Below, piece by piece: positions 1-64,000 of a stretch of DNA of 64,000 bases. A program made the translations under genes and the position numbers. How positions within the stretch are numbered: position 1 is the stretch's first letter; the number at the start of each line of letters is the position of its first letter. Origin of the DNA: Diogma glabrata (Eukaryota > Arthropoda > Insecta > Diptera > Cylindrotomidae); the NCBI GenBank assembly GCA_963693315.1, contig OY856188.1, positions 271,059,114 to 271,123,113 of the forward strand, written 5' to 3'. The notes under the pieces are model-generated. The model saw only the letters and a program-made list of their open reading frames with translations. It was not told where the DNA came from and ran no database searches.

Positions 1-360
1 ATAAAAATGTCTGGAGCAGTGTTTCAATTGACGTGGAATGCTCCATATATAATTATTGAAACCCTTATTTGCGTCCTGCATTGTATGCTTTTGCAAATAA
101 TTATCTAAAATTATAGTGATATTATCAAAAATTGTAAAATGATTAAATTAAATAAAGAAAAAAAACATCGACGAGGCAGTTTGAGTACTGTGCCGGATGA
201 TTTTAAGTCTGCTGAGCATCTAAACCTAATTCAAATTATTACTGAAACGGGTAGATCATTACCAGACTTATGTGAGTTTGAGGGTCTTGTATATAAAAAA
301 TAAAACTTTGCTGTGATTGACCTGAGGGTGGCGTCTACTGTGATTTCCTGAACCGATAAC
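1..360. other. AT-rich stretch without a gene
   Basis: No reading frame or structural motif could be supported here. The stretch leads into a degraded Ty3/gypsy pol region, so it may be older sequence of the same element, but nothing in it proves that. Confidence 0.4.
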
Positions 361-369
361 CGAAACGTT

Positions 370-1014
370 TATCATTCAGGCCCATAATTGTCCGACCATT
401 TAAGTCGTTTCTACTACTGGCCTATGATGGTACATAAAGTTAGCGAGTATATTAAAGGTTGTAAAATGTGTAAAATGAGTGTAAAATGTGTGTAAAGTGT
501 GTAAAATGAGTAAGGCCACAAATGCGAGCGTACGTGTTCCAATGATAACTCATCTTAAGTCGGAGCGAATGATGCAGCGTTACTTCGTGAATATCGTTGG
601 TCCGTATCCACGATCCAAAACCGGTATTTCTGATAGTGTTGAACGTTTTACTAAGTTTCCTTTTCGGAAGCATACCCCAGAAATTATTTGTTGGGGATTG
701 GAAACGCAAGTTTTTCAGGTTTTTGGTTGGCCAGAAATTGTAGCATAGACAATCCGTCAACCGAAGATTTCTTACGTAAGTGGGGTGTGATCATATTTGC
801 AGCCGTCTATTCCCCTCAAGCTAACGCGTCTGAAAGCATGAACCGTAGTGTCCTCGGTGCCATTCGCGATTACCTTGAGGAAGAATATACTTGCTTTTAT
901 CTACTAAGGCAAAGAATACATTTTCTCCATTCACAGGTGAACAGATTCACAGGTCCTGAAAACTTGGGCGCCGCAAGTGACGAACAGGGCGAGCGTTTTC
1001 ACTCAAGATCGTAA
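370..1014 (+). pseudogene. Ty3/gypsy pol remnant: integrase
   Basis: Fragments in several frames together look like the integrase of a Ty3/gypsy LTR retrotransposon. Around 400-520 there is a zinc-binding-like stretch (FYYWPMMV then KGCKMCKM). At 560-750 follows the start of the catalytic core, and at 780-880 a stretch ending YSPQANASESMNRS, a hallmark of arthropod gypsy integrases. Frameshifts and stops break it, and a short GTGTAAAATG-type duplication at about 463-515 disrupts the cysteine motif. The protein would insert the element's cDNA into host DNA; this copy cannot. The assignment rests on motif recognition, not alignment. Confidence 0.75.
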
Positions 1015-1854
1015 AATTTTTTAAGACAGACACAAAGGTTTTTGAGACGAAAGTAGACTAGACGAGACTGATTAGTAAACTAGACGAGACAGATTTCTTA
1101 AAGTATTTTGCCCGTACTCAGCGCACTAGAATCTATAAAAAATTAAAACATTTTGGCGAAAGTATATAATCCATGTAAGCTAGTGTTATTTTCAGTGTTG
1201 CGATTTTATTTTATTTTGTCCACAAAAAGTTTTTGTTATTTTTGTGCGTGGTAGCACAATTTATTTTCTTTTATTTTAATCCGCTCAAAAGGGAAGAGGA
1301 ATAAAATCAATTTTTCCTTCTAACTATCCGTTATACATATTTTTGTTTGTTTTGCTTTATTTTGATTAGTTTTCGTCCTGTGTCGAAAAATCTTATTATA
1401 AAAAAAATCTCTGAAAGGATTATTTTTATTTTTTTTAAATAATTATCTCCCAACAAATGTTTTTACTTTGCTCACAAAAAGTGTTTTCTTAAATTCTTTT
1501 ATTTTATCTTAAGAGACAGGGCGAAAAACAAAAAATAAAGCCCACATGGTTTTATTTTTAAAATAAGTGCACAGACGTGCGTCCGAGCTTTTAATAATTT
1601 TTTAAACTTTATCACAATTGGATTTTTTTGGATTGTAAATGTGTCAAGTATGGCCCCATGCCATGCGATCATTGTTATAAAACCATAATACATGCACAAT
1701 AACTTAAATTTTTAAAAATACCAGTGATATCGGTTACCAGTTAGCCGACAATATTTCAAGAAAATCCCGATAAGCTGTAATTGAAAAAGCATTAAATTTA
1801 GAAACTAGCGGAAACGCCAGGACGGAACGAGTTTTGACGATGGAGTCAATATTT
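1015..1854. other. Non-coding AT-rich stretch, probably 3' part of the gypsy remnant
   Basis: No gene seen. It lies between the integrase fragment and a purine-rich tract plus candidate LTR, so it is best read as decayed 3' sequence of the same element. The minus-strand open stretch at 1499-1699 has no recognisable similarity. Confidence 0.4.
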
Positions 1855-2021
1855 CAGGGGGAATGATGGGAAATCAAATCAAGAGACGCCGATAAAATTA
1901 AATATTTGAACCCGAACACCCCGGAAGGGGTGTGGAAGAGCATTTGAATATATTATGTGTTTAAATTTGTTCTATACTTATACACTGTAATAATTATATA
2001 AATAAAGCATAACCTTGCAAA
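1855..2021 (+). repeat. Polypurine tract and candidate 3' LTR
   Basis: A purine run (CAGGGGGAA, 1855-1863) is followed directly by TGATGGG. That is the expected arrangement of the plus-strand primer site and the TG start of a 3' LTR in a plus-strand Ty3/gypsy element. An AATAAA signal lies near 2000, and the sequence could end at the ACA near 2021. The start is the better supported end; the 3' limit is a guess, and no partner 5' LTR is in the window. Confidence 0.45.
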
Positions 2022-2029
2022 CAAAAAAA

Positions 2030-3820
2030 AATTATTAAAATCTGCTAACTCGTTCGAGCACAATTTAATTTTAAACTTTGCTTGTCACTAAATTTCTAAC
2101 AAATTTCGAGTCACCTTATGTGAATGACTGCTGAAAAAATAAAAAAAATAATTAACATGTATTAATATTTTTTATTCTCCTAACGATTACCGTTTCAAGA
2201 AAATCGGAAAAGTTCGGATTAAAATTTCTTATTTTATCGACGTCTTGATTGGATTTTTCATTAATAGGAAAACTAAAACAGTGGGATGAACCTCGGTGTA
2301 TTCAAGGTAGAAGGAAATGTAACGGTTAAGAAGACCTGGGATACTCTTCGACCATTTGCGACCTATGTTAACGAAACAAACCTGGAGTAAAACTGCACCC
2401 AACGATGCTAAATACAGATGATCCGGGCAGTTCGAAATTTGTAGGAAAAGATGTCACAACGCATAGACCACAACATCCAGTTTGTAGGGATCCAATTCAA
2501 CCAAGGATAGATTATGGCAAACATACAGTCAATTGGCTTAAAAAAGTTTTACTGAAGTTTAGGGTTGATTTGCATTCGCACTTGTGACGAGAATTGGAGA
2601 TGCCAGGCAATTAATTTGAAGGGTGAAGATACGCTAAGTTTTTTTCGAAGTGAGAGCAAAGACCAACTCCTAACACATAGGCACAAGGAATTTCAGTGGA
2701 GAGAATCAATACTACCGGTTTTGATAGTTTAATTGGACCCGCGAGTTACTCAAATCCATCAAAACAAAGCAGCGTCAATAATGATGATCAGGACGATCCC
2801 TTAGCAAAACCCAGCATTCACATCAATGCAGAACGACACGGGACAGAGTTATGTTCCTTGCAAGCAACGAGACAAAGGTTTTGAGCTTTTTTTTTGATCT
2901 GGTTAGCTACGGCATATTTTTTTTTGTTATGCCGCCGCCATTGTCATAGTCGCTATAGGTACGGTTGAGAAAACACTTTGTTAAACAGTGCGAGGGATCT
3001 CCGTCTGGCAGAGACTGAAACACTATTTGGCCAAATTCACAGTGAACACAATTACAAAGAAAAAAAAAACTCAATGTTTTATTATTTGGGATGAAACAAA
3101 AAACAGCACCGGAGACAAAATACCTAAAACTTGCTCTTTTGATATCAAACTTTTGTGAAGAATTTTCATAAGGAAAGCAACAAGAGCTCTTATGGTGTTC
3201 AAAAACTTCGCAACTTAAACTTTGGGTTGCAACAAAATAAACAAGATAAACACAATGACAGAGCTGGGGAAAGTTAGTATACATGCACTGGCCAGTATCT
3301 GCATTATGAAACCATGTGAACATGTCTTTCTGCGTCAATGGAGATGCTGCCAAAACTGGTTCCATTCTACTTACGGTTAGGAGCATATGTTTTCTACTGG
3401 AAGTATGCAACCAGATTGATCATTGAGCAAGAGTGAAGCAATTGTATGCGATCATCTGGTACGCAGTTGGTTCTAAATCCGAAGTGACTACAGTAGTAAG
3501 TTTTTTTGAGCTAAATACTCTAAACGAGATAGAAATTCATGAAATCGAACTATGTCGTAATTTTAGCCTGACGAATAACTACCGGAACAAAACGAATGAT
3601 ATTTCGACCCAGCCGATCCGTGTTCCTTCCTTAAACCATCAACCATATTTGGGCACTTGGTAGGAAGTATAACGAGTTTGGCAACTGTTAAATGGAATTA
3701 GTACGGGAGAACCTGATAATGCTCATCTGAGACTTCAAAGAAAGCATAAAACAGTTAAGACAAATTACTATCTAACTTAATTTTGAACTTTAAATATTTG
3801 ATCACAAAATTTTTATTATT
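2030..3820. other. Unresolved stretch, likely within a Mipep intron
   Basis: Short open stretches occur on the plus strand (2405-2587, 2696-2884, 3433-3663) and one of 167 codons on the minus strand (2907-3410). None shows a recognisable domain, and all are interrupted or low in complexity. Two plausible Mipep exons lie just to the right on the minus strand with no further exon visible here, so this stretch is probably intron holding decayed transposon sequence. That placement is inference. Confidence 0.4.
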
Positions 3821-3826
3821 ACAAAC

Positions 3827-4154
3827 CATTTTCCGACTTCGTGTTTTCGATATTGCTTCTTTAATCAGATCATCTGTCTTAAAAATAACATTTTCTTTTA
3901 ATAAACAGAATCCTTCTGGTGTTCTTAATTCTGGAATATTAAATAATCCCTGAAAGTTAGCAAAACATAAGAATAAAATTTTCATCCAATAATACAAATA
4001 TTCCTAAGCTCACCGTTCTTTCCTTAGTGAAATTTAATTTTGCTGATGGTCTGGTATTAAATGCCGTGGCTAATGGTGACCATGTCGATAGTTTTAACTT
4101 GCTAACATTCGAATAGCCAAACCGCAGAGAAAATTTTCCTTGTTTTAAAAACAT
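3827..4154 (-). CDS. Mipep: Mitochondrial intermediate peptidase, first two exons (partial)
   Basis: Two exons with clean splice sites encode 88 residues. Exon 1 (4014-4154, 47 codons) begins MFLKQGKFSLRFGY, a basic N-terminus fit for a mitochondrial presequence, and includes STWSPLATAFN. Exon 2 (3827-3949, 41 codons) begins GLFNIPELRTPEGF. STWSP..AAFN and GLF..PEL..PEGF are features of the N-terminal region of MIPEP, the family M3 metallopeptidase that trims octapeptides from imported mitochondrial proteins. The intron (3950-4013, 64 nt) is GT-AG in phase 0. A GTTTGT donor follows exon 2. The HEXXH catalytic part is not in the window. The ATG has a CGAAAATG context. The identification comes from remembered family features and has not been checked by a search. 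Confidence 0.78.
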
Positions 4155-4646
4155 TTTCGTGTTTAATTTTCCACAATTTAGATATTTAAACAGATCAAGT
4201 AAAAATTGTGTAATAAAATACCACTAAGCGTTATATACCTATAACTTCTTCATAATTATTTGAATTTATTCGCTTTTTTATTCAAACAAATTATCAATTT
4301 GAATTATGAGCAAATAAATGTTTTTATTTTTAATCTTGACATTTCTAGGTTAGAAATTTTTGACGTTTAAATAAATTATATTAGGGATGTTTAGGTATAT
4401 ATGGTTTGTGTCAATGATACAACTATAAAACTATTTAGTACATAACGCTGAAACGATTTGAGATTTTGCTTAAGGTCAGGGTTGGACAAAGCTTATGAAA
4501 TGAATTACAAATTTTAATATTATCTAATTAATTTGTTTTTTTTATTTATTAAATTTATTTTAAGCGAAACTTTAGAAGTCACGCGAACACATTTTATGCA
4601 AATTTTGATTTCATATTGTTTTTACGAAGTTGTGGATTCTTGTCGT
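4155..4646. other. Tpi-Mipep intergenic region
   Basis: This gap of under 500 bases separates the stop codon of Tpi from the start of the downstream minus-strand gene. It must hold the Tpi 3' UTR and the promoter of the putative Mipep gene. It is very AT-rich; no specific promoter element could be assigned. Confidence 0.6.
4541..4559 (-). terminator. Tpi polyadenylation signals
   Basis: On the minus strand, AATAAA hexamers occur three times here, about 90-105 bases past the Tpi stop codon. This is the usual place for cleavage and polyadenylation signals. Which one is used cannot be told from sequence. Confidence 0.55.
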
Positions 4647-6373
<1,727 letters not shown>

Positions 6374-7027
6374 TAAGGGCGATGATACATGTAAAAGAAA
6401 TATCTTTCAGACATAAAAAATTTCGCATTTAATTGGTTGAGGGGCGGTAACATTTTTTAAATTTCAAAAAAATATTTTTACTGAAAGACAGAAAAAATAT
6501 CTGTAAGATATAAAAACATAACCTAAAAAGATATTTTTTGCTTGACAGTTAAAACTGATTAACTGAAAAATTGATTTTAAAAGTAAGTTTTACCAATAAT
6601 CAATTACAATTAACTTAATTTGATTATTTAATTACAATTAAAATAATTTGTTTACTTATTCATATAGATTTAGGCATTTTCACATTGGACCAAATTTTTA
6701 TTTTTTTGTTGCAACTATCGCTTAATCTAAATCTATATGAATAAGTAAACAAATTATTTTAATTGTAGCTAAATCATCAAATTAAGTTAATTGTAATTGA
6801 TTATTGGTAAAGCTTACTTTTAAAATCAATTTTTCAGTTAATCAGTTTTAACTGTCAAGCAAAAAATATCTTTTTAGGTTATGTTTTTATATCTTACAGA
6901 TATTTTTTCTGTCTTTCAGTCAAAAATATTTTTTTGAAATTTAAAAAATGTTACCGCCCCTCAACCAATTAAATGCGAAATTTTTTATGTCTGAAAGATA
7001 TTTCTTTTACATGTATCATTGCCCTAA
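6374..7027. mobile_element. Harbinger-like foldback MITE with TAA target duplications
   Basis: Two arms of about 295 bp (6377-6671 and about 6728-7024) are near-perfect inverted repeats of one another around a spacer of roughly 55 bp. The element begins GGGCGATGATACATG and ends with the complement of GGGCAATGATACATG. TAA flanks both ends (6374-6376 and 7025-7027). A TAA or TTA 3-bp duplication and GG-rich termini are typical of PIF/Harbinger elements. No transposase is encoded, so this is a non-autonomous copy. Transcripts would fold into a long hairpin. The arms differ at only a handful of sites, which suggests a fairly recent origin or gene conversion between arms. Confidence 0.85.
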
Positions 7028-7672
7028 TTTAACAAAGTTTTTAAAACAAAGCACACTTCGGTCCGGTCTGCCGAAATGGCAGGTCGTTAAATCGAAAACA
7101 AAAATTTTGATTTAAGTTATTTTGTGAATTTATAGCTGAGTATGTGCTGGGTCTACTGAGTTTCTATAATCACTTATTAAGGACGAATCCCAACTGTATA
7201 ACACAAATTCCATTAAGTTTTTCGTAGACGATCCAGCACACGTTGACAGAAAAATTTAATTGAAATTCCATAGTTGCTCTTTCAATCTAATTGTAGTGTC
7301 CGATCAACCTTTATCTCTCTCCCATATAATTATATATAAATAGATACATATATAACTTTTGTTCATTCTTTCGTATGTTTAAGCAAAAAATTTTTTATAT
7401 ATGAATGTGAACTATTGCGTCATCTCCAATATTTATAACTCAAATTTCCTTTACACTCAATGTTAAGAATTTATTTATTTATAAAATTTACAATAATTTA
7501 TCTAAGTTTTGAAACAGCAACTTTTTCTTTGAATCAATAGAAAATAATATATTCAGGAAACTTTGACAGTGAATAGTGAAATATAATTATTAGAACTGTA
7601 TATATCATAATTCTTTAAGGCTAGTCGCAACCAACACTCCATTATATTCTTAAAGCTAGTTCACCACAAACA
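7028..7672 (-). repeat. Candidate 3' LTR sequence of gypsy copy A and flank
   Basis: On the minus strand, a purine tract (AGCGGGGGAG, 7673-7682) ends and TGTTTGTGG begins at 7672, as expected at a polypurine tract/LTR junction. A related GTGTTGG motif recurs about 40 bases further in. The LTR end could not be found, and the rest of the stretch towards the foldback element holds no gene. Confidence 0.4.
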
Positions 7673-8240
7673 CTCCCCCGCTAGTATCATCGAAGATGAG
7701 ACGATATAGAAATATTATTGTGCTACAGCACGAAGGAAGCGAGAAGGGGTTCGAGTGGTTCTGCCTGCTCGCGTAATTGTAGATGCAGGGTGGAATATGT
7801 GTTGTTGAGGATTGGTGTCAAATCTAACCCTTTTAGTAGATACAGTTGCCTTAGCGTCACTTTGTCTCGTTTCTACCGAGCTGGAAGGAGAAGACTGGAA
7901 TGTGTCCCAAGTAGTATGGACAATATCTGTAGAAGACGAAGTTTCGTCTGCGCGACTGAGATCAGTTCTCAAAGTAGGTGAGTTTTGAGTTAAATCATCT
8001 TCAGATTGTTCCCTAAAGCAAGGTTTTAATCTGTCGATTGAAACTCGAATGTGTTGACCTCTACGGTCAATAACGAAATTTTTATCATCGCGGCTGATGA
8101 CTTGGAAAGGACCTTCGTATGGCGATTGTAGTGCATGAAGACATGCGAACAAGACTGGAGATTTTTGGAGACGAAAACTTTAGAAGAAGTGTGTCTTGAT
8201 GCAATGGCGGGACGAAGGTGATCAAAATGTTGTTTTTGGT
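7673..8240 (-). pseudogene. Gypsy pol 3' end, copy A (integrase C-terminal region)
   Basis: An open frame at 7715-8152 encodes 145 residues with YEGPFQVISRDDKNFVID followed by SIDRLKPCF, the GPY/F-like module at the C-terminus of gypsy integrases, and ends near TRAGRTTRTPSRF. Alignable sequence to the next copy stops near 8237, so it is truncated at its 5' side. It is closely related to copy B at 9018-9605 in the same orientation. It is non-functional alone. Confidence 0.8.
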
Positions 8241-9017
8241 AGCTTCCGGTTGTCCAATAGATAATTATTATTTGTAGTTTCCGCTAGTGGTGTTGTTGAA
8301 TGGTGAAACTTGAGAGTTGTCCAGGTGATTTTCGACTCAACCAATTTAAAATGCGGTAGAGTTCCTTGCTGGATGCTTACATAGATGATAATATAGTGTC
8401 TTATATTCCAGGAAGAGCATTTATAACCTTGCATTTACACACACCATAAATAAGAAATATTCTTCATATCAGCTATGTAAATCAAGCTCGACGAGCTAAT
8501 GACGCACTTTTTAAAACCTTTATTTGTGATATCAACAACATTTTGTGTTTAACAGCGTTTAACAGTATATCTAATACTAATTCATAAGTTGTTCTTTTAT
8601 AATACGAAATTGTTCACAAACGTATTAGTATACAATGTAACTATAGTATATAAGTTTATTATTTTTATTGATTTCGAAACTTTATTAAAATAGAAGTTAA
8701 TATACTTTTAATAACATGAGTTGAGTTTTATATGAATAAAATAATATTAATATAAAAACTAACAAAATTGCGAAATTGGCGTGGTTACAAACAACAAAAA
8801 TTATTCGAGAGTGACAGTACAATAGTCAAACTTAACATTATACATGCGTTTACTAAAAACAGTCAATTTCCTTTATTTCCCTTAACCAGGCGTTTCCTCA
8901 ACCATGGAATAAAATACGATGCAATACTCAAGAAAGTTTGTTGAAATCATATTTGTTTGTATATTGAAATTATATTTATGTAGTGGTTATGTACAACGGA
9001 AGTTTATTGCCACAACA
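8241..9017 (-). repeat. Candidate 3' LTR of gypsy copy B, plus unassigned DNA
   Basis: Read on the minus strand, the purine tract AGAGGGGAG (9018-9026) is followed at 9017 by TGTTGTGGCAATAAAC, the expected start of a 3' LTR. The other end was not found. The left part of this stretch (8241-8450) contains an open frame (8222-8434) with no recognisable similarity; the rest is AT-rich. Confidence 0.4.
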
Positions 9018-9605
9018 CTCCCCTCTAGTTTCATCGAAGATGAGACGATATAGATTATTGTGCTACAGCACGAAGGAAGCGAGTAGGGGTACGAGTAATT
9101 CTGCCTGCTCGTGTAATTGTTGATGCAGGGTGGAATAGTTCTTGTTGAGGAATGAGATTAAAGCTAACCTTCTTAATTGAAACAGTCGCTTTAGCGTCAC
9201 GTTTCCTCGCATCTTCAGAGGTAGAAGGGAAAGACGAAGATGTGTCCGGAAGAGTAGGATGGACGTTATCTGTAGTAGACGATGTTTCGTCTGCGCGACT
9301 GAGATCAGTTCTCAAGGCCGGTGAGTTTTGAGTTAAGTCATCTTCAGATTGTTCCCTAAAGCAAGGTTTTAATCTGTCGATGGAAACTCGAATGTGTTCG
9401 CCTTTATGGTCAATGACGAAATTTTTATCATCGCGACTGATGACTTGAATGAGACCTTCGTATTGTACAGAATTACGTACTAAGTCAGTACGTAAGAAGA
9501 CATGCGAACAAGACTCGAGAGCTTTGGAGACGAAATCTTTAGGAGAAGTGTGTCTTGATACGAAGGTGGTTGAAATGTTGTTTCTACTGAGAAACGAAGT
9601 CAGAT
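9018..9605 (-). pseudogene. Gypsy pol 3' end, copy B
   Basis: This corresponds to copy A and carries the same C-terminal integrase module: VISRDDKNFVID, SIDRLKPCFREQSEDD, then a TRAGRITRTPTRF tail in the 86-codon frame at 9055-9315. Upstream on the minus strand it continues through KDFVSKALESCSHVF and a V.NSVQYEG stretch to a LINE insertion at 9606. With the pol region beyond the LINE it forms one element, broken by stops and frameshifts. Confidence 0.8.
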
Positions 9606-11190
9606 TTTTTTTTTTTTAAATAAAATGTGTTGTGTAATAGGGTTTAGAATATGTGTCACAACAACACATAAATACCTTTTAAGACCTAGGTCTAGACCTG
9701 GAACCCACAACAACTGGCGTTCTAAGGTGTAGATTAACGCTTTTTTTAAACATCTGTGGGTTGAAGCCACCTGAAACTAAGTGTTCCGGCAAACTATTCC
9801 ATTTGTACGCAGTTCGGACAAGGAAATCTCTCTGCGATCTGCCAGTATGACAGCGCGGGATCTTTACCGTTTCACCGGTTGCGGCAGCCGATTGCCGAGT
9901 GGAACGGGGGTAAGAATAAGTTTGAGGCATGATGCCGTAGATTTCATCTGAGCACTGCTGATGACGATATTTGTAAAAAACAACGAGGTCAGCAACAGTG
10001 CGACGATGTTGTAGGGAATCAAGTTTTGATGTCAAAGTTCGATCACCCACAATTCGTATAGCCCGCTTTTGAACAGAGTCCAAGAGGGCCAAGATGGAAA
10101 CAGAGGCAGCACCCCAAACTTGACAGTAGTACTCCATACAGGGACGAATATAGGACTTATAAACATGGAGCAATTGGTATGGAGTGAAAAATTTTTTGCA
10201 TCCATTTAGGAGGCCAGTTTTTTAGACGCGCTTTTTGCCATCGCCATTACATGATCGTTCCAGAGTAGGTCATTTGAAACTGTGACACCCAATAAACGAA
10301 TGTTTTAACATTCACCTATTGGTTCATCACACATACTGAATAAACTATCTTTGGGGAACTCGGTCTTTAATCTGGAAACAATCAACAGCTGTGTTTTGGT
10401 AGAGTTGAAATTGACAAGGTTTTGGTCACCCCAGTCGGCTTCTTTATTCAGGTCTTTGTTCACGTTTATGGCAGCGTCTCTCCGGGCAGTACTAATTCGT
10501 TCGTGCATTTTACCTTTTGAAGGAAGGGGCTCGAACGACTTGTGCAGAGTACTATCATCTGCAAAACTATTTATTGGGTTGCTGGTGATTTTGAACAATT
10601 CGTTGATATAAATCAAAAATAGGGTTGGGGACAATACTGAGCCTTGGGGTACACCAGCGATAATTAGTTTAGACTCGGAAGAAAATTCGGAAGAAAGGTT
10701 CCAACAATGCGCTACATAGTTTAATAGATCGGTAGTTGATCTTTTGTTTCGAAAACCGTATTGGCTGTCGGATATTAAATGATTTTCTTCCAGAAATTTT
10801 GAAATATGTGTATTAATATAATGCTCATAGACTTTGGATAGGACCGATAGTAAAGCTATTGGCCTATAATTTGAGATATCGGATTTTTTGGGGACGGGCT
10901 GGACATTTGCCAACTTCCAGCACGAGGGAAATATACCAGATTTGTAGGATTGGTAGAATATTTTAGTTAAAGTTGGTGCAAGTTCTTTGGAAAAGGTTTT
11001 TAAAATAATGGGTGGAATATTGTCCATTCCTGAGGCTTTGTTGGTGTTTAACCCCTTTAAAAGTTTAGCGACTATTTTGGGTTTGAAGTGAAGTTCATTC
11101 ATATTAACTCCTGAAGACTGGATTTGAGGTATTTCTTTAGGAGTTTCCATTGAAGGGTTGGAAGGTGGTGGATTGAGGAGTGGAAGTGGT
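9606..11190 (-). pseudogene. 5'-truncated LINE inserted in gypsy copy B; motif A of RT deleted
   Basis: The 3' end is marked by a poly(A) tail, seen as a T run at 9606-9617. Frames at 10305-11270 and 9679-10173 encode the reverse transcriptase and C-terminal region of the LINE family whose intact copy lies at 42577-46510. They share NTNKASGMDNIPP, AGVPQGSVLSPTLF, NSFADDSTLH and YIRPCMEYYCQVWG. Compared with the intact copy, about 55 residues are missing between YVAHCWN and AGVPQGS. That stretch contains RT motif A with the first catalytic aspartate. The right end near 11190 is a 5' truncation inside the gypsy frame. No clear target duplication was found. Confidence 0.85.
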
Positions 11191-13388
11191 GTTCTCGCTA
11201 AAGAATTCACCAGGGAGACGAATGTTAGTACCATAGACGAGCTCTGCCGATGAAGATTGGAAGTCTTCACGGAAAGTGGGTCGTAAACCTAGTAGTATTG
11301 ACGGCAATATACGCGTCCAGTCCGTTTTGTCGTAGGCCATTATCGCAGATTTTAGAGTTCGGTGCCAACGTTCGATGAGGCCGTTACATTTAGGATTGTA
11401 GCTTGTAGTTCATTTACGTTCAAAACCGATTAGTTTTGACAACTGGTTGAAGAGATCGGATTCGAATTGGGAGCCCTGATCAGTGACAATTACTGAAAGG
11501 ATTCCGAAACGCGCAATCCAATTGGAGTAAAGAGCTGATGCTACCGTTTCAGCTGTGATATCCGAGATAGGAATGGCTTCAGGCCATCGAGTATAACGGT
11601 CAATAATTGTGACACAATAGCGTTTGTCCTCAGAGGTAGGAAGTGGACCATTAATGTCCATATGTATCACGGAAAAATCTCTGAGAAGTGGAGGGATAAT
11701 TACCTAATGGAGATTGATTGTGACGAGAAACTTTTGCCTTTTGACAAGCCAGGCAGTTCTGTGCCATTTGTCGTGCATCCTTTTTAATTGATGGCCAAAT
11801 GACTTTTTCAGCAAGTAGTTTGGCAGAACTGTGGAGATAAATTGGAGACTATTGTGGAGACTATTGAAAACAGATTGACAAAATTGCTTTGGAATAAAGG
11901 GTCGTGAATTACAAGTAGAGGTATCACATAAAATAGTTTTGGCCCTAGAATTGCCAAACGATACTGGAAAGGATTGGAATTGAAGTGTGGGACTAGTGTC
12001 CACTAATTCCTTTAGTTCGCTATCGTTGAACTGAGCGTCAGCAGTTTTTTCGTAGTTAATGTTTTCTGGAATTGATATTTGCTCGACACGAGAAAGTATG
12101 TCGGCAACTACATTATCAATTCCAGAAATCTGGCAAATACCAGTCGTGAATTGACTGATAAAATCTAAATGGCGGAATTGGCGAGGACTAGCTTTGGCAG
12201 GGTTTTGCGACAAAGCGTAGATAAGTGGCTTATGATCGGTAAAGAGAGTGAAGATTCTACCTTCAAGGAGATACCAAAAATGTTTGATTGCAGAGTAAGC
12301 TGCAAGGAGTTCACGATCATACGCGCTGTATTTCTGTTGCGTTTCGTTGAGTCGCGCAGAGAAGAATCTAAGAGGTGTCCCACAATCGTCAATTTTTTGT
12401 TGAACAACGGCGCCAAGTGCTTTGTCGGAAACGTCGACCATTACGGCAAGTTGGGCAGAGTGTAAGGGGTGAGAAAGAGTTGTTGCCTCACTGATTTGCC
12501 GCTTGCATAACTCGAAGGTTTGAATGGCTTCTTCGGACTATTGAATGACACGTTTGTCATTCTTTTTGGAACCTATAAGGAAATCGTTGAGGATGGCTTA
12601 GTTGCCACCAGCGTGAGGAATGAATCGGCGGTGAAATCTAATAATTCCTAGAAAACAGCGGAGTTGTATAACTGTTTCGGGACGTTCGTAACGATTAATG
12701 GCATCGACACGTTCAGGAGTAGGTTTGATTCCAGTTGAATCAATGGAATGTCCGAGAAAATCAACGTTGGTTTTAGCAAAGTTGCATTTATCAATGTTGA
12801 TAATGAGACCTGCGTCGGAAAGACGCTCAAAAACTTTCCTTAAATGTTTGAGGTAATCCTCAAAGGTTTCAGAAGCAATAAGGAGGTTATCTATGTAGAT
12901 GAAACAGAAATTTAGGTCTCGGAAAAGGGAATGTATGAAGCGTTGGAAGGATTGCGTAGCGTTTCGCAATCCGAAAGTCATTCGAATGAATTCGAAGAGT
13001 CCAAAAGGAGTTGAAATTGCAGTTTTTACAATATCGTGCTCATCAATAGGAATTTGATGATATGCGCGTTATGCGAAAAAAATTTGCATCCATGGAGTTG
13101 ATGCGAAATATCCTCAGTATGTGGAACAGGATATTTATCAGGAGTAGTGAAGTTATTAAGAGAGCGGTAGTCACCGCAAGGTCTCCACTCGCCGTTCTTC
13201 TTTTTGACGAGATGGAGAGGAGAGGACCAAGGTCTGTTTAACGGTTGGCAAATGCCTTGCGACAACATAATGTCGAATTCCGTCTTAGCGATGGCCAGTT
13301 TGTCAGGAGCTAATCGTCGGTACTTACAAGCGACGGGAAGACTGTGAGTCTCAATGACGTGAGTCACGTTGTGTCTGGTTTCGAACAT
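11190..13388 (-). pseudogene. Gypsy copy B pol: RT, RNase H, integrase (degenerate)
   Basis: Reading down the minus strand, frames encode reverse transcriptase (13026-13388 with SPLHLVKKKNGEWRPCGDYR; 12598-12981 with MTFGLRNATQSFQRF), RNase H (11704-12441 with VDVSDKALGAVVQQ and FTDHKPL) and integrase (11410-11670 with MDINGPLP and [11 protein letters not shown]; 11137-11340). The order RT-RNase H-integrase is that of Ty3/gypsy. The catalytic YIDD box reads YIDN, and stops and frameshifts separate the blocks, so the copy is inactive. The gag and protease regions and the 5' LTR were not found upstream. Confidence 0.88.
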
Positions 13389-14780
13389 TTTGATCCATTT
13401 TTATCGATTTTCCTACTCCTTTGTTCTATTTTGCATCTGAGACACGTTTTATTTATAATGATTGATGGCTTAGAATTCAGTTTCAATCCTTACCAAATAG
13501 AAAATAATTGATGAACTGGTCTTTTACTGCTTCCTACACGTCTAATTTGTAAAGACCGAATTTTCAGGTTCAATACACAAATACCATTGCTCTTAACATA
13601 TTTCAAAATATTTATTGTAACATTGTAACTACAAACTACTAAGCCTTAAATAAAATCATTAACAAAGTTTTATATAAATTTCGAAACTGAAGTAAAATAT
13701 AATCATATAAAGGACAAGGTTCTTGTCGTTACATTTCACAAAGAAAAACAATAATTTTTGTTTTGTTGAAATCCAAATATGATTATAATTTTGAAACATA
13801 AATTTTTTCAGAACTTTATTTAATTCATATATTTTCTATTGAAGTGATATGAAAACGAAATGATGAAAGGAAAATGAGAAAATGTAGGAAATTTTTTTTC
13901 TATTTTGTAAACGATTTTTTTTTGTTAATTTATTCTATTTAAAAAATTTCAAATTAAACAAGCAGAAACAATGTATGTATATTTCTTTGAAAATGGAATT
14001 AAATTACGAGTTTATATACGTATAGTATTTAACTTAACGGAATTTTCTCCTCATTAATTTGGAATTGTAATAAAAAATTTTATATTCTGATATATGAAAT
14101 ATTTACTTTAATAAAAGGAGGTACGTTATACTATCACGGGAATGTATCAAAACGAGATGCAAGAAAGTTAAATATTACTTTACGAGTAGATTTACATTTT
14201 AATATTGATATTTCCTTTGCATATGCTCGTAACTGCGATATAACATATATTAAAAAGAAATTATTTCTTCAAAACATTTAAAGGAATAACTGTGATTTTG
14301 TAAAAATATTATAGTCGATATATCGATAAATAAACACAAAGACCGAATTATGTTTTCCATTTTTTTTCTAGGATAATATAAACAAAAAAAATCAAACATC
14401 TCTTCATCTTTTATCCAGAATTTCTAAATGCATCTGTTACAGTATCAATAAAATCTCACAAACTTTATTCAAGCGCAAAAATTTATAAATATATTTGTGA
14501 AGTACATACATATATTTATTTTGAAAGTAAAATTGTTTGAATTGTCGACAAACGTTTTTATTTTCTTTAAACGTTCAAAAAAATAATAAGACTTGAGTTG
14601 AAACGGATTTTATTGCCAATATACAAACTAGGGCTTGCAAAACCGGTTTCAGTTGAAATCGTAGAGGTTAATCTATTAATATGAACACAAAAAGAAATAA
14701 CCCTTTTTGATTTTCCTAATCGATAACTAGATCAATTCTTTGGTTATAGTTAAAAAAATTGAATTACATTAAGTGACAGT
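13389..14780. other. AT-rich stretch without a gene
   Basis: No coding sequence, RNA gene or clear repeat could be supported. It lies between a minus-strand gypsy pol and a plus-strand gypsy gag, so it could hold decayed LTRs of either. Comparison by eye with 8241-9017 gave no convincing LTR match. Confidence 0.4.
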
Positions 14781-14789
14781 GGTATTGAA

Positions 14790-16052
14790 AAGCAACCAGA
14801 AGCTCCCAAAATAGAGTTTCTAACACTCGAGCGGGTGTCAAAACTATCGCTACAACCATTCTGGATGGAGAATCCAGAAAATTGGTTTTACACCACCGAC
14901 CTTCTGTTCAAGTTTAACATAGTTACAAAGAATGAGGTCAAATTCATTCGCCAGGCCAGCAGTTATATCATAGACCATCAAAGGTTCTTATAGAACCTCT
15001 TACTACCGATAAATACAAAACGCTCAAAAAAGCACTTATCACCAGGTTACCACCTTCAGTCGAACACAAACTCGATGCGCTACTTGATGACCATCACATG
15101 GAACACAGACGTCCTTCTGCCATCCTGCGACAAATTCAAGAACTGGCGGACAAAAACTTCACACTGCTCATCGTAAAATCTTCGTCGATGAGAAAGTTAC
15201 CAGAAGCAGCCAAGCTTGCAATTTTGACCATCCTAGAGACTTTAACGCAGCAGGACGCAGGAGTTGACAAGGACAGCTTATAAAATATTTATACACGTTC
15301 CATCGACTCAGATTCTAGTGTGTGTGGTATCACACACTGGCGATACATCAAAGAAATGTACAACCCCGTGCAATTTCAAGTAACGCACGTTTTGAATTGC
15401 CATAAATCATAATAGACGTTGATAAATCATATCAAGAAATAACTAGGCAGCAACTGAATCGAGATGGCATCCACACAACAATGAAATTTCTTACCATCTC
15501 CTTATCTCCTGTCTTTTCTACCCATTAGCTGGTTCAAAAAATACTCAAAATTTCATATTTATAATTTAATCTTATTTTGTCAACCACTAATGACCCCAGC
15601 ATTCCCAATTGTGATGCGCAATTACTACAAGTCATCATTGGACTCAAACAAACATTCACACGCCATGTCTGCACCATAGCTACTGTGAATCTCCCGATTA
15701 TTGGCTCAGCCTTTTTTTAATGCAAATTTGATATTCTTGTTGACCTCAAAGGCAATCGGTTGGTTGATTCGATGACTCTGCTCTCAATTAACGCCTCAAC
15801 GGTTTGGAAATTTACTCCAACACCGATCTGCTTTCAAGTCAACAATGGCTATTGAACTGTTCTTAAACGATACCTTTCTCTTACAGCCGAACCGAATTAC
15901 AATCTAGCGTGCATCATAACATGGTTCATCATATAGTTGCTGAAGGATATCTTCCAGTATCACGGCAACGCAGATTAATTCCTACCAGACACAAAACAGC
16001 ATTCAATAAGTTCCAAGTTCCAACATATGGCAGAATTAGTGATTTGTAGACC
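14790..16052 (+). pseudogene. Gypsy copy C: gag, protease region and start of pol
   Basis: A degraded plus-strand gag begins near 14810 with LSLQPFWMENPENWFYTTD, the usual opening of arthropod gypsy Gag, and continues through ITRLPPSVEHKLDALLDD to the open block at 15098-15283. A cysteine/histidine cluster follows (CVVSHTGDTSKKCTTPCNFK, about 15320-15380, in a shifted frame), as in the short zinc motif of these Gags. From about 15900 the pol leader is visible (HHIVAEGYLPVSRQRRLIP, then KFQHMAELVICRP), ending at a 5-bp duplication at 16048-16052 where a large insertion begins. Confidence 0.82.
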
Positions 16053-18245
16053 TGTAACGACGGACTATTTGGATTTTTACTTTTAAAAATAAGAAAATTT
16101 AAATTTTAAAAAATCTTCTAATAATATGCTAATGTGTTTCGGTTCCGGTCTTTAAGTTAAAACAAACATAAAATCATCTATTGGGCTTATGATTGAAAAC
16201 GCATCACGCATAATTATTCACTTTTACCTAATGTAGGTATGATTGAAAACGCGTGATAAAAGTAAAAGTTAGTTCGAATTTTTTTCGAAATTAAATAATG
16301 TCAAAATAATTTTTTGTTATCTAATAATGATTGTCAAAAAAATTAAAATTTTGCTAAGCGATATGTGTAAAAAATTGAAATATTTGGATAAAATAAAAAT
16401 AATAACTAGCTATCAGGATTTTCTTTCATTCTTCTTATACTAGTTCCGCATACTAGCTTTGATTTGTTATTTTTCTCCTAAAATTTAAAAATAATTAATG
16501 TGTTTAAAATTTAAAGCATTTTTCTTTTTTTCACTCGAAATTAAGAAAAAAAAATTAATTAATAATAAAATTAAATTAATAAATAAAAAATTTACATTTT
16601 CCAGTTTTAAAATTATTCTAAACGCAGGCCTAACCTCACGTTTCAATTTTGTACAAGAAACTTATACCGCGCCTTTTCAATCATACCAAAAACTGAGTTC
16701 GAAATAAAACGTTTGTCACGCGTTTTCAATCATACCAATATACTACGTTTCACGTTTAATCGACTTTAGCGTTTTCCGCGCGTTCTTAATCAAAAACCTC
16801 TATATGTGCTACAAGTCAGTCAATAATATTTTAACATTTTCTCAGTCAATTTTTTCGATGCCTCACAATGTCAATTTATAATAATGATGAACATTTTTGT
16901 TGGTAAGGTTTGGTCATAACATTAGATGTAGATGTAATAGAGTTGTTCAAAATTATGTAGTTGTAGTGAAGTTGTTTTGTGAGATGATATATGAAAATGG
17001 TTGCCTTGCATTATATTTGAGATGATATGGGGCAATTTTAAATTGGAGTGCGATGAGGAAGATAGTTGAAAGGAAACAGGAGATGGAGAATCTGACTAGA
17101 TCAGATCAATCTATAAGATTATAAGATCAGATCATTGAAATTTATGTGGCATTCAATAAAATTGTTGTGTTGCTAAGATTTTAATTGGTAACAATGTTTA
17201 AAGCAACATAAATAAAATTCATGTATCAACCTTCATATTGAATCAAATTTTGGCTGTTTCTTTTATATGAGTGAGTTTGACTAGAAAAAGGCTAGCAAGA
17301 AGGCGAAACCGTTGTGTAGCCATCCATACCGGTTTTTGAAAGAATTTTAAAGGGTGACTGCAAATACAAAAAATATAAAGAATAATTCCAACTCACGGAA
17401 TCAAGAATTTGCATAAAAATATTATATTAAACTTCTTGACTTGTGAATTAGATGCATACCAGTGTCAATGTTCAATGATTGGATTATGATAGATTTGGAG
17501 TATCAAGCGATAGTTTGGATGATAATGTGCTGTGGAATGTTTTAAATACGAATTGAGTAGTATGTGTATGATACAGCGTAATGTATTAACTTTCGATTAA
17601 TGGTAATTTTTTGAGTGCTATAACTAAGTATAATGCTGTTACATTACGAAGCGTCAATGGATGACACTCCATAATGTTGGATTGACGATTGTTGTGATAT
17701 AATTTTATCTAGAATACAATCAACATTTTTGGCACAATATTGGTTTTGAGAAACAAAAATACATTAATGGAAACATTTTTTCTTGATTTATTTTGTATAA
17801 TTTTTTTTTGATTATAATCAAATCAAAATCAATTTTTTTCTATTAATAAGAAGTTTCTCTGTCAAATTGAAGTAATGACAACCTCATCTCAAAGTTGAAA
17901 GTTTGTTATTCAGACAAAGAAAAAATGTTTGCAAACAATTTCACCGTGATTGGGACAACTACGCGTAAACGTTTTCATGACAACAGAATGCAAGGTTTAT
18001 TTAAAATATAAAGTGTTACATCCAATATAACAGTAGTTGATTAAAGTTATTAACTATTTCCATGAAAAAAATTTCTTTGGCCTTATATTATAGCATGAAT
18101 TTTTCATTTAAAATTTGAAGTATTTGAAATTAATTGAACTATAGTTTATTTTCACATAAATATTACGTGTGATTGTCTTAACTACATCGTTCTATAATTG
18201 TACAGTTGTTGAAACAATTTCTTAGTTCAATTTGCCAATGGTTTA
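16053..18245. mobile_element. Unclassified 2.2-kb insertion with 5-bp target duplication
   Basis: AGACC occurs on both sides (16048-16052 and 18246-18250). Removing the insert and one AGACC joins the gypsy frame exactly: VICRP continues as YSDPISCPLHMV, with the residue spacing expected for this region of RT. The insert starts TGTAACGACGG and ends GGTTTA. The TG start and 5-bp duplication suit an LTR-type element or solo LTR, but the end is not CA and no LTR pair was found. No protein was recognised. It contains a nested inverted-repeat structure near 16189-16736. Confidence 0.72.
16189..16736. repeat. Nested inverted repeats, MITE-like
   Basis: The motif TATGATTGAAAACGC occurs twice on the left (about 16190 and 16238), and its reverse complement occurs twice on the right (about 16669-16686 and 16720-16736). 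The outermost good pair reads GGTATGATTGAAAACGCGTGA (20-21 bp) starting at 16236 and ending at 16736. This resembles a small non-autonomous DNA element with repeated termini. A target duplication was not identified, and the interior AT-rich frame (16498-16707) has no recognised product. Confidence 0.55.
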
Positions 18246-18636
18246 AGACCATATTCTGATCCAATTTCTTGTCCACTGCACATGGTGAGGAAAAAAACAC
18301 GACTGGCAACCATTTGGGGACTATCTAAGGCGTAACATGGTCACAACGCCTGATAGCGTTCCATTCCCGGTATCCAATACCGCACATTAAAAACTTCTCT
18401 ATGCATTTATATGACTCCACAATATTCTCTAAAATTGATGTCGTCGGAACATACCATCTCATTCCCGTTACGCATGAAGACGTTTACAAAATGGTCATCA
18501 CTACCCCATTTGGCCTATTCGAATTATCCCAAATAAAATTTGGTCGTCGCAATTTTGAAGTACTTCGAGATCTAGGCTATGTCTACAAATATGTGATGTT
18601 CTCGTGGCATCCCAGTACGAGGAACAACACAAACTT
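18246..18636 (+). pseudogene. Gypsy copy C: reverse transcriptase part
   Basis: This continues the plus-strand pol after the 2.2-kb insert: SCPLHMVRKK, then [34 protein letters not shown] and [15 protein letters not shown]. These match the fingers and palm of gypsy RT, including the F.KIDL-type motif with its aspartate. A frameshift near 18590 puts the end of the domain ([12 protein letters not shown]) in another frame. The copy stops where the poly(A) of a minus-strand LINE fragment begins at about 18638. Confidence 0.82.
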
Positions 18637-18637
18637 C

Positions 18638-21160
18638 TTTTTTTTTTTGGTTTTTGCGGCGTTCATGCTCCATGTTGGAGCGTTGCCAAGCTAATCAGCT
18701 TCGAATATTTACCACAGTCATTCGCAATAGCGACATAATTACCATGGCAGCCGATTTTTTAAGGTCATTTATTCCCGTCTTCCATTGCAGTCGTGCTCTA
18801 CCTTGCGGTCACCCACTCCCTGGGGTACTGACGTACATTTTTCTAATCATATCAGACTTTGAATCGGCTCGTAGAACATGCCCAAGCCAAGCAGTCCTGT
18901 TGGAACGGATACAACCTATTGTATCTGGACCCTCAAGAAGGTCTCTGATTTCAAAGTTATATCGTCTTGTATAACTTGAGCTTGGTGTTAGTTGATACAT
19001 ATGGTTACAGATGTAAAAGTAATATTACCCATGGTAAAATTACCTGTAAAATTGGTAATATTACGTAATATTACTTAGGCTTGGTAAAATTGGTAAAATT
19101 GGCTCTTTTGTTGACACGCCGTATAATTGAAAATTGCGACCATATTGTTGTGAGAATATCTCAGCTTATCGATCGATTTGCAGTTCAACATCCATATATG
19201 TAGATAATTTTAACGTCTTAAATTAGAGTACTTAAGGCAAACATCTATTTTGTCTACTAGTGTCGATCGTTGGGTTGGAATGGGTAGTTTTTTCACCTGG
19301 TAGCAATAACACAGCTACTCTGGATGAGGCAAAAGCTAAAGTTATATCATTTCAGGATCAAATTGCTCCTATGAAGAACGTTTCTTCTACCCTGTTATTG
19401 ACAGTTTGCTGATTATTGGTGTTAATCACCCTCAAATGTCACTCGTGTAGTAATTTTGTTCACATTCCAATTTTACATTGAACGATCAGCAACAACAGAT
19501 CCGCAACGCAACGAATTATTATCAATGCTTCGTTGTACATTTTTGCTGCAAAACGCACGTTCATATTTAAATATTCCTTGCTTTTTTAAGGCAAATATCT
19601 TCAGCAATTTCCGATTTATATTTTTCCATAAACGAGAAAGGAACGCATGAATTAGATTTCGATGTGACGTGTTGCACGCGTAATTAATACATTTATTCCA
19701 GTGTCGGGCATGGCAAGTATTGTACGCGAAAAGTGACATGTGTAACGCCGTTGACAATTCTCAATTGCAGGAAAAGCGTTGGATTGGGTTAATTTTCTAA
19801 CCACATGCGATGAAAGAAGCTTGATTGGGATCCATTGCGTACAGTCTAAATAAAGTACGTTTCATTGAAAATGCTTGGTTATCTGTCAATTTGTTCTTTA
19901 CATTTGAGCCATAGAAATGCATTTCTATACTTCTATTCGATGTGTAATACCTAATCATTTTCGAGGACGGTAGTGTTTTCAAAAACGCATAATTTTACAT
20001 AAAAGTGAAGAAATCTGTTGTCGTTGAAGCCAGTGTGTTCAGATTTGTTGCATTTTTTCATCTTCGAAAATAGCGTGCAGTATGTTTTCTAGATGTCCTG
20101 CTAAAAGAACAACAGCTGATCTTCGTTCATGTTTGGATGGGGCATAAATGAATTTGCCATTGTTGCATATGTATCTGCCGGTATTTAATACTCTGCGAGT
20201 GAGGATATTTACACTCGATAATAACATATTTGATTTGCATTTTATGTTTTTATAAACTAAAAATGATTGTGATAGTCATCAATTTTGAATTAAATGAAAT
20301 TGCAACTATATATAAATGTTTTGAAATAGTTTTATATTTTACCAATATTACCAATTTTACCAATTACCGGTAAATTTTACAGTAAAATTACCACAAATAT
20401 ATTTTACCGGTAAATTTACATCTGTACATATGGTGATCCAAGGAGAGGCTTCGTTGAGTAGAAAGTTCGATTACCTGCTGCAATTCGAGCTTTTATATCT
20501 GTAAGTATGCTGTTGTTCGAATCACGCATAGATCCCAAATATTTAAAAGATTCAACTCTCTCAATTCGTTCATCGCCGCACATCAAATCTTTCTTCTCAT
20601 TCTCTCTTGAAACATTCATATGTTTGATTTTATCGTTGTTAATTTGAAGACCAATTTTTCTAGCACCACTTTTAACCGACTTTAAAGTCTCACTCATAAC
20701 AGCTTCACTTCGGCCGAGGATGACAACATCATCAGCATACGCGATCATCTGTACTGAGTTTATTGACAAGATATTGTTGTTAGTCGGTAGATTCTTTTGA
20801 CGACACCCATATTCCAAGGCTGGATTAAAGAGTATAGGAGAGATAGCATCACCTTGTCTTAACCCGGCATCGACTTTAAAAATTTTGATTTTTCGTTCTC
20901 TACTCGTACACAGCATTGAGAGTTCTGTACTGTCATTTTGCATAGTGATACCAATTTACCAGAGATTCCCATTGATTCCCATTGACAGACCATAGAGTCT
21001 CTCGTTCGAAAGAGTCGTAGACCTGCCTGAAATCAATGAAGCGTTGGTGCACAGGTATGTTGAACTCTCGACACTTTTCCAAAATCATCCTTATCGAGAA
21101 AAGTGCATCGGTGGTACCTCGGCCTTGCCGGAAGCCACACTGATATCTCCAAATAGCCCA
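18638..21160 (-). pseudogene. LINE fragment, interrupted by a hAT-like element
   Basis: The T run at 18638-18648 is the poly(A) end. On the minus strand from 21160 there is YQCGFRQGRGTTDALFSIR and FIDFRQVYDSF, then the 175-codon frame 20416-20943 with GLRQGDAISPILFN, MIAYADDVVILG and FKYLGSMRD. After the hAT-like insert, LKLYKT continues, then jumps to RDLLEGPDTIG and TAWLGHVLRA. The order is that of a LINE RT and C-terminal domain (RTE/I-like). A few dozen residues are missing between LKLYKT and the last block, and the 5' end is truncated. Confidence 0.8.
18998..20434. mobile_element. hAT-like non-autonomous element with 8-bp target duplication
   Basis: The element (19006-20426, 1421 bp) starts TACAGATGTAAA and ends TTTACATCTGTA. 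It is flanked by identical 8-mers CATATGGT (18998-19005 and 20427-20434). An 8-bp duplication and short TIRs with an AGATG core suit the hAT superfamily. Sub-terminal TAATATTACC/GGTAAAATTACC motifs are repeated near both ends. No transposase is encoded; short frames inside (19456-19650, 19473-19757, 20039-20227) have no recognisable domain. It lies inside the LINE fragment's reading frame and is therefore younger. Confidence 0.85.
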
Positions 21161-22450
21161 AGTAACAAATTTTGTTTAAAAATTTACTACCGTACATTTA
21201 CCCTGTAATCGTAAAGTTACAGTGGTAACTGTACCGTAAACGTGCAGTAAGTATTTCGTATACATTTTGGGGAATAATTTTGGTTTATACTGCAAGTTTA
21301 CGGATATCAATTCGCGTAAGAATTATGTATGATTACAAACACGTACGTAGTATTACAGAAAGCAAATGTATACGATTTTTATGACTACGGATATCTTACA
21401 AAGAAGCTACAATTTCATACTTTAATACAGAGTTGTAGATGATTTTTTGTAAACAAAAAATATAAATAAATATACAAATACAATATAATATATTTTATTA
21501 TATAAAATGCAAATATTATATTTTGGCATATCTTTTTTTGTATAGTTTGGGTGTCAAAATTTACAAACGAATAAAAAATTTCGATTAAATTTTGGTAATA
21601 CTTCTAAAATAATAACGCGCCAAAAAAAATAATAAATTATTAAATATAATTTTGTTATGTAGACTGGAGTATGTTAATGTAGAGCGGTAGGGTTTCAGAT
21701 TTATATAATGTCTGTTTTCTCATAAGTCACAATATTGCTTACCATAAGTAATCAAAATAGTTTCTCATTCATCACCAACCATAGACATATTTTTTTTATA
21801 GTTTCCGTTACATAAATTTGTTCTTCGCATAAAACAATTAACAATAATATTTCCTTTACAATCCCCTATCATTGACTCACCATACGTTTTCACCAGCATT
21901 ACTTCACCATCCTACATAAAATTTGAATTCTCTGGACACTAACCGTAATTGCCCTGAATGTTTTCAAACCTCAAAAACAGCTGTGTATATTTGTCCAATC
22001 GTCGCAATAGCAAAAAAATTATTATCCTACAATTAGTTATGTATTCTTATATGGATATTTTTTTTATCAATTTATCCTTCCGTTATAGATCTAAATTTTA
22101 CTGTAATACTGTTGTAATCTATTGTTGCATACCACATAAGCATCGTAAAATCGGTTAAACTTACGTTTAATCCATTTTAATATTTCTTACAAATGCGTTG
22201 GAAATGACTTGTTTCGTGAAATCATCTTACAATATTATGTATTACAAAATAACAAACAGTTTTGTTTTAACGAAAAAGGTCCTAACATTTATTAAAATAG
22301 TAACTAGTGATGCCTTAAATAAAAAAATAATTCTACTACATAGTTATCGTTTAGCTTAATTTACAAAAATTGTGAATTAATTTACAAAAAAAAATATATA
22401 CGTATGTTCTGTGAATTGTTCTGATAAAAATAAAATTTAATTTGAAATAT
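21161..22450. other. AT-rich stretch without a gene
   Basis: No coding sequence or RNA gene supported. The left part (21180-21400) is slightly less AT-rich but shows no recognised similarity. A plus-strand open stretch at 21958-22158 is unconvincing. Confidence 0.4.
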
Positions 22451-22479
22451 TTTATAAAGTGAAATATAATGCCAGCAAG

Positions 22480-23230
22480 GCAATAGAGTTCATTTTTTTG
22501 TGTAACAAAGTTTTGTTATTGTTTCAACTCAACCTTTATAACAAAGTTTCACTATTATTACCGTATAATATTTCAAATCAACATTTATATCAAATTTTTG
22601 GCTGTTGCTATCATCTATTTTACATATTTCCACTTAACATTGATATCAAAGTTTTACTATTACTGCTGTGTATTATACATATTTCAACGCAACATTGATA
22701 TTAAATTTTTGCTGTTATCAAATCAACATTTATATCAAATCATCTATTTTACATAGTTCAACTCAACATTTATATCAGAGTTTTGCTATTACTACTTGTT
22801 TCAACGCAACATTTGTGTCAAAGTTTTACTATTACTATCGTATATTATTTCAACGCATCATTTGATATCAAAGTTTTACTATTACTGCTGTGTATTATAC
22901 ATATTTCAACGCAACATTGATATTAAATTGTTGCTGTTATCACATCAACATTTATATCAAATCATCTATTTTACATAGTTCAACTCAACATTGATATCAG
23001 AGTTTTGCTATTACTACTTGTTTCATCGCAGCATTTGTGTCAAAGTTTTACTATTGCTGCCGTATATTATACATATTGAAACGCATCACTTATATCAAAT
23101 TTTTGCTGTTACCACCGTATATTTGACATATTTCTACTCAATATTTATATCAAATTTTTGCTGTGGCTAACGTATATTGTACACATTTCAACTGATATCA
23201 AATTTTGGTGGGATTACAACTGAAGTTCAA
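22480..23230. repeat. Degenerate ~55-bp tandem repeat with 222-bp higher-order period
   Basis: Units contain a CAACATTTATATCAAA-like core and a TTTTACTATTACTG-like core separated by about 55 bases. A higher-order unit of four such blocks recurs at 222 bp: the sequence starting GTTTTACTATTACTGCTGTG at 22651 recurs at 22873, and the two long units align closely. Open frames here arise from the repeat and are not genes. Confidence 0.8.
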
Positions 23231-23788
23231 GTCAACATTGATATACAATTTTCTTGATACTTTACCTGTTGGATTGTTCATCGCTGATGGAGGGCTAAGG
23301 CCGTAAGACTTGGAAATCGGGAGGATTTAAACATGGGGTGAGCGAACTTGATTTGTTTTATTTATTTTTTTTCATAGAGGTGTGAATGCGTGTGAAAAGT
23401 GTGTGCCAGTGATTGATTGGGGGCTTGCCTGTCGATGCGTGTGTGTATGTGAGCTGGCGATGCGTGTAGCAAGAGGCATGTAAGTCTGAATTGAAAATGA
23501 CTCTAATCAAAATATTTTTTTGCTTCGAGGTAACGTCTCGTTTTCCAAATACCTTTTCTTTTATTATATTGCCTAAATTTATGAATTTATATTTTTAAGT
23601 AAATCAAAAATCATTCTCAAATACAGGTTGTATTACAAAAAAAAAACAAATTCTTGTCATGTTTTAGGTTTATTAATTCTATAATACATTAACCAACTGT
23701 AAACTACAGGTATTGAAACAAACTGGTTTGGACATGTTTTATTTTGCAACTTACAAATCAAATGATAATTTTTTTTTGAGCTGAGAAT
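23231..23788. other. Non-coding stretch before assembly gap
   Basis: Contains a short GTGTG-rich segment (about 23380-23470) and AT-rich DNA. No gene seen. Confidence 0.4.
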
Positions 23789-23988
23789 NNNNNNNNNNNN
23801 NNNNNNNNNNNNNNNNNNNNNNNNNNNNNNNNNNNNNNNNNNNNNNNNNNNNNNNNNNNNNNNNNNNNNNNNNNNNNNNNNNNNNNNNNNNNNNNNNNNN
23901 NNNNNNNNNNNNNNNNNNNNNNNNNNNNNNNNNNNNNNNNNNNNNNNNNNNNNNNNNNNNNNNNNNNNNNNNNNNNNNNNNNNNNNNN
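23789..23988. other. Assembly gap (200 N)
   Basis: A run of exactly 200 N, the usual placeholder for a gap of unknown size. It abuts the 455-bp satellite, so the true gap probably holds more satellite copies. Confidence 0.95.
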
Positions 23989-24420
23989 ATTTTGCAATCC
24001 ATACAATTTTAGAGCGATCTAGTTTCGAACCAATGAGAAAATTTTTAAACTTTAAAAAAGTCTATCATTCTCATCAGGGCTAGCCGACTAGATAAACTCT
24101 ACCAAAAAATGTCAACGCTAATGTATATAACCAAAAATTAGGTTACAACACTAGCGAAGTGTAAAAACAAAAAATTTACATAAACATACATTTAATAAAT
24201 TCAGGTTTAGTCAATTAATTTCTCTGGTGATCACTGTTTTGTTATACTCTAGACATTCTAGTATTGAATAACAAACTTGTATCTGTGAGAAGAAGATGAC
24301 TAGTCTTCACTTGTGTCTATTGACACATGATCAACAATTAATTCAGTAAATTATTTGTGATATAATATCACCCCGATGGAAAATCTCCCATCAAGAATAA
24401 TATAAGAACTGAATCTAAAA
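23989..24420 (-). repeat. Inverted monomer of the 455-bp satellite
   Basis: This is almost one full monomer of the array to its right, in reverse orientation. Read on the minus strand it begins in the TTTAGATTCAG part of the monomer, passes through the monomer start and stops at the gap. The head-to-head junction with the plus-strand array (about 24421-24431) is a short AT-rich run. Confidence 0.92.
24010..24101 (-). ncRNA. Predicted hammerhead ribozyme, inverted satellite copy
   Basis: The same 92-base structure as in the plus-strand monomers, read on the minus strand, with both core boxes and the paired stem III sequences conserved. It shows that the inverted monomer keeps the ribozyme intact. 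Confidence 0.7.
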
Positions 24421-24621
24421 AATTTTTTTTCTTCTCACAGATACAAGTTTGTTATTCAATACTAGAATGTCTAGAGTATAACAAAACAGTGATCACCAGA
24501 GAAATTAATTGACTAAACCTGAATTTATTAAATGTATGTTTATGTAAATTTTTTGTTTTTACACTTCGCTAGTGTTGTAACCTAATTTTTGGTTATATAC
24601 ATTAGCGTTGACATTTTTTGG

Positions 24622-24713
24622 TAGAGTTTATCTAGTCGGCTAGCCCTGATGAGAATGATAGACTTTTTTAAAGTTTAAAAATTTTCTCATTGGTTCGAAA
24701 CTAGATCGCTCTA
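24622..24713 (+). ncRNA. Predicted hammerhead ribozyme (type III), satellite monomer 1
   Basis: In order: outer helix TAGAG, a TTT internal loop, stem III 5' strand ATCTAGT, then TC as the NUH-type cleavage site (cut predicted between 24637 and 24638). Stem I follows as GGCTAGCC, then the CTGATGA core box. Stem II opens with GAA and closes with TTC; the GAAA core box follows, then stem III 3' strand CTAGAT (with the last A of GAAA pairing to the U of UC), a CG loop and outer helix CTCTA. All invariant core residues are present. Stem II is long and imperfect, with AATGA/TCATT pairing. Stem I is a perfect 8-base palindrome that leaves only a 2-base loop within one molecule but gives an 8-bp helix between two. 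The fold was made by hand. Confidence 0.75.
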
Positions 24714-25076
24714 AAATTGTATGGATTGCAAAATGTTTCATAATTTGCACCATAATTTTTTAGATTCAGTTCTTATATTATTCTTGATGGGAGATTTTCC
24801 ATCGGGGTGATATTATATCACAAATAATTTACTGAATTAATTGTTGATCATGTGTCAATAGACACAAGTGAAGACTAGTCATCTTCTTCTCACAGATACA
24901 AGTTTGTTATTCAATACTAGAATGTCTAGAGTATAACAAAACAGTGATCACCAGAGAAATTAATTGACTAAACCTGAATTTATTAAATGTATGTTTATGT
25001 AAATTTTTTGTTTTTACACTTCGCTAGTGTTGTAACCTAATTTTTGGTTATATACATTAGCGTTGACATTTTTTGG

Positions 25077-25168
25077 TAGAGTTTATCTAGTCGGCTAGCC
25101 CTGATGAGAATGATAGACTTTTTTAAAGTTTAAAAATTTTCTCATTGGTTCGAAACTAGATCGCTCTA
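25077..25168 (+). ncRNA. Predicted hammerhead ribozyme, satellite monomer 2
   Basis: Same 92-base structure as monomer 1, exactly 455 bp on. Predicted cut between 25092 and 25093. No change is seen in the core or stems. Confidence 0.75.
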
Positions 25169-25531
25169 AAATTGTATGGATTGCAAAATGTTTCATAATT
25201 TGCACCATAATTTTTTAGATTCAGTTCTTATATTATTCTTGATGGGAGATTTTCCATCGGGGTGATATTATATCACAAATAATTTACTGAATTAATTGTT
25301 GATCATGTGTCAATAGACACAAGTGAAGACTAGTCATCTTCTTCTCACAGATACAAGTTTGTTATTCAATACTAGAATGTCTAGAGTATAACAAAACAGT
25401 GATCACCAGAGAAATTAATTGACTAAACCTGAATTTATTAAATGTATGTTTATGTAAATTTTTTGTTTTTACACTTCGCTAGTGTTGTAACCTAATTTTT
25501 GGTTATATACATTAGCGTTGACATTTTTTGG

Positions 25532-25623
25532 TAGAGTTTATCTAGTCGGCTAGCCCTGATGAGAATGATAGACTTTTTTAAAGTTTAAAAATTTTCTCAT
25601 TGGTTCGAAACTAGATCGCTCTA
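25532..25623 (+). ncRNA. Predicted hammerhead ribozyme, satellite monomer 3
   Basis: Same structure, 455 bp after monomer 2, with predicted cut between 25547 and 25548. Cleavage at successive copies would release 455-nt monomer RNAs. Confidence 0.75.
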
Positions 25624-25986
25624 AAATTGTATGGATTGCAAAATGTTTCATAATTTGCACCATAATTTTTTAGATTCAGTTCTTATATTATTCTTGATGG
25701 GAGATTTTCCATCGGGGTGATATTATATCACAAATAATTTACTGAATTAATTGTTGATCATGTGTCAATAGACACAAGTGAAGACTAGTCATCTTCTTCT
25801 CACAGATACAAGTTTGTTATTCAATACTAGAATGTCTAGAGTATAACAAAACAGTGATCACCAGAGAAATTAATTGACTAAACCTGAATTTATTAAATGT
25901 ATGTTTATGTAAATTTTTTGTTTTTACACTTCGCTAGTGTTGTAACCTAATTTTTGGTTATATACATTAGCGTTGACATTTTTTGG

Positions 25987-26078
25987 TAGAGTTTATCTAG
26001 TCGGCTAGCCCTGATGAGAATGATAGACTTTTTTAAAGTTTAAAAATTTTCTCATTGGTTCGAAACTAGATCGCTCTA
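25987..26078 (+). ncRNA. Predicted hammerhead ribozyme, satellite monomer 4
   Basis: Same structure in the last, 3'-truncated monomer, with predicted cut between 26002 and 26003. The array ends about 125 bases further on. Confidence 0.75.
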
Positions 26079-26204
26079 AAATTGTATGGATTGCAAAATG
26101 TTTCATAATTTGCACCATAATTTTTTAGATTCAGTTCTAATATTATTCTTGATGGGAGATTTTCCATCGGGGTGATATTATATCACAAATAATTTACTGA
26201 ATTA

Positions 26205-26990
26205 GTGGTTATTATAATAAGAGAGTTTTATTTTTGTTTCACCCATTTGACACTTTCGATTATGTTACGATTCCTTCCGCTAAGGAACAACAATATAGAA
26301 AAATAAAGTGAAGGATAAAACTGAGCCTTGAGGTACACCAGCTGTTATTTTAAGAATAACAGGAAGAATGTTGTTCATACTAGTTTTGCATATCAACTCC
26401 TAAAGACTGGATTTGGGGTACTTCCTTAGGAGTTTTCAAAACTCTCAAACTAAAACCAAGGCGCTCCGCGAACACAGGAGTTTTCCTTGCAGGCTCATTA
26501 ACGAATAGTCACCATCAATAATAGGAGGATACAAGATTTAGTACCAGAATTTAACAAATTAAAGTCACTGTAAAAACTTTTGTCAGAAATTGACAAATTG
26601 CAGATATTGCAATTGTTTCTTTTTTTTAATAACTGGTTTGATATTGAATTCCCAATACTGTTTGAATTTCCAATACTATACCCTTATCGACATCGACACT
26701 CGTAATATTTGGCATAGATGTGAGAAAGAGCTCTAAGATCTTTTATCGCCGCCACTACAAGGAGTGAAAGTTGGGCTTTTTACAATTTGCGTCAGGTCGT
26801 GCGATGCGACAAAAATTTCTGCCTACCATTGTTTTCGCCGTCGGTGGTCTTAGAAAATTCTAACCACGATTTGTTGTGGGGGTTGAATTCACCGGTAACG
26901 ATAAACTGTGAATTTTGAAATATTGCTCTAGTTTCGTCCACAAGATTAGTCAAAAGATTAAAAAATTCGGATTATGTTTGTGTGGGGACA
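26205..26990 (-). pseudogene. Internally deleted LINE remnant (EN to RT)
   Basis: Minus-strand fragments match the intact LINE at 42577-46510. Around 26800-26910 there is TGEFNPHNKSWLEFSKTTD, the endonuclease GDFN motif with one residue changed. Near 26400-26500 lie relics of the linker, with CCTAAAGACTGGATTTG as in the copy at 9606-11190. Near 26310 the GVPQGS motif of RT can be read. The distances are far too short for the complete protein, so most of the ORF is deleted. It immediately abuts the end of the satellite array. Confidence 0.68.
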
Positions 26991-26999
26991 GACATAATA

Positions 27000-27420
27000 C
27001 TATTGTGAAAAAAAAGTTAAGCTAGACGAGCCTTTAATACTACTGTATTGTAGCCATCACCATGTAGTTCAAAACTGAAAAGCGTTTACATGCAACATTC
27101 TCATGTGTAGTGCCAAGATGGTTTAGACACTACTATATCATAAAATGTAATGCAGATGATCGTTTGTTGAATAATAATAATATGTTGTGGTGCAAAAAGG
27201 TTTCCCTTAACACTACTTAGTAATTAAATTGTAGTGCAATTAATAGTACATATAGCACTACTATATAACAATGTGTAGTGCCAATTGTAACTTCGGTACA
27301 CTACTAGTGTTGCATGTAAATATGAAGAAGATGTAGTGCCAGTATTTTTGACTGTTACTACTTTGTAAGCGAATTTAGTAACTATATAAAGTTGTAATAC
27401 TGTCGGCTTACTTGTAGGCC
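27000..27420. repeat. Diverged short repeats with TGTAGTGCC motif
   Basis: TGTAGTGC-type words recur at about 27109, 27230, 27270 and 27332 with CACTACTATAT-type words between them. This suggests an old, strongly diverged tandem repeat of roughly 60 bp. No gene is seen. Confidence 0.45.
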
Positions 27421-28860
27421 AAACACTTCACACATAGAAACTTTAAATTGTATTATGTCTTTCACTGTTTGCACTTGAATCACTTCCAAACACTTCTGAC
27501 TCCCCAAATAAATTAAACAAGTTATTTTCAATGTACAATATATTTTGTTTTGAAGTTCACTTGATATAATTGCTTATAAAATAGTTCTAATTTTACTTAT
27601 TAATTTAATATAATTTGTTAACTTAATTTGAATTAATTCACTGTTTTAGCTGTTTTAGCTATCCGTTGAATTGTTTACTTAACTTGATTCACTTATTTTC
27701 TTATAATCGACTTAAACAAAAACTCACTTATTATTAACTTTAGCAAAAATGACTGACTTGATTTTTTAGTAGAAACTGTTTTTGGATTGATTTATTTATA
27801 TCGACTACTTTAATTGTCTGAACACTGACTGCTTGATTGTTAATGAAAATATTTCTTTTATAATTTTAAATTGATTACCTTTGGAAATTGATTTTTAAAT
27901 TGATATTTATTATTTATTGGTATTGCAATGAAAACGACCCACTGACCATATTTTAGTTTTTTGTTATTTAAAAATTATGTAATGTAATTTCGCGAATTAA
28001 GCGCTTATTTTAATTTTAATTTAAATAAAGATTTTGGTTATTATCGCGGAAATATTGTTTTAATAAAATTGGAATAAATGTACGGTTGTGAAATTTCGAT
28101 ATATAATTGAGAACAATTGAAAATGGAAAACTAGAGTTTAGGTCAGTGTTGCGTTTTTGTTAGACTATTTATTTTGAATTTATATTTAGATATTAAGGAA
28201 TGTTATTAATTAATTTGGAATATTCAGAGATACTAGATTCGAAATTTATAAGAATGTTAGCGAGATGTTAGCTTGGGAGTTTAGGTGTTTGGATATTTGT
28301 TTGCAGATACTACACATGAAAGTATGCACAAACACCTTGATGAAGCTTAAACCTGATTCAAGCCTATATTTGAAATTAAGTGTTACATCAGAGGGAAAGA
28401 TTCAGAAACATTTGTTTCTGCAAGAAAAAGAATATGCGGTTTGTCATACTCGAGATGATGGTGCAATGCATCACTGTTGGCATTCATTCCACAAATATTT
28501 TGAATTTGCATTTTAAAATTTTTATCAATTGTAATATTCATTTGATCAAAACATATTTTGTTTTAAAAATAGGTACTAAATAATAAATCTTATAGTAAAA
28601 TAGTAAAGTACGACAGATGCCAATATTTCGAGATAGGATGTAAGAATAGTTTTTTACATATCGAGGACTGAAAGTAAAAGACTACACCTGCGGTTTATAT
28701 TAAAGTCCGATGCGAAGCGAGGGCTTTTATTGATCCAAGGGCGTAACCTTCCTTTCAGCTAGAGTGTATGTACAACGTTTTACGCACAAATTCAACTTAG
28801 CTGGTCCAAATTGCTATATTAGTTAGAGCCAAGAAGTTTTAGAGCCAACTAATCCAAATT
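27421..28860. other. AT-rich stretch without a supported gene
   Basis: A plus-strand open frame at 28265-28516 (83 codons) has no recognisable domain and overlaps another in a different frame, so it is not called. The short segment TCCGATGCGAAGCGAGGGC at about 28708 is GC-richer than its surroundings; its GCGAAGCGA word recurs at about 29433 in the tandem repeat to the right. Confidence 0.4.
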
Positions 28861-28869
28861 ATAATCAAA

Positions 28870-30520
28870 ATCGTACTAGAAATAGTAATCAGTACGTAAT
28901 ATTCACTATTTTTTCGTATGACACGATTCCCCTAGTAACCAGTTTAAATTTATTTGATCTAGCTGAACCAAATTGATATTTAGTTTCTAATAAAAAACAT
29001 CATCAAAGCCTATACCAAATCAAATTTTAATTAAAATCGTACTAGGAATAATCAGTACGTAATATACATTATTTTTTCGTATGACACATTTTCCCGTGTA
29101 ACCCGTGTGATGTGCAAATAGTATTTAAGCCATTCAGTTTGAATTTATTTGATCTAGCTGGACTAAATTGCAATTTTGTTTCTAATAATAAAGATATTTT
29201 TTCGTATGACACATTTTCCCGTGTCACCCGTGTGATGTGTGAATAGTATTTAAGCCTTTCAGTTTGAATGTATTTGATCTAGCTGGACCAAATTGTTATT
29301 TTGTTTCTAATAATAAACATCATCAAAGCCTACCAAATCAAATTTTAATTAAAATCGTACTAGGAATAATCAGTACGTAATATACATTATTTTTTCGTAT
29401 GACACATTTTCCCGTGTAACCCGTGTGATGTGCGAAGCGAATAGTATTTAAGCCATTCAGTTTGAATTTATTTGATCTAGCTGAACTAAATTGCGATTTT
29501 GTTTCTAATAATAAAGATATTTTTTCGTATGACACATTTTCCCGTGTAACCCGTGTGATGTGCGAATAGTATTTAAGCCATTCAGTTTGAATGTATTTGA
29601 TTTAGCTGGACTAAATTGCAATTTTGTTTCTAATAATAAACATATTGTTTCGTATGACACATTTTCCCGTGTAACCCGTGTGATGTGCGAATAGTATTTA
29701 AGCCTTCCAGTTTGAATGTATTTGATCTAGCTGGGCCAAATTGCAATTTTGATTCTAATCATAAACATATTTTTTCGTATGACACATTTTCCCGTGCAAC
29801 CCGTGTGATGTGCGAATAGTATTTAAGCCATTCAGTTTGAATGTATTTGATTTAGCTGGGACTAAATTGCAATTTTGTTTCTAATAATAAACATATTTTT
29901 TCGTATGACACATTTTCCCGTGTAACCCGTGTGATGTGCGAATAGTATTTAAGCCATTCAGTTTGAATGTATTTGATCTAGCTGAATCAAATTGCAATTT
30001 AGTTTCTAATAATAAACATTATCAAAGCCTACCAAATCAAATTTTAATTAAAATCGTACTGGAAATAATTATTCCGAATTTATTTATTTATTTAGTCAAA
30101 TTAAGACAGTACAAAGAAATTACTAAAATCTAACACTTAATGACTAAAATAAATCTAAAATTTTAATACATATTAAAAAATAACAACAGAAAAAGAAAAG
30201 AATCAAGAATCAAACGGTATTGATTATTATTTTTTATTATTTTTTAATAATTAATAATTATTATTTTTTATTATTTTTTATTAATTATTATTTTTTTTTC
30301 GTATGACACATTTTCCCGTGTAATCCGTGTGATGTGCGAATAGTATTTAAGTCTTTCAGTTTGAATTTATTTGATCTAGCTGGACAAAATTGCAATTTTG
30401 TTACTAATAATAAACATTATCAATTCCTACCAAATCAAATTTTAATCAAAATCGTACTAGAAATAGTAATTAGTACGCAATTTTCACTATTTTTTCGCAT
30501 CACATAATTTCCCGTGTAAC
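28870..30520. repeat. ~127-bp tandem repeat with an optional ~65-bp module
   Basis: The word TTTCGTATGACACATTTTCC marks unit starts at about 29070, 29198, 29391, 29519, 29646, 29773 and 29900, with older units near 28913, 30293 and 30490. Steps are 127-128 bp, except one of about 193 where a module with AAATCGTACTAGGAATAATC is present. Units also carry CCCGTGTAACCCGTGTGATG and TTTGATCTAGCTGGAC. The array is interrupted at 30070-30290 by AT-rich sequence. Open frames in this stretch are by-products. Confidence 0.88.
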
Positions 30521-30524
30521 CCGT

Positions 30525-30650
30525 GTATGTTGGTGATTTTAATTAATAAACATTTGGTATAAAAATATTAATTAAAATCACCAAATATAATTATTTGGTG
30601 ATTTTAATTAATAAACTAAAATATTGAAAAAAAATCACCATAACTCCCCA
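30525..30650. repeat. Interlaced inverted repeats around TTTGGTGATTTTAATTAATA
   Basis: GGTGATTTTAATTAATAAAC occurs twice in direct orientation (about 30532 and 30596), with its complement between them, so two alternative hairpins could form. It may be the ends of a small palindromic element. No protein content. Confidence 0.55.
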
Positions 30651-30889
30651 TGAAAATGCATAAGTAAAGTATTATAAAAATTTCATTTCAAATATAACAT
30701 GATTTCCCGTGTGACCCGTGTGTGGTGCGGTTAGACACTCCCTAAATAAATTCGAATTATATGACAATCAATCTCAATATTGTAGTAAACACTAAACATA
30801 AATTGAGTTTCACTTTGTTACTTCACCACAATTTTAAACTGTGTGCAGTAATGCAATCTATCGTGAAAAAAAAAATCTTACATACCCCA

Positions 30890-31690
30890 AATTTGGTTTT
30901 TTCTTTTGTTTTGGACAATCCTCTATCTAAATAGCCAATAAAAATTTTGGTGTACATCTGTATGTGCGTGGGTGGGTGACCTTACTGCATAGGATATTGA
31001 TGAAAATTTGGCAAATGATTCAGGCTCACTTGAAAATGGAAGATCTGGGTTCATTTCAAATTTGGACAAAATGCCGGGGGGGGGGTCTCCCGAACACCTC
31101 TAAGTTTAAATCTTGAATAACTTCTAATTCCGGCTTATGATCTTATTGAAACTTAGTATATAAGGTTTTCAATATTTCTGCATACCAACCTCGGATTTGT
31201 CACTTCTGGTTAAATAGTCTTTTTTTTAAGGGTTTATCCCTACTGTAGCCCACAATTAACGATCGATTTTCATGAAACGTTGGTAAAAGCTTTCAAATAT
31301 CATGAGAAAGATTTTATCAGCTTTTGGAGTACATTGGATAAAGGGTTGGGGGGGTCCACCATGCAACAGGGGTTTTTTACGCAATGTTTTTTATGTTTGT
31401 TGGGAGCATAAAACATTCGTTCGTGTATGAATTTTGATGACACTTTGGAAAAAGATGCAAACATGTATGACAAGGAACTGATTAGTTTTTGAGCGATAGT
31501 GACCAAAGTGGTGTGGGGTCCCCGGAGCACCTGTTTTTTCAAAAGCTCAATAACATCTGTACCTGATAATCGAACTGAATGAAACTTTGTACATCAGCAT
31601 ATAATATGGTTCACAACCGTTTTGCATCGCAACTTTCGGTTTTCCACTTACGATAAAAAATTTTTTTTTGTAATTTTTTGCAGTTTTTTC
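30890..31690. repeat. Dispersed repeat family R, first copy
   Basis: Characteristic words are GTTTGTTGGGAGCATA, GAACTGATTAGTTTTTGAGCG and ACATCTGTACCTGATAATCGA. The same order of words appears at 42380-42576 and 46518-46840. A G run (31074-31086) and CTCCCGAACACC are also shared. No reading frame is conserved, so this is a non-coding repeat of unknown class. The 80-codon minus-strand frame at 31300-31542 is not thought to be a gene. Confidence 0.72.
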
Positions 31691-33559
<1,869 letters not shown>

Positions 33560-34867
33560 ACATTTTTTTCTATAAAATTTTTATCTAAAATTAACCCTTT
33601 TCAAGTTATAAATTAATTTAAAATATTTAATGGTAATCTATACAATTTTTTGGTTTAAAAAGCGAAAACTCTAAAAAAAATGTTATATAATTTTATAAAA
33701 CAAATTTTTACTAAACAAAAGGGCTTTCAGCAATATCCTATGCCTTGTTCAGTCTTAGGTGAACATATTCAAATGAACTCCAATTTATTATCTTGAACTT
33801 TGTTATTTCCAAACACATAATAAAGTAAAAGACAATAAATTGGCAATCAGAATTTATAATTATATTGAATTTGCAATTTGTAAATATTTAAAATATATTA
33901 AATTATGTAAGTTAACACAAAATTGCTATTTGGGCAATATACAGAAGAACATCAGCAATTTTAGTTTTAAGTACTTATTTGTTGGTATAATCAATGTATA
34001 CCAATTTGTATATAAACCACAAATTTAAATGAATAAAATATAGTTTTTTACGAACAACTATCGAGTTATTGTTATTGTCATAGCACCCACCAGAGGCGAG
34101 CGGATAACAATCCACTAATAATCGAATTGTGTTTATTCTGATTAAGAATAAGACAGCCTTATTTAGTTTTGTCCAAAAATCATTAAATCTAGAAATCCAA
34201 ATTTGTCCAAAAATGTTTTTGTAAATAAGTATTTTGTGGTTGAAAGGTAAGAATGATTCTGCAAATTCTGTATGCAGCTCTTCGATGTTGCTTTTACTTT
34301 TTGTATTTTTGCCTGATTTTGAATTTTAAGGATTTGAATCCAAGAATTTATTAGCAAGATAAAAAATTAAAAAGGCTAAACAAACTATTAAAAAAATTTT
34401 TTTTTAATTATACTGAAGCAATAGTTTTCTAGGAAAATAGAAATTTTTTTCCTTGTAATTCTTAAAATAAAACTTAATCTGTAGTTGCAAAAATAGGTAT
34501 ATAAGATAATAAATATTTGAATTTTAATAATTTTTAATCAATAACAATACATACTTATTTTTTATTATAATCAATTTATTTTTTTAATGTACAAGTATTT
34601 TTGATTCATGAAAATTTTACTTTTTAATTTATTTATTTTTTTTTTTACATTTGGTACAACCCAATAGAGGTTTGAATTATTGATTATTATTTTTTATTTA
34701 CTTTGAATAAGAAATTATAAAAATATGTTTAATTTTGTCAGCAGTTAACCTAAAAAATAAATCATTTATTTAATTCAAATAATATCAATTCTAAAAGATA
34801 AATAAAAAAGTTTAAATTAAAATTTACCTTTTATATTGATTTTTTAAATTCGTATGCTCTTTTATTA

Positions 34868-36870
34868 TCATAAGAAGTTCCAGTCAACAGCTTTTGAGCT
34901 ATTAGAATATCTTTTGATTGATAGTTTATTTTTGGATTTAATTATAAATGCATGATTCTTAAGAATTTGAGGTACTGACTGTGCATCACTAAATCGTTTA
35001 TTTAGCTTTCTTCTCATTTTATCATGTTGTACTTTACTAAATAAATAAATATTCATTTCTTTAAAATAACTTTTGCCCCATTTGTATAAGGTGTCTGCAT
35101 TTAAAATTGCGTCTTTTGGCTTCGCAATCAAACTTGCTTTGATTGCTTTGATTGCTCCTCTCTTAAATATTGCACCTATTCCATCACACGCACTCTTACC
35201 ATGAGATGTTGCACTAAAATGCCATTCTGCACTTACATTGAAATCATTCTGATGTTGAATTAAATTTGAAATCGAGTATTTGTTTTTAAAATGTTGTTTT
35301 GCTCCATCCGTGTAGTAAAAAATCTTTTTAAGATTTTTCACGTCTTTTTTGATAATTGGAATTAATAACGTTTGTATAGTATGAACAGCAGCTGTATCGT
35401 GTTTGGTACTTTCTGATAAAAATAAATTACTCTTATGTTTTAATACGCCTTTTTCTTTATAATAGTATACACAAGTGAACACTGTACATTGATCATTATT
35501 ATAATGGAATGCTTGGGCAGCATTTTGGCAAACATAAGCGTAATTTTCAGAAAAGTCCATCATTACTAGTACTTCGTCTTCTTTTAGATTTTCCTTTTTT
35601 CCTGAAACAAAATTTGTTTGCTCCTTTGCAATAAAAGAGTGAGGCTTTAATATTTCTAATTTTTCAAATAATAAAGTTATGTAGTCACTAAGCGATAGAG
35701 TTTGATTAACAAAAGTTGTTCGATCTGTTTCAGTCCAGGCACAAAATTCTACATCTGAGATAGATAAATCATCTAATAAATTCGCTATTCTCTCAGAAAA
35801 CATTGAAGAATCTATACACTTTTTACAATCACCCAAATGACATTTCGGAGTTGGATAATCACACATAATTTCACTTAAACAATCTTTATAATTTTTGACT
35901 GGCTTAAGCCAATCATCTGTGAGTTTTTCAATATTAATAGCATCTAACATTAGTTTAACATTCTGATGAATGGTACACACACAAACCTAATGTGTACCTG
36001 TAGCTCCAGCAGTTACGCAATTTTTTGGTTTTAGTTTATAAAAAGAAGTAAAACTTATATCGACATTTGGATGTGAGTCATTGAATAACACATATAATTC
36101 TCTTGTACTCATAAGTAATAATCTTTTTTGAATTTTTTGTTTTTCGCCATCTATTATTACTGAAATACAGTCTTTTACCCCAGCCATAATTCTGCTATTA
36201 GCATCGCTATTGTAGAAGTCAATTACTGCCTCAATAGTCTCAGATGGAAACAGTATCTAAATTTTGCAGTAGTTTCTCCTAATACACCCTTACTAGCTCT
36301 TAATTTTTTAGATTGTTTTGCCATATGACAAGTTGTTCCGAATTCAGAAACTATTTTTCTTTCACTCCAGGACAGTGGGGCTAAGGTAAGAATACGCAGC
36401 TTTAATGGGTCATTTTTCGGCAAAGAAGAAAATTTGCTTTTCAGATTATTTAGTATTTCTTCTAATTCAATTTCCCTAAGTGATTTTACATCATTGAGAC
36501 TATTACTATTATTTTCTGAATTATTACTTGAATCTATACTCTCTTTAAATTCACTAGATCCATCTTCTTTACGTGATTCAGTAACAGTATAATTTTGCTC
36601 CGTACAGTTTTTTAAACCGTTATTTAATTCTATAATATTTTCATCAATTTCTATGCTTTCAATAAAACTATCAGATCCTTTACTCATTTGCTTTTCCTTT
36701 CTTTCCTTATTGGCCCTTTTTTCACATTTACTGCAAATCCAAGAATTTTTTGGTATATTTGGAAAGCTATTTAAAATATACTTAGACACTTTTCGGCCTG
36801 TTTTTAATAAGTGCTTTTTTCCACCAGGTTTTGCGAATAGGCTGACACATCGATCAGAATGAGAAGGCAT
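34868..36870 (-). pseudogene. Transposase-like gene with one frameshift and one stop
   Basis: Three consecutive minus-strand blocks (36223-36870, 35987-36187, 34868-35980) form one gene of about 640 codons. Block 1 begins MPSHSDRCVSLF and has a CSKCEKR cysteine pair and a serine/asparagine-rich linker. A 1-base frameshift near 36246 leads to block 2, and a single TAG (35987-35989), between GATGTH and VCVCTIHQNV, separates it from block 3. Block 3 carries MMDFSENYAYV (aspartate), FYYTDGAKQHFKNKY (aspartate) and FSATSHGKSACDGIGA. These look like an RNase H-fold DDE/D catalytic core and recur in uncharacterised arthropod transposon proteins. I cannot name the superfamily. Location between long inverted repeats supports a transposase role. 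Confidence 0.75.
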
Positions 36871-38449
36871 TATTTGAATACTTATCTAAATGAGTGGTTT
36901 AATATAAAAATTAATAAATAGAATAATTTATTCCCATCAACAACAGAAAGCACGTTAAAAATTTCCATAAAAGCCACAGTCAACATGATAAGATTTTTTA
37001 TGTTTATCAATTTTATATAAAGCAAAATTCTTAAATCATTATTTTCTCGTCCATTCCGAACTTTTCTACTCTATTTCTTGGCGGTGAAAATTAGAAAATA
37101 TTGAGTGCATTTACAAAAATAGGTGAAAAGTACAAAAAGGCTGCCAAAAATCAAGAATTTGGTAGCTAAATATAGGTGGGATAGTTTATTTTTAGTTGCC
37201 ATTTCGAGAAAAAATCAATATAAAAAAATCTCATTATAAAATTATTCAAAACGAAAATTCGAAATTAAAAAAAAATTAATTAAAAAAATAAGCGAAAACT
37301 AAAATATTTATTGGCGTAAGAAAATTTCGATGGGACATTGCTTTTTGAGAACTCTGGATCCAAAACTTGCAGCATTATAAGTTCAGTTTTTATAAAGATC
37401 AAACTTCCCACCAAGTCACGTGACCAATTGAAGATCTGACCAAAAATTTAGATTCCGCAGGAAATTTTAACTTAGGTTATATGAGCATTTCTACCAGAAA
37501 ACACGTTTTAATAGCATCAAAAATTAAAAAAAAAATTTTACGGACGCACGCCTATTTAGAAAACTTTTTCTCTCAAAACTTTTGCCACCAAAAAATACAA
37601 AAGACAACAAATTTTTAATTCTTTACGGACGCAGTACCAAATTTTTTTTTAAATGGAAGTACTAATTTTAGAAATTCAATATTTTTTAATAATTCGTATT
37701 TTTTGTATTTAAATTTTTTCCGCCATAAATTAAAAAAATTCCATTTATTTTTGTTTGACGTAATGCCTAATTTTTTTATATGAAAGTAATTAGTTTTACA
37801 AATATCGTTTTAATACAAATATATTTTCCATAATTATGTGTAACATAATGTATTCTTTGTTGTTAATGGTTTAATAATAATGTATCACCAAAAAAATATT
37901 AATTTTTACAAAACTTACTTATTAGATTTCCTTTTACAAATTTATGCACAGAATTCACTAGTATTAATTTTCATTTAATAAAAATTAATCTTTAATTCAC
38001 AATATTTTATTTTAAACAGGTTAGATAATATTATGCCCATAATTATGAAAGTGGTCTAACATTTCTTGTTTTGAGATATTTAAAGGTTTGCAAATGATTA
38101 AATTAAAAAACATTTTTCTATTATGAAAAATTTTATTTTAGGGCTTTGCTAGTCTTCAATAATGAAAGTTTATTATGCATTTGAAATTTTGTAAAAATCT
38201 CATTCCGAAATATGCTTTTTACAGTTTGAATTGACTTAGACGATTTTCATAATTAACTGAACGGCGTATAAATGACTTAACGCAAATGCAAACTTCGAAA
38301 TTCTAATGTTATTTATTAATTATTTTCCCAACTCATTATTTATTACGAAATCAGCGAAAATGCATTAAAAATACGGTTTTTCCTAATACTCTGAATAACG
38401 ATATTTTTCATATCATAGAAAAAATTATGGGACCTTCTGGGAATGAACC

Positions 38450-38580
38450 CAAATAGAATAAAATTTAAATCATCCTAATCGAACGAGCCGTTTTTGAGAA
38501 ATCGGTGTACATACATAAAAAAAAAACCTACAGTGAAACACAGAACCTCCTTCTTTTCTGAAGTCGGTTAAAAATAAAAT
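38450..38580 (+). repeat. Dispersed repeat tail (CTTCTTTTCTGAAGTCGGTT)
   Basis: The string ending TTTCTGAAGTCGGTTAAAAA, preceded by ATCGGTGTACATACAT and an A run, resembles a tail I recall from many arthropod repeats. It lies just inside the right inverted repeat and may be a separate small insertion. The similarity is from memory. Confidence 0.4.
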
Positions 38581-38601
38581 TTCTGACAGCAAAAAAAAAT
38601 T

Positions 38602-39158
38602 ATCTTAGAAATACCCAAAGAACATGCTTAATTTTTTTCCAAAAAATTTGGAGCATTTTAAGGTTTTGTCCAAAACGGCCAAATCAAGAAATCCAAAAAT
38701 GCCCAAATTTTTTTCTGAAAGTAAATGCGTGTTCTTTACTTAATTTTAAGCTTTTTTTATTCTTTAAAATTTTTTCTTAACATGCTTTGTTTGTTAGTAA
38801 ACACTTGTTAAAATTCAAGCATTTATTATTTTATTGACCCAATTTTACCCCAAAGGGTTCAATTATTAAAATTTTTTTGATAGATGAATTCTTTAGATTT
38901 TTTGACGGAGAACACGATTCCGTTCTAAAATTTAAAAAAAAAAATTTTTTTAAGTACTTTTTATGAACTCTTTAATTTTTGAAGCTCGTTTTAGGCCAAA
39001 ATAAGGACCAAAATATTAAAACCTAATTAAAATGGACAATCGGGCCATAGGACATTTAATAGTATTGATTTCAACAAAGAGTTTGAGCCCTCATTCATCA
39101 TTATATCTCAAATATAAAAATGTGACGGCCAAGTGATTGATTCTAGTTAATTTTGCCC
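38602..39158 (-). repeat. Right terminal inverted repeat of the 6.15-kb transposon
   Basis: Inverted counterpart of 33006-33559, with occasional single-base and A-run differences. The outer end is GCCC followed by ATATATATAT. Confidence 0.9.
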
Positions 39159-42576
<3,418 letters not shown>

Positions 42577-45500
42577 CAAAAAAAAACGCAAAAAGTGATC
42601 GCTTCCGCGTGGATTTGCTCTATATACAAGTGTATTAAAAACAATTAACAAGTGAAGTGTCATAAAACAATTAAATTTTCTTTAAAAAAAACATAATATT
42701 TCGTATAAAAAAAATTTTTTTTTTCTGAAGTGATTAGTGACAGTGGGTGGTGAATTTTTATTAGAAGACTCCTAAATTTTAAATGAAAAAAAAAAAAAAC
42801 AAAAAATAATCGATTATCGAAAATAGAAAAACAAGTGTGTTATAGTGTTTGTGTTTATGAAAATAAAAGTATTGAAGAACGGACGCGTATAATTGGTGAG
42901 ATTGTTCTTTATTAAAAAATTATTTGGTATTTTGTTTTTACTATTGCCAAGCGGTAGGCAGGCAAAATTTTACCTTTTATTGCTTTGATGTAATAAGTTT
43001 ATTTATTACATTAAACTTTAAAGCATAAATTTGCTTTATATTGCTTGGCAACAAAAAATTTTGTTTTAGTTGTTAATGATTTTTTTGGATTGATTGAGAT
43101 TTTTTTTGTGAAGTTTTTTGACATGATCTAGCTCCTCCTCCTACCTCGGACTTATCTTAGGAGTTGGAAAATATCAGTTAGTTGATTATGAAATGTCTTA
43201 TTTTTGACAAAAGTTAGGAATTTCGAATTTAACCCTTTATTTGTACTCTTCAATTTTGTTAGTGTCTTTTGTGTCCTCATTTTTTTTTCTTGGTTTTCTT
43301 TTATCGTGCTACTGTTGCATGAAATCTGCTATCGTGTTTTTGTGACAGAGATACACAGTTTTATTTGTACCGTTTAGTGTTGAAATTTAGGCCTGGCCGA
43401 ATTTCAGTAGCTATACCTGCAATGTCAAAGGGTAAGTCTTTGTCTCAACAAAATGGCCGCAGAGTGAACCAACAGCTTAGCATTGACTTCACGAACATAA
43501 GAGGTCTCAATCCGAATCTAAACGTGGTTCATCATTACATCGAAAAAAATAAACCTGACATATTGTTTCTTACCGAAACAATTGTTAGTGGCAAAGCATC
43601 GAAATTGGATCCCGATAAATACCGGACACCTAGTTACGAATTGGAACATTCCTTTTATAACAAGCAGGGTGTCTGTGTATTTGTTCGAGATTCACTTTCA
43701 TGTATGAGAATTAAGGCCTACGAGTTGAACTCTAAGCACCATATTTCTAAAGCACTGAAGATCTCAGGTGTTGATGAAACTATGTTTATAATAGGATTAT
43801 ACAGATCCCCAAATTCTCCCCCAGGATGTCCCTTTTTTGATCAAATATCGGCTAATCTAGACAAGATTACCACGGACTACCCCAAAGCAAGACTGGCCAT
43901 TCTTGGAGACTTTAATATTCATAATAAAGAATGGCTTAAGTATTCATCGCGCACTGACGACGTAGGAAGACAAGCTGAACTGATACTCGCAGATTATCAG
44001 GGTTTGACGCAAATGATAGAGTGTCCCACTAGAATCGCAGACAATTCACATCATAACAATAATTTGCTGGATTTGTTTTTGACAAACGAACCAGATACTA
44101 CGAAGACAAAAGTTGAACAACCCCTCAGAACATCGGACCATTTACTAATATCAGCAACAGTGCAATTTACATCACCGACACAAATTAAAGCAAATCCTCG
44201 TCGCGTTTGGAACTACAAACACGCCAACTGGGAGGGACTGAGAAGCTTTTATGATGAAACACCTTGGAAAACTATTTGTTGTGTTGATCAAGATCCTAGC
44301 ACGTCAGCAATAAGAATGTCTGAAATCACAAAAGACGGAATGCGGCGGTTTATTCCAAATCGATTAATCACTCCTAAAACTGAGCCTTGGTTCACACGGG
44401 ATGTTGATGAGGCAGTAAGGAATAAACGCAAAGCATTCAAGACGTATAACGCTAATAAAACACCTGAAACCCATAGCGCCTATAAGAAAGCCAGAAATAT
44501 TAGTAAATTCAAAATAGACTTGGACAAAGACGCGTTTATCCAGAAGAAAGCAAAGAAATTCGCCGAGCACCCATCTGGCTCACGTAGTTTCTTTCAGGCA
44601 GTTAAATCAGTCCAGAGCAATTTTACTCGATCCTATATTCCAACCTTAGTTCTGAATGACATTCCCGTGAGCGACTCGAAGGAGAAGGCGGATCTTTTGG
44701 GTCGTATTTTCGCAGAAAACTCAAACATAGTTGAACCTCCCCATTCTCCTACACTCATTCCCCCAGTTGTAACGAAAATGAAACCAATTATTTTTCGTTG
44801 CAATATTGTACGGAAAATGCTTCTTTCTATCAATATCAACAAATCTGCTGGCCCCGACGGTATTCCACCCCTCATTCTTAAAAACTTTGCTAGGCAACTA
44901 GCTCCAATTTTAACAAAAATTTTCTATTTATCTTATAAAATCGGAATATTTCCCGATTCTTGGAAGCTGGCCAGCGTTCAACCCATATCAAAGAAAGGCA
45001 GTAAGATAGATCCTAACAATTATAGACCAATTGCAATTCTGTCGGTTTTAGCTAAAATATTTGAAAAATATGTTAACTACAATTTAATAGATTATTTGGA
45101 GGTGTCACGAATTATTGATGATAAACAGTATGGTTTTCGTAGAAGTCATGCAACAGGTGATCTGTTAGCCTACGTTTCCCATTTCTGGAACAAATCGCTG
45201 GAAAACCATGGTGAAACATTCAGTATTTCACTTGACATTTCTAAAGCATTTGATAAAGTGTGGCATAAAAATCTCATAGCTAAATTAAAATCTTATGGCA
45301 TAGACCATCTTACTGTCTCGTGGATTCATAGTTTTCTTACAGGTCGCCAATTTCATGTTAATTTAGATGGTATCACATCCAATATTTTCACAACCAATGC
45401 TGGGGTTCCCCAAGGTTCTGCACTCTCACCAACCTTGTTTCTTCTATACATTAATGACTTACTTATTTCCACAGTGCACCCAATCCATAGTTTTGCTGAT

Positions 45501-46510
45501 GACAGCACATTGCATGCATCACATGCATCTCCTAAATTTCGATCTCATACTGCAGTTACCACCGATAGAGAGCTGCTAATTGATTCTATCAACAAAGATC
45601 AGGAGCGTATAATGGAATGGGGTGATCGTAATCTTGTTTCATTTAATCCAACCAAAACAAAACTATGTCGTCTTTCACGAATAGAGGGACATAAAAATTT
45701 CCCTATCAAAATAGGCCATGAGGAATTCCGTGAGGTTGAATCAGTTAGACTTCTTGGAGTGGATATTCAAAATAACCTGACATGGAATAAACATGTGTTC
45801 AACCTCGCTAAATCTGCAATGCCAATATTAGGATTCTTGAGTCGATGTAAAAAGTATTTCAATCCCGAGCAAATTTTGCTAATCTTCAAGTCCTTTATTC
45901 GTCCATGTATGGAGTACTGCTGTCATGTTTGGGGAGGTGCTTGTCAGTCAACAATAAAATGTCTAGACTCTGTACAGAGAAAAGCAATACGGTTGATTGG
46001 TAATACCGAACTAACGGATCAGCTTGATTCACTCCAGCACAGAAGAAATGTGGCTGAATTGTCAATCTACTATAAATATAACTTTAGCAAATTCTCCTCT
46101 AAGGAAATTCAAACTATCCTTCCATCATGTGCGCAGTATAATCGACAAACAAGAGCTGCCGAGTCATCCCATCCATTTGTTGTACAAATACCTCGTTGCA
46201 GAACCGTGTCCTTTCAGAACGACTATTTTAATAGAGTGGCCAAGTTGTGGAACTCAATGCCTTCCTCTGTATTTCCCGATGAATTTTCCCCTTTTCCCCG
46301 CATTTAAAGAAAATGTCCATCATCACTTAAAAAAATTAGTATAGTTATCCCTATATCCCCATTCCTTCCATTTTCCTCATATCCTTCCTTTATAGTTGAC
46401 ATGGTATCTTCGAATATTCAAAGAGTCTAAATAATGAATATTTCATATATATATATATTTAGTGTGATAAACATGTCTAACTAATTAATAAAAAAAAAAA
46501 AAAAAAAAAA
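42577..46510 (+). mobile_element. Full-length, apparently intact LINE with 7-bp target duplication
   Basis: AGTAAGT occurs at 42570-42576 and 46511-46517. The element ends in about 20 A residues (46491-46510). Removing it rejoins family R sequence: GAAGTAAGTGGTGGGGGG parallels GACCAAAGTGGTGTGGGG in the copy at 31500. The 788-base 5' region has no long frame, then one ORF of 980 codons, then a short 3' UTR. The intact target duplication, tail and ORF point to a recent insertion. Other copies of this family are at 9606-11190, 26205-26990 and 62239-64000. Confidence 0.92.
43365..46307 (+). CDS. LINE endonuclease-reverse transcriptase, 980 aa, uninterrupted
   Basis: N-terminal APE-like endonuclease: NIRGL, FLTETIVS (residues about 65-72), IIGLYRSPNSPPG, LGDFNIHNKEW (about 180-190) and TSDHLLIS (about 255). 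Reverse transcriptase: INKSAGPDGIPP, NNYRPIAILSVLAK, SISLDISKAFDKVWHK (motif A, about 618), NAGVPQGSALSPTLF (motif B, about 680) and HSFADDSTLH (motif C, about 708). A C-terminal region has FIRPCMEYCCHVWGG and IPRCRTVSFQNDYFNRVAKLW. All catalytic residues I can identify are present and there are no stops. The protein would nick target DNA and prime cDNA synthesis there. The first in-frame methionine is used; a second at MSKGKS (about residue 20) could be the true start. No ORF1 nucleic-acid chaperone was found. It is of Jockey/CR1-group type; the exact clade is not certain. Confidence 0.93.
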   Translation: MYRLVLKFRPGRISVAIPAMSKGKSLSQQNGRRVNQQLSIDFTNIRGLNPNLNVVHHYIEKNKPDILFLTETIVSGKASKLDPDKYRTPSYELEHSFYNKQGVCVFVRDSLSCMRIKAYELNSKHHISKALKISGVDETMFIIGLYRSPNSPPGCPFFDQISANLDKITTDYPKARLAILGDFNIHNKEWLKYSSRTDDVGRQAELILADYQGLTQMIECPTRIADNSHHNNNLLDLFLTNEPDTTKTKVEQPLRTSDHLLISATVQFTSPTQIKANPRRVWNYKHANWEGLRSFYDETPWKTICCVDQDPSTSAIRMSEITKDGMRRFIPNRLITPKTEPWFTRDVDEAVRNKRKAFKTYNANKTPETHSAYKKARNISKFKIDLDKDAFIQKKAKKFAEHPSGSRSFFQAVKSVQSNFTRSYIPTLVLNDIPVSDSKEKADLLGRIFAENSNIVEPPHSPTLIPPVVTKMKPIIFRCNIVRKMLLSININKSAGPDGIPPLILKNFARQLAPILTKIFYLSYKIGIFPDSWKLASVQPISKKGSKIDPNNYRPIAILSVLAKIFEKYVNYNLIDYLEVSRIIDDKQYGFRRSHATGDLLAYVSHFWNKSLENHGETFSISLDISKAFDKVWHKNLIAKLKSYGIDHLTVSWIHSFLTGRQFHVNLDGITSNIFTTNAGVPQGSALSPTLFLLYINDLLISTVHPIHSFADDSTLHASHASPKFRSHTAVTTDRELLIDSINKDQERIMEWGDRNLVSFNPTKTKLCRLSRIEGHKNFPIKIGHEEFREVESVRLLGVDIQNNLTWNKHVFNLAKSAMPILGFLSRCKKYFNPEQILLIFKSFIRPCMEYCCHVWGGACQSTIKCLDSVQRKAIRLIGNTELTDQLDSLQHRRNVAELSIYYKYNFSKFSSKEIQTILPSCAQYNRQTRAAESSHPFVVQIPRCRTVSFQNDYFNRVAKLWNSMPSSVFPDEFSPFPRI

Positions 46511-46517
46511 AGTAAGT

Positions 46518-46840
46518 GGTGGGGGGCCTCCCGAACACTGTGTCACAATTTTTTCAATGTTTGTTGGGAGCACACAGCATTCGTTCGTTAGTTAATTTTG
46601 AGGAAACTTTGGAAAAAGATGCAACTATGTATGGCAAGGAACTGATTAGTTTTTGAGCGATAGTGAACAAAGTAGTGGGGGCTGTCCCATAAACTTGTTT
46701 GTTTGAAAGCTCGATAACATCTGTACCTGATAATCGAATTATATGAAACTTGATACATAACTATTTAGTACAGTTCACAACAGTTCTGCATCCCAACTTC
46801 CTGTTTGCCACTTCCGGTAAAAATTTTTTTTTACTTTTTC
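46518..46840. repeat. Dispersed repeat family R, right half of second copy
   Basis: Continuation of 42329-42576 beyond the LINE: GGTGGGGGGCCTCCCGAACAC, TGTTTGTTGGGAGCACACAG, GAACTGATTAGTTTTTGAGC and CATCTGTACCTGATAATCGA. The family itself is partly tandem, since the GTTTGTTGGGAGCA block occurs once on each side of the LINE. Confidence 0.75.
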
Positions 46841-48176
46841 TCGTACATCAGAATTTATGTTTGATGGGATACTACTGCTTCCTTTAATATTTTTATAATT
46901 AGAACTACGAAGTCTATAACATTGGTTAGCTTTTAATTAAAGTATTTGATGGATATTAGCTCATTTTATATCCAGAACACTATGTTTCCAGAGCTGTGGT
47001 GAAGTCAGCCTATGCATCAGCGTCGCAATATTTTCTTCTATTGAAATTGTAATAAAGATTATATATATATAAACTTATTCATACATTTTAATTATTTATA
47101 TAAAAATTTTAAAAATAAAATAATTCATCAAAGTTAAGTTGATCTAACTTCAGTTTTACGTATGATCTGTTTTTAATTTTACTGATTTGTAAATTTTTTT
47201 ATTTTTGGTCTACGGGCGTGACAAGCCGTACAAGATAACAAATCATTAGCTCAAGATAAAAAATCTTTCTCGAGACCGGCTTTTTCGAGCAGAAACTCTA
47301 CTTGAGACTTTAAAAGCCATTTTATGTGTGAAAAATAATTTAACAAATTCTTGTGGAATATTTCATGACCTTTTCAACAACAATAGTAACCTTCTAAAAA
47401 AATTTACGCAAATAAGAAATATTCCGAAGAATGAAATAATACTATACATAATTTTTTTTATTTATTGTACGTTGCACTTTTCGTTTTTATATTTCTCAAT
47501 AGCGGCTTATTTATAGACTATATTATTATTAAAAAAATAAAAAGATTTGCACTTTTCATGTATTTCAAATAATATATTCCAATATTGGGGATTTTTTGAG
47601 ATCAATTAAACTCACGTAAGTAAAGAAGTAATTAAAATGTTTTCAATTCAAAGGTATGGTTGGAAGTTTCTCAGAAAAAAACTCCGTTTCACATTTTTCG
47701 TGTTTCCTCAGTACCTCAGTGCCTGGTTCGAATCCTTAGGCAGACACGCTATCGATTACGCCGTTGAGGCGATGACAATTTTGAAGTTGAAACTTCTACA
47801 TCACTTATTTAATTTACTTAAGTTGAATTTTAAGTTGACTCCATATTATGGAAATGTTTTACATATTACAATATAATTTTTTCGTTCTATGAAAATTTTT
47901 TTTGCATTATATAGACCCACCTCTCAGGTCAATGGTGTCCCACTTTGCCAATGTTAAAATCTGGTCACCTTACATTATGCAGTAGTTTGGAACCCTCAAA
48001 ATAACGCACAATTCAAAACCCCATAATTCGAGACTAAGAGTTAATAGAAAATTGTGGGTTCGGTACCGAAGAAAAATATTTATGATCATGAAAAGCTATT
48101 TTTACCAATATATATTTGTATATAAAAAAAATTTTCTATTCACTTGAAAAACCAATCTTTTATGTTTTATAAAACA
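46841..48176. other. AT-rich stretch without a supported gene
   Basis: A plus-strand open frame of 79 codons at 47637-47876 has no recognisable domain. Inside it, GGTTCGAATCC (about 47727) matches an RNA polymerase III B box, but no tRNA fold is possible. Nothing else is seen. Confidence 0.4.
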
Positions 48177-50540
48177 CTAGCAGGCCTGGCGTGCTTCGCT
48201 ACACGTATAAATAAAGTTTTTGCGTAGACATTTTGTTGACGTAGAAGCAATGATTTCAAAAATGGTAGTGAGAAATGATAGCATAATTTTCAATTTTTAT
48301 TTTTAAAAATATGTATGAAAACCAGCTGATCAGATCGGATATATGAAAAATTAGCAATCGAATAAGTTTAGAAGTTAGCAATAAAAAAAATTGAATGACT
48401 TGTTGAATTAGTAGAGGTGTGTCATCTCTTTATAGAATATTATACAGAACAAAAATAGATTCACAAATGTTCACAGTGCTCATGCCGTTTAATATACGCT
48501 TTCTTTACTGGTAGGTTATTAAAAAAGTTGCAAACAAATTTTAATCGTGATGTCATTTAATGGTCAGCAAGGGCAGTTAGAATAGTGACAATACATTCGA
48601 TGAAGATAAATACAAACACATTTACAAGTTTTAAACATACACACATTAATTTTTATAAATAGAAGATAATGATGCAAAAAGAATTAAAATTTTATTTTGG
48701 AGTTTTGTATTAAACTTCTAGGCAGTACTATATGTGTGAATTCATAGGATGAGAAATATTTCTATTTAGTCAACATCCTGAGTCATTGTAGTCATTATTG
48801 ATTGTTGCAAATCAATGCGAAACTAATATCTGACACACGGTCAATATATTGCCATAAATATACAACATTAAGGGAATATTAATTTGTTGGAGTTTTGAGA
48901 GTGATTAAGCTTAAAGTAATTGTTGAAAATAATATTCCCGACAATAAGTAATTACTGTCGGAATTGAATTTAAACTTATCAAAGACATCATCCCGACAGA
49001 CGTTGTCCTGCATGATATTTCAAGAGATTAGGATATTAAACAAAGTATGAAATGAAAGACAAATAATATAATAATTTCATTATTCTTTATTTTGAAATAA
49101 CATCAATTTTTCTAAAAACAATTCGTTATAATCAATATTGTTTGTTTAATTTTATCTTAATGCGAGTTGATGAACAATATTTTTAGTCAATTCCTGAGGT
49201 GTATAAATGAATAAACTTGACGGTTTTCCAATGCGAGAACACGCCGCATATAATTGGCCATGTGAAAATACCGGATTTTCTAGATCCAACCCACAAATCG
49301 ACATTGTTTGACCTTGTGACTTATTAATAGTCATGGCAAATGCCAAGCGAATTGGAAATTGCAGACGTCTGAATGGAATGGGTGCGTCTGAAGGGATCAT
49401 TGGGATTCGTAGCAGGAGCACAACTTCACCTTCAAATTTGCCGTTCAAAATTGTAGCTCCAAGAACATTGCCCATAATTTTTTTTATGACTAATCTTGTA
49501 CCGTTGCATAGCTTAGGTGCATTTAAACTCCAAAGCAAAATGATAGGTGAGCCAATTTTTAATCGCAAGTTATGTGGTGGCATTCCTGGTAAATTCATCG
49601 AATTCAAAAATTCAACAGGATAGTTGACTGCTTCGTCAGGATCGGTAACAGTGTCGATCCATTTGAACAATATCTCATTACCGAGCAATGGCTGTTGTAT
49701 TTTGAAGTAAATAGCATCAACATCGATATTTTTTGTGGCTAAAGTAGCTCGTTCACGAAGCCACGCATGATTAATATAATTAGCTTGTAAATCTGGAAAT
49801 ATGCTTTCAATCAAAGCATCTTTCGTATTTCCCATGTTGCGGAGATTATCTGGCAATTTGATGCATTGTGTGTCTCCATGCAATGGTATTGTTCCATTTC
49901 CAATGATGAGCAATTGCTCGGAGAATGATAGTGCAAATTGGTCATTTTGCAGTTGAACTGAACACGTATCTCTGTGTTAAGACGTAACGTACTGACATTT
50001 CGCCATAGATATGATTGTTTTATACATGCGTTCATTTCATCCGCATATGTAGCGCGAGGAATGACAGGCAATGTCTGTCTAAAATCACCGGACACCAGCA
50101 ATAAAGCACCACCGAAAAGCCTGGTGTTATTATTTAGATCTTTCATCATTCTATCGAGAGCTTCAAGCAAATGCTTGTGGGCCATAGTGCATTGTGAACT
50201 GTTGTTCGTGCTTAATCTCTGTTAATGATGTCTGTTGATGGGCGGTTAGGTGAGGGCATACCAAAATGAATGAGTGGCATATTCGAAATCAGAATGCAAA
50301 TATCTTCAATCTTTATTAGCGCCTCGTTATATATTTCCTGCGAAAAATTGATATTGGGATCTTGATCAGTGATCCGAATGCGATGCAGAATGTCGTCGGT
50401 CATGGAATCTTTATATTTGTCCCAGAGGACAGAAACTTGAGATGGAAAACATGTCGTCAATAATTTGGCAAATACTTGGCGAATTTGATGAGGAGAGGAA
50501 CTCAATGCTTTTAATTTATTTAAAATGAAACCAAACATTT
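48177..50540 (-). mobile_element. Helitron remnant
   Basis: The minus strand carries a decayed RepHel helicase C-terminal region. About 970 bases past its stop there is a candidate 3' terminus, GCACGCCAGGCCTGCTAG followed by T. A GC-rich palindrome (CAGGCCTG) just before CTAG|T is the Helitron 3' signature. The 5' TC end and the Rep domain were not found. Helitrons leave no target duplication, so the limits rest on these signals alone. Confidence 0.65.
49152..50538 (-). pseudogene. Helitron Pif1-type helicase, internally deleted
   Basis: Three blocks run down the minus strand. Block 50212-50538 has DDILHRIRITDQDPN and IYNEALIKIEDICILIS. Block 49811-50185 has KHLLEALDRMM and GGALLLVSGDFRQTLPVIPR (Walker B-side motif). 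Block 49152-49913 has LRLKIGSPIILLWSL, RLAFAMTINKSQGQTM and LYAACSRIG, typical of the helicase C-terminus. The segment with the Walker A P-loop, expected between the first two blocks, is missing: MPSPNRPSTDIIN runs almost directly into the AHKHLLEALDR block. A frame change separates the last two blocks near 49900. The helicase cannot be functional. Confidence 0.85.
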
Positions 50541-51250
50541 ATTTCTTTTGTTCTAATTTTTATTTTTATTTTTAGGAAAAAGATAAAATTACATTTGCAC
50601 TAATATTCTTTACAAAAAAAAATTTGTTGAGAAATTAGTATTGCCGCTGTTGAGGAAATTAACTAAGGAAAATTTTGTTTCGTATATTTTTGTTTTTAAA
50701 AAATGTTAGTACATTTAACAGTTAAAACTGTTGGAAGTTTTATTATGCGTTATATGTTTTTAACGTTCTTAATGTAGTTGTTCGATTCAAGATGGCGTAC
50801 GAGTAGATATCATTGTTTGCCACTCTAAGAAATTTAATTAATATTAATATATATTATATAGTTTTTCAACTGATTTTTATGCTAAAAACTTACTAAAGTG
50901 ATTAATTTAGTGAATTGTGAAAGTTTTTAATGAATTATGGTAATCATACCAAAATTATCTATATAAATATTGTGCGTTTTATCATATGCATATTGATGTA
51001 CAGTTTTTTATCGAGTCATTTGTAAACCAGTTATTTGCCTGCAAGAATTTTCATCATAATTCTTTTTTGGAAACAAATAATTTCTATATAGTGTCAATTA
51101 TAAGTGCTTTAATCTGATATTAAAAAAACATAAATAAACTAATTAAAAGCTAGTTTTGGAAACTTTATGAAGCTTAGTTTAAGTCTTCTAGTGCACCATT
51201 ATTTGTTAATTATAATTAGTTAAACTATTTTGTGCTAGGTTAGTGTTTGT
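50541..51250. other. AT-rich stretch without a gene
   Basis: No gene seen. Part of it may be the 5' UTR of the LINE to its right. Confidence 0.4.
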
Positions 51251-51339
51251 TTTGTTTTATATAAACGGTAAAACTGGTCTGTCTGTAATTGCATCATTTG
51301 GATTGTCTTCAACAAGAACTAAAACAAAACTAATTACAA

Positions 51340-52170
51340 ATGGCTAATAACTCAAACAATTCCAATAATAATAAAATTGTTACGCGACTCCAAGCTAGTA
51401 CAATTTGTCCTAATATTTCTCAGGCTAATTCTATAACTGGAAGCACTGATGACATGGATACAAAACTGGATACTAAACTTAATAAATTTTACATTGATCT
51501 TACTGATAAAATGACAAAAATTTTAACTGACTTTCAAAAGGATATCTCACAAGAAATCTATAGAATAGTATCTACTTCGGAGACAAAATTTGCTACAGTT
51601 GAAGGTAATCTGGAATTTTTAGATAGAAAAGTAGAAAATGATTTAGATGCTGCCAGAAAATAGTTTGAACTAGTGGCTACCGGCATTCCTCATACCGAAA
51701 ATGAAAATCTGAAGAGAATATTTAATTCGTTATCCAGTAATTTTGGGTACAGTACGAGAATCGCAGCCAGTAATAATGAAACTATTTTTCTACCTCCTGA
51801 AGTGGAAGTTTCTCGTTTTAGAGTTGGTTCTACTGAAAATAGAAAGTCTAATCAGCCAATTTTAATTCGATTTGCAACAGTTTTTCACAAAGAACAATAC
51901 TTCTTACGGTACTTAAAAAATCCGAAAATTCTCCTCGAAAAAATTGAAGGATTCAGTGGAAAAAGTATCTATATCCAACAAAATCTTACAAAGGAGTATT
52001 ATAAAGTACATAAATCTGCATTATCATTTAAAAAATCTGGTAAAGTTTTTCAAGTAAAAATCGTGAATGGTAGAGTTGCAGTCAAATTTCATGAAGATCT
52101 GGATGATTTCAAAGTGTTTTATTCTGAAGATGAACTTAAATTAGCAGTTGACCAGCTGGATCGGTCATAA
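51340..52170 (+). pseudogene. LINE ORF1 protein with one stop codon
   Basis: A 276-codon frame broken only by TAG at 51661-51663, after DLDAARK. The first part is asparagine/threonine-rich, followed by a probable coiled coil (about residues 40-105: IDLTDKMTKILTDFQKDI). Past the stop, LVATGIPHTENENLKRIFNSL resembles the FP/L1-ORF1-like domain of CR1 and Jockey-group ORF1 proteins. The role would be RNA binding and chaperoning in the retrotransposition particle. Confidence 0.72.
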
Positions 52171-52383
52171 AATTTCTATGGATGGTAATGATAATAAATT
52201 ATAATTTGAATATTTTCCTAAATAATTAATAGTTTAAAATTAAATAGTGACTTAGTGATAAAAAGGACAAGAGATAAAACAGAAAAATTGATAAATTGAT
52301 AAATTTAAGTCAGATTTTACAGAAAACTTTTAACAATAATCTAATCTAAATTGTTATATAACTTTTGTTTAAATATCTTTTAT

Positions 52384-52745
52384 TTTTTTTTTAATCGTAC
52401 GGTTTATTCAACATCAAAATACATTAAATTTTATTTTTCAGTCCATGTAACCAATCAATAAATTGATCAGATAAACAAAAAGCCTCTTCAAAACATCCAT
52501 TGAATTTAGTTAAGTTACATTCTTGAGATATGTGATTGACTGTCTGAAATTCTTTACCACATTCACATGATGGACAATCAACCAGACCCCATTTATGTAA
52601 TGTATAGTTTGATCTACCATAGCCGGTTCTTATACGATTTAATTTCACCCAATCATTTCTTTTTAGTTCGAAACCATTTAATTTCACATTAGGGTTTTGA
52701 ACAAATGTACCATTTAATGGAAGGTTGTTGTTCCAAGACATCAGC
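52384..52745 (-). pseudogene. 3' fragment of a different LINE inserted between ORF1 and EN
   Basis: The minus-strand frame 52424-52741 (105 codons) has LNRIRTGYGRSNYTLHKWG followed by CPSCECGKEFQTVNHISQEC, the cysteine/histidine tail (C-C-C-H-C) found at the C-terminus of Jockey/R1/I-type ORF2 proteins. A T run at 52384-52392 marks its poly(A) end. Its 5' end meets the host LINE at a palindromic junction. Confidence 0.75.
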
Positions 52746-52762
52746 CAGAAAGTGATGATGTC

Positions 52763-53611
52763 TTGGAACAGATTGGTGATTACTTAGTTGCACTCTCTGA
52801 ATATAATCTTATACGAAAAGATAGAAGTGATAGGCGAGGTGGTGGAGTAGTTCTATACATAAATAAAAATATAACTTATAAAATTATTAAAAAGAACTCC
52901 ACTTCCTCTGTTTTTGATATGATATTTGTGGAAATTGAAAATCATTCCCATGATAAAATTCTAGTGGGTGTTATTTACAGCCCTCCTAAAATTAAGTTTA
53001 TTAAACGTGTCAAGAAATTCCTTACAGATTCAGTCAGCAAATATTGCGATATTCTAATTATTGGTGATTTTAACTTAAATATACTATCTAATGAACCCTA
53101 TGTAAGATCATTTAAATCATTATTAAATTCTATTAATTTATCGGTTGCATCTACTGAACCCACGAATTTTGTTAAAGATAGTTGCACATGTATTGATTTG
53201 TTGTTATCAAATAATATTCCCAAATTACACTTTTTTACACAAATCTCTGTTCCTGGTTTATATACCTCGCACGATATGATCTTTGGCTCCTATAATTTTC
53301 CGTTGAATTATTTAAATAATGAAGAATATATATACAGACGAAATTTTAATACCATAGATATAGATTTACTGTTGTATGAAACTTCTCTTTTGCATTGGGA
53401 TCTAATATATTCTATGCAAAATATTAATACTAAGCTTTGTTATTTTAATGATTTGGTCCTCCATCTTCTTAATAAATTTGCTGCCAGTAAAAGATATAAA
53501 CTAAAATCATTTGATGATTCGTCTTGGTTTAACTCAGACATATTATCTCATAAGAATACTAGAGATTACTTGTATGAATGTTGGAAAACCGATAAAACTA
53601 CACAAAACTGA
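52763..53611 (+). pseudogene. LINE ORF2 endonuclease, N-terminally truncated
   Basis: It starts inside the domain at about ALSEYNLIRKDRSDRRGGG, then VVLYI, VGVIYSPP, LIIGDFNLNI and SHDMIFG, all APE-endonuclease motifs. The first third of the domain, with the catalytic N and E motifs, is absent because of the rearrangement at 52745. A TGA at 53609 follows KTTQN, where a tryptophan codon is likely to have been lost; the same frame continues to the assembly gap. Confidence 0.82.
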
Positions 53612-53749
53612 CGAAGATTCACTGGTTATCGTAATAAGGTAAATCATATGATAAAAGTGGCTAAATTCAATAATTTTAAAAAAATATTCAATATTGATTT
53701 ACCCTCTAAAATTTTTTGGAATAATTTTAGAAAGTATGGACTGTCAAAA

Positions 53750-53949
53750 NNNNNNNNNNNNNNNNNNNNNNNNNNNNNNNNNNNNNNNNNNNNNNNNNNN
53801 NNNNNNNNNNNNNNNNNNNNNNNNNNNNNNNNNNNNNNNNNNNNNNNNNNNNNNNNNNNNNNNNNNNNNNNNNNNNNNNNNNNNNNNNNNNNNNNNNNNN
53901 NNNNNNNNNNNNNNNNNNNNNNNNNNNNNNNNNNNNNNNNNNNNNNNNN
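53750..53949. other. Assembly gap (200 N)
   Basis: Exactly 200 N inside the LINE ORF2, between EN and RT. Reading frames drawn across it are not meaningful. Confidence 0.95.
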
Positions 53950-55592
53950 AATCCAACTCCTCTATTAAAACAAATTTATCAGCAAATGAATTCCAAAATC
54001 ATTTCTGTTCATCCAGTACTTCTTCCTTAAATACTTTTAATGCTACTAATTCTATCAACCAACCAAATTCTTTCTATTTCTCTAATGTATCTGATTTTGA
54101 AGTCTCAAATTTAATAAATAATATTAACTCTAATGCTATTGGTTGTGATGATATTCCAATTCGTTTCATTAAAATGATTTCACCGATAATTTTGAACTAC
54201 TTAACACATATTATTAATACATCTTTGACAAGCTCAGTATTTCCAGATATATGGAAAAAGGCATATGTCGTCCCAGTTAACAAGATTTCTAATCCAACTA
54301 TGGTAAATGATTTTCGCCCAATTAGCATATTACCATGCCTTTCCAAAATTTTAGAGAAAATAATGAAAAATCAAATCTTGAATTATGTTGATAAACAAAA
54401 ACACCAAATGATGAACCCTTTCCAGTCTGGTTTTAGAGAAAAGCACAATACCACTTCTGCGCTCATTAAAATAGTTGATGATTTAAGTCGGTCAATGTCA
54501 GAGGGTAAGGTATCAATTTTGGTATTACTCGATTTCTCGAAAGCGTTCGACTCCGTTAATCACTCTGTGTTACTAGATAAATTAAAAACAAATTTTAACT
54601 TCTCTAAGAGTGCCCTATTATTTTTGCAATCATATTTAACCCAAAGAACTCAAACTGTTCATGTCAATGATAACTTTTCTAATCCATCTACAATATCCTC
54701 AGGCGTACCTCAAGGATCTATATTAGGTCCTATACTTTTCTCGTTATTTATTAATGACATAAGTTTATTACTCAATATACATTACCATATCTTTGCAGAT
54801 GATCTTCAAATTTATGATTCTGCCTTACTAAATAATTTCAATGATTGCGTTGAAAGAATAAATAGTGCCCTTAACACAATTTCTGATTGGGCTGTAAGAA
54901 ATCATATACAAATTAATCCTAGCAAATCACAAGCCATAATTATAACGCAGAATAAAACAACTTTATCTCGTGTAAGTTCTTCTCAACTCATTCTGAATGG
55001 TCAGCCAATAAAACTTGTCGACAATATAAGAAACCTTGGCCTCATTATTAATAGCTCACTAGATGGGGATGATCATGTAAATCTAATAACTAAAAAAATT
55101 TATATAACCTTAAATGACTTATGGCAGACAGCAAGCTATACACCTCGAGAAGCTAAGCTCAAGCTTGTACGATCTTTGATAGAACCTCATCTTTTATATT
55201 GTGCTCCAATCTTTTCGAACTGCTCTGAAGGCTCTTGGAACAAGCTAAGTATTGCTCTTAACTCATGCGCGCGATATGTTTATAATATTCCACGAGGTCA
55301 ATCGATTTCTTTGCATACCAGAAATATTTTAAATTGTGACCCTCGCAACTACCTCAAATTCATGACAGCCATGTTTATGTTTAAACTAATCAAATATCGA
55401 AAACCAACATACTTGTTTGACCAACTAAATTTCTGCAATTTACCAACTAACTGCAAAACTAAGTCCAGACAAGCTTCTTTTTTTGTCCGTGGAGTAAAAA
55501 TTTGGAATTCCATTGATCGTGAAATTAGACTTAAAAGCTCTACGGAGAAATTTAAAGAATTATCATTTGCTTTTTTTGCATCTATCTCTTAA
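53950..55592 (+). pseudogene. LINE ORF2 reverse transcriptase, open to its natural end
   Basis: The frame is open from the gap to the stop at 55592 (about 545 codons). It shows NAIGCDDIPIRFIK, DFRPISILPCLSKILEK, GFREKHNTTSA, VLLDFSKAFDSVNH (motif A), GVPQGSILGPILF (motif B) and HIFADDLQIY (motif C), all with catalytic aspartates, and a C-terminal domain with EPHLLYCAPIF and ARYVYNIPRG. The style is CR1/L2/Kiri-like. It is listed as a pseudogene because the upstream part of ORF2 is damaged, not because of lesions in this part. Confidence 0.88.
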
Positions 55593-56260
55593 AGGTTTTA
55601 TATGTGTATGTGTTTGCATGCATATGTATGTCTATGCATATATTTGTATATATGTATGGGTATGTATGTATGCGTATATATGCGTATATTTTTGTTGTTC
55701 TATATTTTATGAGCCATCAATATCAATATCAATTTCAATTTTATATTTTACTTTTTGTTGCTTTATTCGTCCTGTTCAAATTTATACCGGTAATCCTATA
55801 TAGATAGTAGTTTCATTTAAATGCTCTGAAGTTCTATTAAGTTTATATGTATTTTTCTTAGCTTTTATAGACCTATTGATATATAAATATTAAATGTTGT
55901 TTTGTTTTTATATGTACATTCATGTTTAATCGACTATAATTAGTAAAAATTTATATTGTTAAATAGTGTTTTTCTAAATTAATTATATAAACCAACATTT
56001 AGTATCTTTTTATTTTTTCTTTAAATATTTTGAGTACGGGGGAAAATGTGATTATGTTAATTCTTATTAATATTAAGTATGTCCATCTTGAATTAAATGA
56101 AAATTTATAAATTTATACAAAAGAAGATTTTGTTTGTGTATGTAAATACGAATAAAATTGTAAAAAGGCACTGCCTTATTTGTATATTATTGGAAATAAA
56201 AAACAAATAATAATAATAATAAATACATACAATAACAAAAAAAAAAAAAAAAAAAATGAG
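55593..56260 (+). other. LINE 3' region with TATG-rich microsatellite
   Basis: 55600-55690 is a degenerate TATGTATG/TGCATA repeat. The segment ends in AATAATAATAATAAATAC and an 18-base A run (56240-56257), a plausible LINE 3' tail. No gene. Confidence 0.55.
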
Positions 56261-56424
56261 TAAAGACTGATTGAAATTACCATTCCAATCGATAAAAGTA
56301 GAGTAACTAATACCGAAGCGAGTAAGATAACGCATAGTTGAATTATATTGACTGGTGCCTGAATAAACCAGTCGTTTAGTTGTAGTATAGATAAATAACC
56401 TAGATACCGACTGCATCGCCATCT

Positions 56425-56765
56425 ACCGATGGCCAAACGAATACAAAAAAATTCATTCAAAACGGTCCAGCCATGTAGGAGGAGTTCAGTGACGATACCA
56501 ACTGCAGCACCATCTGCCAGGCTGATTTGTGAATTTAAACCATTCAGGGCGCCACCCAAACGCACACAAAAAAAAACTCATTCAAATCGGTCCAGCCGTT
56601 TAGGAGGAGTTCAGTGACAATACCGACTGCAGCGCCTCTGCCGGGCTGATTTATGAATCTAAACCATTCGAGACGCCACCCAAACGCACAGAAAAAAAAT
56701 TCATTCAAATCGGTCCAGCCGTTTAGGAGAAGTTCAGTTCATACACACGTACAGTAGAATTATAT
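56425..56765. repeat. 125-bp tandem repeat, about three units
   Basis: CGGTCCAGCC is followed by GTAGGAGGAGTTCAGTGAC at about 56462; related copies lie near 56588 and 56713, a period of 125 bp. Units also share GCTGATTT.TGAAT and CGCCACCCAAACGCACA. The array ends in ACACGTACAGTAGAATTATATATATA. Frames with AAPSARLICEF-type translations arise from this repeat. Confidence 0.82.
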
Positions 56766-59300
56766 ATATAAAGATATATATAAAATTTTTTTTTTTCATA
56801 TATAGTCGTTTGGCACAAAAATTTTTCCGAAATTCCGAGATGAAGCCCATTGCAATAAGTAGATTTTTAATTATTTATTAATTATTTATATGAAAGATTT
56901 TTATATGAAATCTACCTAAAAAAACGATTTGACATAAGTTGTTAGACACTAAACATTAGTTGTTTTGATCGGTTGGTTTTAACAAAAACTTTTAAGTGTT
57001 TTGAAACCAAATAAATTTAATTTTGAAAGAGGGAAAATGTAAAATTTATTTTTGTCTTTTTATTTGTTGATTTCTCAACAAGTATCGGTCGTCTAACACA
57101 AACAGAAACGTTTCCATAACTAAAACTAATTTCATAAGAAACTTTTATAACAAAATAAACAAAACTAAACCATAATCATATAAATTTAATAAACTTTTTA
57201 AAATAGTAAACAAAATTAAAAAAAAAACGGAAAAATATTCAAGCACGAAAAATCCACTTAATAAATTTTTTTTTGAATTTTCATTTTTTTTTATTAACAA
57301 AATAGAAATTTCCATCTTCAAGAGTCATTCACAATCGGCAGAATAGAAATCCAATTGAAAATTTCCACTTAACGAAATAAACAAAAAGAAAACTGGAAAA
57401 ATTCTGAAATTTGAATCTTCGTTTTGTTTTTTGTTGGGAGTTGGGACTCAATTACCTTTTAAAGTTCGAATATATATTTTCTTTGTTTTAATTTTGTTCG
57501 TTATTTTTGTAAAGATATTTTGGAGATGTTTTTGTATGGAAATAAATTGATATTGAAAAGAAGAAGTAGCTGAAGTTAGTTGGAGTTGAAATTATAATTA
57601 ATATTTTGGATTTGGTAGCGCAATCTTTTTAATTTAGTTTGTAAAGTTGTTTCATTTTAGCAAAGCTAAGTGAAAACTGGGTTAAGAATTAAGTAGTCGT
57701 TGGTGAATGATCAGTACACAATTTGTAAAAAATCTTTCCCATAACCCAATCTACCTCATTTACTAAAATTACACCAACATAAAACGGTATCTTTTCTGCT
57801 TGAATAAAAATTATAAAAACAGAAATCACACAAAAATAATGGACACAGGAAAAATGTTTATTGATGAATTTAAAATATGTTTGATGTATTTCATCACTAA
57901 AAGGAGCGCGATTTTGTGTAAGAATAGTTCTTATGACATTTTCTGGTCTATAAATATTTTATGGAATTTTAATTTGAATGGTATTGTGAAGTATGGAGAT
58001 GGTTTTGTGAGAGTCTTTGGAAATTCTAAAAAAGAGAATATTTTAAAATCATAAGTATTTGTGAAAAACACATTCAATTTAGCAAAATCGTTTTCGATAT
58101 CTAAAATTTTTATTTCCATGTACTTACTTTCATGTTATTATATTTGCATAGTATAATCTGTAACTCCTCACGACTTATAATTAAAATCGTAACATTTCAT
58201 TTTTAAAATTATAATGGCAAGGCATACGAGTACATAAAATCGTTATGAATATAATTTATTTTCTTTTATCTTTTTTATTTTAATCTTATCATCATCATTA
58301 TTCGATAATAAGTTTTAATGATATTTAAAAAAAAAATGAAAAATATTTTTTCTATTCTATTATGTTATCGAGATCAAAACGAAACTTATTGGAAACATAC
58401 GAAACGGAAAAAAATGGAAAATCATCATTAGAAAATGAAAATTTAAATTTTCAAGAAGTTCTTGTGTTTTCTATTTTTTTTTTGTTATTATTTTTTGATT
58501 GATTTTCTTTTATCTGGTTTTATTTTTAAATAATTTAAATAATGCATGGAAAAATATTAAAGATTTGTATACAAATGTATTTCAAGTAAAGAGCACTTTT
58601 GTTTACCAATAAAAGTATAATTTACTGCAGATATAACAAGTAAACATTTGAATCAAACTTCATATCATATTTTGATGCAGTAGAGTGGTGGCAGGAACAA
58701 AAGGTGGATCTTTGCACCCTAAAGATTATGAGGAGTATAATGTCACGTCACACAGCACCATTTAACTAATCATTCATACTCATACACATTTTTGCCGTCC
58801 CGCGCTCCATAAATCAATTTTTTTCTAACAGTAAAAATCATTTCTCCATTAATTAAAATTATGTTTTGCATAGAAAATTAAACGTAAAATACGATGGTTA
58901 CACTAAAAACTAATTACGTGGGTGGGGCAATGACTAACAATCGATTTGAACATTTTATTTGTTTATAACAATAGGAATTTGTTAATAATTTTTATTGAAT
59001 TTATTTTTTTTTAATAACATCTTTCAGGTTTAAAATAAAACAAACTAGTAGGGTAGGGTGTGACCATAGCGGCCACGCCAAGAACTTCCCGTTAAGTTAA
59101 ATAGGTAACATAAAGATATTTTCTTAAAACTTTAATAAATTGAAATTCTCTTTCTAAGACTTGCAATTAATCGTCATTTTTTCATCTTTTGGTTACACTG
59201 GAAAGAAGATTTTCATTGCACCACATATTTAAAAAAAAAAACTAGCGGTGGAGTCTACTTAAAGTCTACTTTGTCAACGTTGCTAAAATTTTTTCGATTT
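56766..59300. other. Long AT-rich stretch without a supported gene
   Basis: Only short, AT-driven open frames (for example 57800-58054) with no recognisable domain. A short GC-richer string at about 59055-59080 (GTGACCATAGCGGCCACGCC) is noted but not assigned. Confidence 0.45.
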
Positions 59301-59309
59301 TTCTCAAAC

Positions 59310-60440
59310 AATATCACCATTTTTAGGGTTCCGTGCTTTGAAAAAGTAAAAAAGGTACCCTATTGGTGAGACTTCGGTGTCCGTCCGAATTTCTACATAA
59401 TCGATTTTCTCAAAAACTATAAGTGCTATCAACTTGAAATTTTTTACAGTTATACAATGTATTTGTCCACGCCTACTGACAATAAGAAAATTATGAATAT
59501 TATTTTTTATCAATATTTTATGGACATTGATAAGGAGATAGTAAAACAAAAGTTTGTTTTAAGGAATCGAAATCGAAATCGTTTGGTTTAAAAAAATCAA
59601 AAAAAATCCAAATATTTCAAAAAGACATTTCAATGAATTATCGACTGCTTAGTTTTTAAGTTATTTCCAAAAACGTGTGTTTATTTTTTTGCCCCCCACC
59701 TTAACTTCGAACATTACAAAAGCAAAAAATTGAAAAAATTCAAGGTTGTAGGGATTTAGCGTACAAAAATCCGTTCTTTTGTTTTGGTTGTTATAATTTC
59801 AAATGTTCATTGGAGGTGGTTGAGAGTAAAAATTACGAAAACAAAATATTTTTGGTCATGTCAAGTGGGGGGGGGGGTATCATATGAAAGGTTATTTTTG
59901 TTCTAGTCTAAAACAGTTTTTTGTCTAATTTTTGAAAGCACAGTAATGGACTTATTTTAGAAAAAGTGAAATTTTAGTTTTGTCCCCCCCACTTATCTTC
60001 GAACATTACAAAAGAAAAAATTTAAAAAATTCACGGTTGTAGGAACTTGGCAAAAAAAATGAAAAATTTTTTTTGGTCGTTATAATTTCAATTGTTCTTT
60101 GGAGGGGGTTGCGAGTAGAAATTTTGAGAAAAAAATATTTTTGACTTGGAAAAGTGGGGTGTCATATGGAAGGTGATTTTTTTTGTAGTTCAAAATAATT
60201 TTTTTGTATTTTTCGAAAACACGGTTTCTGACTTATTTATAAAAATGTGAAAATTTGTTTCTCTCCCACTCTATATCTTCGAACATTACAGAAGCGAAAA
60301 ATTAAAAAAATTCACGGTTATAGACATTGTTGTAAAGGTTGAACGAAAACTATAGCGGTTAGCTCATTATTTCAGATGTTCCTTAGAGGGGGTTGAGAGA
60401 AGAAATTTCGAACAAGTTGCAAAACTACTATAAACATTAC
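59310..60440. repeat. Dispersed repeat with TAGGGTTCCGTGC motif and ~285-bp internal units
   Basis: TTTAGGGTTCCGTGC...GGTACCCTATTGGTGAGACTT (59322-59375) resembles a motif I recall from many insect repeats. To its right, a unit marked by TTCGAACATTACAAAAG recurs at about 59705, 59998 and 60280 (steps of about 290 and 282), each followed by TTGAAAAAATTCA.GGTTGTAG-like sequence and an AGTGGGGGGG-type stretch. It is non-coding. Confidence 0.65.
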
Positions 60441-60539
60441 AAAAACCTTTTGCTCTAAGTTTCAACAAAATTAAATATCAAGACTGAGAAGTCTAAAAAA
60501 AACAGTTGTTCAACGAACCACAGACATCCTCCCCGACTC

Positions 60540-61775
60540 CTTTGCCAAATTTTGAAAATAGATCATTCAAAATAGCACATTTTCCATATTCAAATAAAAC
60601 CGGGTGCGTTTGCGGCTCATTTTAATTCAAAAGTTTCATCAAGTTCTCATGCGTTTGCGTAATGAAAATAACGCCTATTTTTTAAATTTTCTTAAAAAAA
60701 CTCAAAAAGTAAGATAGCAATTGTTTATACAAATGTCATTATAAATGGCTGACATGATGACAAACAAAATGGGAGGTAAATGATCTTGATAGCATTATTT
60801 ATTCTACTAATACTTGCAAGAGTTGATATTCAGTTTTTTGGAAAACCCTAGAAAATAAATTAACTGATTTCATTTAGAAAAGGACTGGGCTGTAGGTTAC
60901 GCCAAGAGTTATCGATTGTGACCGTTGAAGTTGAAATCGGATCATCCGTTGTTGAGAGAGCGTTGGACAAATGTTTGTCCACATACGATGATACACTCGT
61001 ACATACCCACACACACATACATACTGCCAGCTAAAAATAGCCTAAACAGATTCAGGAGGTCTTGAAACGTAAAGATATTATAAAAATTTCGATTTTGAAA
61101 ATCGACCCAAAAACAATAACTTCTCATATCGGGAAGTTAATAAACAGTTGACCAGGCAATCTACTCTCGAACCTCTGACCTTTTTGTGAAATTTAGAAAA
61201 TAACTCAGGTTTTTGATATTCAAGTAAACCCGAATGCGGTTGCAGCTCATTTACATACAAAAGTTTAATCCAGATATCATTCGTTTGCATAAAGAAAATA
61301 ACACGTAGTTTTTTCACATTTTGTTAAAAATCTCAAAAACTAAGATAGCATTGTTTATACAAATGTCATTATAAATGTCTGACATGATGACAAACAATAT
61401 GGAAGCTTCATGACCTTGATAGCATTATTTATTAATCTCATGATATTTGCAAGAGATGATTTTCAGTTTTTTGGAAACCACTAAAAAACAAATGATTTGG
61501 TTTCGCTAGAAAAGGACTGGGCTCTAAGTTACGACAAGATACATCGATTGCGACCATTTTCGTTAAAATCGACCCATCCGTTGTTGAGAAAGCGTTGGGC
61601 AAAAATTCTCCACACAGCGATATACACATACATACACACACACACACACATACAGACTGCCAGCTAAAAATAGTCTAAACAGCTTCAGGAGGTCATGAAA
61701 CGTAAAGATATCAAAAAAATTCCGATTTCGAAAATCGACCCAAAAACCATAACTTCCCATATCGGGAAGTTAATC
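60540..61775. repeat. Tandem duplication, ~630-bp unit
   Basis: Two adjacent copies share long stretches in the same order: GTTTATACAAATGTCATTAT (60723 and 61353), AGAAAAGGACTGGGCT, CCATCCGTTGTTGAGA-like, TACTGCCAGCTAAAAATAG-like, and CATATCGGGAAGTTAAT (at about 61126 and 61758). The first copy reads CATCCGTTGTTGAGAGAGCG and the second CATCCGTTGTTGAGAAAGCG. They include CACACACATACATAC microsatellites. The copies are moderately diverged. No conserved reading frame is seen. Confidence 0.85.
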
Positions 61776-62235
61776 AGAAGTTTCTATTGTTAATAGAACT
61801 GCGTTTATGAATTTTTGAAAATAAGTCATCAAGCGATAAAAAAAAATCCTCGAATACGTATATCTTTTTTTTTCGATACAAAACCCTTGAAAAAAATTTC
61901 AACCAAATCAAAAATGTGTCGGTAAAATTGTGTCCAAATCTGTTCGATTTGTAAAATAATACCCCATATGCCTTTTCTTAACGTTAAACGTCTCATAACA
62001 ATCCTTTGCATTTCGTTTGTTTTTATTTATATTGCTTTTAACTGAACTGGTCCTTACGAATTATCATGGTTTTACACAATATGCAACAAAATTCAAATAA
62101 AATACCAGATAATATACTAATCATAACACCGGTTTGTTGAACCTCTTTCTCCAATCAAAGCCATTGTCTTCACATTTAGTGTTATGAGCACACTGCAGGA
62201 GCGAACACAGAAAAACATTTAGGGAAGGGTCCAAA
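61776..62235. other. Non-coding stretch
   Basis: No gene supported. Confidence 0.4.
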
Positions 62236-62238
62236 GAA

Positions 62239-63420
62239 TTTTTTTTTAATAAAAACTGTTGTGTTATAGGAATTACAATATGTGTCACAACAACACATAG
62301 ATATCTTGTAAGACCTACGTTCCCAACAACATGCGTTCTGAGGTGTTGCCGCAAGCTTTTTCTAAACTTTCGTGGATTGAACGTCCTCGAGCCTATTGAT
62401 TCGTGCAAAGCATTCCATTTATGCAATGTACGGACAAAGAAATCCCACTGCATTCTGTCGCTATAACTGCAGTGAGTAATCTCAACAGTTTGACTGTTTG
62501 CATTGATTGACGAGTAAAACGGGGAAAAAGAATATGTTTGAGGCATAATGGATCTGATTTCGTTCGAGCAGTACTGGTGGCGATATTTATAAAAAACAAC
62601 GAGATCAGCAACAGTGTGACGGTGTTGTAGGGAATCAACATTTTATGTTAAATTTAATGTTAAATGTGTAGTGTACTATCATCTACAAAACTATTTATCG
62701 GATTACTGGTGAATTTCTAGAGTTCGTTGATATAAATTAAAACTAAAGTAAGGAACAAAACTGAGCCTTACTGAGGGGTTAATTAATTAGACTCAGAAGA
62801 AAAGCCATCGATGTATACCGAAATGTATCAGTCGGTGAGAAGATTTTTAATTAGCTTTAGGACTGTGGGGTGAAATCTTATGCAACGAGATTGTTGATCA
62901 GGTTGGCATGCCTAATTCGATCAAATGCTTTTGAGATGTCTAATGCGATAACGGACGTTTCACCACCTTTATCAAATACGCTGTTCCAACGATGGGCTAC
63001 AAAGTTTAATTTGTTCCTTTTTTTGCGACAGACTAGACATTAGCTGATAAGCACGAAGGGAAAATACCAGATTTATAGAATTTGTAGAAAATTTTGGTAA
63101 GAGTAAGTGCAAGTTCTTTTAAAAATGTTTTTAGAATAATAGAACGAATGTTGTCCAGACCGGAGGCTTTGTTGGTACTTAAACCTCTTAAATTTTTTCG
63201 ACGATTTTGGTTTTGAAATCAAGATCTTTCATACTAACTCCTGACGACTGGATTTGGCGTATTTCTCTAGGTGTTTCCAAAACGATCGAGTTTAAAGCAA
63301 AGCGTTCCGCGAACAATGTGGCTTTTCTTACTGTGTCAGTGACAATAAAACCACTGTCAATAATAGGAGAAATAGAAGATTTGAAACCAGACTTTAAAGG
63401 TTAATCCTGTAAAAACTTTG
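62239..63420 (-). pseudogene. Degenerate LINE copy, RT and 3' UTR
   Basis: A T run (62239-62247) is the poly(A) end. Just inside it, the TGTGTCACAACAACACATA string matches the 3' UTR of the copy at 9606-11190, and the frame at 62121-62546 has MPQTYSF and HKWNALHES. Upstream on the minus strand lie VIALDISKAFDRIRH (RT motif A) and the linker with IRQIQSSGVSM. Many stops and frameshifts are present. Same family as the intact LINE at 42577-46510. Confidence 0.8.
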
Positions 63421-63554
63421 ATTCTAAGGGCCAATATGACTGCATTGGAAAACAAGTATTTTTGTTGGGGTTTCATTTTTGTGAATGGAACGAACTTATT
63501 GAAACTAAAACATTTTGGTCAAACAAAATTTTTACTATATTATTATTTTGTTTT

Positions 63555-63636
63555 ATATTTATTTTCACTCAGATAATATACCAACCTACCCAGGAACTCT
63601 GGAAGGTTGGTACATTAGCTGAGTGAAATAAATAAT
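63555..63636 (+). other. Stable imperfect hairpin, pre-miRNA-like
   Basis: Left arm TTTTCACTCAG then ATAATATACCAACCT pairs with right arm AGGTTGGTACATTAG then CTGAGTGAAAT, leaving a loop of about 15-17 bases (63587-63602). Length (about 80 nt) and small internal bulges are like a microRNA precursor, but it could equally be a relic of a small inverted-repeat transposon. No expression evidence is available. Confidence 0.4.
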
Positions 63637-63663
63637 AAACATTCCTGGCGAAAGTATAGTAAA

Positions 63664-64000
63664 TTGTTTTTGACAACTGATCTTTCGTTGGTACAGCTAA
63701 AAGTATCAAAACCTTTAGTTGGGTCAGATCACAATTTGATTTCTCCACATTTAAATTTACAAGCTCTTAAACCGTTTAAAACTAATCCTGGTCTTGTTTG
63801 GGATTATAAAGCTGCAGATTTACAGGGACTATACAGATATCTTTAATTCAAACATTTCTTCTTCTAATTTTTCTGCAGAAATAATACACCTGGGTATGCG
63901 CAAGTTTATTCCACTTGATCGTTTTGAAGGCTGATCTATGGGTTTCGATTAAATGTAAAGAAACAATAAAATTTAAAAAATGCTTTTCGAAAGTATAACC
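63664..64000 (+). pseudogene. LINE endonuclease C-terminal fragment, opposite orientation
   Basis: The frame at 63664-63846 includes VGSDHNLISPHLNLQA and NPGLVWDYKAADLQGLY, matching the TSDHLLISATVQF and NPRRVWNYKHANWEGL part of the intact LINE. The following HLGMRKFIPLDRF matches its DGMRRFIPNRL. It continues to the window edge. Its order and inverse orientation to the RT fragment on its left suggest one insertion with an inverted 5' part. Confidence 0.75.

Follow-up and report, generated by a model that had tools for sequence, protein, structure and literature searches.

Does a tandem repeat that carries the conserved parts of a hammerhead in every unit also encode a working ribozyme? The question is raised by a satellite within the 64,000-nucleotide stretch of Diogma glabrata DNA analysed here (hereafter the window), in which a first-pass annotation had read one hammerhead ribozyme per monomer. 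In animal satellites, hammerheads have been linked with circular RNAs and with the spread of retrozymes.

The repeat itself is readily delineated. Tandem Repeats Finder, together with a BLAST search of the monomer against the window, placed an array with a 455-bp period at 24429-26204 on the plus strand, with 3.9 head-to-tail copies and 99% matches, which bears out the satellite first proposed at 24431..26204. A single base varies across the plus-strand copies (T to A at 26139). At a distance of 4 bp, a partial monomer copy of 436 nt lies on the minus strand (23989-24424) and is 100% complementary to the array. The copies are thus nearly identical and one of them stands head-to-head with the rest. 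This inverted copy directly adjoins an assembly gap of 200 N (23789-23988), which makes both the inversion and the full extent of the array uncertain; the head-to-head arrangement beside the gap could be an assembly artefact. By eye, no flanking repeat of the target-site duplication kind was found, the left end lying in or beside the same gap. The array probably grew at the level of DNA, by a route that we infer to be unequal exchange or repair-linked copying. With a period of 455 bp, a GC content of 29% and no stop-free stretch longer than 39 codons, the monomer has the properties of metazoan retrozyme repeats, which are tandem, noncoding, low in GC and about 150-450 bp long. The arms of the head-to-head arrangement (23989-24294 and 24429-24734) are 100% complementary over 306 nt and spaced by 134 nt; an RNA spanning the inversion (23989-24734) would fold back into a long hairpin without mismatches and might give rise to small RNAs.

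On the plus strand, every monomer presents in type III order a stem III strand, GUC, GGCTAGCC, CUGAUGAG, CGAAAC and the second strand of stem III. In the first monomer, an outer helix is formed by TAGAG (24622-24626) and CTCTA (24709-24713), and a stem III of 7 bp by ATCTAGT (24630-24636) and ACTAGAT (24700-24706), the latter following GAA. The C at 24637 ends the GUC triplet and is the predicted cleavage-site nucleotide, which we take to be C17 from the hammerhead consensus; its equivalents are at 25092, 25547 and 26002, and the inverted copy has its own on the minus strand. The stem I region is the 8-nt palindrome GGCTAGCC (24638-24645), followed by the core strand CTGATGAG (24646-24653). 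The stem II region spans 44 nt (24653-24696), shares its first and last bases with the core strands, and has an inner hairpin; folded as a hammerhead, it would pair over 4 bp at its base. Within it lies a strand, TTTTCTCATTGG (24682-24693), that is predicted to pair with CTGATGAGAA and so to hide the core; we refer to it as the anti-core strand. The second core strand, CGAAAC, occupies 24696-24701.

A strict-core descriptor, run over the 64 kb on both strands in type I and in type III order with loops of at most 80 nt, matched five places, all inside the 455-bp repeat. The canonical core (a UH cleavage site, CUGANGA and GAAA, a list that appears in part in PMC3088659) is present in all five as GUC, CUGAUGAG and CGAAAC. 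Coordinates and descriptor agree with the elements first noticed in register, namely the cleavage site, CTGATGA, GAAA, the 7-bp stem III and TAGAG/CTCTA. The five copies of the first-pass annotation stand as a total; four lie within its coordinates, and the fifth is in the inverted copy at 24093-24017 on the minus strand. A custom covariance model, described below, located the further motifs at 25085-25161, 25540-25616 and 25995-26071 (plus strand) and, with the descriptor, the inverted one at 24017-24093. As the motif sequence is identical in all copies, the five amount to one observation. The type I layout that characterises known animal retrozymes was sought with the same strict core on both strands, without a match, and the descriptor found no hammerhead in the other arrays of the window.

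The most direct reading of these elements is a working type III hammerhead of retrozyme-like habit. Multimeric transcripts would cut themselves within every monomer to 455-nt RNAs, a host ligase would circularise them and the circles would be copied into DNA. All five copies keep an intact core and stem III, which speaks for this reading; we nevertheless hold it to be unlikely on the evidence of stem I, of predicted folding and of covariance searches.

At the gathering cut-offs of Rfam release 15, zero families matched in the whole window. This is a weak test, since the same cut-off recovers a hammerhead in just one of 14 control loci with type III layouts (the 13 without a match being L099, L102, L104, L105, L108, L109, L116, L121, L125, L148, L151, L159 and L173). 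A search at E<=10 is a stronger test. Here the Rfam hammerhead models gave no match in 2.9 kb or in the 116 nt around the motif, and the Rfam search, one of the checks proposed in the first-pass annotation, was thus negative. At the same settings, control L099 was matched by Hammerhead_3 in register (40.3 bits) and control L151 by HH9 (22.5 bits); as the latter match is shifted in register, the layout assigned to L151 may be wrong. The lack of any Rfam hammerhead match at E<=10 weighs against a working ribozyme. Matches to unrelated families at this threshold all fell below those families' own cut-offs and were judged to be chance.

A custom model, R1, was built from 18 putative type III layouts in viral contigs, picked by pattern and stems, and was run with filters off; its E-values are rough. 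The five copies each score 26.3 bits with R1 (E 7.9e-5 over 64 kb), a result in favour of a working ribozyme. The next place in the window, 47697-47750 on the minus strand, reaches 15.5 bits (E 0.065) and was judged to be chance. The 18 training sequences score 41.9-69.9 bits, all above the window's motif and high by construction, and matches outside the training set range from about 15 to 61 bits. This spread puts the motif between the comparison hammerheads and the background. Several viral contigs (L076, L105, L108, L126 and L147) hold more than one R1 match, hundreds to thousands of bases apart; L076, between 263 and 5149, has four at 37.5-56.1 bits and another at 982-1027 that is by eye of type I.

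Could the core have been spelled by accident? The motif region is a 92-nt imperfect hairpin, one of several palindromes in the repeat, and pure coincidence in such a hairpin is a tentative explanation to which we give a lesser but real chance, as one part of the reading preferred below. The full canonical core amounts to 17 letters with G10.1-C11.1, and it is accompanied by a stem III of 7 bp and a stem I region that is palindromic throughout. Over 400 shuffles of the window without the array, a minimal descriptor averaged 0.025 matches each, none of them with a stem of 7 bp or longer (0/400). Among 20,000 shuffled monomers scored on both strands, seven matched, one of them with a stem of at least 7 bp. 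Because the motif region is an imperfect hairpin, random-letter hairpins of the same shape were drawn as well: 3,985 of 1,406,400,000 passed the descriptor, about 3 per million, and 1,080 of these had a stem III of at least 7 bp.

The motif is thus above chance within this window. Such low pass rates make it improbable in any given repeat, yet across a large genome or many scanned windows one could still arise by chance; genome-wide, its significance is not clearly established. The E-value of R1, rough as it is, scales to about one such match per gigabase, and a genome holds very many hairpins of which some 3 per million would pass; both points favour coincidence, as does the fact that a longer, competing hairpin in the region encloses the core. 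Against it, the chance for one given monomer is small (7/20,000 shuffles, one with a long stem), and the stem I palindrome and canonical flanking pairs come in addition.

Stem I was left out of the first-pass annotation. Between C17 and CTGATGAG there are 8 nt, GGCTAGCC, which within a single RNA can give 2 bp and a CUAG tetraloop. Two of the three helices are able to form, stem III with 7 bp and stem II with 4 bp; stem I is limited to 2 bp under a 4-nt loop unless two RNAs or copies pair over 8 bp. Contact between stems I and II raises hammerhead activity by orders of magnitude at low magnesium, according to passages of PMC3088659 and PMC6155905. An 8-nt stem I leaves little room for a contact between its loop and that of stem II, which argues against a working monomer. 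A perfect 8-nt palindrome is also the residue expected of a hairpin stem after deletion of its loop, and it permits 8-bp pairing between RNAs.

Viral contigs offer a comparison for so short a stem I. They contain 95 stretches with the exact 17-letter core and an 8-nt stem I, none of which combines at least 2 bp in stem I, 3 in stem II and 5 in stem III, and none of which reaches even two of the values I>=2, II>=4 and III>=7. Among layouts with a stem I region of 12-40 nt, 18 of 169 show stems of at least 3 bp (I), 3 bp (II) and 5 bp (III). Some of the 95 stretches are not chance, since those of L032 (2857-2902) and L076 (982-1027) look by eye like hammerheads of type I whose order was misread. 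With R1, applied to 80 of the 95 loci, the stretch in L032 scores 29.6 bits, above the 26.3 bits of the window's motif, which tells against a clean separation by the model.

The second obstacle is the predicted fold. In the minimum free-energy structure, most of CUGAUGAGAA is paired with the strand at 24682-24693. The hammerhead fold has -15.7 kcal/mol against -28.0 kcal/mol for the minimum, a gap of 12.3 kcal/mol, whereas the gaps of the 18 comparison layouts range from 0 to 6.6 kcal/mol with a median of 1.1 (the 6.6 belongs to L151, the next being 4.2). The controls give the base pair at the foot of stem II a median probability of 0.956 and a minimum of 0.006; in the window it is 6e-9, and 8e-8 when the motif is folded within 1 kb of sequence. 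The core is accordingly not predicted to be accessible, lying 12.3 kcal/mol above the minimum with a stem II foot less probable than in every control. Core openness is 0.303 in the window and 0.671 at the control median, with one of the 18 controls lower (0.058). Stem III fares better, its probability of 0.536 exceeding the control median of 0.359; the controls are themselves uneven, with stem III probabilities down to 4e-6 and a stem I probability down to 4.5e-5 in L102. All these values come from energy models that omit tertiary contacts, Mg2+ and proteins.

The lock is predicted to close early. Each of the eight growing prefixes that were folded has its core paired at least in part, and from end point 24690 onward the partner is the anti-core strand, before GAAA has been made. 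If the repeat is transcribed, CUGAUGAGAA would, on this prefix folding, pair with the emerging UUUUCUCAUUGG at a point where neither GAAA nor the second half of stem III exists yet. A misfolding gap of 12.3 kcal/mol is a further argument against a working monomer.

The monomer as a whole folds strongly, with a z-score of -5.1 over 100 shuffles and -8.7 over 20 shuffles, and in circular form with -5.6 on one strand and -4.4 on the other. We rejected strong folding as proof of RNA function: of 66 further 455-bp pieces, each compared with 20 shuffles, four have z-scores of -5 or lower and two go beyond the monomer's -8.7, some of them in TA repeats. Because the other strand and other pieces also fold strongly, the folding of the monomer is not decisive, and strong folding of both strands is what DNA palindromes would give. 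Elsewhere in the window, the segment 6371-6825 has a very strong predicted folding (z -17, 20 shuffles) and is probably a long inverted repeat.

Could two copies do what one cannot? Of the readings that survive, the boldest is a double hammerhead with stem I as the joint, in which two copies within one tandem transcript, or two RNAs, would share GGCUAGCC as an 8-bp stem I. We judge it rather unlikely. In detail, and with the same reserve, the partners would swap their stems III and form two active sites, with the anti-core strand keeping the ribozyme off until the core is freed. The palindrome is perfect, and two RNAs are predicted to reach a minimum of -67.6 kcal/mol, compared with -56.0 for the two folded separately; this minimum has the topology of a double hammerhead, with swapped stems III, an 8-bp palindromic stem I and C17 unpaired; its core is still locked. 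With outer helices left out, a dimer with an active core has -34.6 kcal/mol against -53.6 for the locked form, and this cost of 19 kcal/mol tells against the reading. On these models, dimerisation would mend stem I and leave the lock in place. The stricter version, a monomer that is dead by itself, becomes active through palindromic stem I joining and is held off by the anti-core strand, is in our estimate quite unlikely. Were it true, an animal satellite would hold a ribozyme that inhibits itself, and stem I, not stem III, would be the helix through which it dimerises. To our knowledge, no hammerhead dimerises through stem I, and a search of literature titles, which covered few subscription journals, had nothing on this monomer or on stem I dimers among the matches listed.

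Precedents for dimers exist elsewhere. In newts, hammerheads work as dimers joined by an elongated helix III, according to an excerpt of PMC6155905, and those of Penelope-type elements may also be dimeric, according to one of PMC7761336; both lend some plausibility to a double hammerhead. The likeness lies in one stem too weak alone, which a dimer would help. The weak stem is stem III in newt hammerheads and stem I here, where the dimer is a prediction.

Comparison with other known systems shows where the motif stands. Animal retrozymes are described in part of PMC7229834 as tandem repeats with type I hammerheads. Like the metazoan (non-LTR) retrozymes in passages of PMC7229834 and PMC7761336, the present monomers are tandem, noncoding, AT-rich and a few hundred base pairs long, with a hammerhead core and an RNA predicted to be highly self-paired. 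The monomer, at 29% GC and strongly folded, thus fits a working retrozyme; against that reading, the published animal retrozymes in those passages carry type I and not type III hammerheads. The present motif has the type III order, an almost absent stem I and a core predicted to be locked. The pDo500 satellite of Dolichopoda cave crickets is likewise an insect repeat of about 500 bp with a hammerhead sequence, but its transcripts self-cleave in vitro and its ribozyme is conserved across species, as stated in an excerpt of PMC2837043.

In its order of an open stem III, GUC, CUGAUGAG and CGAAAC, the motif resembles the type III hammerheads of viral contigs and of plant retrozymes (Rfam RF00008). 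It differs in the stem I region, which is 8 nt here and 13-35 nt in the 18 comparison layouts, and in its R1 score of 26.3 against 41.9-69.9 bits. Passages of PMC7761336 place type III hammerheads mostly in plants and their circular RNA agents, also in prokaryotes and phages and in delta-like circular RNAs of toads and termites; insect elements of type III are also mentioned in that review. No viral contig contained an 18-mer from the core region, and an 18-fixed-letter pattern had no occurrence in prokaryote genome contigs; both negatives are weak, since neither collection comprises insect genomes.

Taken together, these observations leave us with moderate confidence in a 455-bp satellite with an intact core, an 8-nt palindrome for stem I and a predicted lock on that core, whose single transcripts would cut poorly or not at all. 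It is the palindromic stem I and the predicted lock that make poor or absent cutting probable. The satellite is likely a recently amplified, hairpin-rich repeat whose hammerhead-like motif is inactive as a monomer, and within this reading a remnant hammerhead that lost its stem I loop and a coincidence in a hairpin-rich repeat are about equally likely. The first-pass claim that each monomer encodes a hammerhead ribozyme thus holds for a core in type III order that scores 26.3 bits with R1, and is weakened for a working ribozyme by a 2-bp stem I, a gap of 12.3 kcal/mol against a control maximum of 6.6 and the lack of an Rfam match at E<=10.

For an inactive monomer we counted the stem I of only 8 nt, the missing Rfam match, the gap of 12.3 kcal/mol, the prefixes predicted to be locked and the strong folding of both strands. 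Against it count the rarity of a core with a 7-bp stem III and a palindrome, the separation by R1 (26.3 against 15.5 bits) and the consideration that decay would be expected to strike the core as well as stem I. So do the comparison layouts, which were chosen by pattern, the tertiary contacts, Mg2+ and proteins omitted from the energy models, and the working hammerheads that low-GC animal repeats of 150-450 bp carry in an excerpt of PMC7229834, the monomer here having 29% GC. A core kept intact beside a stem I that has shrunk to a palindrome would illustrate the decay of such ribozymes or reveal a new dimer mode, and a negative cutting result would mean that an exact core and stem III are insufficient to call a ribozyme.

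Scans for bacterial promoters and terminators and for tRNAs returned nothing of use in the window. A further array at 28940-30019 has periods of 125 bp and 323 bp whose consensus units share a segment, and holds no hammerhead by the descriptor. A TA repeat of 617 bp (309 units) lies at 32389-33005. The long open frame at 43323-46307 encodes a LINE-type reverse transcriptase with endonuclease domains; its best 15 relatives are 38-45% identical, one of them from Armadillidium vulgare, and the closer named matches are arthropods. Transposon-like proteins point to a likely insect as the source of the window; for one transposon-type protein, the named relatives among the matches listed (120 of 397) are Hymenoptera, namely ants and parasitoid wasps.
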